Below are positions 1 through 41,277 of a stretch of 41,277 nucleotides of DNA, in pieces (within the stretch, counting starts at the first letter, position 1; each line of letters opens with the position of its first letter). The notes under the pieces were generated by a model that worked only from the letters and a program-made list of their open reading frames with translations, did not search any database and was not told the DNA's origin. This DNA is from Rhodobacterales bacterium (GTDB lineage Bacteria; Pseudomonadota; Alphaproteobacteria; Rhodobacterales; Rhodobacteraceae): the NCBI GenBank assembly GCA_025362795.1, contig JANYFE010000065.1, forward strand, positions 1 through 41,277, written 5' to 3'. The translations under genes and the position numbers were made by a program.

Positions 1-1
1 C

Positions 2-124
2 CTGCGCAAAGCCGCCGAGCGTAGTAAGGAAACCGTCTGGCGCAGGATCGGCTCCCTCCTCGACCAGTTCTCACCACAAGAATGCGAAAACTACCTCCGA
101 AACTCAGGATATGGTTCTACCTAA
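2..124 (+). CDS. IS630-family transposase, C-terminal end (partial)
   Basis: Only the last 40 codons and the TAA stop lie in the window; the gene continues off the left edge. The peptide starts LRKAAERSKETVWRRIG and ends ECENYLRNSGYGST. This tail (xxTVWxxIGxLLxxFxPxECxNYxxxxGYxST) is characteristic of the small DDE transposases of IS630 elements common in Rhodobacterales. The catalytic DDE residues lie outside the window, so activity cannot be judged. The element's right terminal repeat should lie between 125 and about 170, but I could not define it without the left end. The next gene is an RTX repeat gene with no normal start, so the element may have inserted into its 5' part. Confidence 0.85.
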   Translation: MRKAAERSKETVWRRIGSLLDQFSPQECENYLRNSGYGST

Positions 125-173
125 ACCCATCCGGCTCTAAAGATCAATCAATCGCCTAAGCCTGCAAAACGCA

Positions 174-2136
174 GTGGCAGATACGGTTTGCCTCGTGGTC
201 ACGTTTACCCAAACTCCCGATTTCCGCACCACCACCGTGCTGGGCACCACAGGTGATGATGGTCTGAGCGGCAATACCGGCAATGACATGCTGATCGGCG
301 GCGCCGGTGATGACATCTTTATGGAGGGGATCAAGACCAGGGGCGGCTTTGACACTGCAAGTTTTGTCGTCGGCCAGACCTATAATTTCGGTCAGGGCAA
401 TGATGACATTCAGGGCGGCGACGGCGACGACTGGCTGCACTACGGCGGCCGCGCCAATTCTGCCGTTCTGGATTTGACCCACATACCGTAATCTTTGGCG
501 TTGCCGAACGCGACACGTTCTCCGGCCTGCCGGGCTTTTCGCTGGCTTACGGCGGCACCGGGCGTGACCCGTTGGATTACAATGCGGCAACGGCCCCGGT
601 CACGGTGGATTTTGCCGCAAATCTCGGGGCATTCGGCAGCGAGATCCATGAATTCGAGGATGTGAAGGGCACTTTGGTCGCCGCCAATTCCCTGTCCGGC
701 GACGATTTTGCCAATAATTTCACCGGCGGCAATCTGGCCGATGTGATGACCGGGCAGGGCGGCGATGACAGTCTGTTTGGCGGTCCGGGGGCCGACATCT
801 TATCGGGCGGCCACGGCAATGACCTGCTGGATGGCGGTTCGGACTTTGACGCCCTGTTTGGCGGCAGCGCCAGTGACACGATCACCTCGGGCCCGGGTGG
901 CGGCCAGATCGACGGCGGAGTTGGCAACGACAGCCTGACCGGCAATCACGGACCCGATACGATCACTGGCGTTCTGGGCGACGACACGATCTATGGCGGC
1001 GCCTTGGGCGATGTGATCTTTGGCGGCGCTGAAGGCGCCAGCGATACCGGCTACAAGACGGTGGATGGCGGTCTGGGCAATGACACGGTCACGGCCGCCT
1101 CGGGCGGCCAAATCTGGCTGGGCATCGGAACTGACGCTCTGACCTATATGGCCAGCGCCGCCGCGCAAACGTCAGAGGGTATGACGGCGACGACCGCATG
1201 TCGCTGCATTTGGGCATGGCGGATGGCGGGCTTGGCAATGACACGGTGTCGGTGGTGACAGGCTCTGGCATCGGCGGCATTGGCGATGATGTGCTACTGG
1301 TCAGCCAAATCGGTTGGGCCGACGGCGGTGACGGCAATGATGTCGAGACTTATTCCAACACGACCAAGGCCCACGGCACCTATGCCGCAGGCGGTGGGGG
1401 CGAGGATCCGATCATTCTGGGCCGGGGGGCTCATTCGCTGGTCGCGGATGTGCAAATCACACCTCTGGCCTTCGTCGACATCGCGGGCCTTGATCTCGGC
1501 GCGGGGAACGACGGATTGCGGGCCGAAGTCGCGGGCACCACCTATCTTCTGGGCGAGGGCAATGACACCGCCAACGCCTATGCCGCGAACGTCACCTTCT
1601 GGGGCGGCACAGGCATGGATTCTTTTTCAGTTTTTGCGGCAGGTGCCAATATTCAGGGCGAGGCGGGCAATGACTATGTCTCGCTGATCGCCCAAGCCCT
1701 CGTCGATACCGGCAACAGCCACGATCAGATCACGCTGAGCGACACCACGGCCGATCTGACCGGCAGCGTGATCCTGACCGGCAATGGTGATGATCTGATC
1801 TGGGCTTACCGTCCTGGCGGCAGCATCGACTTTGGCGCGGGCAATGACAGGGTGAATGTCTACCTGAACGCCGCCTTTACCGGCACCAACAAGGGCGGCG
1901 CGGGGTCTGACACATTCATGTTTCCCAAAGCCGGGCCCAGCACCATCACCGGCCTGAACGTCGCGCAGGATCATCTGGGCCTCATCGGCGTGGCCCGTGT
2001 CAGCGACCTTGACAGTATCGGTGCCGAGGCAAGTAGTCTGCGGATCACCGAAGGGGCGCTGACCATGTATCTGACGGGGCTGCAGCTGGGCGATCTGACC
2101 GATGCGGTGTTTGTCGCGGCAGTCTATCATGGCTGA
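174..2136 (+). pseudogene. RTX (hemolysin-type calcium-binding repeat) protein, 5'-truncated with two frameshifts
   Basis: Three consecutive reading frames together encode one acidic, glycine-aspartate-rich protein made of GGxGxDxLx-type nonapeptides (for example GNDMLIGGAGDD, GGLGNDTV, GAGNDRVN). These repeats bind calcium in beta-roll domains of type I secreted proteins. The first frame runs from a GTG at 174 to a stop at 491. The sequence continues in a second frame from about 480 (HTVIFGVAERDTF) to about 1170, then in a third frame from about 1177 (GYDGDDRMSLHLG) to the stop at 2136. Each shift is explained by one missing base. There is no recognisable N-terminal catalytic or adhesion domain, and frame one opens only at 141, just after the IS630 remnant, so the 5' part is probably lost. 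No type I secretion genes are nearby. Either a decaying gene or sequencing errors near a contig end could explain the breaks. Confidence 0.75.
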
Positions 2137-2159
2137 CACAAAAGTGCAGGACAGCGCCC

Positions 2160-3067
2160 ATGCCTGAGGTTTTGCGATATGTCATGGCGGCGGCGGTCCT
2201 GGGGGTGATCACCTATTTCGGGTCCGAAGCGCTGTTCTGGGTCTTCCCCCCTGCCGGTGCCACACCTGCGGAACTGGCGGCAACCGTGCTGGCCTATGCG
2301 CTTGCCTCGGCCTGCGTGGTGTCCGCGCTGATCCTGACGGGGGCCGGCGGACTGGCCGGGCTCTTTCTGGCCGGGGCGCTCTTGGGCTTCCTGATCGAGG
2401 GCGTGATCGTCAACACCATGTATGACGCCTTTCCGTTCCAACTGGTCTGGACACCGCTCGCCTGGCACGCGCTGATCACCGGGCTGGGCGTGGTGGTTCT
2501 GCCCCGCGTCATGGCGCAGCGGGCTGCGTGGCAGCACGCGCTGGCCATGGTCGCTTTGGGTGCCGTTGGCGGGTTGATGGCGGTCTATTGGCCGATAGAA
2601 CGCACCGACCTGCCCGATACGGCGGCAATTTTCGCCTATCTGCTGGGGTTCGGCACTTTGGCCGTGGTCGGTCACATGGCCCTCGACCGGCTGGCCACCC
2701 TGCCACGGCCCCGCGTCTGGGTCTTGTGGGTCATGCCCGCACTGGCGCTGGTTTTGTGGCTGATCCAAAGCGCCGCCGACCCCAGACCGCAGCGGCTGGC
2801 CTTGCCGCTGATGACCGGGCTGACACTGTGGGCGATGCGCGGTTTGCAGAGCCCGCTAAGCTTTGGCCCGGCAACCCCGCCGCTGCGCCACGCCCTGTTC
2901 CTGCTGGCCCCGCTGACCGCCGCAATCGCGGCCACTCTGGCACGGGGGGCACCGCCGGGCTTCCCGGCAACCAACTGCTGGCGATCACGACCGTGCCGCT
3001 GGGATTGGCGTTTTGGCTCTGGGCGCTGTGGCGCGGCCTGCGGCGCTCAGCTGCGCAGCGCCCCTAA
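2160..3067 (+). pseudogene. Integral membrane protein of unknown function, one apparent frameshift
   Basis: The gene begins MPEVLRYVMAAAVLG and encodes a very hydrophobic protein of about 300 residues with roughly eight predicted transmembrane stretches (for example residues 7-25, 42-62, 68-84 and 98-118). I do not recognise the family. The starting frame stays open to 3275, but after the run of six G at 2944-2949 it becomes arginine/proline-rich and runs antisense across hisA. In the frame reached by adding one G, the protein continues naturally as TAGLPGNQLLAITTVPLG and [20 protein letters not shown] and stops at 3067, overlapping the convergent hisA stop by 21 bp. I take 3067 as the true end. 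It starts 23 bp after the RTX gene and may be cotranscribed with it. Whether the lost G is real or a base-calling error is open. Confidence 0.6.
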
Positions 3068-3766
3068 CGCGGCACCCAGATCCATCGCCCCGTCATACAA
3101 CGCCCGGCCCGAAATCGCCCCGGCAATCACCCCGGTGTCACGCAGCGCGATCAGGTCCGCCATGCTGGAGACCCCGCCCGACGCGATCACCGGAATAGAT
3201 ACGGCCCGCGCCAAAGCCTCGGTCGCCGCAATATTCGGCCCGCCCATCGCGCCGTCGCGGTCGATGTCGGTGTAGATCAGCGCCGCAACCCCGGCATCCT
3301 CGAAACTGCGCGCCAGATCACTCGCCTGAATGTCGGTTTCGGTGGCCCAACCCTTGGTGGCAACCAGCCCCTTGCGCGCGTCAATCCCGACCGCGACCTG
3401 ACCCGGAAACGCGCGGGCCGCCTGCCGCACCAGCGCGGGGTTTTCCACCGCGACTGTGCCCAGGATCACCCGCGCCAGCCCCTTGTCCAGCCAGCGTTCA
3501 ATCGTCGCCATGTCACGGATACCGCCACCCAACTGACAGGGCACCGTGACCCGGGCCAGAATCGCCTCCACCGCCGCCGCATTGACGGGCACGCCCGCGA
3601 AAGCGCCGTTCAGATCGACCAGATGCAACCATGCGCAACCCGCAGCCTGAAACAGTGCCGCCTGCGCCGCAGGATCATCGCCAAACACCGTCGCCGCCGC
3701 CATCTCGCCACGCAACAGCCGCACGCATTGGCCATCCTTCAGGTCGATGGCGGGGTATAGGATCAT
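3047..3766 (-). CDS. hisA: HisA, phosphoribosylformimino-5-aminoimidazole carboxamide ribotide isomerase
   Basis: A 239-residue TIM barrel that catalyses the Amadori isomerisation of ProFAR to PRFAR in cytosolic histidine synthesis. Family marks are the N-terminal [16 protein letters not shown] with the catalytic Asp, QLGGGIR after strand 3, the second catalytic Asp in YTDIDRDG, and the phosphate-binding [10 protein letters not shown] and [11 protein letters not shown]. Length equals the family norm. The ATG at 3764-3766 gives exactly the conserved MILYPAID start; the open frame further upstream has no homology. In most Rhodobacteraceae hisF and hisE follow hisA, but here the 3' end meets a convergent membrane-protein gene, so the cluster is interrupted. 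hisH and hisB lie further upstream on the same strand, separated by two rightward genes. Confidence 0.96.
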
Positions 3767-3896
3767 GCACAGCCTCCGGGTTGGTCCGCTTCTTAGGGGC
3801 GACAGTGCGAATTGCCAAGACCCGCACCCGACGTCACGCTTGCCGGATCGGGGTTTTGTCAGGGATGATCGGAAAAAGCTACGAGGAGGGCAGGGG

Positions 3897-4289
3897 ATGA
3901 AGGTGATTTTGGCGACAGCGCTGATGCTGTGGGCTGGGGCGGCACTGGCCGCAGACCCGGTCGAAGGGATGTGGAAAACCAGACCGGACGACAACGGCAA
4001 TTTCGGGCTGATCCAAATCAAGCCCTGCGGCCCGGCGTATTGCGGCACACTGATCCAGTCGTTCAACGGCAGCGGCGCGGTGATGCAAAGCGACAATGTC
4101 GGCAAGCAGATCGTCTGGGATATGCAGGCCGCCGGCAGTGGCGCTTATGAAAACGGTCAGGTCTGGGCACCCGACCGCGACAAGACCTATTCCGCCTCGA
4201 TGCAGCTGTCGGGCGATGCGCTGTCGGTGTCGGGCTGCGTCTTGGGCGGGTTGATCTGCCGGGCGCAGGACTGGACACGGGTGAAATAA
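3897..4289 (+). CDS. Secreted DUF2147 family protein
   Basis: A 130-residue protein with a clear Sec signal peptide ([18 protein letters not shown], cleavage after ALA), followed by DPVEGMWKT...[21 protein letters not shown]. The pattern of a tryptophan near the mature N-terminus, a paired Cys motif (PCGPAYCG) and a second pair near the end ([11 protein letters not shown]) matches the DUF2147 beta-barrel family, periplasmic and of unknown function. The ATG at 3897 follows GAGGAGGGCAGGGG, a strong ribosome-binding site. The upstream part of this open frame overlaps the hisA promoter region and has no homology. The gene is divergent from hisA with a 130-bp spacer. DUF2147-like small proteins are often interspersed in his clusters of this family, but no functional link is known. 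Confidence 0.88.
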
Positions 4290-4344
4290 GGATTGACCCT
4301 GCCGCCCTGCGGCGTTCCATGAGCGGCGCTACGCGGAGGGGATC

Positions 4345-5715
4345 ATGGCAGACAAGGCCGCTTGGGCTGATCTGACAGCACCGGACATGCTGTTCGCGAC
4401 GGTCACGATTTCATTGGGCGTGGTGCTGTTCGCTTTCAACGCCTTTGTGGTGGCGATTGCGCTGCCGATGGCGGTGGCAGAGTTTGGCGGCGGCGGTTTT
4501 CTTGCCTGGGCGACCAGCCTTTACATCATCCTGTCGATCCTGTCGGGCGCTGCTGCGGCCTTGCTGATGCAGCGGCTGGGGGCGCGGCGGCTGTTCGTGC
4601 TGGCGGGGCTGGTGTTTCTGGGCGGCACGACTTTGGGTGTGCTGGCCCCGGACATGAAGGTGCTGCTGGCGGGCCGTGCCTTGCAGGGGCTGGGGGCGGG
4701 GGCGATCGAGGCGGGGTGCTATGTGCTGATCCCGCGCCTGTTTCCGCCCCAGTTGATCGCCAAGGTGTTCGGGATCGAGGCGGTGGCCTGGGCCGTTGCG
4801 GCCTTTGGCGGGCCGGCGCTGGCGGGTCTTTTGGCGCAGGCGTTTTCGTGGCGGGTGGCGCTGGCGGTGTCGATTCCACTGGCGCTGATCTTCCTTGCCT
4901 TGGTGCCGCGTGTGGTGCCTGCGGGGGGTGGGGAGGGAGAGGTCAAGCGGTTGCCGGTTCTGGCGCTTTTGGGCATCACGGCGGGGATGACGCTGGTGCT
5001 GGTGTCGGACCAGTTTGGCGGCCGGGGCCGGGTTCTGGGCGTGCTGATGGGGTTTGCGCTGTTCGGGGTGGTGGTCAGGGCGGACCGGCAGGCCAGCTTG
5101 CGGCTGTTGCCGCGCACGGCGTTCGGGATCAGCAATCCGGTGGGCCTTGGCCTGTGGGTGGCGCTGCTGATGCCGCTGTCCGAGGCGGGGCAGGGCGTGT
5201 TCGTGACCTATGCGCTGCAACGGCTGTGGCAGTATACGCCGCTCGCATCTGGTGTGGCCAGCATGGTGCTGGCGCTGTCGTGGAGCGCGGTGCAGACTTG
5301 GACCGCGCATCGCGGCTTTGCCAAACGGCGGCTGATCGTGGCGGGGGCGGCGCTGCTGGTCGCAGGCCAGGGCATGGTGGTGCTGGCCTTTGCCAGCGAC
5401 AGTGCGGCGCTGTTGTTTGTGTCGCAGGCGGTGGTGGGGGCGGCGTTTGGCGCCGCCTGGGGTGCCGTGAGCCAGGTGGTGATGGCAGCAGCGCCCGATG
5501 CTGACCGCGATGTGACGTCTGGGCTGTTGCCGGTGGTTTTGTCAGCGGGCTACGGGATTGGTGCGGCGCTGCTCGGGCTGATCGCCAATGGCGCGGGCTT
5601 TGTGGGTGCCACGGGCGATGCGCTGCGGCAGGTAATGGTGGTGGTGTTCCTGACCTCGGCTGCGCTGGCGGCTCTGGCGCTGGCGGCAGCGCTGCGGTTG
5701 CGGGGGTCTGTCTGA
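4345..5715 (+). CDS. MFS transporter
   Basis: A 456-residue polytopic membrane protein with 12-14 hydrophobic segments. The first helix region (VVLFAFNAFVVAIALPMAVAEFG) and the loop 2-3 motif (LMQRLGARRLFVLAGLV) mark it as a major facilitator. Helix 4 carries GRALQGLGAGAIEAGCYVLIP, and helix 5 the antiporter-like GGPALAGLL, which suggests proton-coupled export. Substrate cannot be inferred. The ATG at 4345 is preceded by GGAGGGG. It lies 55 bp after the DUF2147 gene and may be cotranscribed with it. It is convergent with glsA, and the two share the hairpin at 5724-5742. Its helices are unusually rich in GTG/CTG/GCG codons even for this window. Confidence 0.88.
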   Translation: MADKAAWADLTAPDMLFATVTISLGVVLFAFNAFVVAIALPMAVAEFGGGGFLAWATSLYIILSILSGAAAALLMQRLGARRLFVLAGLVFLGGTTLGVLAPDMKVLLAGRALQGLGAGAIEAGCYVLIPRLFPPQLIAKVFGIEAVAWAVAAFGGPALAGLLAQAFSWRVALAVSIPLALIFLALVPRVVPAGGGEGEVKRLPVLALLGITAGMTLVLVSDQFGGRGRVLGVLMGFALFGVVVRADRQASLRLLPRTAFGISNPVGLGLWVALLMPLSEAGQGVFVTYALQRLWQYTPLASGVASMVLALSWSAVQTWTAHRGFAKRRLIVAGAALLVAGQGMVVLAFASDSAALLFVSQAVVGAAFGAAWGAVSQVVMAAAPDADRDVTSGLLPVVLSAGYGIGAALLGLIANGAGFVGATGDALRQVMVVVFLTSAALAALALAAALRLRGSV

Positions 5716-5723
5716 CTGGCCTC

Positions 5724-5742
5724 GATTTTTCTGCGAAAAATC
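5724..5742. terminator. Bidirectional terminator-like hairpin between MFS gene and glsA
   Basis: GATTTTTCTGCGAAAAATC is a perfect 8-bp inverted repeat with a 3-nt loop, placed in the 37-bp gap between two convergent stop codons. It has T-rich and A-rich arms in both directions. An identical copy lies downstream of pyc at 13623-13641, which points to a reused terminator or small interspersed palindrome. Confidence 0.6.
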
Positions 5743-5752
5743 AAGCGAAGCG

Positions 5753-6667
5753 TCAACCAAACACCGACCAGCCCATCTTTCGGGCAAGCAACTCCACCGC
5801 CTCGCGGCCCAGTTTTGAATTGCCCTGCGCGTTCAGCCCCGGCGACCAGACGGCGATACTGGCGCGCCCCGGTGCGATGACCAGAATGCCGCCGCCCACA
5901 CCGCTTTTGCCCGGCAGACCGACGCGGTAGGCAAACTCGCCCGAACCGTCGTAATGGCCGCAGGTCAGCATCAGCGCGTTGATCCGCCGCACCCTATCCG
6001 CCGACACCATCCGCGCACCGCCCGCCGCGGTCATCAGGAACCGCCCGGCGCGGGCCAGTTGCATACAAGTCATCCGAATGGCGCATTGGTGGAAATAGGT
6101 GCCAAGCGTCAGGTCCGGCGCGTTGCGCAGATTGCCAGCGGCCGCCATGAAATGCGCCAGCGCAAAGTTGCGATGCCCGGTCGCCTGTTCCGACCGCGCC
6201 ACCGCCTCGTCGATGTGAATGTCCGGGTCGTCCGCCGCCACGCGGATGAAATGCAGAATTTCGCCCAGCACCTCGCGCGGCTGATGGCCGGACAAGATCG
6301 CATCGGTAACTGCTATCGCTCCCGCATTGATGAACGGATTGCGCGGCCGGCCCTGTTCATATTCCAGCTGAACGATAGAGTTGAACGCCAGCCCCGAAGG
6401 TTCGCGCCCGACCCGGTTCCACAAACTGTCGCCCAACCGGCCCAAAGCGATGGCAAGCGTGAAAACCTTGGAAATGCTCTGGATCGAAAACGGTTCCAGC
6501 GCATCACCCGCGTGATGTGTGGTGCCGTCGGCAAGCGCCACGGCGATGCCGAACTTGCCGGGATCGACGCGGGCCAGTTGCGGGATGTAATCCGCGACCT
6601 TGCCGCGATCCTCGGCGCTTCGCATCTGCCCCGCGATGTCTTGCAAAAGTGCAGCAAGGTCGGTCAT
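5753..6667 (-). CDS. glsA: Glutaminase A
   Basis: A 304-residue serine-dependent glutaminase that hydrolyses L-glutamine to glutamate and ammonia. It belongs to the beta-lactamase-like glutaminase family (about 305-310 residues, so full length). Visible marks are [21 protein letters not shown], the catalytic SISK tetrad (Ser64, Lys67) in [16 protein letters not shown], the substrate-binding NPFINAGAI, the conserved [11 protein letters not shown], and the C-terminal [18 protein letters not shown]. The ATG at 6665-6667 overlaps the hisH stop by 4 bp (ATGA), so translation is probably coupled to hisH. This is unusual because HisH is itself a glutamine-hydrolysing subunit. An acid-resistance or glutamate-supply role is possible, but the sequence does not show it. 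Confidence 0.95.
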
Positions 6668-7302
6668 GGCGTCCAGCGCAGGAAATTGCCGATCAACCGC
6701 AACCCGGCAGCTTGCGATTTTTCCGGGTGGAACTGGGTGCCTACGAGCGTGTCGCGGCCAATGATCGCGGTGACATCGCCCGCGTAGTCCACATGCGCCA
6801 GCCGGTGCGCCGGGTCCGCCACCTTGAACTGATAGGAATGCACGAAATAGGCGTGATCGCCGGTGTCCAGCCCCGCCAGCACCGGATGCGGGTGGTCCAG
6901 CACCAGATCGTTCCACCCCATATGCGGCACTTTCAGCGCCGCATCTTCCGGCGCGATCCTGACGACCTCGCCCGGGATCCAGCCAAAGCCTGCGGTGTCC
7001 TGATATTCCCGGCCCCAGCCGGCCATCATCTGCATGCCGACGCAGATGCCCAGAAAGGGCCGCGCACGGGTGGTGACGGCCTCCTCGATCGCCTCGAACA
7101 GCCCGCCATGGGCGCCCAAAGCTCTGCGGCACGCCGGGAACGCGCCATCGCCCGGCAGCACGATCCGGTCGGCGCGGGCGACATCTTCGGGCTTTGACGA
7201 CACCAGAATGTCCCCGGCATCCGCCTCAACTGCCATGCGCTGAAACGCCTTTTCAGCGGAGTGCAGGTTGCCACTGTCGTAATCGACGAGGACGGTCAGC
7301 AT
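6664..7302 (-). CDS. hisH: HisH, glutamine amidotransferase subunit of imidazole glycerol phosphate synthase
   Basis: A 212-residue class I glutamine amidotransferase. It releases ammonia from glutamine for HisF, which makes imidazole glycerol phosphate and AICAR. The triad is visible: nucleophile Cys87 in [11 protein letters not shown], His192 and Glu194 in GTQFHPEKS. The N-terminal [17 protein letters not shown] and [11 protein letters not shown] (oxyanion region) are typical. HisF, its obligate partner, is not in the window. The gene lies 69 bp downstream of hisB, and its stop overlaps the glsA start. The start ATG (7300-7302) gives the expected N-terminus. Confidence 0.96.
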
Positions 7303-7371
7303 CTGGCGGGCCTTTGTGCTTGGGGCGGCGCCAGAGTGTCCGGTGCCGATATTTTTGCCCGAATGACAGGG

Positions 7372-7956
7372 CTAGAGTGCGCCTTTGGTCGATGGCAAGG
7401 CGTCATTGCGGGGGTCTTTTTCCACCGCCATCCGCAGCGACTTGGCGACCGCCTTGAAGGCGGCCTCGGCGATGTGGTGGCTGTTCACCCCGTGGTTCAG
7501 GTCAATGTGCAGCGTGATGCCACCATGCGTCGCCAGCGCCTGAAAGAACTCGCGCACCAGTTCGGTGTCGAACGTGCCAATCTTGGCTGTCGGAAAGGCC
7601 AGATTGCAGATGAGGTAAGGCCGCGCCGACAGGTCCAGCGCACAGCCGACCTGCGCATCATCCATCGCGAGCGTGAAATGGCCATACCGCCGGATGCCGC
7701 GCTTGTCGCCAAGCGCCTTGGCCAGCGCCTGGCCCAGCGCAATACCGCAGTCTTCAACCGTGTGGTGATCGTCGATGTGCAGATCGCCCTTGGCAGAAAC
7801 TGTCATGTCGATCAGCGAATGCTTGGCCAACTGGTCGAGCATATGGTCAAAAAAACCCACGCCGGTTGCAGCCCGGGACTGGCCGCTTCCGTCCAGATTG
7901 ACCGTGACCAGGATTTCTGTCTCTGCGGTCTTGCGGCTGATGGTCGCCTCGCGCAT
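7372..7956 (-). CDS. hisB: HisB, imidazoleglycerol-phosphate dehydratase
   Basis: A 194-residue manganese enzyme that dehydrates IGP to imidazole acetol phosphate. It is the stand-alone dehydratase, without the phosphatase domain found in enteric HisB. The two metal-binding histidine motifs are clear: [16 protein letters not shown], and [16 protein letters not shown] near the C-terminus. It also carries [16 protein letters not shown] and [11 protein letters not shown]. The ATG at 7954-7956 gives [15 protein letters not shown], the usual family start; the open frame extends upstream without homology. It is the first gene of a leftward hisB-hisH-glsA group and is divergent from the esterase gene at 8063. 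Confidence 0.96.
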
Positions 7957-8062
7957 CGGGCTCTCCGTGATTGCTGCTGCCTTATAGAGGCGGCGCGACA
8001 ATATGGAAAGCGGTGGCAAACCAGCGTCGCACGGGGTTAACTGCGCCAAACCGGAGGATTCC

Positions 8063-9016
8063 ATGCCCTTTCCCGACCTGTGGCCCGATCAGGTGGCCCG
8101 CTATCGTTCAACTGCCACAGCGCCCGCCGATTTCGATGCGTTCTGGGCGCAGACGCTGGCGGACCTGCGCAGCCGTCCGTTGAACGCCCGTTTTACCCCG
8201 GTGGATGCCGGCTTGCCGGTGTTCGATGTCCATGACGTCAGTTTTGCAGGCTTTGACGGGCATGACGTCAAAGGGTGGTTCATCGCGCCCAAGGGCGGGG
8301 CGGCGGACTGCGTGGTCAAGTTCATCGGCTACAACGGCGGCCGGGGTTTTGCGCATGATCATCTGTTCTGGCCCGCCACCGGGCGGTCGGTGCTGGTGAT
8401 GGACACGCGCGGGCAAGGCGCGGGTTGGGCGGTGGGGGCCACCACCGATCCGGTGGGGTCGGCACCGTCTCAGGCCGGTTTCATGACCAAAGGTATCGCC
8501 GCGAAAGAGACCTATTTTTACCGCCGCGTGTTCAGCGATGCCCTCCGCGCCGTTGAAGCGGCCCGCAGTTTTTCCGGCGTGAACCCGGCGCGGGTGTCGG
8601 TCTGTGGCGGCTCGCAGGGCGGCGGGATAGCCTTGGCGGTGGCCGGGCTCGTGCCCGATCTTTTGGCGGTCATGCCAGACGTGCCCTATCTGTGCGATTT
8701 CGCCCGATCGATCGTGGTGGCGTCCCGCGATCCCTATCTGGAAATCGCCCGCTACCTCTCGGTCCACCGCGACAAAGAGGCCAGCACGCTGCAAACGCTG
8801 TCCTACTTTGACGGCGTCCACTTTGCCGCCCGCGCCACGGCACCGGCCCTGTTCTCTGTCGCACTGATGGACACGATCTGCCCGCCATCGTCAGTCTATG
8901 CCGCGTTCAATGCCTATGCCGGAGCCAAAGAGATCGCGTCCTACACCTATAACGACCACGAAGGCGGCGGCCCGTTTCAAGAGAGGCGACAACTGGACTG
9001 GCTGTCGGCGCTTTAA
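8063..9016 (+). CDS. CE7-type acetylxylan esterase / cephalosporin-C deacetylase
   Basis: A 317-residue alpha/beta hydrolase of the AXE1 (CE7) family, which removes acetyl groups from small acetylated xylo-oligosaccharides and related esters, usually in the cytoplasm. It shows the N-terminal [26 protein letters not shown], the CE7-specific [11 protein letters not shown], the nucleophile elbow CGGSQGG with Ser184, the acid Asp270 in [10 protein letters not shown], and His299 in YNDHEGGG. This spacing is very close to the Bacillus enzyme. No signal peptide is seen. The ATG at 8063 follows GGAGG at 8053-8057; an in-frame ATG at 8003 has no comparable site. The 3' end overlaps the convergent oxidoreductase by 4 bp. 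No xylan-degradation genes are nearby, so the natural substrate is uncertain. Confidence 0.92.
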
Positions 9017-10032
9017 CGCCAGCCCATCGCCGGGGCGACATGAGTCAGGATCGCCTCGATCACATGGACATTGTAGTCGACACCCAACTGGTTCGGCACG
9101 GTCAGCAGCAGCGTATCCGCCTCGGCAATCGCCTCGTCTTTCTGCAACGCGGCAACCAGCTTGTCCGGCTCTGCGGCATAGCTGCGGCCAAAAACCGCCC
9201 GGGTGTCGTCGATCATGCCGATCTGGTCCTCTTCTGGTCGCCCATCACCGAAATACATCCGGTCGCGGTCGTTCATCAGGGCAAAGATCGACCGGCTCAC
9301 CGACACCCGCGGCTCCCGCTTGTGCCCTGCCACCTTCCACGCCTCGCGGTAGGCCCGGATCTGCTTGGCCTGCTGGATGTGCAAGGGCTCGCCGCTCTCG
9401 TCCCATTTCAGGGTCGAACTTTGCAGGTTCATCCCCTGTTCCGCCGCCCAGATCGCGGTGGCATTTGACGCAGCCCCCCACCAGATCCGGTCGCGCAAGC
9501 CTTCAGAATGTGGCTCCACACGTTGCAGCCCCGGCGGGTTCGGGAACATCGGGCGCGGGTTGGGCTTGGCAAAGCCCTCGCCGCGCAGCACATCGTTGAA
9601 CACCTGCGCATGACGCCGCGCCATCGAAGCTTCATCCTCGCCCTCGCCGGGCTGATAGCCAAAGTGCCGCCAACCGTCGATCACCTGTTCGGGCGAGCCG
9701 CGGCTCAGCCCCAACTGCAATCTGCCGCCAGAGATCAGGTCGGCAGCCCCCGCATCTTCTGCCATGTACAGCGGGTTTTCATAGCGCATGTCGATGACGG
9801 CAGTACCGATCTCGATGCGCTTGGTTCGGGCCCCGACCGCCGCCAGCAGCGGAAACGGCGAGGCCAGCTGGCGGGCGAAATGATGGACCCGGAAATAGGC
9901 ACCATCCGCGCCCAATTCCTCGGCGGCGACGGCAAGGTCGATGCTTTGCAGCAGCGCATCACCCGCCGAACGCGTGCCGGACTGCGGCGAGGGCGACCAA
10001 TGGCCGAAGGACAGGAAACCTAGCTTTTTCAT
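9013..10032 (-). CDS. LLM-class (luciferase-like) flavin-dependent monooxygenase
   Basis: A 339-residue protein of the bacterial luciferase-like superfamily, TIM barrels that use reduced FMN or F420. It starts MKKLGFLSFGHWSPSP and contains AAEELGADGAYFRVHHFARQ, TKRIEIGTAVIDMRYENPLYMAEDAGAADLISGGRLQLGLSRGSPEQV (the flavin-binding core of LLM proteins) and WWGAASNATAIWAAEQG. The substrate cannot be deduced, and no flavin reductase gene is adjacent. The gene reads leftward from just beside a tRNA-Gly gene, and its stop overlaps the esterase stop by a few bases, so the pair is strictly convergent with no room for a terminator. Confidence 0.9.
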   Translation of the reverse strand: MKKLGFLSFGHWSPSPQSGTRSAGDALLQSIDLAVAAEELGADGAYFRVHHFARQLASPFPLLAAVGARTKRIEIGTAVIDMRYENPLYMAEDAGAADLISGGRLQLGLSRGSPEQVIDGWRHFGYQPGEGEDEASMARRHAQVFNDVLRGEGFAKPNPRPMFPNPPGLQRVEPHSEGLRDRIWWGAASNATAIWAAEQGMNLQSSTLKWDESGEPLHIQQAKQIRAYREAWKVAGHKREPRVSVSRSIFALMNDRDRMYFGDGRPEEDQIGMIDDTRAVFGRSYAAEPDKLVAALQKDEAIAEADTLLLTVPNQLGVDYNVHVIEAILTHVAPAMGWR

Positions 10033-10139
10033 GGAACGGGGCTTTCACGAACGATGTTGCCCGGAAATAGGCATGTCCGTCGCGCATCACAATGCCCGGC
10101 ACCATGCGCCGCGGCAGACCCGATGTGCATTCTGGAAAT

Positions 10140-10214
10140 TGGAGCGGGCGAAGGGATTCGAACCCTCGACCCTAACCTTGGCAAGGTTATGCTCTACCCC
10201 TGAGCTACGCCCGC
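10140..10214 (-). tRNA. tRNA-Gly (GCC)
   Basis: Read on the minus strand, a 75-nt tRNA with a 7-bp acceptor stem (GCGGGCG pairing with CGCCCGC), D-arm sequence TAGCTCAGGGGTAGAGCA, anticodon GCC in CTTGCCAAG, T-arm GTTCGAATCC and an encoded CCA end. A second, base-identical gene lies at 13482-13556 in the same orientation. Confidence 0.97.
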
Positions 10215-10262
10215 ACTCCGATGCGGTGACTAGCGCATGTCGCAGCAGAGGGCAAGCGCGTT

Positions 10263-10859
10263 TCAGGGCTTTGGGCCGTCCGCAATCAGCCGGGCCAGCA
10301 GGTCGGTGAACGCAGGCAGGGTGTTGAAACGGCGGTTTTGGCCGTTTGGCAGGTTGAACCCCAACAGCGCATAGCCATGCACCAGCGACCAGACGCCAAC
10401 CTCCAGCGGTTCGTCCTCGGTGGCACCCCGGGCCGCGAAGGGCAGGCAGGCACCGCGCAGGATCAGATATGCCGTGGACGAGGCCTGCCGCAGATCAGGG
10501 TCGGCGCGGTCCACCTCGGCACTGACAAACATCAGATGGAAAAAACCCGCGTGATCCTGCGCGAAATTAAGATAGCCGCTGCAAATGCCGTTCAACCGGG
10601 CAAACGGGTCGGGACCGGCGGCGTCCCGCGCGGCGTCCATCGCCGCCGAGAAGTGCTGGAATGCGCGGCTGGCGATGGCAGTCAGCAGCCCCGGCAGCCC
10701 GTTGAAATGATGGGCCGGGGCGGCATGCGACACCCCGGCACGGGCGGCAGCGCGGCGCAGGGTCAGACCGGCGACACCGCCTTCGGTCAGCAGGTCCATC
10801 CCGGCCAAAATCAAAGCTTCGCGCAGGTTGCCTTGGTGATAGGGGGCGGGCTGATCCAT
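10263..10859 (-). CDS. TetR-family transcriptional regulator
   Basis: A 198-residue regulator. The N-terminal helix-turn-helix is visible (NLREALILAGMDLLTEGGVAGLTLRRAAARAGVSHAAPAHHFNGLPGLLTAIA), followed by an all-helical ligand domain with the WSLVHGYALL segment typical of the TetR_C_33-like group (WHG-type C-terminal domains). I chose the ATG at 10857-10859 (MDQPAPYHQGNLREA) over one 48 bp upstream, because the longer form would place the palindromic operator at 10882-10894 inside the gene. It is divergent from the DUF2306 gene, and the shared 83-bp spacer holds two copies of a 13-bp dyad. It therefore probably represses itself and its neighbour. The ligand is unknown. Confidence 0.9.
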   Translation of the reverse strand: MDQPAPYHQGNLREALILAGMDLLTEGGVAGLTLRRAAARAGVSHAAPAHHFNGLPGLLTAIASRAFQHFSAAMDAARDAAGPDPFARLNGICSGYLNFAQDHAGFFHLMFVSAEVDRADPDLRQASSTAYLILRGACLPFAARGATEDEPLEVGVWSLVHGYALLGFNLPNGQNRRFNTLPAFTDLLARLIADGPKP

Positions 10860-10881
10860 CTGTCTGCTGTGTAGAATAATG

Positions 10882-10932
10882 TTGACAGTGTCAAGATAAC
10901 GGGGCATTCAGAGGCAATCTTTACACTGTCAA
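10882..10932. promoter_or_regulatory. Two TetR-type operator candidates in the divergent promoter
   Basis: TTGACAGTGTCAA (10882-10894) is a perfect 6+1+6 palindrome. TTTACACTGTCAA (10920-10932) is a near copy with one mismatch in the left arm. The two copies are 38 bp centre to centre, close to 3.6 helical turns. The second ends 10 bp before the DUF2306 start. Their position between a TetR gene and a divergent target is the classic arrangement for autorepression. Confidence 0.65.
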
Positions 10933-10942
10933 GGATGCCGCC

Positions 10943-11557
10943 ATGACACTTTCCCGCCTGTGGTATGCGACGTTTGCCTTGTTGTCCGTTCTGACCGCGT
11001 TGGTGTCGGCCCGTGCCTTTGTGCTGCCCTTTGCGGCCGGCATGCCGCATATGCTGCATTATCTGACCTCGGTGCCTTTGCCGATGTGGGGCCATCTGGT
11101 CTTTGCCCCCCTGGCGCTGATGCTGGCTCCGGCGCAACTGGCCACCCGCCTGCGCAGAACCTATCCCCGCCTGCATCGCCTCACCGGCTATACCTATGCG
11201 GGGTCGGTCCTGCTTGCCGCCGTGGCAAGCCTCGCGATGCTGCCGCAATTCCAGGGCACACTCTGGGCGCTGACGGGTTTTGCGGTGCTGGCGCTGCTTT
11301 GGATCGCGGCCACCGCCAGTGGGATCCGCTGTGCGATCCGCGGCGACACCGCCCGCCACCGCGTCTGGATGCTGCGCTCGGTGGCCCTCACCTGTGCCGC
11401 CGTGACCCTGCGGCTGATCATGCCGGTTCTCATGGCTTCGGGCTGGAGCCTGCTCGAAACCTACAACGTCACCGCCTGGGCCAGCTGGCTGATCAATCTG
11501 GCGGCGGTCGAATTCTACCTGCGGCGCGGGCCGCTGCGTTCGGCCAGTCTGGCCTGA
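10943..11557 (+). CDS. DUF2306 membrane protein
   Basis: A 204-residue protein with about six transmembrane segments. It shows the DUF2306 pattern: PMWGHLVFAPLALMLAPAQL, then RRTYPRLHRLTGYTYAGSVLLAAVASLAML, then RGDTARHRVWMLRSVALTCAAVTLRLIMP. The conserved His residues (HLTG-type RLHRLTGY, ARHRVWMLR) recall heme- or quinone-interacting membrane proteins, but no activity is established for the family. The ATG at 10943 follows the second operator copy. Its regulator is almost certainly the divergent TetR gene. Confidence 0.88.
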   Translation: MTLSRLWYATFALLSVLTALVSARAFVLPFAAGMPHMLHYLTSVPLPMWGHLVFAPLALMLAPAQLATRLRRTYPRLHRLTGYTYAGSVLLAAVASLAMLPQFQGTLWALTGFAVLALLWIAATASGIRCAIRGDTARHRVWMLRSVALTCAAVTLRLIMPVLMASGWSLLETYNVTAWASWLINLAAVEFYLRRGPLRSASLA

Positions 11558-11566
11558 CCGGCCGGA

Positions 11567-12133
11567 TCAGGCGTTGTAACGGTCATCCTGCGGCGGGGCG
11601 GCGGACAGCGTTGCCTCGCTGAATGTGAACAGGTCTTCCAGGAAATAAGCCGAAAGCTCGGCCCGGCTGGCCAGCCCCGATTTGCGGTAAACGTTTTGCG
11701 CCTGCTGGCGGATCGTCGCTTCCGAGGTGCGGCGCAGCACGGCGACCTCGCGCAAACTGGCGCCTTTCAGCAACAAGCCCGCGACATCGGCCTCGGCAGA
11801 GGTCAGGTGCCACAGGTCGAACTGCGCATCAATCGACCGCGATAAACCATCCAGATACCGACGGCTTTGCTTGCGCCAGACCCGGCCCTCATCAGCCGCC
11901 CGCTGGATGGCACCGTCCATGTCACGCGCCCGGTTTTTCAGATCGTTCAGCCGCGTGATCACGAAGAACGCGGCAAAGATCGTGCCGACGTTCAAGAGCC
12001 GGTCGCAGAAATCCACTGCCCGGTCCGACAACAGATCGCCACTCGCATCGACTACCGCATCCAGCGTGGTCATGGCCGCAGCCAAACCAATCAATGCGGC
12101 GCCCATCAGAACCACCGGCAGCTTGCCGTCCAT
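11567..12133 (-). CDS. Membrane-anchored LuxR-type transcriptional regulator
   Basis: A 188-residue protein. Residues about 5-23 (LPVVLMGAALIGLAAAMTTL) and about 41-58 (LLNVGTIFAAFFVITRLNDL) are hydrophobic and probably form two membrane helices. A charged linker follows (RARDMDGAIQRAADEGRVWRKQS), then a C-terminal LuxR/GerE helix-turn-helix: LTSAEADVAGLLLKGASLREVAVLRRTSEATIRQQAQNVYRKSGLASRAELSAYFLEDL. The ATG at 12131-12133 lies 8 bp after GGAGGAG on the minus strand. The gene is divergent from the RTX gene at 12356 and could control it; it is convergent with DUF2306. A DNA-binding domain tethered to the membrane by two helices, without a recognised sensor domain, is a less common layout. 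Confidence 0.85.
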   Translation of the reverse strand: MDGKLPVVLMGAALIGLAAAMTTLDAVVDASGDLLSDRAVDFCDRLLNVGTIFAAFFVITRLNDLKNRARDMDGAIQRAADEGRVWRKQSRRYLDGLSRSIDAQFDLWHLTSAEADVAGLLLKGASLREVAVLRRTSEATIRQQAQNVYRKSGLASRAELSAYFLEDLFTFSEATLSAAPPQDDRYNA

Positions 12134-12355
12134 CCGGCAACTCCTCCACCATTTCCGCCCTGATCTTGCGGGAAATCGCCGTCTGCGGCCATCCGCTTTG
12201 TGACGGATTCTGCCAGAAATGCCGCGGTTCCGCCTGATCCGCCCAAGGTCGGATGGTCCGCCCGGCGTCACAGCGCAACCTGATGCCACCCGACGCGACT
12301 CGGGGCCTCCGGGCGAAACACCCGGACCACCACCACCTTTGCAAGGAGCAACATC

Positions 12356-13423
12356 ATGGCCACCACATCCGTTCCGGACGCCGGCAGCTTTTCAACCACA
12401 ATCGACAACCCATTCATGACCCTGCGTCCCGGCACAACTTTCATCTACGAAAACAAGGCGTCCGGCGAGGTCGACACCTTCGTCGTCACCGCCGAAACCA
12501 AGGTGATCGACGGCGTGACCTGCGTCGCGGTGCATGACAGCGCCAGCATCAATGGTCAGCTGAAAGAAGACACCATCGACTGGTTCGCTCAGGATGCCAA
12601 AGGCAATGTCTGGTACTTTGGCGAAGACACCCACCAATACGAACCCGGCAATCCTGATCCCATCGGCAGTGTAGGCTCGTGGCAGGCTGGCGTAAACGGT
12701 GCCACGGCCGGCATCGCGATGAAAGCCGCCCCGCAGGTCGGCAACCACTATGCGCAGGAACATGCCCCCGGTATCGCCGAGGATCGCGGTGCCGTCCTGT
12801 CGCTGGCTGAAACGGTCAGCGTGGTCTACGGCAACTTCGACGGCGCGCTGCAGACGGCAGACACCTCGCCCCTGATACCGGGCGTCGAGCACAAATACTA
12901 TGTGCCGGGCCTCGGCCACGTCCTGACCACCTCGCCCGACGGCGATTTCGAGGCGCTGACCCGCGTCATCGTCACCGGCACCGCCGCGGCCGATCAGGTT
13001 CTGGGCTATGCCGGGGGCGACTATCTGCACGGGCAGGGCGGGCAGGATACGCTGCTTGCTCTGGCGGGCAATGACACGATGGCGGGCGGCGGCGGCAGCG
13101 ATCTGCTGTTCGGCGGCGACGGCTATGACCGGATGAACGGCGGTGCGGGGTCCGATACGCTGACCGGCGGCGCGGGCGGCGATGTTTTCGTATTCCGCAA
13201 CCTTGGCGACGGACATGCCGATATCGACACGATCACCGATTTCCGGTTTGACGAGGTTGACGTCCTTTATCTCCCCGGCGGGGCGCAAGCCGTGGCGTCA
13301 GAGGCGCTGCATGGCGGGGTGTGGAATCTGACCCTGAAAGGCGACGGTGACGTGATCCGGCTGCTTGGGGTCAGCGATACCGACGGCAACGGCCATATCA
13401 CCGACAACCTGTTGTTCGGCTAA
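12356..13423 (+). CDS. Secreted RTX calcium-binding protein with conserved N-terminal beta domain
   Basis: A 355-residue protein. The N-terminal part (residues about 8-205: FSTTIDNPFMTLRPGTTFIYE..., GNVWYFGEDTHQYE, EHKYYVPGLGHVL) is a domain found in many secreted or lipoprotein-like bacterial proteins of unknown role. From about residue 215 it carries GGxGxDxLx repeats (YAGGDYLHGQGGQDTLLALA, GGDGYDRMNGGAGSDTLTGGAGGDVFVF), then ITDFRFDEVDVLYLPGG, the standard end of serralysin-type C-terminal domains used for type I secretion. There is no Sec signal peptide, as expected for that route. An AAGGAG site precedes the ATG at 12356. A strong hairpin terminator follows the stop. No type I secretion transporter is in the window. 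Confidence 0.88.
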   Translation: MATTSVPDAGSFSTTIDNPFMTLRPGTTFIYENKASGEVDTFVVTAETKVIDGVTCVAVHDSASINGQLKEDTIDWFAQDAKGNVWYFGEDTHQYEPGNPDPIGSVGSWQAGVNGATAGIAMKAAPQVGNHYAQEHAPGIAEDRGAVLSLAETVSVVYGNFDGALQTADTSPLIPGVEHKYYVPGLGHVLTTSPDGDFEALTRVIVTGTAAADQVLGYAGGDYLHGQGGQDTLLALAGNDTMAGGGGSDLLFGGDGYDRMNGGAGSDTLTGGAGGDVFVFRNLGDGHADIDTITDFRFDEVDVLYLPGGAQAVASEALHGGVWNLTLKGDGDVIRLLGVSDTDGNGHITDNLLFG

Positions 13424-13437
13424 GCCTGCGTGACATG

Positions 13438-13468
13438 AAAATGGGCCGTCACAACGCGGCCCATTTTT
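13438..13468. terminator. Rho-independent terminator (bidirectional)
   Basis: AAAATGGGCCG (13438-13448) pairs perfectly with CGGCCCATTTT (13457-13467), an 11-bp stem with an 8-nt loop and T-tracts on both strands. It ends the RTX gene on the plus strand and can also end the tRNA-Gly transcript on the minus strand. Confidence 0.88.
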
Positions 13469-13481
13469 CGTGCAGTCCGAT

Positions 13482-13556
13482 TGGAGCGGGCGAAGGGATT
13501 CGAACCCTCGACCCTAACCTTGGCAAGGTTATGCTCTACCCCTGAGCTACGCCCGC
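13482..13556 (-). tRNA. tRNA-Gly (GCC), second identical copy
   Basis: It has the same 75 bases as the tRNA at 10140-10214: anticodon GCC, encoded CCA, 7-bp acceptor stem. The two genes are direct repeats 3.3 kb apart. It lies between the RTX terminator and the pyc 3' end. Confidence 0.97.
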
Positions 13557-13622
13557 ACCGTTCGGATGGCGGTGATTTAGGCAAGCTGCGACGGCAACGC
13601 AACCCCAAACACCGCGCATCCC

Positions 13623-13641
13623 GATTTTTCTGCGAAAAATC
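13623..13641. terminator. Terminator-like hairpin, copy of the one at 5724
   Basis: GATTTTTCTGCGAAAAATC is identical to the hairpin at 5724-5742, with the flanking C and AA also shared. It sits about 100 bp downstream of the pyc stop (minus strand) and upstream of tRNA-Gly. Confidence 0.5.
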
Positions 13642-13713
13642 AAACAGGCAACCATTCTGCAACGTCCGCGGCCCAAGCAGGGCAACCCGTCGCCATTTTC
13701 GCAAACAGTCGGA

Positions 13714-13737
13714 CCTGTCGCAGACCGTCGCGACAGG
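13714..13737 (-). terminator. Stem-loop immediately after pyc
   Basis: CCTGTCGC (13714-13721) pairs perfectly with GCGACAGG (13730-13737) around an 8-nt loop. It starts 2 nt after the pyc stop codon on the minus strand. No T-tract follows, so it may protect the mRNA 3' end or act with the hairpin at 13623. Confidence 0.5.
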
Positions 13738-13739
13738 CC

Positions 13740-16700
13740 TCAGTCCAGCTCGATCAGCAAATCTTTCGCCTCGATCTGGCTCCCGGCATGCACATGCAGC
13801 GCCTTGATGACAGCGCTGCGGTCGGCGTGGATCCCGGTCTCCATCTTCATCGCCTCGATGGTCAAAAGCAGATCGCCCGCATTCACCTTCTGCCCCGCCA
13901 CCACTCCGACAGTGGCAATCGACCCCGGCATCGGTGCGCCGATATGGTTTGGATTGCCCTCTGCCGCCTTGGGTTTGGCCGCTGTCTTGGCCTTGATCGC
14001 GCGGTTGGGCACCCGGATCACGCGGGGCTGACCGTTCAGTTCAAAGAACACCCGCACTTCACCATCATCGGTCGTCTCCCCCACCGCCTGCAGCCGCAGT
14101 TCGATGGTCTTGCCGGGGTCAAGTTCGACGGTGATTTCTTCCCCCGGTTCCATCCCGTAAAAGAATGTCCGGGTCGGCAGGCTGCGCACCGGGCCATATG
14201 CCTTATGGCGGCCCATGTAGTCGAGGAACACCTTAGGATACATGAGATAGCCGTTCAGATCCTCGTCATCGACCGTCATGCCGTCAAGTTCCGCCGAAAC
14301 CTTGGCGCGCACCGCCTCCAGATCGACCGGCACCATGCCCGCGCCGGGGCGGGTGGTCACCGGCAGGTCGCCCTTCAGCACCTTCTTCTGGATTGCCACA
14401 GGCCACCCGCCCTCGGGCTGGCCCAGATTGCCCTTCAGCATGTCGACCACCGACTCGGGAAACGCCACGTCAACCGCCGGGTCTTCGACCTGTTTGCGCG
14501 ACAGATTCTGCGCCACCATCATCAGCGCCATATCGCCAACAACCTTGGACGACGGCGTGACCTTCACGATATCGCCGAACATCTGGTTGGCATCGGCATA
14601 GGCCTGCGCCACCTCGTGCCAGCGTTCCTCCAGCCCCAGACTGCGCGCCTGCGCCTTGAGGTTGGTGAACTGTCCGCCGGGCATTTCGTGCAGGTAAACC
14701 TCGGAAGCGGGGGAGGGCAGGCCGGACTCGAACGCCGCATATTGCCCGCGCACGCCTTCCCAGTAGTTGGAAATCTGCCGGATCGCGGCAATGTCGAGGC
14801 CGGTATCGCGGTCGGTGTGGCGCAGGGCCTCGACAATGGAGCCAAGGCAGGGCTGCGAGGTGCCGCCAGAGAACGCATCCATCGCCGCGTCCACCGCATC
14901 GACGCCCGCATCGCAGGCCGCAAGAACCGTGGCCGCAGCCGCGCCCGACGTATCATGCGTATGGAAATGGATCGGCAGACCCAGTTCCTGTTTCAGCGTC
15001 TTGATCAGCATCCGGGCGGCGGCGGGTTTCATCAGCCCGGCCATATCCTTCAGCCCCAGCACATGTGCGCCCGCGTCTTTGAGTTCGCGGCCGCGTGCGA
15101 CGTAGTATTTCAGGTCGTATTTCGCGCGGTTGGGGTCCAGCATGTCGCCGGTGTAGCAAACGGTGCCTTCGCAGACCTTGCCTGCCTCGACCACCGCATC
15201 CATCGCCACCCGCATGTTTTCGACCCAGTTGAGCGAGTCGAACACCCGGAACACATCGACGCCGGTGATCGCCGCCTGTTTGACAAACGCCTGCACCACG
15301 TTGTCGGGGTAATTCGTGTAACCCACCCCATTTGACGCGCGCAGCAGCATCTGGGTCATCAGGTTCGGCATGGCGGCGCGCAGGTCGCGCAGGCGTTGCC
15401 ACGGGCATTCCTGCAAGAACCGGTAGGCCACGTCAAAAGTCGCCCCGCCCCAGCATTCGACACTGAACAACCCGCCCAGATTGGCCGCATAAGTCGGTGC
15501 CACCCTGATCATGTCGATCGACCGCATCCGTGTAGCGAGCAGGGACTGGTGCCCGTCGCGCATCGTGGTGTCGGTGATCAGCACCTTTTGCTGCGCCTTC
15601 ATCCAGTCGGCAACCGCCTGCGGCCCCTTCTGTTCCAACAGGTTGCGCGTGCCCATCTGGGGCGCACCCACCGGCTTTGGCGGCTTCGGTGCCCGCGCCT
15701 CGGCATGGGGCTTCGGCCGACCCGCCGTCTCGGGGTGCCCGTTGACCGTGATATCCGCGATATAGGTCAGGATCTTGGTCGCCCGGTCCTGCCGTTTCTT
15801 GAAAGTGAACAGCTCTGGCGTCGTGTCGATGAATTTGGTGGTGTAGGTGTCGTCCAGAAACGTCGGATGTTGCAGCAGGTTGATGACAAATTCGATGTTG
15901 GTGCTGACACCGCGAATACGAAACTCCCGCAGCGCCCGGTCCATCCGGGTGATCGCGGCCTGTGGGGTCTGCGCCCAGGCGGTGACCTTGACCAACAGCG
16001 AGTCGTAATACCGGGTGATCACCGACCCCGCGTAAGCGGTGCCGCCGTCCAGCCGGATGCCGTTGCCCGTGGCCGACCGGTAAGCCGTCAGCCGCCCGTA
16101 ATCCGGGATGAAGTTGTTCTGCGGGTCTTCCGTGGTCACCCGGCATTGCAGCGCGTGGCCGTTCAACCGGATGTCCCCTTGGCTGGCAACCCCGGTCGCC
16201 TCGGCCAGGGTCTTGCCCTCGGCTATCTTGATCTGCGCCTGCACGATGTCGATGCCGGTCACCTGTTCGGTGACGGTATGTTCGACCTGCACCCTTGGGT
16301 TCACCTCGATGAAGTGGAACTTGCCAGTGTCCATATCCATCAGGAATTCCACGGTGCCCGCGCATTCATAACCGACATGGGCACAAATCCGGCGACCCAG
16401 GTCGCAGACCTCGGCGCGCTGTTCGGCGGTGAGGTACGGGGCAGGGGCGCGTTCAACCACCTTTTGGTTACGGCGCTGCACGGTGCAGTCCCGTTCGTAC
16501 AGGTGGTAAATCGCCCCGTGCTTGTCGCCCAAAATCTGAACTTCGACATGTCGCGCCCGCAGAATCATCTTCTCCAGATAACCCTCGCCATTGCCAAACG
16601 CCGCCTCCGCCTCGCGCCGTCCCTCGCGCACTTTGTCGGCCAGTTCCTCTGGCCCGTAGATTGGCCGCATGCCCCGCCCGCCACCACCCCACGACGCCTT

Positions 16701-17180
16701 GAGCATCAGCGGATAGCCGACCGCAGCCGCCTCGACCTTGATCGCGTCGAAATCATCGCCCAGAACTTCGGTCGCGGGAATGACCGGAACGCCCGCCGCC
16801 ATCGCCACGCGCCGCGCACTGGCCTTGTCGCCCAAGGCGCGCATCGTTTCGGCCTTTGGCCCGATGAACGTGATCCCCGCCTGATCGCAAGCATCGACAA
16901 AGTCAGGGTTTTCCGACAAAAGCCCATAGCCCGGATGGATCGCATCGGCGCCGCATTCCTTGGCGACCCGGATGATTTCCGCAATCGACAGATAGGCACC
17001 CACCGGCGACAGCCCCTCGCCGATCAGATAGGCCTCGTCCGCCTTGAACCGGTGCAGCGACAGCTTGTCTTCCTCGGCGTAGACGGCGACCGTCCGCTTG
17101 CCCAGCTCGTTTGCCGCCCGCATGACCCGAATGGCGATCTCGCCACGGTTGGCAATCAGGATTTTCTTGAAGTCGGTCAT
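13740..17180 (-). CDS. pyc: Pyruvate carboxylase
   Basis: A 1146-residue single-chain biotin enzyme that makes oxaloacetate from pyruvate and bicarbonate with ATP, refilling the TCA cycle. Domains in order: biotin carboxylase (KKILIANRGEIAIRVMRAANELG; ATP-binding KASWGGGGRGMR; EVNPRVQVEHTVTEQVTGID), carboxyltransferase from about residue 530 (ITDTTMRDGHQSLLATRMR, with metal ligands in HFHTHDTSGAA), the tetramerisation region, and a biotin carrier domain near the end with the biotinylated Lys1112 in IEAMKMETG. The length fits the alpha4-type enzyme of alphaproteobacteria. The ATG at 17178-17180 gives MTDFKKILIANRGE; the frame is open further upstream but without homology or a good ribosome-binding site. 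The gene is monocistronic, with a stem-loop 2 nt after its stop. Confidence 0.97.
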   Translation of the reverse strand: MTDFKKILIANRGEIAIRVMRAANELGKRTVAVYAEEDKLSLHRFKADEAYLIGEGLSPVGAYLSIAEIIRVAKECGADAIHPGYGLLSENPDFVDACDQAGITFIGPKAETMRALGDKASARRVAMAAGVPVIPATEVLGDDFDAIKVEAAAVGYPLMLKASWGGGGRGMRPIYGPEELADKVREGRREAEAAFGNGEGYLEKMILRARHVEVQILGDKHGAIYHLYERDCTVQRRNQKVVERAPAPYLTAEQRAEVCDLGRRICAHVGYECAGTVEFLMDMDTGKFHFIEVNPRVQVEHTVTEQVTGIDIVQAQIKIAEGKTLAEATGVASQGDIRLNGHALQCRVTTEDPQNNFIPDYGRLTAYRSATGNGIRLDGGTAYAGSVITRYYDSLLVKVTAWAQTPQAAITRMDRALREFRIRGVSTNIEFVINLLQHPTFLDDTYTTKFIDTTPELFTFKKRQDRATKILTYIADITVNGHPETAGRPKPHAEARAPKPPKPVGAPQMGTRNLLEQKGPQAVADWMKAQQKVLITDTTMRDGHQSLLATRMRSIDMIRVAPTYAANLGGLFSVECWGGATFDVAYRFLQECPWQRLRDLRAAMPNLMTQMLLRASNGVGYTNYPDNVVQAFVKQAAITGVDVFRVFDSLNWVENMRVAMDAVVEAGKVCEGTVCYTGDMLDPNRAKYDLKYYVARGRELKDAGAHVLGLKDMAGLMKPAAARMLIKTLKQELGLPIHFHTHDTSGAAAATVLAACDAGVDAVDAAMDAFSGGTSQPCLGSIVEALRHTDRDTGLDIAAIRQISNYWEGVRGQYAAFESGLPSPASEVYLHEMPGGQFTNLKAQARSLGLEERWHEVAQAYADANQMFGDIVKVTPSSKVVGDMALMMVAQNLSRKQVEDPAVDVAFPESVVDMLKGNLGQPEGGWPVAIQKKVLKGDLPVTTRPGAGMVPVDLEAVRAKVSAELDGMTVDDEDLNGYLMYPKVFLDYMGRHKAYGPVRSLPTRTFFYGMEPGEEITVELDPGKTIELRLQAVGETTDDGEVRVFFELNGQPRVIRVPNRAIKAKTAAKPKAAEGNPNHIGAPMPGSIATVGVVAGQKVNAGDLLLTIEAMKMETGIHADRSAVIKALHVHAGSQIEAKDLLIELD

Positions 17181-17337
17181 GGGCGGCACTCCGGGCGCAG
17201 GCTGAACGGGTCGCAGTCTAGGAGTGCTGCGGTGCAGCGCAAGGGGCGGCGGCACTGCACTGCGCAACAATGCCGCACCTCCGGTCAAGATGCCCGAAAA
17301 TGAGGCACATGCCAAAGCCGCCCACTTTCCCGTCTCG

Positions 17338-18201
17338 TCAGTGCGGCTTCGGCAAGCGCATCAACCACTGCCAGCTGTCCTCGGCGATCTGCGGGCCGAT
17401 GTCGTAAAACCAATGGTCATGCCCCGGAATAACGACAATCTCGCTTTGGTGCCCCATCCGCGCCAAAGCCTGCCCAACCGCGCGGGCCGTGGCCAGCGGA
17501 TTACCCGCATCCCGATCGCCCAGATACAGCCGCACCGGCTTGGCAACCAGAGGCGGCTTCAACCAGTCGGCCGGTGCGAAACCGCCATGTAACACTGCGG
17601 CCCGCCACGGCCCGCTGGTCCGGTTCAACAGCCATTCGGCATAAGTCGCCCCATCCGAATGGCCGAATAGAAGGATCTGATCCGGGTCAATGTCATATTT
17701 GCCCGCCATCTCCGCCACCAGATCCACCAGAAATTGCGGATCGGGCCTGTCAAAATCCCAGGTTTTCCCGACCGAACTGGGGGCGACCAGGGCAAGCTGA
17801 TACTTGGCTGCGGTCTGCCGCCACATCTCGATCATCGACAGACCATCCCGATTGGCACCGTGCAGCAAAATGATCAGCGGCATCTTCCTGGTGTCAGGGG
17901 CCGGCACATAATCATACCAGATGCGCGGTGTGTCGCCCGCCGCGCCAATGTGCCGAACCGCCAGATCGCGCGTCGCTTGCGACGGCTCGAACTGGTACGC
18001 CACCTTGTTCACCACGCGAAACCCCGTGGCCACAACCTCGGTATAGCTGCCCGCGACCGGCGCATCTGAGACCACCGGCATCGCAAGTGACGCTGCATTC
18101 GGGCCGTGTAACGGTGCCAGAACCGACAGCGCCACAAAGATCATCGCCGTGCAGACCACGGCACATAGCACCCAATACAAGACGAAAAACGCTACTTTCA
18201 T
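17338..18201 (-). CDS. Alpha/beta hydrolase (LpqC/PHB-depolymerase-like)
   Basis: A 287-residue protein with an N-terminal membrane anchor or signal (MKVAFFVLYWVLCAVVCTAMIFVALSVLAPL). It carries the fold marks PLIILLHGANRDGLSMIEMW (oxyanion region), the nucleophile elbow LFGHSDGATYA, the acid in RLYLGDRDAGNP, and His in VIPGHDHWFYDIGP. The layout resembles the polyhydroxybutyrate depolymerase / LpqC esterase group; the substrate is unknown. Two starts sit in tandem, a GTG at 18202-18204 and an ATG at 18199-18201. The GGAG at about -9 fits the ATG, so I chose it. The gene lies 123 bp downstream of the DHA2 transporter on the same strand and may be cotranscribed. Confidence 0.82.
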   Translation of the reverse strand: MKVAFFVLYWVLCAVVCTAMIFVALSVLAPLHGPNAASLAMPVVSDAPVAGSYTEVVATGFRVVNKVAYQFEPSQATRDLAVRHIGAAGDTPRIWYDYVPAPDTRKMPLIILLHGANRDGLSMIEMWRQTAAKYQLALVAPSSVGKTWDFDRPDPQFLVDLVAEMAGKYDIDPDQILLFGHSDGATYAEWLLNRTSGPWRAAVLHGGFAPADWLKPPLVAKPVRLYLGDRDAGNPLATARAVGQALARMGHQSEIVVIPGHDHWFYDIGPQIAEDSWQWLMRLPKPH

Positions 18202-18324
18202 CACGGCTCCGCTTGGGTGGATGGCAACCCCACCCTCGCGTCAGCCTTTGCCCGCCATGTCGTCGTAAGTTGGGCCGAAATGCGCCAATAGGGCCGGGCG
18301 ACCATAGTCACCCAGCCCCGCGCT

Positions 18325-19842
18325 TCATTCGCCCTTTGGCACCATCCGGTTCACCAGCGGAATCTCTTTCAGCACAAAGCAGAACGCCAACCCCACAATC
18401 GACATCGCCGCCGCAATCCAGAAGATCGGATGGATCGCATCCACCACCGCATTGGCCACCGTGGTCTGCAATTCCGGCGACAACTTGGCCATGGTCTGCG
18501 GCCCGATCTGCACATTGCCGCCCAAGGCCGTCGCCGCATCGCCCGCCATCAGCCGGGCCGAGAACAGCGCCCCAAACGCCGCCACGCCCAAAGCGCCCCC
18601 GGTCTGCCGCACCATGATGCCCGCCGCCGTCGCCGTGCCCATCGTCTCGCGCGGCACCGCATTCTGCACGGCGGTTGTCACCACCGGGAAAATGCAGCCC
18701 ATGCCCAGACCCACAACGACAATCGACAGGCTGAACACCGCAATCCCGGTGTCCCGGCTCAACTGCGTCAGCGCCAGCATGCCAAACGTCAGCAGGCTCA
18801 TCCCGATCACCGGCAAATACCAATAGCGTCCGGTCTTGCCCATATAGCGTCCCGCCAAAGTCGAGGCGATCAGAATGCCCACCGTCAGCGGGATCAACTG
18901 CAACCCCGATCCGGTCGGCGTCGCACCCTTGGCGATCTGCAGATACAACGGCACAAAGGTGATCGCGCCAAACATCGCCGCCCCCACCACAAAGCCCAGC
19001 ACCGACGTCACCCAGAATACGTTCATCTTGAACAACCACAGGGGCAGGATCGGCTCTGCTGCCCGCGCCTCGATCATCACAAACGCCGCGAATGACACCA
19101 CGGTCAGCGCGGCCAAAGCCAGCGCCGTGGACGAGTCCCAGGCAAAGCTGCGCCCGCCAAGCGATGTCACCAGAGTGAGTGCGCCGAGGCCCAGCGTCAG
19201 CGCGATTGCCCCCCACCAGTCGATCCGGTGGCTGGTGCGAATGCCTCGCGGCTTGAAGCTGGCAGCGAAGCCGAACAACGCAATCAGGCCAAGCGGTATG
19301 TTGATGAAGAAAATCCAGTGCCAGTCGGCATGTTGCGTCAGCCAGCCGCCCGCCAAAGGCCCCAGTACCGACGACACCGAGAATACGGCGGCAAAGACGC
19401 CCTGAATCTTGCCGCGCTCGCGGGCCGGCACCACATCGCCGACAACAGACAACGCCAGCACGAACAACCCGCCGCCGCCCATGCCCTGAATGGCCCGCGC
19501 CACGATCAGAAACGTCATCGAGGTCGCCACGCCGCACAGGACCGACCCGGCAATGAAAACCCCGACCGACACGAAAATCGTGTTTCGCCGCCCATACAGA
19601 TCGCCCAGCTTGCCATACAGCGGTGCCACGATGGTCGAAGTCAGGATATAGGCCGTCACCACCCAGCTTAAGTGATCGACGCCGCCCAGATCGGCCACGA
19701 TGGTCGGCAGCGCGGTGGACACAATGCTTTGGTCCAGCGACGCCAGCAGCAAAAGCAGCCCGACCGACAGCAACACCATGCGCATCGACCCCGCCTCTCG
19801 CGCCGGTGCCGCTGGTGAATTTGCGGTGTGTGGATCAGCCAT
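18325..19842 (-). CDS. DHA2-type (EmrB/QacA-like) drug efflux MFS transporter
   Basis: A 505-residue, 14-helix proton antiporter. Diagnostic stretches are LLLLASLDQSIVSTALPTIVADLGG (helix 1), WVVTAYILTSTIVAPLYGKLGDLYGRR (motif A), ARAIQGMGGGGLFVLALSVVGDV (helix 4), the antiporter motif C in SVSSVLGPLAGGWL, WHWIFFINIPLGLIAL, and GIMVRQTGGALGVAAFGAL near the C-terminus. The ATG at 19840-19842 has GGAG 7 bp upstream on the minus strand. An upstream ATG in the same frame would bypass this site. It is divergent from a MarR regulator, with an imperfect dyad between them, the standard setup for induced multidrug or toxic-compound export. Confidence 0.93.
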   Translation of the reverse strand: MADPHTANSPAAPAREAGSMRMVLLSVGLLLLLASLDQSIVSTALPTIVADLGGVDHLSWVVTAYILTSTIVAPLYGKLGDLYGRRNTIFVSVGVFIAGSVLCGVATSMTFLIVARAIQGMGGGGLFVLALSVVGDVVPARERGKIQGVFAAVFSVSSVLGPLAGGWLTQHADWHWIFFINIPLGLIALFGFAASFKPRGIRTSHRIDWWGAIALTLGLGALTLVTSLGGRSFAWDSSTALALAALTVVSFAAFVMIEARAAEPILPLWLFKMNVFWVTSVLGFVVGAAMFGAITFVPLYLQIAKGATPTGSGLQLIPLTVGILIASTLAGRYMGKTGRYWYLPVIGMSLLTFGMLALTQLSRDTGIAVFSLSIVVVGLGMGCIFPVVTTAVQNAVPRETMGTATAAGIMVRQTGGALGVAAFGALFSARLMAGDAATALGGNVQIGPQTMAKLSPELQTTVANAVVDAIHPIFWIAAAMSIVGLAFCFVLKEIPLVNRMVPKGE

Positions 19843-19892
19843 GATAAACTCCTGCAACACGGGTAAGGGCGGCACGCTTAAAGGCGGTTGCA

Positions 19893-19915
19893 ATACATGT
19901 CAATAGCACATATAT
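19893..19915. promoter_or_regulatory. Putative MarR operator
   Basis: ATACATGT (19893-19900) and ACATATAT (19908-19915) form an inverted repeat with one mismatch and a 7-bp spacer, in the AT-rich gap between the divergent MarR and efflux genes. Its size and position suit a winged-helix dimer. A longer MarR reading frame from 19888 would cover this site, which supports the start at 19960. Confidence 0.5.
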
Positions 19916-19959
19916 GCCAATCGCAAGCAAATGCCCCCAGCACAGGTTCCGCCGATCCG

Positions 19960-20550
19960 ATGACCGAAGACAAACCGAACCGCTTCGGAAAATCCCCGCC
20001 CCGCTATCAGGAACGCGTGCATGCCAGCCTCTTGGACGCTGGCTTTTCGCCAGATGCCGCGATCGCGCTCTTGTCGCTCGACCTCGACCAGTTCCACTAT
20101 ATGCGCCGCGTGATGAAAGGCGATATCCCGGCCATGCTGATGCGCGAACTGGATTCCGGGCTGGAGGCGACCCAGTTTCACGCCCTGACCGCCATCACCC
20201 GCATTCAATGCGGCATTGGCCGCGACGGTGCCACCGAAGCCACGGTCGGCCTTCTGGCGGAAGAGCTGAATGTCGACCCCTCCCGCGCCAGCCGCATCGT
20301 GGCCGACCTCGTGGACCGCGGCTATCTGGAACGCGGTGCCAGTCAGAAAGACGGCCGCCGCTCGATCCTGACCCTGACGCAAGCCGCGACAAAGCTGTTC
20401 GAGGCGTTCCGGATGCGCAAATGGCAAAAGACGATGGCCGTGTTCAAAGACTGGCCACAGGATGACATCCTGGCCTTCGCCCGCCTGTTCGCGCGCTATT
20501 CCGACGACATGCGCACCGCCTATCCGGCGCGGGATGCTGCAAATCCCTAG
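19960..20550 (+). CDS. MarR-family transcriptional regulator
   Basis: A 196-residue winged-helix regulator. The DNA-binding core is visible at about residues 86-145: ATVGLLAEELNVDPSRASRIVADLVDRGYLERGASQKDGRRSILTLTQAATKLFEAF, with the wing motif DGRR. A longer N-terminal section (MTEDKPNRFGKSPPRYQERVHASL...) is unlike minimal MarR. I chose the ATG at 19960. Starts at 19888 and 19897 exist but would run through the operator-like dyad. It is divergent from the DHA2 efflux gene, its likely target. Confidence 0.88.
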   Translation: MTEDKPNRFGKSPPRYQERVHASLLDAGFSPDAAIALLSLDLDQFHYMRRVMKGDIPAMLMRELDSGLEATQFHALTAITRIQCGIGRDGATEATVGLLAEELNVDPSRASRIVADLVDRGYLERGASQKDGRRSILTLTQAATKLFEAFRMRKWQKTMAVFKDWPQDDILAFARLFARYSDDMRTAYPARDAANP

Positions 20551-20598
20551 CTGGGGTGCATGATATCACGCACCACACTTCATCTTGAACCGTGAACG

Positions 20599-20613
20599 GA
20601 ACACAAGCAGAAC
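20599..20613. promoter_or_regulatory. LexA (SOS) box upstream of uvrD
   Basis: GAAC-ACAAGCA-GAAC matches the direct-repeat LexA site known for Rhodobacter and other alphaproteobacteria (GTTC-N7-GTTC, here read on the other strand). It ends 40 bp before the uvrD start. Two further GAAC words lie just upstream (20587-20590, 20594-20597) but are not at the 7-bp spacing. Confidence 0.7.
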
Positions 20614-20653
20614 AACACTTCCCCTCTGCACGATGGGGTGCTAGCATTTCACC

Positions 20654-23011
20654 ATGATGGGCTTTGACGAATCCGAAGCATTCGAGGCCGCCATGCCGCT
20701 GTCACAGCGCGCGGTGGCCGCCCGTCCCATGCCCTATCTTGACGATCTGAACCCCGCGCAACGTCAGGCGGTCGAGGCGCTGGATGGCCCGGTCCTGATG
20801 CTGGCCGGGGCAGGGACCGGCAAAACCAAGGCCCTGATCGCCCGCGTTGTGCATCTGATGGCGATGGGCCGCGCCCGACCCAATGAAATCCTCGCCGTCA
20901 CCTTCACCAACAAAGCCGCGCGCGAGATGAAACTGCGGGTCGGTCGCCTGTTGGGCGATGCCGCCGAAGGCATGGCCTGGATGGGCACCTTCCATTCCCT
21001 GTCGGTGAAAATCCTGCGCCGTCACGCCGAACTCGTCGGCCTGAAATCCAACTTCACTATCCTAGACACCGACGATCAGCTGCGCCTGTTGAAGCAGCTG
21101 ATCGCCGCCGCCAACATTGATGAAAAACGCTGGCCCGCCCGCATGCTGGCCTCGATGATCGATTCATGGAAAAACCGTGCCCTGACCCCCGACCGCGTGC
21201 CGTCATCCGAGGCGAGCGGTTATAACAATCGCGGCACTGAACTGTATGAGGCCTATCAGCAGCGCCTCAAATCCCTGAACGCCACCGATTTTGGCGACCT
21301 TCTGCTGCATTGCGTCGTGATCTTCCAGACCCACGCCGACATCCTCGCCCAGTATCAGCGCTGGTTCAAATACATCCTCGTTGACGAATACCAGGATACC
21401 AACGTCGCCCAATACCTGTGGCTGCGCCTCTTGGCCCAAAGCCACCACAACATCTGCTGCGTCGGGGACGACGACCAGTCGATCTACGGCTGGCGCGGTG
21501 CAGAGGTCGGTAATATCCTGCGGTTCGAGAAAGACTTCCCCGGCGCCAAGGTGATCCGGCTGGAACAGAACTACCGCTCAACCCCCCACATCCTCGCCGC
21601 CGCATCCGGCGTGATTGCCGCAAATCGGGACCGCCTTGGCAAGACGTTGTGGACCGAGGCAACCAAGGGCGAAAAACTGCGCCTGATCGGCCATTGGGAC
21701 GGTGAGGAGGAGGCGCGCTGGATCGGTGACGAGCTGGAGGCTCTGCAACGCGGTGCCCGTGGCATCCGCCCGGTGTCTCTGAACGAAATCGCCATCCTCG
21801 TCCGCGCCAGCCACCAAATGCGCGCGTTCGAGGATCGTTTCCTGACCATCGGCCTGCCATACCGCGTCATCGGCGGCCCGCGGTTCTACGAACGGCAGGA
21901 AATCCGCGACGCGATGGCCTATTTCCGCCTCGCCGTGTCGCCCGATGACGATCTTGCCTTTGAACGCGTCATCAACACGCCCAAACGCGGCCTTGGTGAC
22001 AAAGCCCAGACCGACATTCAGCGCAACGCCCGCGCCAGTGGCAATTCCCTGCTCGACGGCTCCCGCGAACTCCTTGCCAAAGCGGCCATCGGCGGCAAAG
22101 GCGCGGGTCAGTTGCGCAGCTTTGTCGACGGCGTAGACCGCTGGCACCAGATCACCCTGCGCCCGCACAACCACATCGAACTCGCCGAAATGATCCTCGA
22201 CGAAAGCGGCTATACCGGGATGTGGCAGACCGACAAGACGCCGGAGGCACCGGGCCGTCTGGAAAACCTCAAGGAACTGGTCAAGGCGCTGGAACAGTTT
22301 GAAAACCTGCAAGGGTTCCTCGAACACGTCTCGCTGATCATGGACAATGACACCGAAGAGGCGGTTGAAAAGGTGTCGATCATGACCCTGCACGCCGCCA
22401 AGGGTCTGGAATTTCCCGCCATCTTCCTGCCCGGCTGGGAAGACGGCCTGTTCCCCAGCCAGCGCAGCATGGACGAATCGGGCCTGAAAGGGCTGGAGGA
22501 GGAACGCCGCCTTGCCTATGTCGGGATCACCCGGGCGGAGGAGTTGTGCACCATCAGCTTCGCCTCCAACCGCCGGGTCTATGGCCAGTGGCAAAGTCAG
22601 CTTCCGTCACGTTTCATCGACGAACTGCCACCCGCCCATGTCGAAGTGCTGACCCCGCCCGGTCTCTATGGCGGCGGTTATGGTGCGGCGGCCACCAGCT
22701 TTGGCAGCGCGCTTGAAGATCGCGTGGCCAAATCCGATGTCTACAACTCCCCCGGCTGGCGCCGGATGGAAACCCGCGCCGCCACCCGCCCCACCAGCCA
22801 GCCGACCGAGGCGCGCAACATGGTGATCGACGCCAGCGCCGTCTCTGCCTACAGCGCCGGCGACCGGGTGTTTCACCAGAAATTCGGCTATGGCGAGATC
22901 ATCCAGATCGAGGGTGACAAGCTGGACATCGAATTTGATCACGCCGGATCCAAGAAAATCGTCGCCCGCTTCGTCGTCCCCGCCCAACAGGTCGACGACG
23001 TGCCGTTCTAA
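20654..23011 (+). CDS. uvrD: UvrD/PcrA-type ATP-dependent DNA helicase
   Basis: A 785-residue SF1A 3'-5' helicase for nucleotide excision and mismatch repair. The motifs are in order: Q-motif LNPAQRQAVEALDGPVLML; Walker A AGAGTGKT (Lys57); TFTNKAAREMK; GTFHSLSVKILRRH; Walker B ILVDEYQDTN; motif III VGDDDQSIYGWRGA; IV RLEQNYRST; V VSIMTLHAAKGLEFPAIFLPGWEDGLFPS; VI EERRLAYVGITRA. The C-terminal VFHQKFGYGEIIQIEGDKLDIEFDHAGSKKI is the Tudor-like domain that contacts RNA polymerase in PcrA/UvrD. Tandem ATGs occur at 20654 and 20657. The upstream GAAC-N7-GAAC box suggests SOS induction. An imperfect 20-bp palindrome at about 20555-20574 separates it from the MarR gene. Confidence 0.95.
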   Translation: MMGFDESEAFEAAMPLSQRAVAARPMPYLDDLNPAQRQAVEALDGPVLMLAGAGTGKTKALIARVVHLMAMGRARPNEILAVTFTNKAAREMKLRVGRLLGDAAEGMAWMGTFHSLSVKILRRHAELVGLKSNFTILDTDDQLRLLKQLIAAANIDEKRWPARMLASMIDSWKNRALTPDRVPSSEASGYNNRGTELYEAYQQRLKSLNATDFGDLLLHCVVIFQTHADILAQYQRWFKYILVDEYQDTNVAQYLWLRLLAQSHHNICCVGDDDQSIYGWRGAEVGNILRFEKDFPGAKVIRLEQNYRSTPHILAAASGVIAANRDRLGKTLWTEATKGEKLRLIGHWDGEEEARWIGDELEALQRGARGIRPVSLNEIAILVRASHQMRAFEDRFLTIGLPYRVIGGPRFYERQEIRDAMAYFRLAVSPDDDLAFERVINTPKRGLGDKAQTDIQRNARASGNSLLDGSRELLAKAAIGGKGAGQLRSFVDGVDRWHQITLRPHNHIELAEMILDESGYTGMWQTDKTPEAPGRLENLKELVKALEQFENLQGFLEHVSLIMDNDTEEAVEKVSIMTLHAAKGLEFPAIFLPGWEDGLFPSQRSMDESGLKGLEEERRLAYVGITRAEELCTISFASNRRVYGQWQSQLPSRFIDELPPAHVEVLTPPGLYGGGYGAAATSFGSALEDRVAKSDVYNSPGWRRMETRAATRPTSQPTEARNMVIDASAVSAYSAGDRVFHQKFGYGEIIQIEGDKLDIEFDHAGSKKIVARFVVPAQQVDDVPF

Positions 23012-23125
23012 GGCGCTGTGTCAGGCTCCCGGTTGCCCCCGGGGGACGTCGTCGCAAGCGGCGACCTCAACGGAATACGCTGCCGCACACCTACCGGCAT
23101 GCGGCCCATCACAAGAACGTCGGTT

Positions 23126-23638
23126 TCACGACCCGCCCGCTTCCGCAGCCAGCGTGACCAGAAGCGCATCCAGCTGTTCGAACTGCTCGCCAAACCCGCC
23201 GGTGCTGCCAGAGGCAATGGCCTCATCCAGCGCAGCCTTCGTGGGATACAGGTCGTGCAGGACCAGCGACGTCGCCTCACCGCGCTCTTCGAATGTCACA
23301 GTAGTCACGGACCCGTCTGCACCACTTTCCTCGTTGGTCCAGACGATGCGACTGTGCGGCGTGACTTCAAGATAGCGCCCGAAGAAAGCCATCGGCTGTT
23401 CTGTGGCAGGATGGCTGAACACAAAGCGATAGCTGCCCCCGGTGCGGGCATCCATTTCGCAGGACAAAAAGGGTATGCCGACTGACTTGGGCATCCACCA
23501 GCGCCGCATCAGGTCCGGTCTGGTCCAGGCATCGAACACCAGCCGCGCGGGGCCGCCCACGGTTCGCGTCACGACCAGTTCGCGGTCAGACTTCCGTTCC
23601 ACCGTCGTGCGGCTGTTCTGGGGCTCAGTCGCGGTCAT
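23126..23638 (-). CDS. SRPBCC (AHSA1/START-like) domain protein
   Basis: A 170-residue protein of the Activator-of-Hsp90-ATPase-like branch of the SRPBCC fold. Family marks are LVVTRTVGGPARLVFDAWTRPDLMRRWWMPKSVG, EMDARTGGSYRFVF, FFGRYLEVTPHSRIVWTNE, and the C-terminal GSTGGFGEQFEQLDALL. The fold makes a hydrophobic ligand pocket; no ligand is known here. Its start overlaps the end of the ArsR gene by 14 bp, so the two are one operon. An ArsR regulator followed by an SRPBCC protein is a very common pair in bacteria, usually self-regulated. Confidence 0.92.
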   Translation of the reverse strand: MTATEPQNSRTTVERKSDRELVVTRTVGGPARLVFDAWTRPDLMRRWWMPKSVGIPFLSCEMDARTGGSYRFVFSHPATEQPMAFFGRYLEVTPHSRIVWTNEESGADGSVTTVTFEERGEATSLVLHDLYPTKAALDEAIASGSTGGFGEQFEQLDALLVTLAAEAGGS

Positions 23639-23981
23639 TGGCCTTCTCCTTTTGTTTCAATTCCTCGACAATCATCTCCAACGCGTCAAATCGCGCATCC
23701 CAAAGCAGGCGGTACCGTTCGATCCACACTGCTTCTTCCTCCAACCTGCGCAGGCCCAGCTTGCAAGTCCGCACGCGCCCGATCTTCTGCGTCGTCACAA
23801 ACCCCGCATGCTCCAGCACGCCGACATGCTTTTTCATGCCGGTAAGCGTCATCTGGAATTTCCGGGCCAGAGCCGTGATGGACGCGTCAGCACGCCCAAG
23901 CTGCTCCAGCACCCCGCGCCGAGTGCCATCCGACAATGCGGCAAACGCAGCGTCCAGGGTGTCATTGTTATACTGAACCAT
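23625..23981 (-). CDS. ArsR-family transcriptional regulator
   Basis: A 118-residue winged-helix protein: LDAAFAALSDGTRRGVLEQLGRADASITALARKFQMTLTGMKKHVGVLEHAGFVTTQKIGRVRTCKLGLRRLEEEAVWIERYR. It has no metal-binding ELCVCDL cysteines, so it belongs to the non-metal ArsR group that partners SRPBCC genes. I chose the ATG at 23979-23981 (MVQYNNDTLDAAF), the normal family start. It lies inside a perfect operator-like dyad and has no ribosome-binding site, but a good promoter places the transcript start about at the ATG, so the mRNA may be leaderless. Longer starts lack homology. Confidence 0.92.
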   Translation of the reverse strand: MVQYNNDTLDAAFAALSDGTRRGVLEQLGRADASITALARKFQMTLTGMKKHVGVLEHAGFVTTQKIGRVRTCKLGLRRLEEEAVWIERYRLLWDARFDALEMIVEELKQKEKANDRD

Positions 23982-23994
23982 ATAGTTCAGTATA
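23969..23994 (-). promoter_or_regulatory. ArsR operator overlapping promoter and start codon
   Basis: TATACTGAAC and GTTCAGTATA form a perfect 10-bp inverted repeat with a 6-bp spacer containing the arsR ATG. On the minus strand the upstream arm supplies a -10 element TATACT, with TTTGCT 17 bp further upstream as -35. The predicted transcript starts about at the ATG. A repressor bound here would block its own promoter. Confidence 0.75.
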
Positions 23995-24095
23995 TGGCAA
24001 AGACTGCGGGAAGCAAAGACTTTTCGCGCTGTAGTGCCCCCGCTTGGGCACAAAGACTGCATTCATCAACCCATTCAACGGTGTCATACCGGACT

Positions 24096-25247
24096 TCAGG
24101 CAACCGCCGCCTTCGCTCGGTCCAACGCCACCACCGCCAACCCCGCCGCCAACCCCCAGAACGCCGCGCCAATCCCAAAGGCCGCCACCCCCGATGCCGT
24201 CACCGCCAGCGTGATGGTTGCGGCAAACCGGGTCGGCACCGGCCCGTAGGCCCCCGCCAGTGCCCCCGTCAACGGCCCGAGCAGCGCCAGCGCCACCAGC
24301 AGACTCATCACATTTTGCGGCAAAGCCCCCAGCAGCAGCAGAACCGCCGGCCCCAGCAACCCCAGCCCAACCCAGGCCACCGCATAAGCCAACCCGACCT
24401 TCCAGCGTTGCGTTCTGTCGGGATGGACGTCATCGCCAAGACAGATCGCCGCCGTGATCGCCGCCACGCTGATCGTATGCGCCCCGAACAGCCCCGCCAG
24501 CGCCGACAGACCCCCCGTGGTGATCAGCGCCGGACCAACCGGCGGTTCATACCCCGCCGCCCGGATCGTCGCAAACCCCGGCAGGTTCTGGGACGCCATC
24601 GTCACCAGATACAACGGTACCCCCAACCCGATCAGCACTTCCAGTCGGAAGCTTGGCGCAATGAACGTCAACCGGGGCAGGGGCAACGCCAGCGCCGGCC
24701 ACGCGGCGCCGCCAAACCCGAACGCCGTGATCCCGCCCACCGCCAGCGTGGCCAGCACTGCCAGCGCCGGGTTCTTCAACCGCACCAGCACAAACACCGC
24801 CCCCATCGCCACCGCGATCCAGCCCAATCCCTGCGCCGCCGCCGGGCCTTTCAGACAAAACGGCAGCAACACCCCCGCCAGCATTCCCGCCGCCACCCCA
24901 TCCGGGATCAGCGCCACGACCCGCTCCAACGGCTTGATCGCCCCGGTCAGCGCGATCAGCACCCCCGCCAGCACAAAGGCCCCCACCGCCTCGTTCATCG
25001 AAATGCCGCTGGTCGCCGCAATCAGGGCCGCCCCCGGCGTCGACCATGCCAGCACCACCGGCACGCGGCTGAAGTAACTCAGACCCGCCGCCCCGACCGC
25101 CTTGGCCAAACAGATCGCCAGCAGCCAGCTCGCGGTCTGCGCCTGGGTTGCCCCCACCGCCGCCGCTGCCGCCAGCACCAGCGCAATCGTGCTGCCATAA
25201 CCGACCAGCGCCGCCACAAGGGCCGCCGAAATCATGGAAATCCGCAT
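24096..25247 (-). CDS. benE: BenE-type benzoate/H+ symporter family protein
   Basis: A 383-residue membrane protein with about 12 helices. It matches the benzoate:H+ symporter family by LVGYGSTIALVLAAAAAVGATQAQTASWL, VPVVLAWSTPGAALIA, the signature MASQNLPGFATIRAAGYEPPVGPALITTGGLSALAGLFGAHTISVAAITAAICLG, and VPTRFAATITLAVTASGVAAFGIGAAFWGLAAG. It probably imports an aromatic acid, but no benzoate catabolic genes are nearby. The ATG at 25245-25247 is my choice; a second in-frame ATG is 12 bp inside. The upstream side is odd: only GGGG precedes the start as a possible Shine-Dalgarno, and the T-tract of the sRNA terminator ends 9 bp before it. Expression may therefore need read-through or an unseen promoter. 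Confidence 0.85.
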   Translation of the reverse strand: MRISMISAALVAALVGYGSTIALVLAAAAAVGATQAQTASWLLAICLAKAVGAAGLSYFSRVPVVLAWSTPGAALIAATSGISMNEAVGAFVLAGVLIALTGAIKPLERVVALIPDGVAAGMLAGVLLPFCLKGPAAAQGLGWIAVAMGAVFVLVRLKNPALAVLATLAVGGITAFGFGGAAWPALALPLPRLTFIAPSFRLEVLIGLGVPLYLVTMASQNLPGFATIRAAGYEPPVGPALITTGGLSALAGLFGAHTISVAAITAAICLGDDVHPDRTQRWKVGLAYAVAWVGLGLLGPAVLLLLGALPQNVMSLLVALALLGPLTGALAGAYGPVPTRFAATITLAVTASGVAAFGIGAAFWGLAAGLAVVALDRAKAAVA

Positions 25248-25256
25248 GAAAACCCC

Positions 25257-25286
25257 AAAAAACCCGCTCCACTTATCGGGGCGGGT
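25257..25286 (-). terminator. Rho-independent terminator closing the CcsR RNA array
   Basis: On the minus strand ACCCGC (25281-25286) pairs with GCGGGT (25262-25267), extended inward by two C-G pairs past one mismatch, and is followed by a T6 run (25262 down to 25257). It is the only hairpin in the array followed by a T-tract. Confidence 0.75.
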
Positions 25287-25310
25287 CGGCAGCTTTGCAA
25301 GGGGGAGGGC

Positions 25311-25379
25311 GCGGCAACCCCTGGGAGGAGGTAGGGGTTGCCGCCGGTCCGATGGCCCTCGGGAGGAGGTGAGGGCCTG
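25311..25379 (-). ncRNA. CcsR4-like sRNA (two CCUCCUCCC stem-loops)
   Basis: Two hairpins on the minus strand: 25354-25377 (7-bp perfect stem GGCCCTC) and 25313-25342 (10-bp perfect stem GGCAACCCCT), each with the loop ACCTCCTCCC. They are separated by 11 nt. This is the CcsR ('cuckoo') RNA architecture of Rhodobacter: paired hairpins whose anti-Shine-Dalgarno-like loops can base-pair with targets. It is the last unit before the terminator. The exact ends are inferred from the hairpins. Confidence 0.85.
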
Positions 25380-25408
25380 TCGCACATCGTGGGCAGGCGA
25401 ACCTGCCG
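25311..25408 (-). repeat. Tandem duplicate half A of the sRNA array
   Basis: This block (two hairpins, the TGTCGCACATCG linker and a small hairpin) matches 25594-25691 almost base for base, 283 bp away in the same orientation. The arrangement of four RNAs looks like the product of duplicating a two-RNA unit. Confidence 0.8.
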
Positions 25409-25418
25409 AAAGAGGGGC

Positions 25419-25485
25419 GACGGTGCCAGGGAGGAGGTTGGCACCGCCGCATTTTGCCGGAACCCAGGGAGGAGGTTGGGCCCTT
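25419..25485 (-). ncRNA. CcsR3-like sRNA (two CCUCCUCCC stem-loops)
   Basis: Hairpins on the minus strand at 25460-25483 (7-bp stem with two G-U pairs) and 25421-25446 (8-bp perfect stem CGGTGCCA), both with the loop ACCTCCTCCC. It is the first unit of the second tandem half; a short GGCAGG/CCTGCC hairpin (25392-25407) separates it from the CcsR4-like unit. Confidence 0.85.
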
Positions 25486-25529
25486 GCAAACTCTGACCGC
25501 TGACATGGTGTCACCCGGCCGCTTGTTCC

Positions 25530-25555
25530 AGATCAGACCACATCAGGCCTGATCT
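25530..25555 (-). other. Hairpin in the spacer between the two array halves
   Basis: AGATCAG (25530-25536) pairs with CTGATCT (25549-25555). It lies in the 108-nt stretch between the second and third RNA, where no CCTCCTCCC loop occurs. It may be a processing site or internal terminator; no T-tract follows. Confidence 0.5.
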
Positions 25556-25593
25556 ACTGTGCCCCGCACGCAACATGCGCAGGGCGGAATGGC

Positions 25594-25662
25594 GCGGCAA
25601 CCTCTGGGAGGAGGTAGGGGTTGCCGCTGGTCCGATGGCCCTCGGGAGGAGGTGAAGGCCTG
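25594..25662 (-). ncRNA. CcsR2-like sRNA (two CCUCCUCCC stem-loops)
   Basis: Hairpins at 25637-25660 and 25596-25625 with loop ACCTCCTCCC. The stems match those of the CcsR4-like unit except for single changes that leave G-U pairs, so the structure is conserved while the sequence drifts. With its downstream hairpin it is a near copy of 25311-25408. Confidence 0.85.
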
Positions 25663-25691
25663 TCGCACATCGCTGGCAGACGGATCTGCCG
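25594..25691 (-). repeat. Tandem duplicate half B of the sRNA array
   Basis: The partner of 25311-25408. The small linker hairpin here is GGCAGA-cgga-TCTGCC (25675-25690) against GGCAGG-cgaa-CCTGCC in the other half: paired changes on both sides of the stem, a compensatory substitution. Confidence 0.8.
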
Positions 25692-25703
25692 GGTAAAATG
25701 GCG

Positions 25704-25772
25704 ACGGCACCAGAGGGGAGGTTGGCGCCGCCGCACGTGACCATAGGCCCTCAGGGAGGAGGTTGAGGCCCC
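25704..25772 (-). ncRNA. CcsR1-like sRNA (two stem-loops, second loop degenerate)
   Basis: Hairpins at 25746-25770 (loop ACCTCCTCCC, one bulged base) and 25706-25729 (7-bp stem with one G-U pair). The second loop reads ACCTCCCCTC on the minus strand, the only one of the eight that departs from CCTCCTCCC. It is the first RNA after the DUF1127 gene. Confidence 0.8.
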
Positions 25773-25789
25773 AGGTTCAGGTTCTTGCC

Positions 25790-25809
25790 GTCGCAGCCGG
25801 GGCTGCGAC
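25790..25809 (-). other. Stem-loop just after the DUF1127 stop
   Basis: GTCGCAGCC and GGCTGCGAC are a 9-bp perfect inverted repeat with a 2-base gap, starting 3 nt after the DUF1127 stop codon on the minus strand. No T-tract follows, so it probably protects the mRNA end or marks processing between the coding part and the sRNAs rather than ending transcription. Confidence 0.65.
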
Positions 25810-25812
25810 GAA

Positions 25813-26025
25813 TTACTTTGCGTAAGCCGCCTCGCGGGCCACTTCGCTGATCATGCCACGCGACAGGCCCAGATCCGACAGATCACGGTCGCTCAGCGCG
25901 TTCAGTTCGAACAGCGTCTGGCTGTAGACCTTGCGACGCTGCCGCGTGTCCGCAGCCACTTTCACAAACGCGGCGATCCGGTCAGAAAAGCTCAGAGACG
26001 CCGAGCGGGAATTCACATATGCCAT
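25813..26025 (-). CDS. DUF1127 small protein, CcaF1-like
   Basis: A 70-residue basic protein: MAYVNSRSASLSFSDRIAAFVKVAADTRQRRKVYSQTLFELNALSDRDLSDLGLSRGMISEVAREAAYAK. The C-terminal LxxLSDRDLxDLGLSRxxI is the DUF1127 signature. In Rhodobacter sphaeroides the DUF1127 protein CcaF1 is encoded directly upstream of the CcsR1-4 RNAs and binds RNA, affecting sRNA maturation. The identical order here makes this its counterpart. The ATG at 26023-26025 has GAGG six bases upstream; an ATG 12 bp earlier would bury that site. In R. sphaeroides the operon is driven by stress sigma factors RpoHI/RpoHII; I could not identify a clear promoter by eye. Confidence 0.93.
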   Translation of the reverse strand: MAYVNSRSASLSFSDRIAAFVKVAADTRQRRKVYSQTLFELNALSDRDLSDLGLSRGMISEVAREAAYAK

Positions 26026-26298
26026 TTTTAGCCTCACATTCTTTTACCTTGGCACCGCATCGTTCCGCTTACCGAACCGATCCTGTCGTGCTGTTAGGGC
26101 AAACATGGGCCAATTGCTGCACATGCACAATAGCTCGGTGAATCAATGCCGCCATGCAGCAAACGCATGGCTGAATGTCACGAAAAGTTCATGATTAACA
26201 GGCGTTTCGCTGAATTTTTGAGCATTTGGTCAACACGGCCTTGCCCTTTGCCGCAAAGCAGAACAGGCTTGTTGCACCTTTCGGCACAGGAGAAACCG

Positions 26299-27393
26299 AT
26301 GCCCCCGTCACGCGACGAAGTGCTAGCGCTGCTGGCGCGGATTTCCACCCCGGATGGCGGATCTTTTGTCAGCCGCGACTTGATTCGCGCCTTATCGGTC
26401 GAAAACGGTCAGGTGCGATTCATCATCGAAGCCCCCACCGCAGACGAGGCCCGCGCACTGGCCCCGGCGCAGATTGCCGCCGAACTGGCGCTCAAGGCGC
26501 TGCCCGGCGTGACCTCGGTGCAGGTGGTGATGACGGCCCATGGCCCCGCCGCCCGCCCCTTGCCAACCGCAGCGCCCGCCGCACCGCCCTCTTTCAAACT
26601 GGGCCAGCATCCCACCCCGCAACAGGGCGGCCCGCAACGCGTCAGCGGCGTTGACCGCATCATCGCCATCGCCTCCGGCAAGGGCGGCGTCGGAAAGTCC
26701 ACTGTCGCCTCGAACCTCGCGGTGGCCCTCGCCCGGCAGGGTCGCAAAGTCGGCCTGCTGGATGCAGATATATACGGCCCCTCACAACCTCGCATGATGG
26801 GCGTCTCCAAACGCCCCGCCTCGCCCGATGGCAAGATCATCGAACCTCTGACCGCGCACGGCGTCACCCTGATGTCGATTGGCCTGATGCTGAAGGACGA
26901 CGAGGCGGTAATTTGGCGCGGCCCGATGATCATGGGCGCGTTGCAACAGCTGATCTCGCAGGTTGCGTGGGGCAAACTCGACATCCTGATCATCGACCTG
27001 CCCCCCGGCACCGGCGACATTCAACTGACCCTGTGCCAACGCACCCACCTTACTGGCGCGATCGTCGTCTCCACCCCGCAGGATGTGGCGCTGCTGGACG
27101 CCCGCAAGGCGCTGGACATGTTCGTCAAGCTCAAGACCCCGGTTCTGGGCCTGATCGAAAACATGTCTACATACATCTGCCCCAACTGCGGCCACGAGGC
27201 GCATATCTTCGGCCATGGTGGTGTGGCGGCAGAGGCTGACAAGCTGGACCTGCCGTTCCTCGGCGAACTGCCCCTCAACCTCGAAGTCCGCGTCGCCGGC
27301 GACAGCGGCACCCCGATCGCGGCCACTGACAGCCCGCTGGCCGACCCCTATCTGCGTCTGGCCGCAAGGCTGATCGCTGGCGGCATGGCCTGA
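26299..27393 (+). CDS. mrp: Mrp/ApbC/NBP35-type iron-sulfur cluster carrier ATPase
   Basis: A 364-residue P-loop ATPase that carries and transfers [4Fe-4S] clusters in the cytosol. It has an N-terminal DUF59/MIP18-like domain ([43 protein letters not shown]), a Pro/Ala-rich linker at about 85-115, a deviant Walker [12 protein letters not shown] with Lys133, [31 protein letters not shown], and the cluster-binding Cys294-x-x-Cys297 in [14 protein letters not shown]. The ATG at 26299 follows AGGAG; the frame extends upstream to 26146 without homology. It is divergent from the DUF1127/sRNA locus. Confidence 0.95.
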
Positions 27394-27491
27394 CCCCGCC
27401 GCTTTCTGTCTCTGAATACCCCGCCGGTCGCTTCCACCGCTGCCGCCTGCGTTGTCGGGATGGCATGGGAAACCCCACACCCGCCGCCGCC

Positions 27492-27536
27492 GAATCACCC
27501 GAACGTGCCCGAATCCGAATCACTCGCCCGTGATTC
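27492..27536. promoter_or_regulatory. Cluster of four GANTC (CcrM) sites with a dyad, upstream of dcw
   Basis: GAATC at 27492, 27511 and 27517 and GATTC at 27532 give four GANTC sites in 45 bp. The last two belong to a perfect inverted repeat GAATCAC-tcgccc-GTGATTC (27517-27536). GANTC is the target of the alphaproteobacterial cell-cycle methyltransferase CcrM, and such sites control division genes in Caulobacter. The position between mrp and the dcw operon suits a methylation-sensitive promoter; function is inferred. Confidence 0.5.
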
Positions 27537-27849
27537 GCCGTGATTTACCTCAAAACTCACCCCGATTTCCCCCTTTGCAGCAACCCCAAGCCACGGCTTC
27601 TGCGCTGTGTCACGGACGCTGAAATATAACTTGGGATTTCATGGAACAAACCTATCTGGTAAATTTGATCTAAATATAGCGGAGATGTTCCAAAATTTCG
27701 CTACCTGTTGCGCAAACTCACCGTTTCATACCCCTAAATCCTGCGTTGCAACCGCGCCACACACAAGATCTTCGCTGTTTTTCGCGATTTTTTCCTTTGC
27801 CTCCCATGAAATCCCATGTCATCCCTGTTCTCACGAAGATGGAACGACA

Positions 27850-28055
27850 AACAAAGCAGGGGCGGCTCAAGACCCCGAATATAGGCGACAATAAACGGCA
27901 GGCTTCATACAGGCCAACGTTTCATCAAACAAAGAGATCCGGAGCGCGAGCGAGCAGACATCTCCCCCAAGATGGCAAGCGCAACTGGACGCCCAGCGAT
28001 GGGACAGAAGGCGGACCCGGCAGTGGCAGCAGCAGGGTCCGCCTATTTCATTTCA
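27850..28055 (+). ncRNA. upsM: UpsM-like sRNA from the mraZ 5' leader
   Basis: The 699-bp gap between mrp and mraZ has no convincing gene. In Rhodobacter sphaeroides the dcw operon has an unusually long leader, from which the abundant sRNA UpsM (about 200 nt) is released by partial termination upstream of mraZ. Here the same position holds a strong terminator hairpin (28009-28044) ending about 50 nt before the mraZ start. The 3' end is supported by that hairpin; the 5' end is only an estimate from the known length. An AT-rich stretch (about 27610-27900) upstream could carry the promoter; TATAGG at about 27882 is a possible -10. Confidence 0.5.
28009..28054 (+). terminator. Terminator/attenuator hairpin in the mraZ leader
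   Basis: AGGCGGACCC (28009-28018) pairs perfectly with GGGTCCGCCT (28035-28044): a 10-bp GC-rich stem, a 16-nt loop, then ATTTCATTTC. The moderate T-content fits the partial termination expected for a leader that must still allow dcw expression. Confidence 0.7.
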
Positions 28056-28092
28056 GGTTCTGGGACAGGACCACACGGGAAGGGCCGCTTAC

Positions 28093-28620
28093 GTGGCAAC
28101 CGAGGCGTTCAGAGGCGAGTTCTACCAGAAGGTAGACAGCAAGGCGCGGGTCTCGATCCCGGCTTCTCTGCGCCGTATCCTTGAAGCCGAAGACCCCGGT
28201 GCCAGCACCTCCCAGCGCGCCCGCGTCAACATGGTCTATGGCGGGGCAGGGCGGAATTTCGTCGAATGCTATTCGATGAACGGCGCCCGCGACCTCAACC
28301 ACCGCATCGCGCAGCTGCCGATGGGCAGCCCGCAGCGCGAAAAGGCCGAACTGACCTTCATCACCCGGTCCGTCGATGTTGACATCGACGAGGATGGCCG
28401 TCTGGTTCTGCCCGCCAAGGTCCGCGCCAAGATCGGCGTCACCGCAGAGGATCTGGCCGCCGGCTTTCAGGCCGCCTTTGCCGGTCGTCTGGAACGGTTT
28501 CAGCTGTGGAAGGGCGACACTTACGACGCTCTGGTCGTGGCTGCGGACGAGGATGGCGATGATATCCTGGGCGGTCAGGATCCATTGATCCTGCTGAAGA
28601 ACACCGTATCGGGGGGCTAG
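28093..28620 (+). CDS. mraZ: MraZ, division/cell-wall operon regulator
   Basis: A 175-residue protein of the AbrB-like MraZ family, a ring-forming DNA-binding regulator of the dcw cluster. It has two copies of the family core: [26 protein letters not shown] near the N-terminus and [28 protein letters not shown] in the second half. It starts with GTG at 28093 after GGGAAGGG. It is longer than the roughly 150 residues of enteric MraZ owing to an insertion ([14 protein letters not shown]) and a C-terminal tail, as is usual in Rhodobacteraceae. It is the first gene of a tight seven-gene operon. Confidence 0.95.
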
Positions 28621-28622
28621 CC

Positions 28623-29621
28623 GTGCAAGACAGCGATCCGCTGCCCGGTCGCCAACCTCATATCCCGGTCCTGTTGCGCCCGTTGCTGGCCGCAGTTGCC
28701 CCCGTGCAGGGTGTCTGGCTGGACGGCACCTTTGGCGCGGGCGGCTATGCCAAAGGCCTGCTGGCGGCCGGCGCAGATAAAGTAATCGGCATTGACCGCG
28801 ACCCGCAGGCGCTTGAAATGGCGTCACATTGGACCGCAGACTACGGCTCCCGCCTGCAGCTGATTGCCGGCACCTTCTCCGATCTTGACACGATTGCCGC
28901 CGAACCCCTCGACGGTGTGGTGCTGGACCTTGGCGTCTCCTCGATGCAGATCGACCAGCCCGAACGCGGCTTTTCCTTTCAAAAGGACGGCCCGTTGGAC
29001 ATGCGGATGAGCCAGTCTGGCGAAAGTGCTGCCGATATCGTCAACCGCGCGTCAGAAGCCACCTTGGCCGACATCCTGTATCTTTATGGCGAGGAACGCG
29101 CCTCGCGCCGCATCGCCCGTGCCATCGTGGAACAGCGCGCCCGCGAACCGATCCTGACCACCCTGCGCCTTGCCGAGATCGTCGCCAAATGCCTGCCGCG
29201 CCCGAAACCCGGGCAGTCCCATCCGGCAACCCGCAGCTTCCAGGCCCTGCGCATCGCGGTCAATGAAGAATACAGCGAACTCGCCCAAGGTCTCGCCGCC
29301 GCCGAACGCGCCTTGAAACCCGGTGGCATGCTGGCCGTCGTCACCTTTCATTCCACCGAAGACCGCATCGTCAAACGCTTCCTGCAACTTGCTTCGGGGG
29401 CCGATTCCAACGCCAACCGATACGCCCCCGCCACGACCCAGGCCGTCGCCCGCTTTACCCAAACCACCAAGGCCATCGCGGCAGACGACGCCGAACTCGC
29501 CCAAAACCCCCGCGCCCGCTCTGCCAAGCTGCGCGTGGCCCGCCGCACCCAAGCCCCGGCCCTGACGCTTGACCCCGCCCAGATCGACGTGCCGCAACTC
29601 TCGCAAAAAGGACGCCGCTGA
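28623..29621 (+). CDS. rsmH: RsmH, 16S rRNA (cytosine1402-N4)-methyltransferase
   Basis: A 332-residue SAM-dependent methyltransferase (older name MraW) that modifies C1402 in the 30S P-site. Marks are [14 protein letters not shown], the SAM loop [74 protein letters not shown], and [14 protein letters not shown] near the C-terminus. It begins with GTG 2 bp after the mraZ stop, so translation is probably coupled. Confidence 0.96.
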
Positions 29622-29987
29622 ATGCGCCCGGTTCTCTATGTTCTCAGCTTCATGGCCATGCTTGCCACCGCCTTCTGGGCCTACCGCGAGAATTACGCGA
29701 CCCAGCATCAGTTAAAGCAAATGGCCGTCGTCCAGGATGAAATCGCCGCCCTGCACGAGGAAATCGGGCTGCAACGCGCCGAATGGGCCTATCTGAACCG
29801 CCCTGAACGCCTGCGCGATTTGGCTACGCTGAACTTTGACCGGCTCGGCCTCTTGCCGATGGAGCCGGAACAACTCGGCGCCTCGGCGCAAGTCGCCTAT
29901 CCGGCAGCGCCGGTGCTGGTGATCACCGGCACGATTGAAACCCAAGGCTCGCTTGACCCCAATGCGCCGCAGGAACAGACGCCATGA
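29622..29987 (+). CDS. ftsL: FtsL, cell division protein
   Basis: A 121-residue bitopic membrane protein: one N-terminal transmembrane helix (MRPVLYVLSFMAMLATAFWAYREN), then a coiled-coil periplasmic segment (HQLKQMAVVQDEIAALHEEIGLQRAEWAYLNRPERLRDLA) and the conserved LGLLPMEPEQL. FtsL with FtsB and FtsQ activates septal peptidoglycan synthesis. The sequence is weakly conserved in general, but size, topology and its place between rsmH and ftsI identify it. It starts directly after the rsmH stop, with AAGGA 9 nt upstream, and overlaps ftsI by 4 bp. Confidence 0.92.
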   Translation: MRPVLYVLSFMAMLATAFWAYRENYATQHQLKQMAVVQDEIAALHEEIGLQRAEWAYLNRPERLRDLATLNFDRLGLLPMEPEQLGASAQVAYPAAPVLVITGTIETQGSLDPNAPQEQTP

Positions 29988-31786
29988 TCCGCACCCCGCT
30001 GCGCCCCTTGGCCCGCATCCTCGACGCCCGCGCCAAGGGCGAAAACCCCGATGTGATCGAACGCGAAAACATCAACGCCCGCCACGAAGTGATGCGCGAC
30101 AAAGCCCGTGGCCGCGCCGAAAAGCGGCTGCTGTTGCTGGGGATAGGCTTTTTCATGGCCTTCACGGTGATCGGCGTGCGCATGGGAATTCTGGCCGACT
30201 CGGTGCCGGTCGAGCCCCGCACCTCGGCCGGTGGTACCGAAATCACCGCGCAGCGCGCAGATATTCTCGACCGCCGGGGTCGCATCCTTGCCACCAACAT
30301 GCTGACCTATTCGCTGTACGCCCAGCCGCATGACATGGTGGACCCGGTCCACGCCGCCACCGAACTGGCCGCGATCTTCCCCGAACTCGACGCCAAGGCT
30401 TTGGAGCGCCGCTTCACCGACGGCCGGTCTTTCCTGTGGGTTCGCAAAGTCCTAAGCCCCGAACAGATGCAAAAGGTCCACGAAATCGGCGACCCCGGCC
30501 TGTATTTCGGCCCGCGCGAGATGCGGCTTTATCCCAATGGCAATCTGGCCTCCCACGTCCTTGGGGGTGCTGCCTTTGGGGCTGAAGGTGTGGCCTCCGC
30601 CGAAGTCATCGGCACCGCCGGCATCGAAAAAGACCTCGACGCCCGCCTGCGCGACCCGGCCCAGTCCGGCACGCCCCTGACCCTGTCGATTGACCTGACT
30701 TTGCAGGCCAATATCGAAGAAGTCCTGGCTACCGGCATGCGCATGATGAACGCCAAGGGGGCCGCGGCCATCCTGATGGACGTGCATTCGGGCGAGGTTC
30801 TGTCGCTGGCCAGCCTGCCCAGCTTCGACCCCAACGACCGCCCCGCCGTTGCCACCAAAGGTGATCCCTCCGACAGCCCCTTGTTCGACCGCGCGGTGCA
30901 GGGCGTCTACGAACTGGGCTCGACCTTCAAGATCTTCGCGGTGGCGCAGGCGATGGACCTGGGCCTCGTGAACCCCGAGACGCTGGTGGACGCCAATGCG
31001 CCGATGCACTGGGGCAAGTTCACCATCAAGGAATGGAGCAATCACAACTACGGCCCGCTCTTGTCGGTCACCGATGTCATTGCCAAATCGTCAAACGTCG
31101 GGGCCGCCCGTATCGGCCTGATGATCGGCGGCGAACGCCAGCGCGCCTTCCTGAAAGCAATGGGCCTGCTGGACCCGCCGCAGGCAGAGCTGATCGAGGC
31201 GCCGGGGGCCAAGGCACTGGTACCCGACCGCTGGTCGGAAATTGTCACGATCACCGCGTCCTATGGCCACGGCATCGCCTCCAGCCCGCTCAATCTGGCC
31301 GCCGCCTATGCCACCATCGCCAATGGCGGCATCAAGGTAACGCCGACCCTGCTGCACGCCACCCACCGCGAGCCGGGGGTGCGGGTGATCACCGCCGAAA
31401 CCGCCAAGGCCTGCGTGGCCATGCTGCGCCGCGTCGTGACCGAAGGCACCGCGACGCTGGCCAACGTGCCGGGCTATGCGGTGGCAGGCAAGACCGGCAC
31501 CGCCGAAAAGCCGCGCAAGGGTGGCGGTTACGACAGCAACAAGGTGATCAACACCTTCGCCGCGATGTTCCCCGCCAATGATCCGAAATATGTGCTGGTC
31601 GTCATACTGGATGAACCGGTCGAAACCTCCGGCCCGGTGCCACGCCGCACCGCCGGCTGGACCTCGGTCCCGGTCGCGGCAGAGATCATCCGCCGCATCG
31701 CCCCCCTGATGGGCCTCAGGCCACAGGTTGAATCCACCTCGCTTGACGGGCTAACTGCGGTCAAGGAACCCCTGGTGGCAGAGTGA
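29984..31786 (+). CDS. ftsI: FtsI (PBP3), septal peptidoglycan transpeptidase
   Basis: A 600-residue class B penicillin-binding protein. It has a cytoplasmic N-terminus, one helix (LLLLGIGFFMAFTVIGVRMGILA), a pedestal domain with RADILDRRGRILATNMLTYSLYA, and a transpeptidase domain with the three active-site motifs: STFK (Ser313-Lys316) in ELGSTFKIF, SSN (369-371), and KTG (503-505) in AVAGKTGTAEKPRKGG. It crosslinks peptidoglycan at the division site and is the target of beta-lactams. The start overlaps the ftsL stop (ATGA), and the end overlaps the murE GTG. Confidence 0.96.
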   Translation: MIRTPLRPLARILDARAKGENPDVIERENINARHEVMRDKARGRAEKRLLLLGIGFFMAFTVIGVRMGILADSVPVEPRTSAGGTEITAQRADILDRRGRILATNMLTYSLYAQPHDMVDPVHAATELAAIFPELDAKALERRFTDGRSFLWVRKVLSPEQMQKVHEIGDPGLYFGPREMRLYPNGNLASHVLGGAAFGAEGVASAEVIGTAGIEKDLDARLRDPAQSGTPLTLSIDLTLQANIEEVLATGMRMMNAKGAAAILMDVHSGEVLSLASLPSFDPNDRPAVATKGDPSDSPLFDRAVQGVYELGSTFKIFAVAQAMDLGLVNPETLVDANAPMHWGKFTIKEWSNHNYGPLLSVTDVIAKSSNVGAARIGLMIGGERQRAFLKAMGLLDPPQAELIEAPGAKALVPDRWSEIVTITASYGHGIASSPLNLAAAYATIANGGIKVTPTLLHATHREPGVRVITAETAKACVAMLRRVVTEGTATLANVPGYAVAGKTGTAEKPRKGGGYDSNKVINTFAAMFPANDPKYVLVVILDEPVETSGPVPRRTAGWTSVPVAAEIIRRIAPLMGLRPQVESTSLDGLTAVKEPLVAE

Positions 31787-33270
31787 CAATGGCCGACCGT
31801 GCAAAGACGCTTTCCGATCTTGGTTTGACCGGGCGGGCCGGGCGCGATCCACCGCTTGCGGGCCTTACCACCGACAGCCGCGCCGTCCGGCCCGGCTATC
31901 TGTTTGCCGCCCTGCCGGGTGTCAGCGTCCATGGTGCCAGCTTTATCGCCACCGCGCTTGACGCCGGGGCCGCCGCCATCCTGACCGACGCCGCCGGGGC
32001 CAAACTGGCGGCGGCGGCGCTTTCCACCTCCACCGCCGCCCTGATTATCGCCCAGGACCCGCGCGAGGCGCTCGCCAGCGCCGCCGCCCTGTGGTTCGGC
32101 GCACAACCTGAAACCATGGTCGCTGTCACCGGTACCAACGGCAAAACCTCGGTTGCCACCTTCGCCCGGCAAATCTGGACGCAACTTGGCCACGCCGCCA
32201 TCAACATCGGCACCACCGGGGTCGAAGGCGCCTGGGCCGCCCCTTCTGCCCATACCACCCCCGATCCGATCACCCTGCACCGCATGCTGGCGCAGGCCGC
32301 CGCCGCCGGTGTCACCCATGCCGCGATGGAGGCGTCCAGCCACGGCCTCGACCAGCGCCGCATGGATGGCGTCCGCCTGAAAGCCGCCGGTTTTACCAAT
32401 TTTTCCCAGGATCATCTTGATTACCACAAAACCTTCGACGCCTATTTCGCGGCCAAGGCCGCCCTCTTCACCCGCGTCCTGCCGCCCGAAGGTGTCGCCG
32501 TCATCAACCTGAACGACCCCAAAGGCGTCGAACTCGCCGATCTGGCGCAGGAGAGGGGCCAGGATCTGATCACCGTGGGCCATGACCCGGAATGCGACTT
32601 GCGCATCCTCGCCCAGCGTTTCGATGCGACAGGTCAGGATCTCCGCCTGTCGTGGAAAGGTCAGCCGCACCAGATCCGTCTCAACCTGATCGGCGGTTTT
32701 CAGGCCGAAAACGTCACCCTTGCCGCCGGTCTGGTCATCGCCGCCGGCGAAGTGGCCGGCGATGTGCTGGCCGCCCTGCCACATCTGACCGGCGTCAGAG
32801 GCCGCATGCAACTTGCCGCCACCCGCAAGAACGGTGCTTCGGTGTTCGTCGACTATGCCCACACCCCCGACGCCATCGCGACGGCCCTCAAGGCGCTTCG
32901 GCCGCATGTCATGGGCCGCCTGATCATCGTGTTCGGGGCCGGTGGCGACCGCGACCGCGGCAAGCGCCCGCTGATGGGGCAGGCTGCCGCCGCCCATGCC
33001 GACCTGCTGTATGTCACCGACGACAACCCCCGCTCCGAAGACCCCGCCACGATCCGCGCCGCCATCCTCGCCGCCTGTCCACAAGCCCGCGAGGTGGGCG
33101 ACCGGGCGGAGGCGATCCTGCGCGGGGTGGATGCCCTTTTGCCCGGCGACGCGCTTTTGATCGCGGGCAAAGGCCACGAAAGCGGCCAGACCATTCAGGG
33201 TCAGGTCTATCCCTTTGACGATGTTGAACAAGCTTCGGTGGCCGTGGCCGCACTGGACGGCGTGATATGA
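31783..33270 (+). CDS. murE: MurE, UDP-MurNAc-Ala-Glu:meso-diaminopimelate ligase
   Basis: A 495-residue Mur ligase that adds the third residue of the stem peptide in the cytosol. It has the N-terminal LAGLTTDSRAVRPGYLFAALPG, the ATP loop VAVTGTNGKTS (Lys121), the central AAMEASSHGLDQRRMDGVRLKAAGFTNFSQDHLDYH, GVRGRMQL, FVDYAHTPDAI, and DDNPRSEDP. DNPR is the motif for meso-diaminopimelate rather than lysine, as expected for a Gram-negative. A GTG at 31783 overlaps the ftsI stop (GTGA), and an ATG at 31789 is an equally possible start. Confidence 0.96.
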   Translation: MTMADRAKTLSDLGLTGRAGRDPPLAGLTTDSRAVRPGYLFAALPGVSVHGASFIATALDAGAAAILTDAAGAKLAAAALSTSTAALIIAQDPREALASAAALWFGAQPETMVAVTGTNGKTSVATFARQIWTQLGHAAINIGTTGVEGAWAAPSAHTTPDPITLHRMLAQAAAAGVTHAAMEASSHGLDQRRMDGVRLKAAGFTNFSQDHLDYHKTFDAYFAAKAALFTRVLPPEGVAVINLNDPKGVELADLAQERGQDLITVGHDPECDLRILAQRFDATGQDLRLSWKGQPHQIRLNLIGGFQAENVTLAAGLVIAAGEVAGDVLAALPHLTGVRGRMQLAATRKNGASVFVDYAHTPDAIATALKALRPHVMGRLIIVFGAGGDRDRGKRPLMGQAAAAHADLLYVTDDNPRSEDPATIRAAILAACPQAREVGDRAEAILRGVDALLPGDALLIAGKGHESGQTIQGQVYPFDDVEQASVAVAALDGVI

Positions 33271-34748
33271 CCCGCCCCGCCCAGTTGCCCCCGGCAGAGT
33301 TTGCCATGACCCTCTGGACCTCTGCCGACGCGGCTGCCGCCACCCACGGCACCTCCACCGCCGATTGGGTGGCCCGCGGCGTCTCGATCGACACCCGCAC
33401 CATCCAGCCCGGCGATCTGTTCGTCGCGCTGACCGACGCCCGCGACGGCCATGATTTCGTGGCCCAGGCCCTGTCAAAGGGTGCCGCCGCCGCCCTTGTC
33501 ACCCGCATCCCCGACGGCGTGCCACCCGAAGCGCCGCTCTTGATCGTCAAGGACGTGCTGACGGCGCTGCAAGACCTTGCCACCTTCGCCCGCAACCGCT
33601 CCGCTGCCCGCATCATCGGCGTGACCGGCTCTGTCGGCAAAACCTCCACCAAGGAAATGCTGCGCGCCATCCTGTCCGGCCAAGGCAAGACCCATGCCGC
33701 CGAGGCCAGCTACAACAACCACTGGGGCGTGCCGCTGACCCTGGCCCGCATGCCGCAAGATACCGATTTCGCGGTGGTCGAGATCGGCATGAACCACCCC
33801 GGCGAAATCGCCCCGCTTGCCAGATTGTCCCGCCTGCATGTCGCCCTGATCACCACCATCGCCCCGGCGCATCTACAGGCGTTCGACAGTCTTGACGGCA
33901 TCGCCACCGAAAAAGCCGCCATCTTCGACGGGCTGGAACCGGGCGGCACCGCCATCGTCCCCCTCGACACCCCCACCGCCGAACGCCTGCTGGCAAAGGC
34001 CCGTGCCACCGCCGGAACAGTCGTCACGTTTGGCGCTGACCCCACGTCCGACTACCACCTGACCCACGCCACCCTGTCCGACACCTGCACCGTGATCCGC
34101 GCCAGCCGCCACAGCCAGCCGTTCCTTTACAAGGTCATGGCGCCGGGCCGCCACTTCGCCGCCAATGGCCTTGCGGCACTTGCCGTGGCCGACGCGCTCA
34201 ACCTTGACCCTGTCGTCGCCGTCAATGACCTTGGCCGCTGGACCCCGCCCCAGGGCCGTGGCACCCGCGAACGCATCATGCTCGACCCGGTTGAAAGCCA
34301 CGGCTTCGACCTGATCGACGACGCTTTCAACTCGAATCCGGCGTCGCTTGCCGCTGCCCTTGACGTGCTGATTGCCACCCAGCCGCAAAACCGGGTGGGC
34401 CGCATCGCCAATGGCCGCCGCATCGCCATTCTGGGCGATATGCTGGAACTGGGCCCGACCGAGGACGCCCTGCACCTTGCCGTCGCGCAGCACCCCGGCC
34501 TTTCGCAAATCAGCACCATCCACTGCGTCGGCCCCCGTATGCAGGCGCTGTGGCGCGTCCTGCCACGGCTTCAACGCGGCCTGTGGACGGCGACCGCACC
34601 CGAACTCGGCCTGCACGTGCGCGGCCTGGTCGATGCCGGCGACGTGGTTCTGGTCAAAGGCTCCAAGGGCATCAAAGTGTCGCTGGTCGTTGACGCCCTG
34701 CGCAAACTGGGTCAAGGGCAGTCCTCCAAAGCGATGGGAGTGAGATGA
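33267..34748 (+). CDS. murF: MurF, UDP-MurNAc-tripeptide:D-Ala-D-Ala ligase
   Basis: A 493-residue Mur ligase that attaches D-Ala-D-Ala to complete the cytoplasmic pentapeptide. Marks are VSIDTRTIQPGDLFVAL, the ATP loop IIGVTGSVGKTSTKEML, ASYNNHWGVPLTLARM, VVEIGMNHPGEI, ALAVADALNLD, LIDDAFNSNPASLAAALDVL, ILGDMLELG and DVVLVKGSKGIK. The ATG at 33267 overlaps the murE stop (ATGA). Family similarity begins at MTLWTSADAAAA, so the ATG at 33306 is a serious alternative that would give 480 residues. Confidence 0.95.
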   Translation: MTRPAQLPPAEFAMTLWTSADAAAATHGTSTADWVARGVSIDTRTIQPGDLFVALTDARDGHDFVAQALSKGAAAALVTRIPDGVPPEAPLLIVKDVLTALQDLATFARNRSAARIIGVTGSVGKTSTKEMLRAILSGQGKTHAAEASYNNHWGVPLTLARMPQDTDFAVVEIGMNHPGEIAPLARLSRLHVALITTIAPAHLQAFDSLDGIATEKAAIFDGLEPGGTAIVPLDTPTAERLLAKARATAGTVVTFGADPTSDYHLTHATLSDTCTVIRASRHSQPFLYKVMAPGRHFAANGLAALAVADALNLDPVVAVNDLGRWTPPQGRGTRERIMLDPVESHGFDLIDDAFNSNPASLAAALDVLIATQPQNRVGRIANGRRIAILGDMLELGPTEDALHLAVAQHPGLSQISTIHCVGPRMQALWRVLPRLQRGLWTATAPELGLHVRGLVDAGDVVLVKGSKGIKVSLVVDALRKLGQGQSSKAMGVR

Positions 34749-35831
34749 ATGTTGTATTGGCTGACCGAGTTTTCGCATGGGGGCGACTTTTTCAACCTCT
34801 TTCGCTATATCACCTTCCGCGCCGGTGCCGCCTTTGCCACCGCGCTGATCTTTGGTTTCATCTTTGGCCAGCCGCTGATCAACCTGTTGCGTCGCAAGCA
34901 GGGCAAGGGCCAGCCGATCCGCGACGACGGCCCGCAAAGCCATTTCGTCAAGGCCGGAACCCCGACGATGGGCGGCCTGCTGATCCTGTCGGCGCTTTTG
35001 GTGTCAACCCTGGCCTGGGCGCGTCTGGACAATCCCTACATCTGGATCGTTCTGCTGGTCACGCTGGCGTTCGGCTTGATCGGGTTTGCCGATGACTATG
35101 CCAAAGTCACCAAACAGAACTCCAAGGGCGTCTCGTCGCGCATTCGCTTTGGCCTTGGCCTTCTGATCGCCGCCATGGCCACCTACGCCGCCGCCCGGTT
35201 TCACCCCGATGCGCTGACCGGCCAACTCGCCTTGCCGGTGTTCAAGAACGCGTTGATCAGCCTTGGCTACTTCTATGTCCCCTTCGGCATGATCGTGATC
35301 GTAGGCTCTGCCAATGCGGTGAACCTGACCGATGGTCTTGACGGTCTGGCGATCATGCCCGTGATGATTGCCGGTGCCACGCTGGGCGTCATTTCCTATG
35401 TTGTCGGCAACTTCAACATGGCCGAATATCTGGGCGTGCACTTTGTCCCCGGCACCGGCGAGCTGTTGATCTTCGCCTCTGCCCTGTTCGGTGCGGGCCT
35501 TGGTTTCCTGTGGTACAACGCCCCCCCCGCCGCCGTTTTCATGGGCGATACCGGCTCGCTTGCCCTGGGCGGTGCCCTCGGTGCCATCGCCGTCTGCATC
35601 AAGCACGAGATCGTCCTCGCCATCGTCGGTGGCCTGTTCGTGGTCGAGGCGATGTCCGTCATCATTCAGGTGCTGTATTACAAACGCACCCAGAAACGCA
35701 TTTTCCTGATGGCGCCCATCCACCACCATTTCGAGAAACGCGGCTGGGCCGAACCGCAAATCGTGATCCGCTTCTGGATCATCAGCCTGATCCTCGCGAT
35801 GGTCGGTCTGGCTACCCTCAAGGTGCGCTGA
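34749..35831 (+). CDS. mraY: MraY, phospho-MurNAc-pentapeptide translocase
   Basis: A 360-residue polytopic enzyme that moves phospho-MurNAc-pentapeptide onto undecaprenyl phosphate, forming lipid I at the inner membrane. About ten helices are visible. Conserved loops are [23 protein letters not shown], the catalytic [18 protein letters not shown] (DD), [13 protein letters not shown], the nucleophile-region [13 protein letters not shown], and [15 protein letters not shown]. The ATG follows the murF stop directly. In most bacteria murD comes next, but the operon ends here and an unrelated gene starts 111 bp later. No clear terminator hairpin was seen between them. Confidence 0.97.
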
Positions 35832-35942
35832 TCCCTTCGAATCCCTTGTTTCAAACCCGCGCCGGGTCTAGCCTTTCGCCATTCAACGCGGCGGGCGGAC
35901 TGGTGCGCCTCTGACCCCCGCCTCAGCACTCAGGGAAAACCA

Positions 35943-36596
35943 ATGCCGACAGCGTCTGGCCAGATGATCGATAAACTTGCAGCCGACGGCAAGGTCGTCA
36001 CAACCGCACTGGACAAGATGCAGGATTATCTTGCCAAGGCTGGCGATCCGCCCAGCAAGGACGCCATCGAAAAGCTGGCCGCCCAGTTCAAGCTGTTCAG
36101 CCCGCGCATTGACAAATTCGCCAAGGAAATCCTGCTGAAGCCGCCGATTTTCGCCGACGAGGCCGCCTATACCCTCGTCCGCAAACTGCTGACCGCCACG
36201 ATGGCCGGGGTCGCCAAGACCGCAAAAGTCGTGGCCGCGGAACAAGAGGCCGCCAAAAAAGCCGTCACCGTCAAAGTGATCAGCGCCGCCAAATCCGAAT
36301 GCCTGATCAAGGACAAAAAGATGGCGCAGGCGTTGAAAATGGTCGCAGACGGCACCAAGGGCCGCGCCGGTCCGGCGGACAAGGATACCAAGGAATACAA
36401 CCACATCCACATCGGCGGCAACGCCAAGTACAACCTCTTGTTCCAACCCGGCAAGAAGATCGTGCTGGGGACTCTGGATTTCCACCTCGACAGCTCGTGC
36501 AGCGATGCCCAGAAGAAAGAGATCAAAAAGGTCGCGGGCCGCAGCGGTGGCACCGTGACACTGGTGATCAGCGGCGATGACATTTCAGAGGGCTAG
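35943..36596 (+). CDS. Protein of unknown function
   Basis: A 217-residue soluble, lysine-rich protein without signal peptide or membrane segment. The N-terminal 120 residues are predicted helical (IDKLAADGKVVTTALDKMQDYLAKAG, EAAYTLVRKLLTATMAGVAKTAKVVAAEQEAAKKA). The C-terminal part is more beta-like (YNHIHIGGNAKYNLLFQPGKKIVLGTLDFHLDSSCSDAQKKEI, ending GGTVTLVISGDDISEG). I do not recognise a family. A weak AGGGA site precedes the ATG. It sits where murD would be expected and is followed 36 bp later by a glycosyltransferase gene. Its lysine content is higher than that of its arginine-rich neighbours, which hints at a different origin. Confidence 0.7.
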   Translation: MPTASGQMIDKLAADGKVVTTALDKMQDYLAKAGDPPSKDAIEKLAAQFKLFSPRIDKFAKEILLKPPIFADEAAYTLVRKLLTATMAGVAKTAKVVAAEQEAAKKAVTVKVISAAKSECLIKDKKMAQALKMVADGTKGRAGPADKDTKEYNHIHIGGNAKYNLLFQPGKKIVLGTLDFHLDSSCSDAQKKEIKKVAGRSGGTVTLVISGDDISEG

Positions 36597-36632
36597 CGTG
36601 CCTCCCGCAGCGGACCCGAATGGCAGGCCGGC

Positions 36633-37547
36633 ATGACGGTCCTGCCGCGGACCGCTCAGGATGTGGTCATCGCCCCGCCGTCCCGGCCGGGCTTTCTGAA
36701 CCTGACCAGCTATGGCGCGGTCGACGGTGCCGGTACCCATGTGCCGCTCGGGCCGCTGATGATGTCGTCGCGCGCCCATTTTGCCATTCAGCGCCGGGCC
36801 ATTGTCGGCGATCCGGTCAATGTTCTGACCGGCGGACATGTCTGGGCTGGCATGATCTATGGCCATTTCGGCCATTTCATCGCCGAGACCCTGCCGCGCC
36901 TGCTGTCGGTCCGCGCCAGTCTTGATGCCGATCCCAACCTGCGAATCCTTGGCTTTGGCGCACCCGGTGTCGCACGGACCGACCTGTCCGGCATGGCGTG
37001 GTTTCTGGGAAAGGCCGGCATCGACCCGCAACGCATCGACGTCATCACCCAACCCACCCGCATCTCGCAGCTGATCGTGCCACCGTCGCCCTTTGCCGGG
37101 CGCTACAGCTACCGGCCCGGCGTCACCGCGCTGATCGACCACTACGGCCTGTCCGCGGCCCATACCTCGGGCGAGCGGATCTTTCTGTCGCGCGGCCGGC
37201 TTGCCAGCGCGTCCTCGCGCGTGGTGAACATCGCCCAGATTGAACAGATCTTCGCTTCCGCCGGCTATACGATCTTGCACCCCGAACAACTGGCAGTGCC
37301 CGAACAGGTCGCCCGCATCACCGCTGCTTCGGTTCTGGCCGGCGAAAACGGCTCGGCCCTGCATTGGTCACTTTACTCCCGCTCGATAGAAAAGGTGCAG
37401 GCGCTGGGTTGGTCGCTTGCCCTGCAACGCGGCATCTGCGCGGCGCGGGGCCAGCAGTATCAGGTGCTGCGCGACCGCTGGATCGGCGCACTGAAACAAC
37501 GCCGCCAGCATGTTGACCCCGATCAGGTGCGCCGCCACCTGCGCTGA
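36633..37547 (+). CDS. Glycosyltransferase family 61 protein
   Basis: A 304-residue protein of the GT61 (DUF563) type, which in bacteria is linked to capsule or exopolysaccharide synthesis. Marks are YGHFGHFIAETLPRLLSVRASL, ERIFLSRGRLASASSRVVNIAQIEQIFASAGYTILHPEQLAVPEQVARITAASVLAGENGSALHW; the P-E-x-L...EQ...A..L.G..GSAL block is the family's C-terminal core. No other polysaccharide genes are nearby. The start at 36633 is preceded by GCAGG. Roseobacters and relatives often carry lone genes of this kind. Confidence 0.85.
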   Translation: MTVLPRTAQDVVIAPPSRPGFLNLTSYGAVDGAGTHVPLGPLMMSSRAHFAIQRRAIVGDPVNVLTGGHVWAGMIYGHFGHFIAETLPRLLSVRASLDADPNLRILGFGAPGVARTDLSGMAWFLGKAGIDPQRIDVITQPTRISQLIVPPSPFAGRYSYRPGVTALIDHYGLSAAHTSGERIFLSRGRLASASSRVVNIAQIEQIFASAGYTILHPEQLAVPEQVARITAASVLAGENGSALHWSLYSRSIEKVQALGWSLALQRGICAARGQQYQVLRDRWIGALKQRRQHVDPDQVRRHLR

Positions 37548-37626
37548 CGGCCCGTTGACCCGGCACTAGGCGCATGGGCGGATTTGTGCCATAAAGGTCT
37601 GGCATCACTCCCGCAGGACCATGCCC

Positions 37627-38328
37627 ATGCCACCCCGTATCATGCGTCTGACCGCCGACCTTGTGGCCCGTGTCCCGCCGCATGATGGCACCACCGGCCT
37701 TGTCACCACCCGCACCGACCGCCCGACCGACGCCGACTATCAGGCCGCCGCCGCGCAGCTGCTTGCAGACCGGCCCGCCTCGGGCGAGGTCTGGGTGTTC
37801 GCCTATGGATCGCTGATCTGGAACCCCGAATTCGCCTTTGTCGAGGAACGCCTCGGCATGGTTCAGGGCTGGCACCGCTCGTTCTGTCTGGGCTGGGTCC
37901 GCATCTATCGCGGAACGCCCGACCGCCCCGGCATCATGCTGGCGATGGACCGCGGCGGCTCCTGTCGCGGCGTCGCCTTCCGTCTGCCGCCGGACGCCGT
38001 CGAGGACAGCCTGATCCCCCTCTTGCGCCGTGAAATGCCGATCAAGCGGGACACGATCCCGGCCCGCTGGCTGAACGTCCGCACCGCCGAGGGGCCCGTC
38101 CGCGCCATTGCCTTCCCGATCAGCCGCTCCAACCCCGCCTATCTGCCCGGCCTGACCGAGGAACAGGTGGTCCATGCACTCGTCACCGCTGCGGGCGAGC
38201 GCGGCTCGATGGCCGAATACCTGCATTCCACCGTGACGCACCTGGAACAACGCGGCATCCACGACCGCTATCTGTGGCGGCTGCAAGATCTGGTGGCAGA
38301 TCGCCTCGCGCACATCCCCAGCCAGTAA
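37627..38328 (+). CDS. ChaC-like gamma-glutamylcyclotransferase
   Basis: A 233-residue protein of the glutathione-specific gamma-glutamylcyclotransferase family, which splits glutathione to 5-oxoproline and Cys-Gly in the cytosol. Marks are WVFAYGSLIWNPEF (substrate-binding YGSL), VQGWHRSFCLGWVRIYRGTPDRPG, GGSCRGVAFRLP, the probable catalytic Glu in LLRREMPIKRD, and ERGSMAEYLHSTVTHLEQRGIHDRYLWRLQDLV. AGGA at 37615-37618 has proper spacing (8 nt) for the ATG at 37627 but only 2 nt for the one at 37621, so I chose 37627. Confidence 0.92.
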   Translation: MPPRIMRLTADLVARVPPHDGTTGLVTTRTDRPTDADYQAAAAQLLADRPASGEVWVFAYGSLIWNPEFAFVEERLGMVQGWHRSFCLGWVRIYRGTPDRPGIMLAMDRGGSCRGVAFRLPPDAVEDSLIPLLRREMPIKRDTIPARWLNVRTAEGPVRAIAFPISRSNPAYLPGLTEEQVVHALVTAAGERGSMAEYLHSTVTHLEQRGIHDRYLWRLQDLVADRLAHIPSQ

Positions 38329-38381
38329 CCCGCCGCGCGCCACCACCCCGGCCCACCACATCGGCCCGCCACCCCGGCCCG

Positions 38382-38675
38382 GTGTCCTTCGACCGCGCCC
38401 TGCGTGACACCGCCATCGTCCTGCCAAGCCTTGGCCTGCCCATCCCCGCCGCGGCCCGCATCACGCCCTACACCCGGGTCGTCCTGCTGGCCCCTTGGCC
38501 CGAAATCCACACGACCGACCGCGAACGCCGCCACGACACGGCGCAGGCCATTGCCGAGTATGACGCCCTTCACGCGGGCTATCATGCCTTGGGTTATCCC
38601 GTTACCATCACACCCAAGGCCAGTGTTGCGGATCGCATCGGCTGGCTGTCGCAGACCCTGTCCCTCGACCTCTGA
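38382..38675 (+). pseudogene. C-terminal remnant of an AAA_28-type ATPase
   Basis: The frame from the GTG at 38382 encodes SFDRALRDTAIVLPSLGLP, RVVLLAPWPEIHTTDRERRHDTAQAIAEYDALHAGYHALGYPVTITPKASVADRIGWLSQTL. This matches the second half of small AAA_28 ATPases (FDRG...D, PPWxEIYxTDxERRxxFxxAxxEYxxL...YxxLGYxVxxLPKxSVxxRxxFV). The Walker A half, about 75 residues, is missing: the sequence upstream is the end of chaC and a proline-rich filler. It is most likely a truncated, inactive remnant. Confidence 0.65.
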
Positions 38676-38689
38676 CCCGGAACATTTGC

Positions 38690-38854
38690 ATGCCCCGCCT
38701 GAAACCCGCGCTTTTGACGATTGCGGCCGTGGTCTTTGCCGCGCTTGCCCTGGTGCTGGCCGTGCGCCTTGGCAGCACTGCGTGGCCGGTGATCTGCCTG
38801 TTCGCCTTATTGGCTCTGACCTGCGTCCTGCGCCTTCTTACGCTGCACCGCTGA
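38690..38854 (+). CDS. Small two-helix membrane protein
   Basis: A 54-residue protein: MPRLKPALLTIAAVVFAALALV, then LAVRLGSTAWPVICLFALLALTCVLRLLTLHR. There are two hydrophobic stretches, about residues 7-25 and 31-48, a basic N-terminus and a basic end. No family is recognised. It begins 14 bp after the ATPase remnant. CCGG precedes the ATG at low similarity to a ribosome-binding site. Hydrophobicity and compact fit support it, but chance is possible. Confidence 0.45.
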   Translation: MPRLKPALLTIAAVVFAALALVLAVRLGSTAWPVICLFALLALTCVLRLLTLHR

Positions 38855-39016
38855 CCCCTCCCGGCGGACAATGGTTAACGCTTCCGGAATTTTCAAAAAC
38901 CAACCCCTTGATGCCAAACGATTCTGAAAAATGTCCAGACCCGGACGCCGCCAAATCGCACCCTTGCCGCCTCCCGCTCAATCCGTCATCTTCGCCGCAA
39001 TCCATGGGGGAACCAC

Positions 39017-39940
39017 ATGAAAATCCTGATCATCGGCGCCGCCGGCATGATCGGCCGCAAACTGGCCGCAGCACACACCAATCACGATCTGATCCTGGCC
39101 GACGTGGTGGCCCCGCCCGACCTGCCCAATTCCACCCAGCTGACCGTCGATCTTGCCGCCCCCGACACCCCGGCCCGCCTGATCGCCCAAAGGCCGGAAA
39201 CCATCTACCACCTCGCTGCCATCGTGTCCGGCGAGGCAGAGGCCGACTTCGACAAGGGCTACGCCGTCAACCTTGACGCCACCCGTGCCCTGCTGGAAGC
39301 GATCAGAGCCACCCCCAACTATCACCCCCGGATCGTCTATGCCTCCTCCGCCGCCGTGTTCGGCCGCCCGTTCCCCGACTGCATCCCCGATGATTTCCAC
39401 ACCGTGCCGCTGACCAGCTACGGGACGCAAAAGGCCATCGCTGAACTTCTGATCAACGACTACTCCCGCCGTGGCATCATCGACGGCGTCTCGCTTCGCC
39501 TGCCGACGATCTGCATCCGCCCGGGCACCCCGAACCGCGCCGCCTCCAGCTTCTTCTCGAACATCCTGCGCGAACCTCTGGCGGGCAAAACCGCCAACCT
39601 GCCGGTCCCCGAAGGCACCCGCCACTGGTTCGCCTCGCCCCGCGCCGCCATCGGCTTCTTTCGCCACGCCGCGCAGATGGACACCGGCCCCCTCGCCACC
39701 GACCGCGCCATAACCGTTCCCGGCCTGACCGCGACCGTCGCCGACCAACTTGCCGCGCTCAGCCGCGCCGCCGGTCCCGCCGCCCTGAAACTCATCACCC
39801 GCAACCCCGACCCGGCGGTCGAAAGGATCGTCGCAGGCTGGGCACTGGAATTCACCGCCACCCGCGCCCGCGCTCTGGGCTTTGCGGCCGATGCCAGCTT
39901 TGATGCGATCATCGAAGCCCACCTCACCGACACCCCCTGA
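39017..39940 (+). CDS. denD: NAD-dependent epimerase/dehydrogenase, D-erythronate dehydrogenase-like
   Basis: A 307-residue extended short-chain dehydrogenase. The N-terminal MKILIIGAAGMIGRKLA is the Rossmann GxxGxxG; the active-site YGTQKAIAE (YxxxK) follows ASSAAVFGRP. LINDYSRRGIIDGVSLRLPTICIRPGTPNRAASSFFSNILREPLAGK and RHWFASPRAAIGFFRHAAQ match the DenD group, which oxidises D-erythronate to 2-dehydro-D-erythronate in four-carbon acid sugar use. The kinase (DtnK), isomerase and decarboxylase of that pathway are not in the window, so the substrate assignment is tentative. GGGGGAA precedes the ATG. The stop overlaps the next start (TGATG). Confidence 0.8.
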   Translation: MKILIIGAAGMIGRKLAAAHTNHDLILADVVAPPDLPNSTQLTVDLAAPDTPARLIAQRPETIYHLAAIVSGEAEADFDKGYAVNLDATRALLEAIRATPNYHPRIVYASSAAVFGRPFPDCIPDDFHTVPLTSYGTQKAIAELLINDYSRRGIIDGVSLRLPTICIRPGTPNRAASSFFSNILREPLAGKTANLPVPEGTRHWFASPRAAIGFFRHAAQMDTGPLATDRAITVPGLTATVADQLAALSRAAGPAALKLITRNPDPAVERIVAGWALEFTATRARALGFAADASFDAIIEAHLTDTP

Positions 39941-40611
39941 TGCCCCGCCCCCTGCATCCCACCGCTCTGGTGACGGGCGGCAACCGCGGCATCGGCCGCG
40001 CCATCGCTGCCGGCCTGATCGCCAAAGGCTGCAACGTGACCGTCGGTAGCCGCGACGAGGCCGATGGCCGCCAGACTGCCCAATCGCTCGGTGCCAACTA
40101 CGCCAAGCTGGACCTGCTCGACCCTGACACCTACTTCGACGCCTGCACCCGCGCGGGCGGCTTTGACATCCTCATCAACAACGCGGGCAGCCTGCACCAC
40201 ACATCGCTCCTGTCGAAAGACAGCGACTTCACCACCGCGATGGAGGTGATGGTGAACGCCCCTCTCGATCTGATCCGCCTTTGCACCCCGCATTGGCGCG
40301 ACACCCAATGGGGCCGCATCGTCAACCTGTCCTCTGGCTGGGGTTCCCATGCCCAAGGCCTCGGCGGCCCCGGTGCTTATGGCGTGGCCAAAGCCGCCCT
40401 CAACGCGCTGACCCACGCTTTGCCCCGCGATCTGCCGCAGGGCGTCAAGATCAACGCCTGCGACCCCGGCTGGGTCAACACCCGTATGGGCGGCGCGTCT
40501 GCGCCCCTGACGCCCGAAGAAGGTGCCGACACCCCGATCTGGCTCGCCCTCCTCCCCGAAGATGGCCCGACCGGCGGGTTTTACCGTCGGCGTCAACCAG
40601 CGGCGTGGTGA
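39940..40611 (+). CDS. Short-chain dehydrogenase/reductase
   Basis: A 223-residue classical SDR: cofactor motif ALVTGGNRGIGRAIAAGL (TGxxxGIG), DILINNAGSL (NNAG), catalytic Ser in NLSSGWG and YGVAKAALN (YxxxK), then INACDPGWVNTRMGG. The arginine after the first strand (SRDEADG) favours NADP. The C-terminal EDGPTGGFYRRRQPAAW resembles the GPTGGFFRDGKPxxW end of plant carbonyl reductase-like SDRs. It is translationally coupled to the DenD-like gene by TGATG. Substrate unknown. Confidence 0.92.
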   Translation: MPRPLHPTALVTGGNRGIGRAIAAGLIAKGCNVTVGSRDEADGRQTAQSLGANYAKLDLLDPDTYFDACTRAGGFDILINNAGSLHHTSLLSKDSDFTTAMEVMVNAPLDLIRLCTPHWRDTQWGRIVNLSSGWGSHAQGLGGPGAYGVAKAALNALTHALPRDLPQGVKINACDPGWVNTRMGGASAPLTPEEGADTPIWLALLPEDGPTGGFYRRRQPAAW

Positions 40612-40762
40612 CAGCACGCCCCCACCAGACTTGACCAATACTGCCGTCGCAGCCTGCTTGCTGTGCGGCCCTCTATCGACAATCCGCCGCGACCCACAGC
40701 GTGAAGGGCTCGGCGCCAAGCTGCTGTGCAAGCCTCTGATGCAGGCTCGCGTCAAAGCCTTC

Positions 40763-41056
40763 TCACCGGCACTTTCCCGATTGTTCCAGGATCGCCTGCG
40801 CCGCCGCGGCCCGCTGCTCCAAAGACAGCGTCTTTGGTTTGCCGCACAACCCCATTTCAATGGCGTCCATGGTGCACATTGCGAGTCTGCCGGCCTTGTT
40901 CACATAAACTGAAGGGCCAAGGATGCTTTTGGCCGATGCCACTCCGACTCCCCGCCGGCGCGCTTCTGCCGCCCTTTGGGCATCACTTACGCTGCTACCT
41001 GCGGCCTTCGAAGCAAAGTTGAACATGCCAAGCGACAAGGGTGCATTGACGCCCAT
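40763..41056 (-). CDS. Hypothetical protein
   Basis: A possible 97-residue protein: MGVNAPLSLGMFNFASKAAGSSVSDAQRAAEARRRGVGVASAKSILGPSVYVNKAGRLAMCTMDAIEMGLCGKPKTLSLEQRAAAAQAILEQSGKCR. No family is recognised. Its composition is protein-like, with an Ala-rich helix near the end and three cysteines, but there is no ribosome-binding site before the ATG. It is the only candidate in the 582-bp stretch between the SDR gene and the IS30 transposase. It may be the remnant of a gene disturbed by the IS insertion. Confidence 0.35.
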   Translation of the reverse strand: MGVNAPLSLGMFNFASKAAGSSVSDAQRAAEARRRGVGVASAKSILGPSVYVNKAGRLAMCTMDAIEMGLCGKPKTLSLEQRAAAAQAILEQSGKCR

Positions 41057-41099
41057 GGACCGCGCCGTTCAGGTGCCAACCGTCGAAAAGGTTACCGGC

Positions 41100-41193
41100 A
41101 CATCCCCCAGCATGGCCCGACCCGAGGCGTTGACCTCCTTAGACTCAAACATCAAGTGCAACACCCAGCGCCCATGGGGCATAGGATGTTGCG
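41100..41193 (+). mobile_element. Probable left end of an IS30-family element
   Basis: The non-coding stretch before the transposase start must contain the element's left terminal repeat. ATCAAGTGCAACACC (about 41150) resembles the TGCACTT/AAGTGCA word common in IS30 ends. The exact outer boundary cannot be set without the right end. Confidence 0.4.
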
Positions 41194-41277
41194 ATGGACA
41201 AACGGTACAAGCACCTCAACGGCGAGGAACGTGGCGTGATTTTGGCGGAGCATCGGCGCGGGGCGAGTCTTCAAGCG
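41194..41277 (+). CDS. IS30-family transposase, N-terminal end (partial)
   Basis: The first 28 codons run off the right edge: MDKRYKHLNGEERGVILAEH, then RRGASLQA. This is the start of the N-terminal helix-turn-helix (HTH_38) of IS30 transposases (YxxLxxxERxxIxxxxxxGxSxxxIA). The DDE catalytic core lies outside the window. Confidence 0.88.
   Translation, partial: MDKRYKHLNGEERGVILAEHRRGASLQA

Follow-up and report, generated by a model that had tools for sequence, protein, structure and literature searches.

The locus described here is found on the minus strand of the window, by which is meant the whole stretch of 41,277 nucleotides analysed, and its features are collected in Table 1. It consists of a gene for a small RNA-binding protein with a DUF1127 domain, an array of hairpins directly behind this gene and a closing Rho-independent terminator. 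The DUF1127 protein was assigned by a PF06568 scan covering residues 2-70. The initial annotation, made from the sequence letters, had described eight hairpins grouped in four pairs on this strand, right after a DUF1127 gene and followed by a T-tract terminator, with seven of the eight loops alike. Both statements are confirmed. The loop ACCTCCTCCC occurs in seven exact copies on the minus strand, from 25323 to 25763, and the eighth loop, at 25713-25722, reads ACCTCCCCTC. The 9-mer CCTCCTCCC has eight occurrences in the window, seven of them in the array, against 0.51 expected; eight occurrences were reached in 0 of 100 shuffles. The distance from the DUF1127 stop codon to the first CCTCCTCCC is 50 nt.

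Table 1. Features of the DUF1127-CcsR locus in the order in which they are read on the minus strand (window positions)
Feature	Position	Strand	Basis or detail
Box 1 of the upstream element, TGCTGCATGGCGGCATTG	26144..26161	-	at most 2 mismatches to TGCTGCATGGCAGCATTG in 23/25 scorable array-bearing loci, own included
Box 2 of the upstream element, ATTGTGCATGTGCAGCA, TTG likely -35	26115..26131	-	at most 2 mismatches to ATTGTGCANNTGCAGCA in 29/29 array-bearing loci, own included
Likely -10/-12 element, GGCCCATGTTT	26101..26111	-	conserved after Box 2
DUF1127 gene, 70 aa, ccaF1-like	25813..26025	-	ATG at 26025, stop at 25813; PF06568 39.9 bits, cut-off 23.3
9-bp hairpin between DUF1127 stop codon and unit 1	25789..25810	-	fold
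CcsR unit 1, second loop = variant ACCTCCCCTC	25696..25778	-	RF02791 41.8 bits, E 1.2e-8, full length
Spacer of units 1/2, possible hairpin with 6-bp stem and tetraloop, GGCAGA/TCTGCC	25675..25690	-	sequence
CcsR unit 2	25589..25670	-	RF02791 52.1 bits, E 1.1e-11, full length
Middle spacer (units 2/3), two hairpins	25530..25585	-	fold
CcsR unit 3	25412..25491	-	RF02791 53.1 bits, E 5.5e-12, full length
Spacer of units 3/4, hairpin with 6-bp stem and tetraloop, GGCAGG/CCTGCC	25392..25407	-	fold
CcsR unit 4	25306..25387	-	RF02791 59.7 bits, E 6.4e-14, full length
Rho-independent terminator, stem + T-tract (TTTTTT)	25249..25287	-	sequence + fold

Each of the four units contains two hairpins with the CCUCCUCCC loop, which is exact in seven of the eight cases and reads CCTCCCCTC in the remaining one. 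The loops within a unit are 38-41 nt apart. The stems of the first hairpins are formed by 5-7 uninterrupted pairs, and the second hairpins have 12-position stems, with a mismatch in that of unit 2. The fold of the whole region 25240-25820 (581 nt) has an energy of -282.6 kcal/mol, compared with -237.0 (sd 7.0) for 100 dinucleotide shuffles, which corresponds to z -6.5. The array terminator is plainly recognizable in the sequence as well as in the fold, although it is absent from a simple consensus terminator scan. Over 106 nt, unit 4 and the hairpin in front of it repeat unit 2 and its preceding hairpin at 91%, and units 1 and 3 have 36 nt in common at 86% with the same offset of about 284 nt as units 2 and 4. 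These similarities at equal offset suggest that a block of two units was duplicated within the array.

Several further hairpins, absent from the initial annotation, are located behind the stop codon, in the middle spacer and possibly between the paired units. The two possible tetraloop hairpins between paired units are distinguished by a single base pair, both bases of which are changed. In the minimum-energy fold of the whole region the hairpin between units 3 and 4 is formed, and the one between units 1 and 2 does not appear.

The search with the CcsR covariance model that had been proposed for this array gave, at a permissive threshold, a match of all four units to CcsR1 (RF02791) over positions 1-83 of 83. 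Every unit of the window is below the Rfam gathering score of 65.3, which is a curation threshold and not a biological feature, and one loop is degenerate. Because none of the four units reaches this cut-off, the default Rfam scan misses the array: for the whole window it gives two tRNAs only and no CcsR match. In the genome to which the window belongs, the 150 of 2387 first-look candidates that were scored contain no RF02791 match at E up to 0.1 besides these four units. An Rfam search of the mraZ 5' region gave nothing of use.

It is important to compare the array with the alpha-r14 (NfeR1-type) sRNAs of rhizobia, which have an identical loop motif and hairpins with variable stems. The corresponding model, RF02344 (ar14), matches all four units with 39.8 to 26.2 bits. 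However, the CcsR1 model scores above it in every unit. In addition, alpha-r14 has three hairpins and an RpoD-type promoter and is controlled by LsrB and NtrC (PMC10746234), whereas the units presented here have two hairpins each and stand behind a DUF1127 gene, a gene not mentioned in the available part of that paper. It is therefore highly improbable that the array is an alpha-r14 sRNA and not CcsR.

The locus is a new member of the CcsR (cuckoo) family and thus an already known kind of locus. It has the same order as ccaF1-CcsR1-4 of R. sphaeroides (the CIN1/cuckoo locus), with DUF1127 gene, array and terminator (PMC10253847), as the initial annotation had noted for the gene and the array. 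The four two-hairpin units with CCUCCUCCC loops in front of the terminator are common to both, as are RpoH-like TTG and CAT/TAT elements upstream. The protein chains differ by a single residue in length, 70 amino acids here and 71 in R. sphaeroides.

The same layout is found throughout the family. The 30 family loci compared are the best DUF1127 matches to the protein of the window from a longer list, own included, and in 29 of them a DUF1127 gene is followed by an array. These 29 arrays have between 2 and 16 exact loops on the sense strand, just downstream of the DUF1127 gene; the antisense strand of the same loci contains no exact loops. The genome of the window has four DUF1127 genes, and loops are found near the gene of the window only. 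An RF02791 match at E up to 0.001 is present in at least 121 of 149 family genomes (28 first-look candidates scored per genome), and in eight of these 121 the score is above 65.3. Among 14 control genomes, one has a match at E up to 0.001 and five at 0.1. The stems of the arrays change with their pairing kept while the loop stays fixed. This follows from the pairing of the arms: the own arms of a hairpin pair at seven or more of eight stem positions in 191 of 222 hairpins, and when arms are swapped between genomes this occurs in 34% of 4258 trials.

The corresponding locus of R. sphaeroides is functionally characterized. Its ccaF1-CcsR1-4 transcript comes from an RpoHI/RpoHII promoter and is processed by RNase E, and flhR is one of its targets (PMC10253847, PMC8307010). 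The processing by RNase E and CcaF1 gives four RNAs (PMC10253847, PMC8625941), which bind Hfq (PMC8307010) and affect C1 metabolism and pyruvate dehydrogenase (PMC10253847, PMC8625941, PMC8307010, PMC5036791, PMC7866481). A similar sequence of steps may be proposed here, in support of the initial annotation, which had read the locus as one stress-induced transcript processed into four RNAs and an mRNA. One RpoH-type promoter would produce a transcript that encodes the CcaF1-like protein and contains four two-hairpin sRNAs in its 3' part. By analogy with R. sphaeroides, RNase E together with CcaF1 would cut this transcript into an mRNA and the sRNAs. The loops, copying the anti-Shine-Dalgarno sequence, would then pair with the Shine-Dalgarno sequence of selected mRNAs and stop their translation under stress. 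We infer the promoter class, processing, induction and targets at this locus, with RNase E processing, stress induction and RNA lengths presumed to be as in R. sphaeroides. As a whole, it is very probable that this is a CcsR (cuckoo) locus whose RpoH-type transcript yields the DUF1127 mRNA and four sRNAs that block translation under stress.

The loop motif was named anti-Shine-Dalgarno in 2011 (PMC3927594). The resemblance of the loops to the 16S anti-Shine-Dalgarno, pointed out in the initial annotation, is consistent with the genome sequence, as ACCTCCT is common to the loops and the presumed 16S tail. The sequence GGATCACCTCCTTT is found at one place in the genome of the window, which is taken as the 16S tail, and there it continues CAAAATGG. 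Pairing of this kind has been demonstrated in S. meliloti, where NfeR1 (alpha-r14), with the same loop, silences ntrB by pairing at the translation start (PMC10746234).

Perfect GGGAGGAGG places outside the array number nine in this genome, one at window position 40548 and eight others. None of the eight others, which were read, precedes a plausible gene start or resembles a ribosome-binding site. Two of them have an ATG 8 or 12 nt downstream, and the frames that begin there close after 20 and 19 codons. Target selection by the perfect complement of CCTCCTCCC was rejected, since 0 of the 8 places read suit the ribosome-binding site of a gene. Since none of the eight stands at a plausible gene, the loops must pair through matches that are shorter or imperfect.

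The same eight places can also be read as favoring a different function, in which the loops serve chiefly as a sponge for a protein (CcaF1, Hfq or another) and the number of hairpins sets the titration capacity. A fixed loop sequence on varying stems would agree with this, as would the range of 2 to 16 exact loops between loci, which is expected if dose matters, and the binding of the R. sphaeroides CcsR RNAs to Hfq (PMC8307010). However, the loop matches the presumed 16S anti-Shine-Dalgarno, and loop mutations in NfeR1 abolish the silencing of an ntrB reporter (PMC10746234). A sponge as the main function is considered unlikely, and pairing of the loops with Shine-Dalgarno sequences is the preferred explanation.

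The region upstream of the DUF1127 gene contains a bipartite element, TGCTGCATRGCRGCATTG-N11/12-ATTGTGCANNYGCAGCA, at window positions 26115-26161. The order in the family loci is Box 1, 11-12 nt, Box 2 and then CCCAT or CCTAT, and the distance between Box 1 and Box 2 in the window is 31 bp. This promoter block is more constant than the DUF1127 protein, for which the identity between the window and the other 28 family loci with an array is 40-70%. The number of Box 2 mismatches, counted to the form with T at Y, is 0, 1 and 2 in 17, 9 and 3 of the 29 array-bearing loci, respectively. Box 1 was left unscored in L017, L025, L026 and L033, because the 140-nt stretch started inside it, and the two exceptions, L022 and L024, have five mismatches. 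The 16-mer core of Box 2 has one exact match in the genome of the window, the one in the window itself, with nine places at one mismatch; the surroundings of two of these (L240 and L241) gave nothing of use. The core is found exactly in 114 of the 149 family genomes, and the reversed pattern, counted by hand, in 8.

Within Box 2 the TTG, together with the CAT/TAT behind the box, agrees with promoter elements of the RpoHI/HII type, for which TTG and TAT elements are described at a homologous R. sphaeroides gene (PMC10673084; see also PMC3441632). With this assignment Box 2 would be located inside the promoter. No sigma-70 promoter was found at the locus in a consensus promoter scan. The bipartite element was not found in the literature searched; the primary CcsR papers, Billenkamp 2015, Reinkensmeier 2015 and Gruetzner 2021, may mention it.

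The specificity of the element is apparent from a scan of the genomes of named species in which the element was the only search pattern and which gave at least 118 sites in at least 117 stretches. Judging from their titles, we take the genera and groups of the stretches listed to be Rhodobacterales, or unplaced Alphaproteobacteria or Pseudomonadota. The conservation of Box 2 among these sites is by construction of the search pattern. Among the sites listed, 104 have a full flank, and every one of them is followed by a DUF1127 gene, CcsR loops or both: 80 by DUF1127 and two or more exact loops, 10 by DUF1127 and one exact loop, 10 by loops without a DUF1127 frame and 4 by DUF1127 with one-mismatch loops only. 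The DUF1127 calls at these sites come from a motif rule of our own, not from a Pfam scan, and can miss frames. The 14 listed sites outside the 104 have less than 600 nt downstream; a DUF1127 frame or loops can still be recognized in nine of them, and in the other five the downstream stretch of 16-271 nt is too short.

The two parts of the locus do not always occur together. In six of the ten sites listed as having no DUF1127 frame, the first loop is only 60-145 nt away, too near for a gene, and these six are therefore truly without DUF1127. The other four (L084, L156, L181 and L186, with the first loop 297-334 nt away) probably do have the gene. In L090, the second L104 site, L141 and L163, the boxes and DUF1127 are accompanied by one or two one-mismatch loops and no exact loop, and in G060 a DUF1127 gene with boxes has no exact loop behind it. 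Box 1 is also present in all of six family arrays that lack DUF1127. These six were selected for having an exact Box 2 next to an RF02791 match, and only Box 1 is thus independent evidence in them.

DUF1127 genes that lack an array also lack the element, which is absent in all 12 examined: L034, three paralogues in the genome of the window and eight family loci. In these eight loci the best box scores are 10-14 mismatches, equal to the opposite-strand control (10-14). They are what remained of ten controls fetched from the 28 family genomes without an RF02791 match; the eight have neither loops nor boxes, and G102 and G069 were dropped because loops were present (6 and 8 mismatches). Ten further loci have an RF02791 match and no exact Box 2. 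Six of them keep the boxes within 4 mismatches in total, and G035, G045, G058 and G120 do not, with Box 1 kept within 2 mismatches in G045 and G058.

The element might also be thought to belong to the divergent gene mrp/apbC and not to the array. Of the 29 family loci with an array, that of the window among them, 26 have this gene as a neighbor, and so have 93 of 117 operator loci among the matches listed. However, no mrp is found beside 19 of the operator sites listed that have at least 800 nt of upstream DNA, and in five of the six DUF1127-less arrays it is absent from the 1.6-1.8 kb fetched, with the boxes present. An assignment to mrp/apbC is exceedingly improbable, and the element is discussed below as part of the array promoter.

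Judged by its base sequence, the element would be an operator for a transcription factor reading TGC/GCA half-sites, and PhaR, the polyhydroxybutyrate-binding regulator of carbon storage, is the leading candidate. In R. sphaeroides the published PhaR site is CTGCNNNGCAG. The sites of S. meliloti include the sequence YGCRNYGCR, and the one at mmgR, an sRNA gene repressed by PhaR in this species, is CAATTGTGCACCGCAGCATTA (PMC12542648). Thus mmgR is, as here, an sRNA gene with PhaR-type half-sites. In Bradyrhizobium the PhaR site is TGCRNYGCASMA and the half-site GCASMA (PMC6201568). All four consensus half-sites of the element, in both arms of Box 1 and Box 2, agree with GCASMA and form the dyad TGC...GCASMA; the window itself has GCGGCA in one arm of Box 1. 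The 3-bp centre of CTGCNNNGCAG is not found. The spacer of Box 2 is 4 bp in the 29 array-bearing loci, and the centre of Box 1 has 3 bp but reads ATR, compared with R-N-Y in the phaP boxes.

The genome of the window itself encodes PhaR on contig C22 (PF07879, 93.2 bits; PF05233 as well). Next to phaR are a gene for PhaC and one that resembles a phasin gene (Phasin_2 21.2 bits, below the cut-off of 24.9). Upstream of the latter is the sequence TGCTGC-ACC-GCAGCA, which has the consensus half-sites of Box 1 and other centre bases. The regions upstream of phaR were compared in 20 relatives and this genome, 21 in all; in the relatives the phasin gene, which was visible in some cases and not in others, was assigned from its location and similarity. 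Of these regions, 16 contain two boxes at a distance of 26-30 bp, two contain one box and three contain none; in one of the last three the region is interrupted by the end of the contig. The paired phaP boxes have 32 centres, all of them R-N-Y with 3 bp. The two boxes at the CcsR locus thus resemble the PhaR/AniA boxes in their GCASMA half-sites and in their distance of 31 bp, close to the 26-30 bp at phaP, and differ from the phaP boxes in the centre of Box 1 and the spacer of Box 2.

These differences raise the question of another reader. There is about an even chance that the reader is not PhaR but another factor, or that the element represents an extended, CcsR-promoter-specific recognition element of a sigma factor. 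The ATR centre of Box 1 and the 4-bp spacer of Box 2 are in accord with this. So is part of the distribution of PhaR, which is present in 144 of the 149 family genomes. Both boxes are intact in G098 (84% complete), which has no PhaR match, and in G035, G045, G058 and G120 the element is lost or degenerate with PhaR present. On the other hand, the four consensus half-sites are equal to the PhaR half-site GCASMA (PMC6201568). At the position of Box 2, G035 has TTGTTGC-AGC-GCAGCA, a 3-bp-spaced form. In G003, which is also without PhaR, the boxes are eroded, and its genus has lost the half-sites and kept the TTG and CATATGTT. The boxes are likewise eroded in the five relatives of this genus with a readable promoter, which are counted as one event; the promoter of a sixth locus (G154) was not in the stretch scored. 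The remaining PhaR-less genomes, G033, G090 and G136, have no CcsR or DUF1127 match.

The presence of PhaR compared with that of the boxes carries little weight as evidence on the reader. The pattern CTGCNNNGCAG alone is too common to be used, with 148 places compared with 74 for the reversed pattern. The literature searched for PhaR with CcsR or DUF1127, in its best-ranked matches, many of them unrelated, contains no mention of the element; the Rhodovulum genome comparison PMC9230146 contains both PhaR and DUF1127.

These observations allow us to put forward a tentative proposal, to which we give somewhat less than an even chance. The anti-Shine-Dalgarno arrays of Rhodobacterales, with or without DUF1127, would stand under a bipartite operator read by PhaR, which would block the RpoH promoter from the spacer. 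In this way the state of the stored carbon would gate the extent to which translation is damped under stress through pairing with ribosome-binding sites.

The default Rfam cut-offs miss the locus of the window and 113 of the 121 matched family genomes, and a widespread layer of likely translational control therefore goes unannotated. The conserved element provides a way to find such arrays by the promoter alone, including those without DUF1127. If PhaR reads the element, carbon storage and stress riboregulation would be directly coupled.

The arrangement of the CcsR array and its DUF1127 gene varies between loci. The array at L242 (genome G035) adjoins mrp, the divergently oriented gene, with no DUF1127 gene between them, and the PhaR-like box has a 3-bp spacing. 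At L250 (genome G120) the array is placed upstream of the DUF1127 gene and not behind it. The putative operator, the bipartite promoter element, is present twice at L104 in copies about 223 nt apart; the first copy is followed by a two-loop array, and the second by a DUF1127 gene without an exact anti-Shine-Dalgarno-like loop behind it.

Other features of the window are listed below. The listed covariance scores of the two tRNA genes are identical.

Further features of the window
Feature	Position	Strand	Match
tRNA gene	10143-10214	minus	covariance
tRNA gene	13485-13556	minus	covariance
benE-like transporter gene	start ~25247	minus	PF03594

The sRNA UpsM is placed upstream of mraZ in R. sphaeroides (PMC8625941, PMC7866481). 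An Rfam search of the region upstream of mraZ in the window (27390-28093) gave no meaningful match.

The benE-like gene is located immediately past the CcsR terminator (region 25245-25287), on the strand of the array, and benE matches occur at 10 of the 29 array-bearing family loci, this locus included. Because the gene directly follows the terminator on the same strand, it could be transcribed by read-through from the CcsR array.
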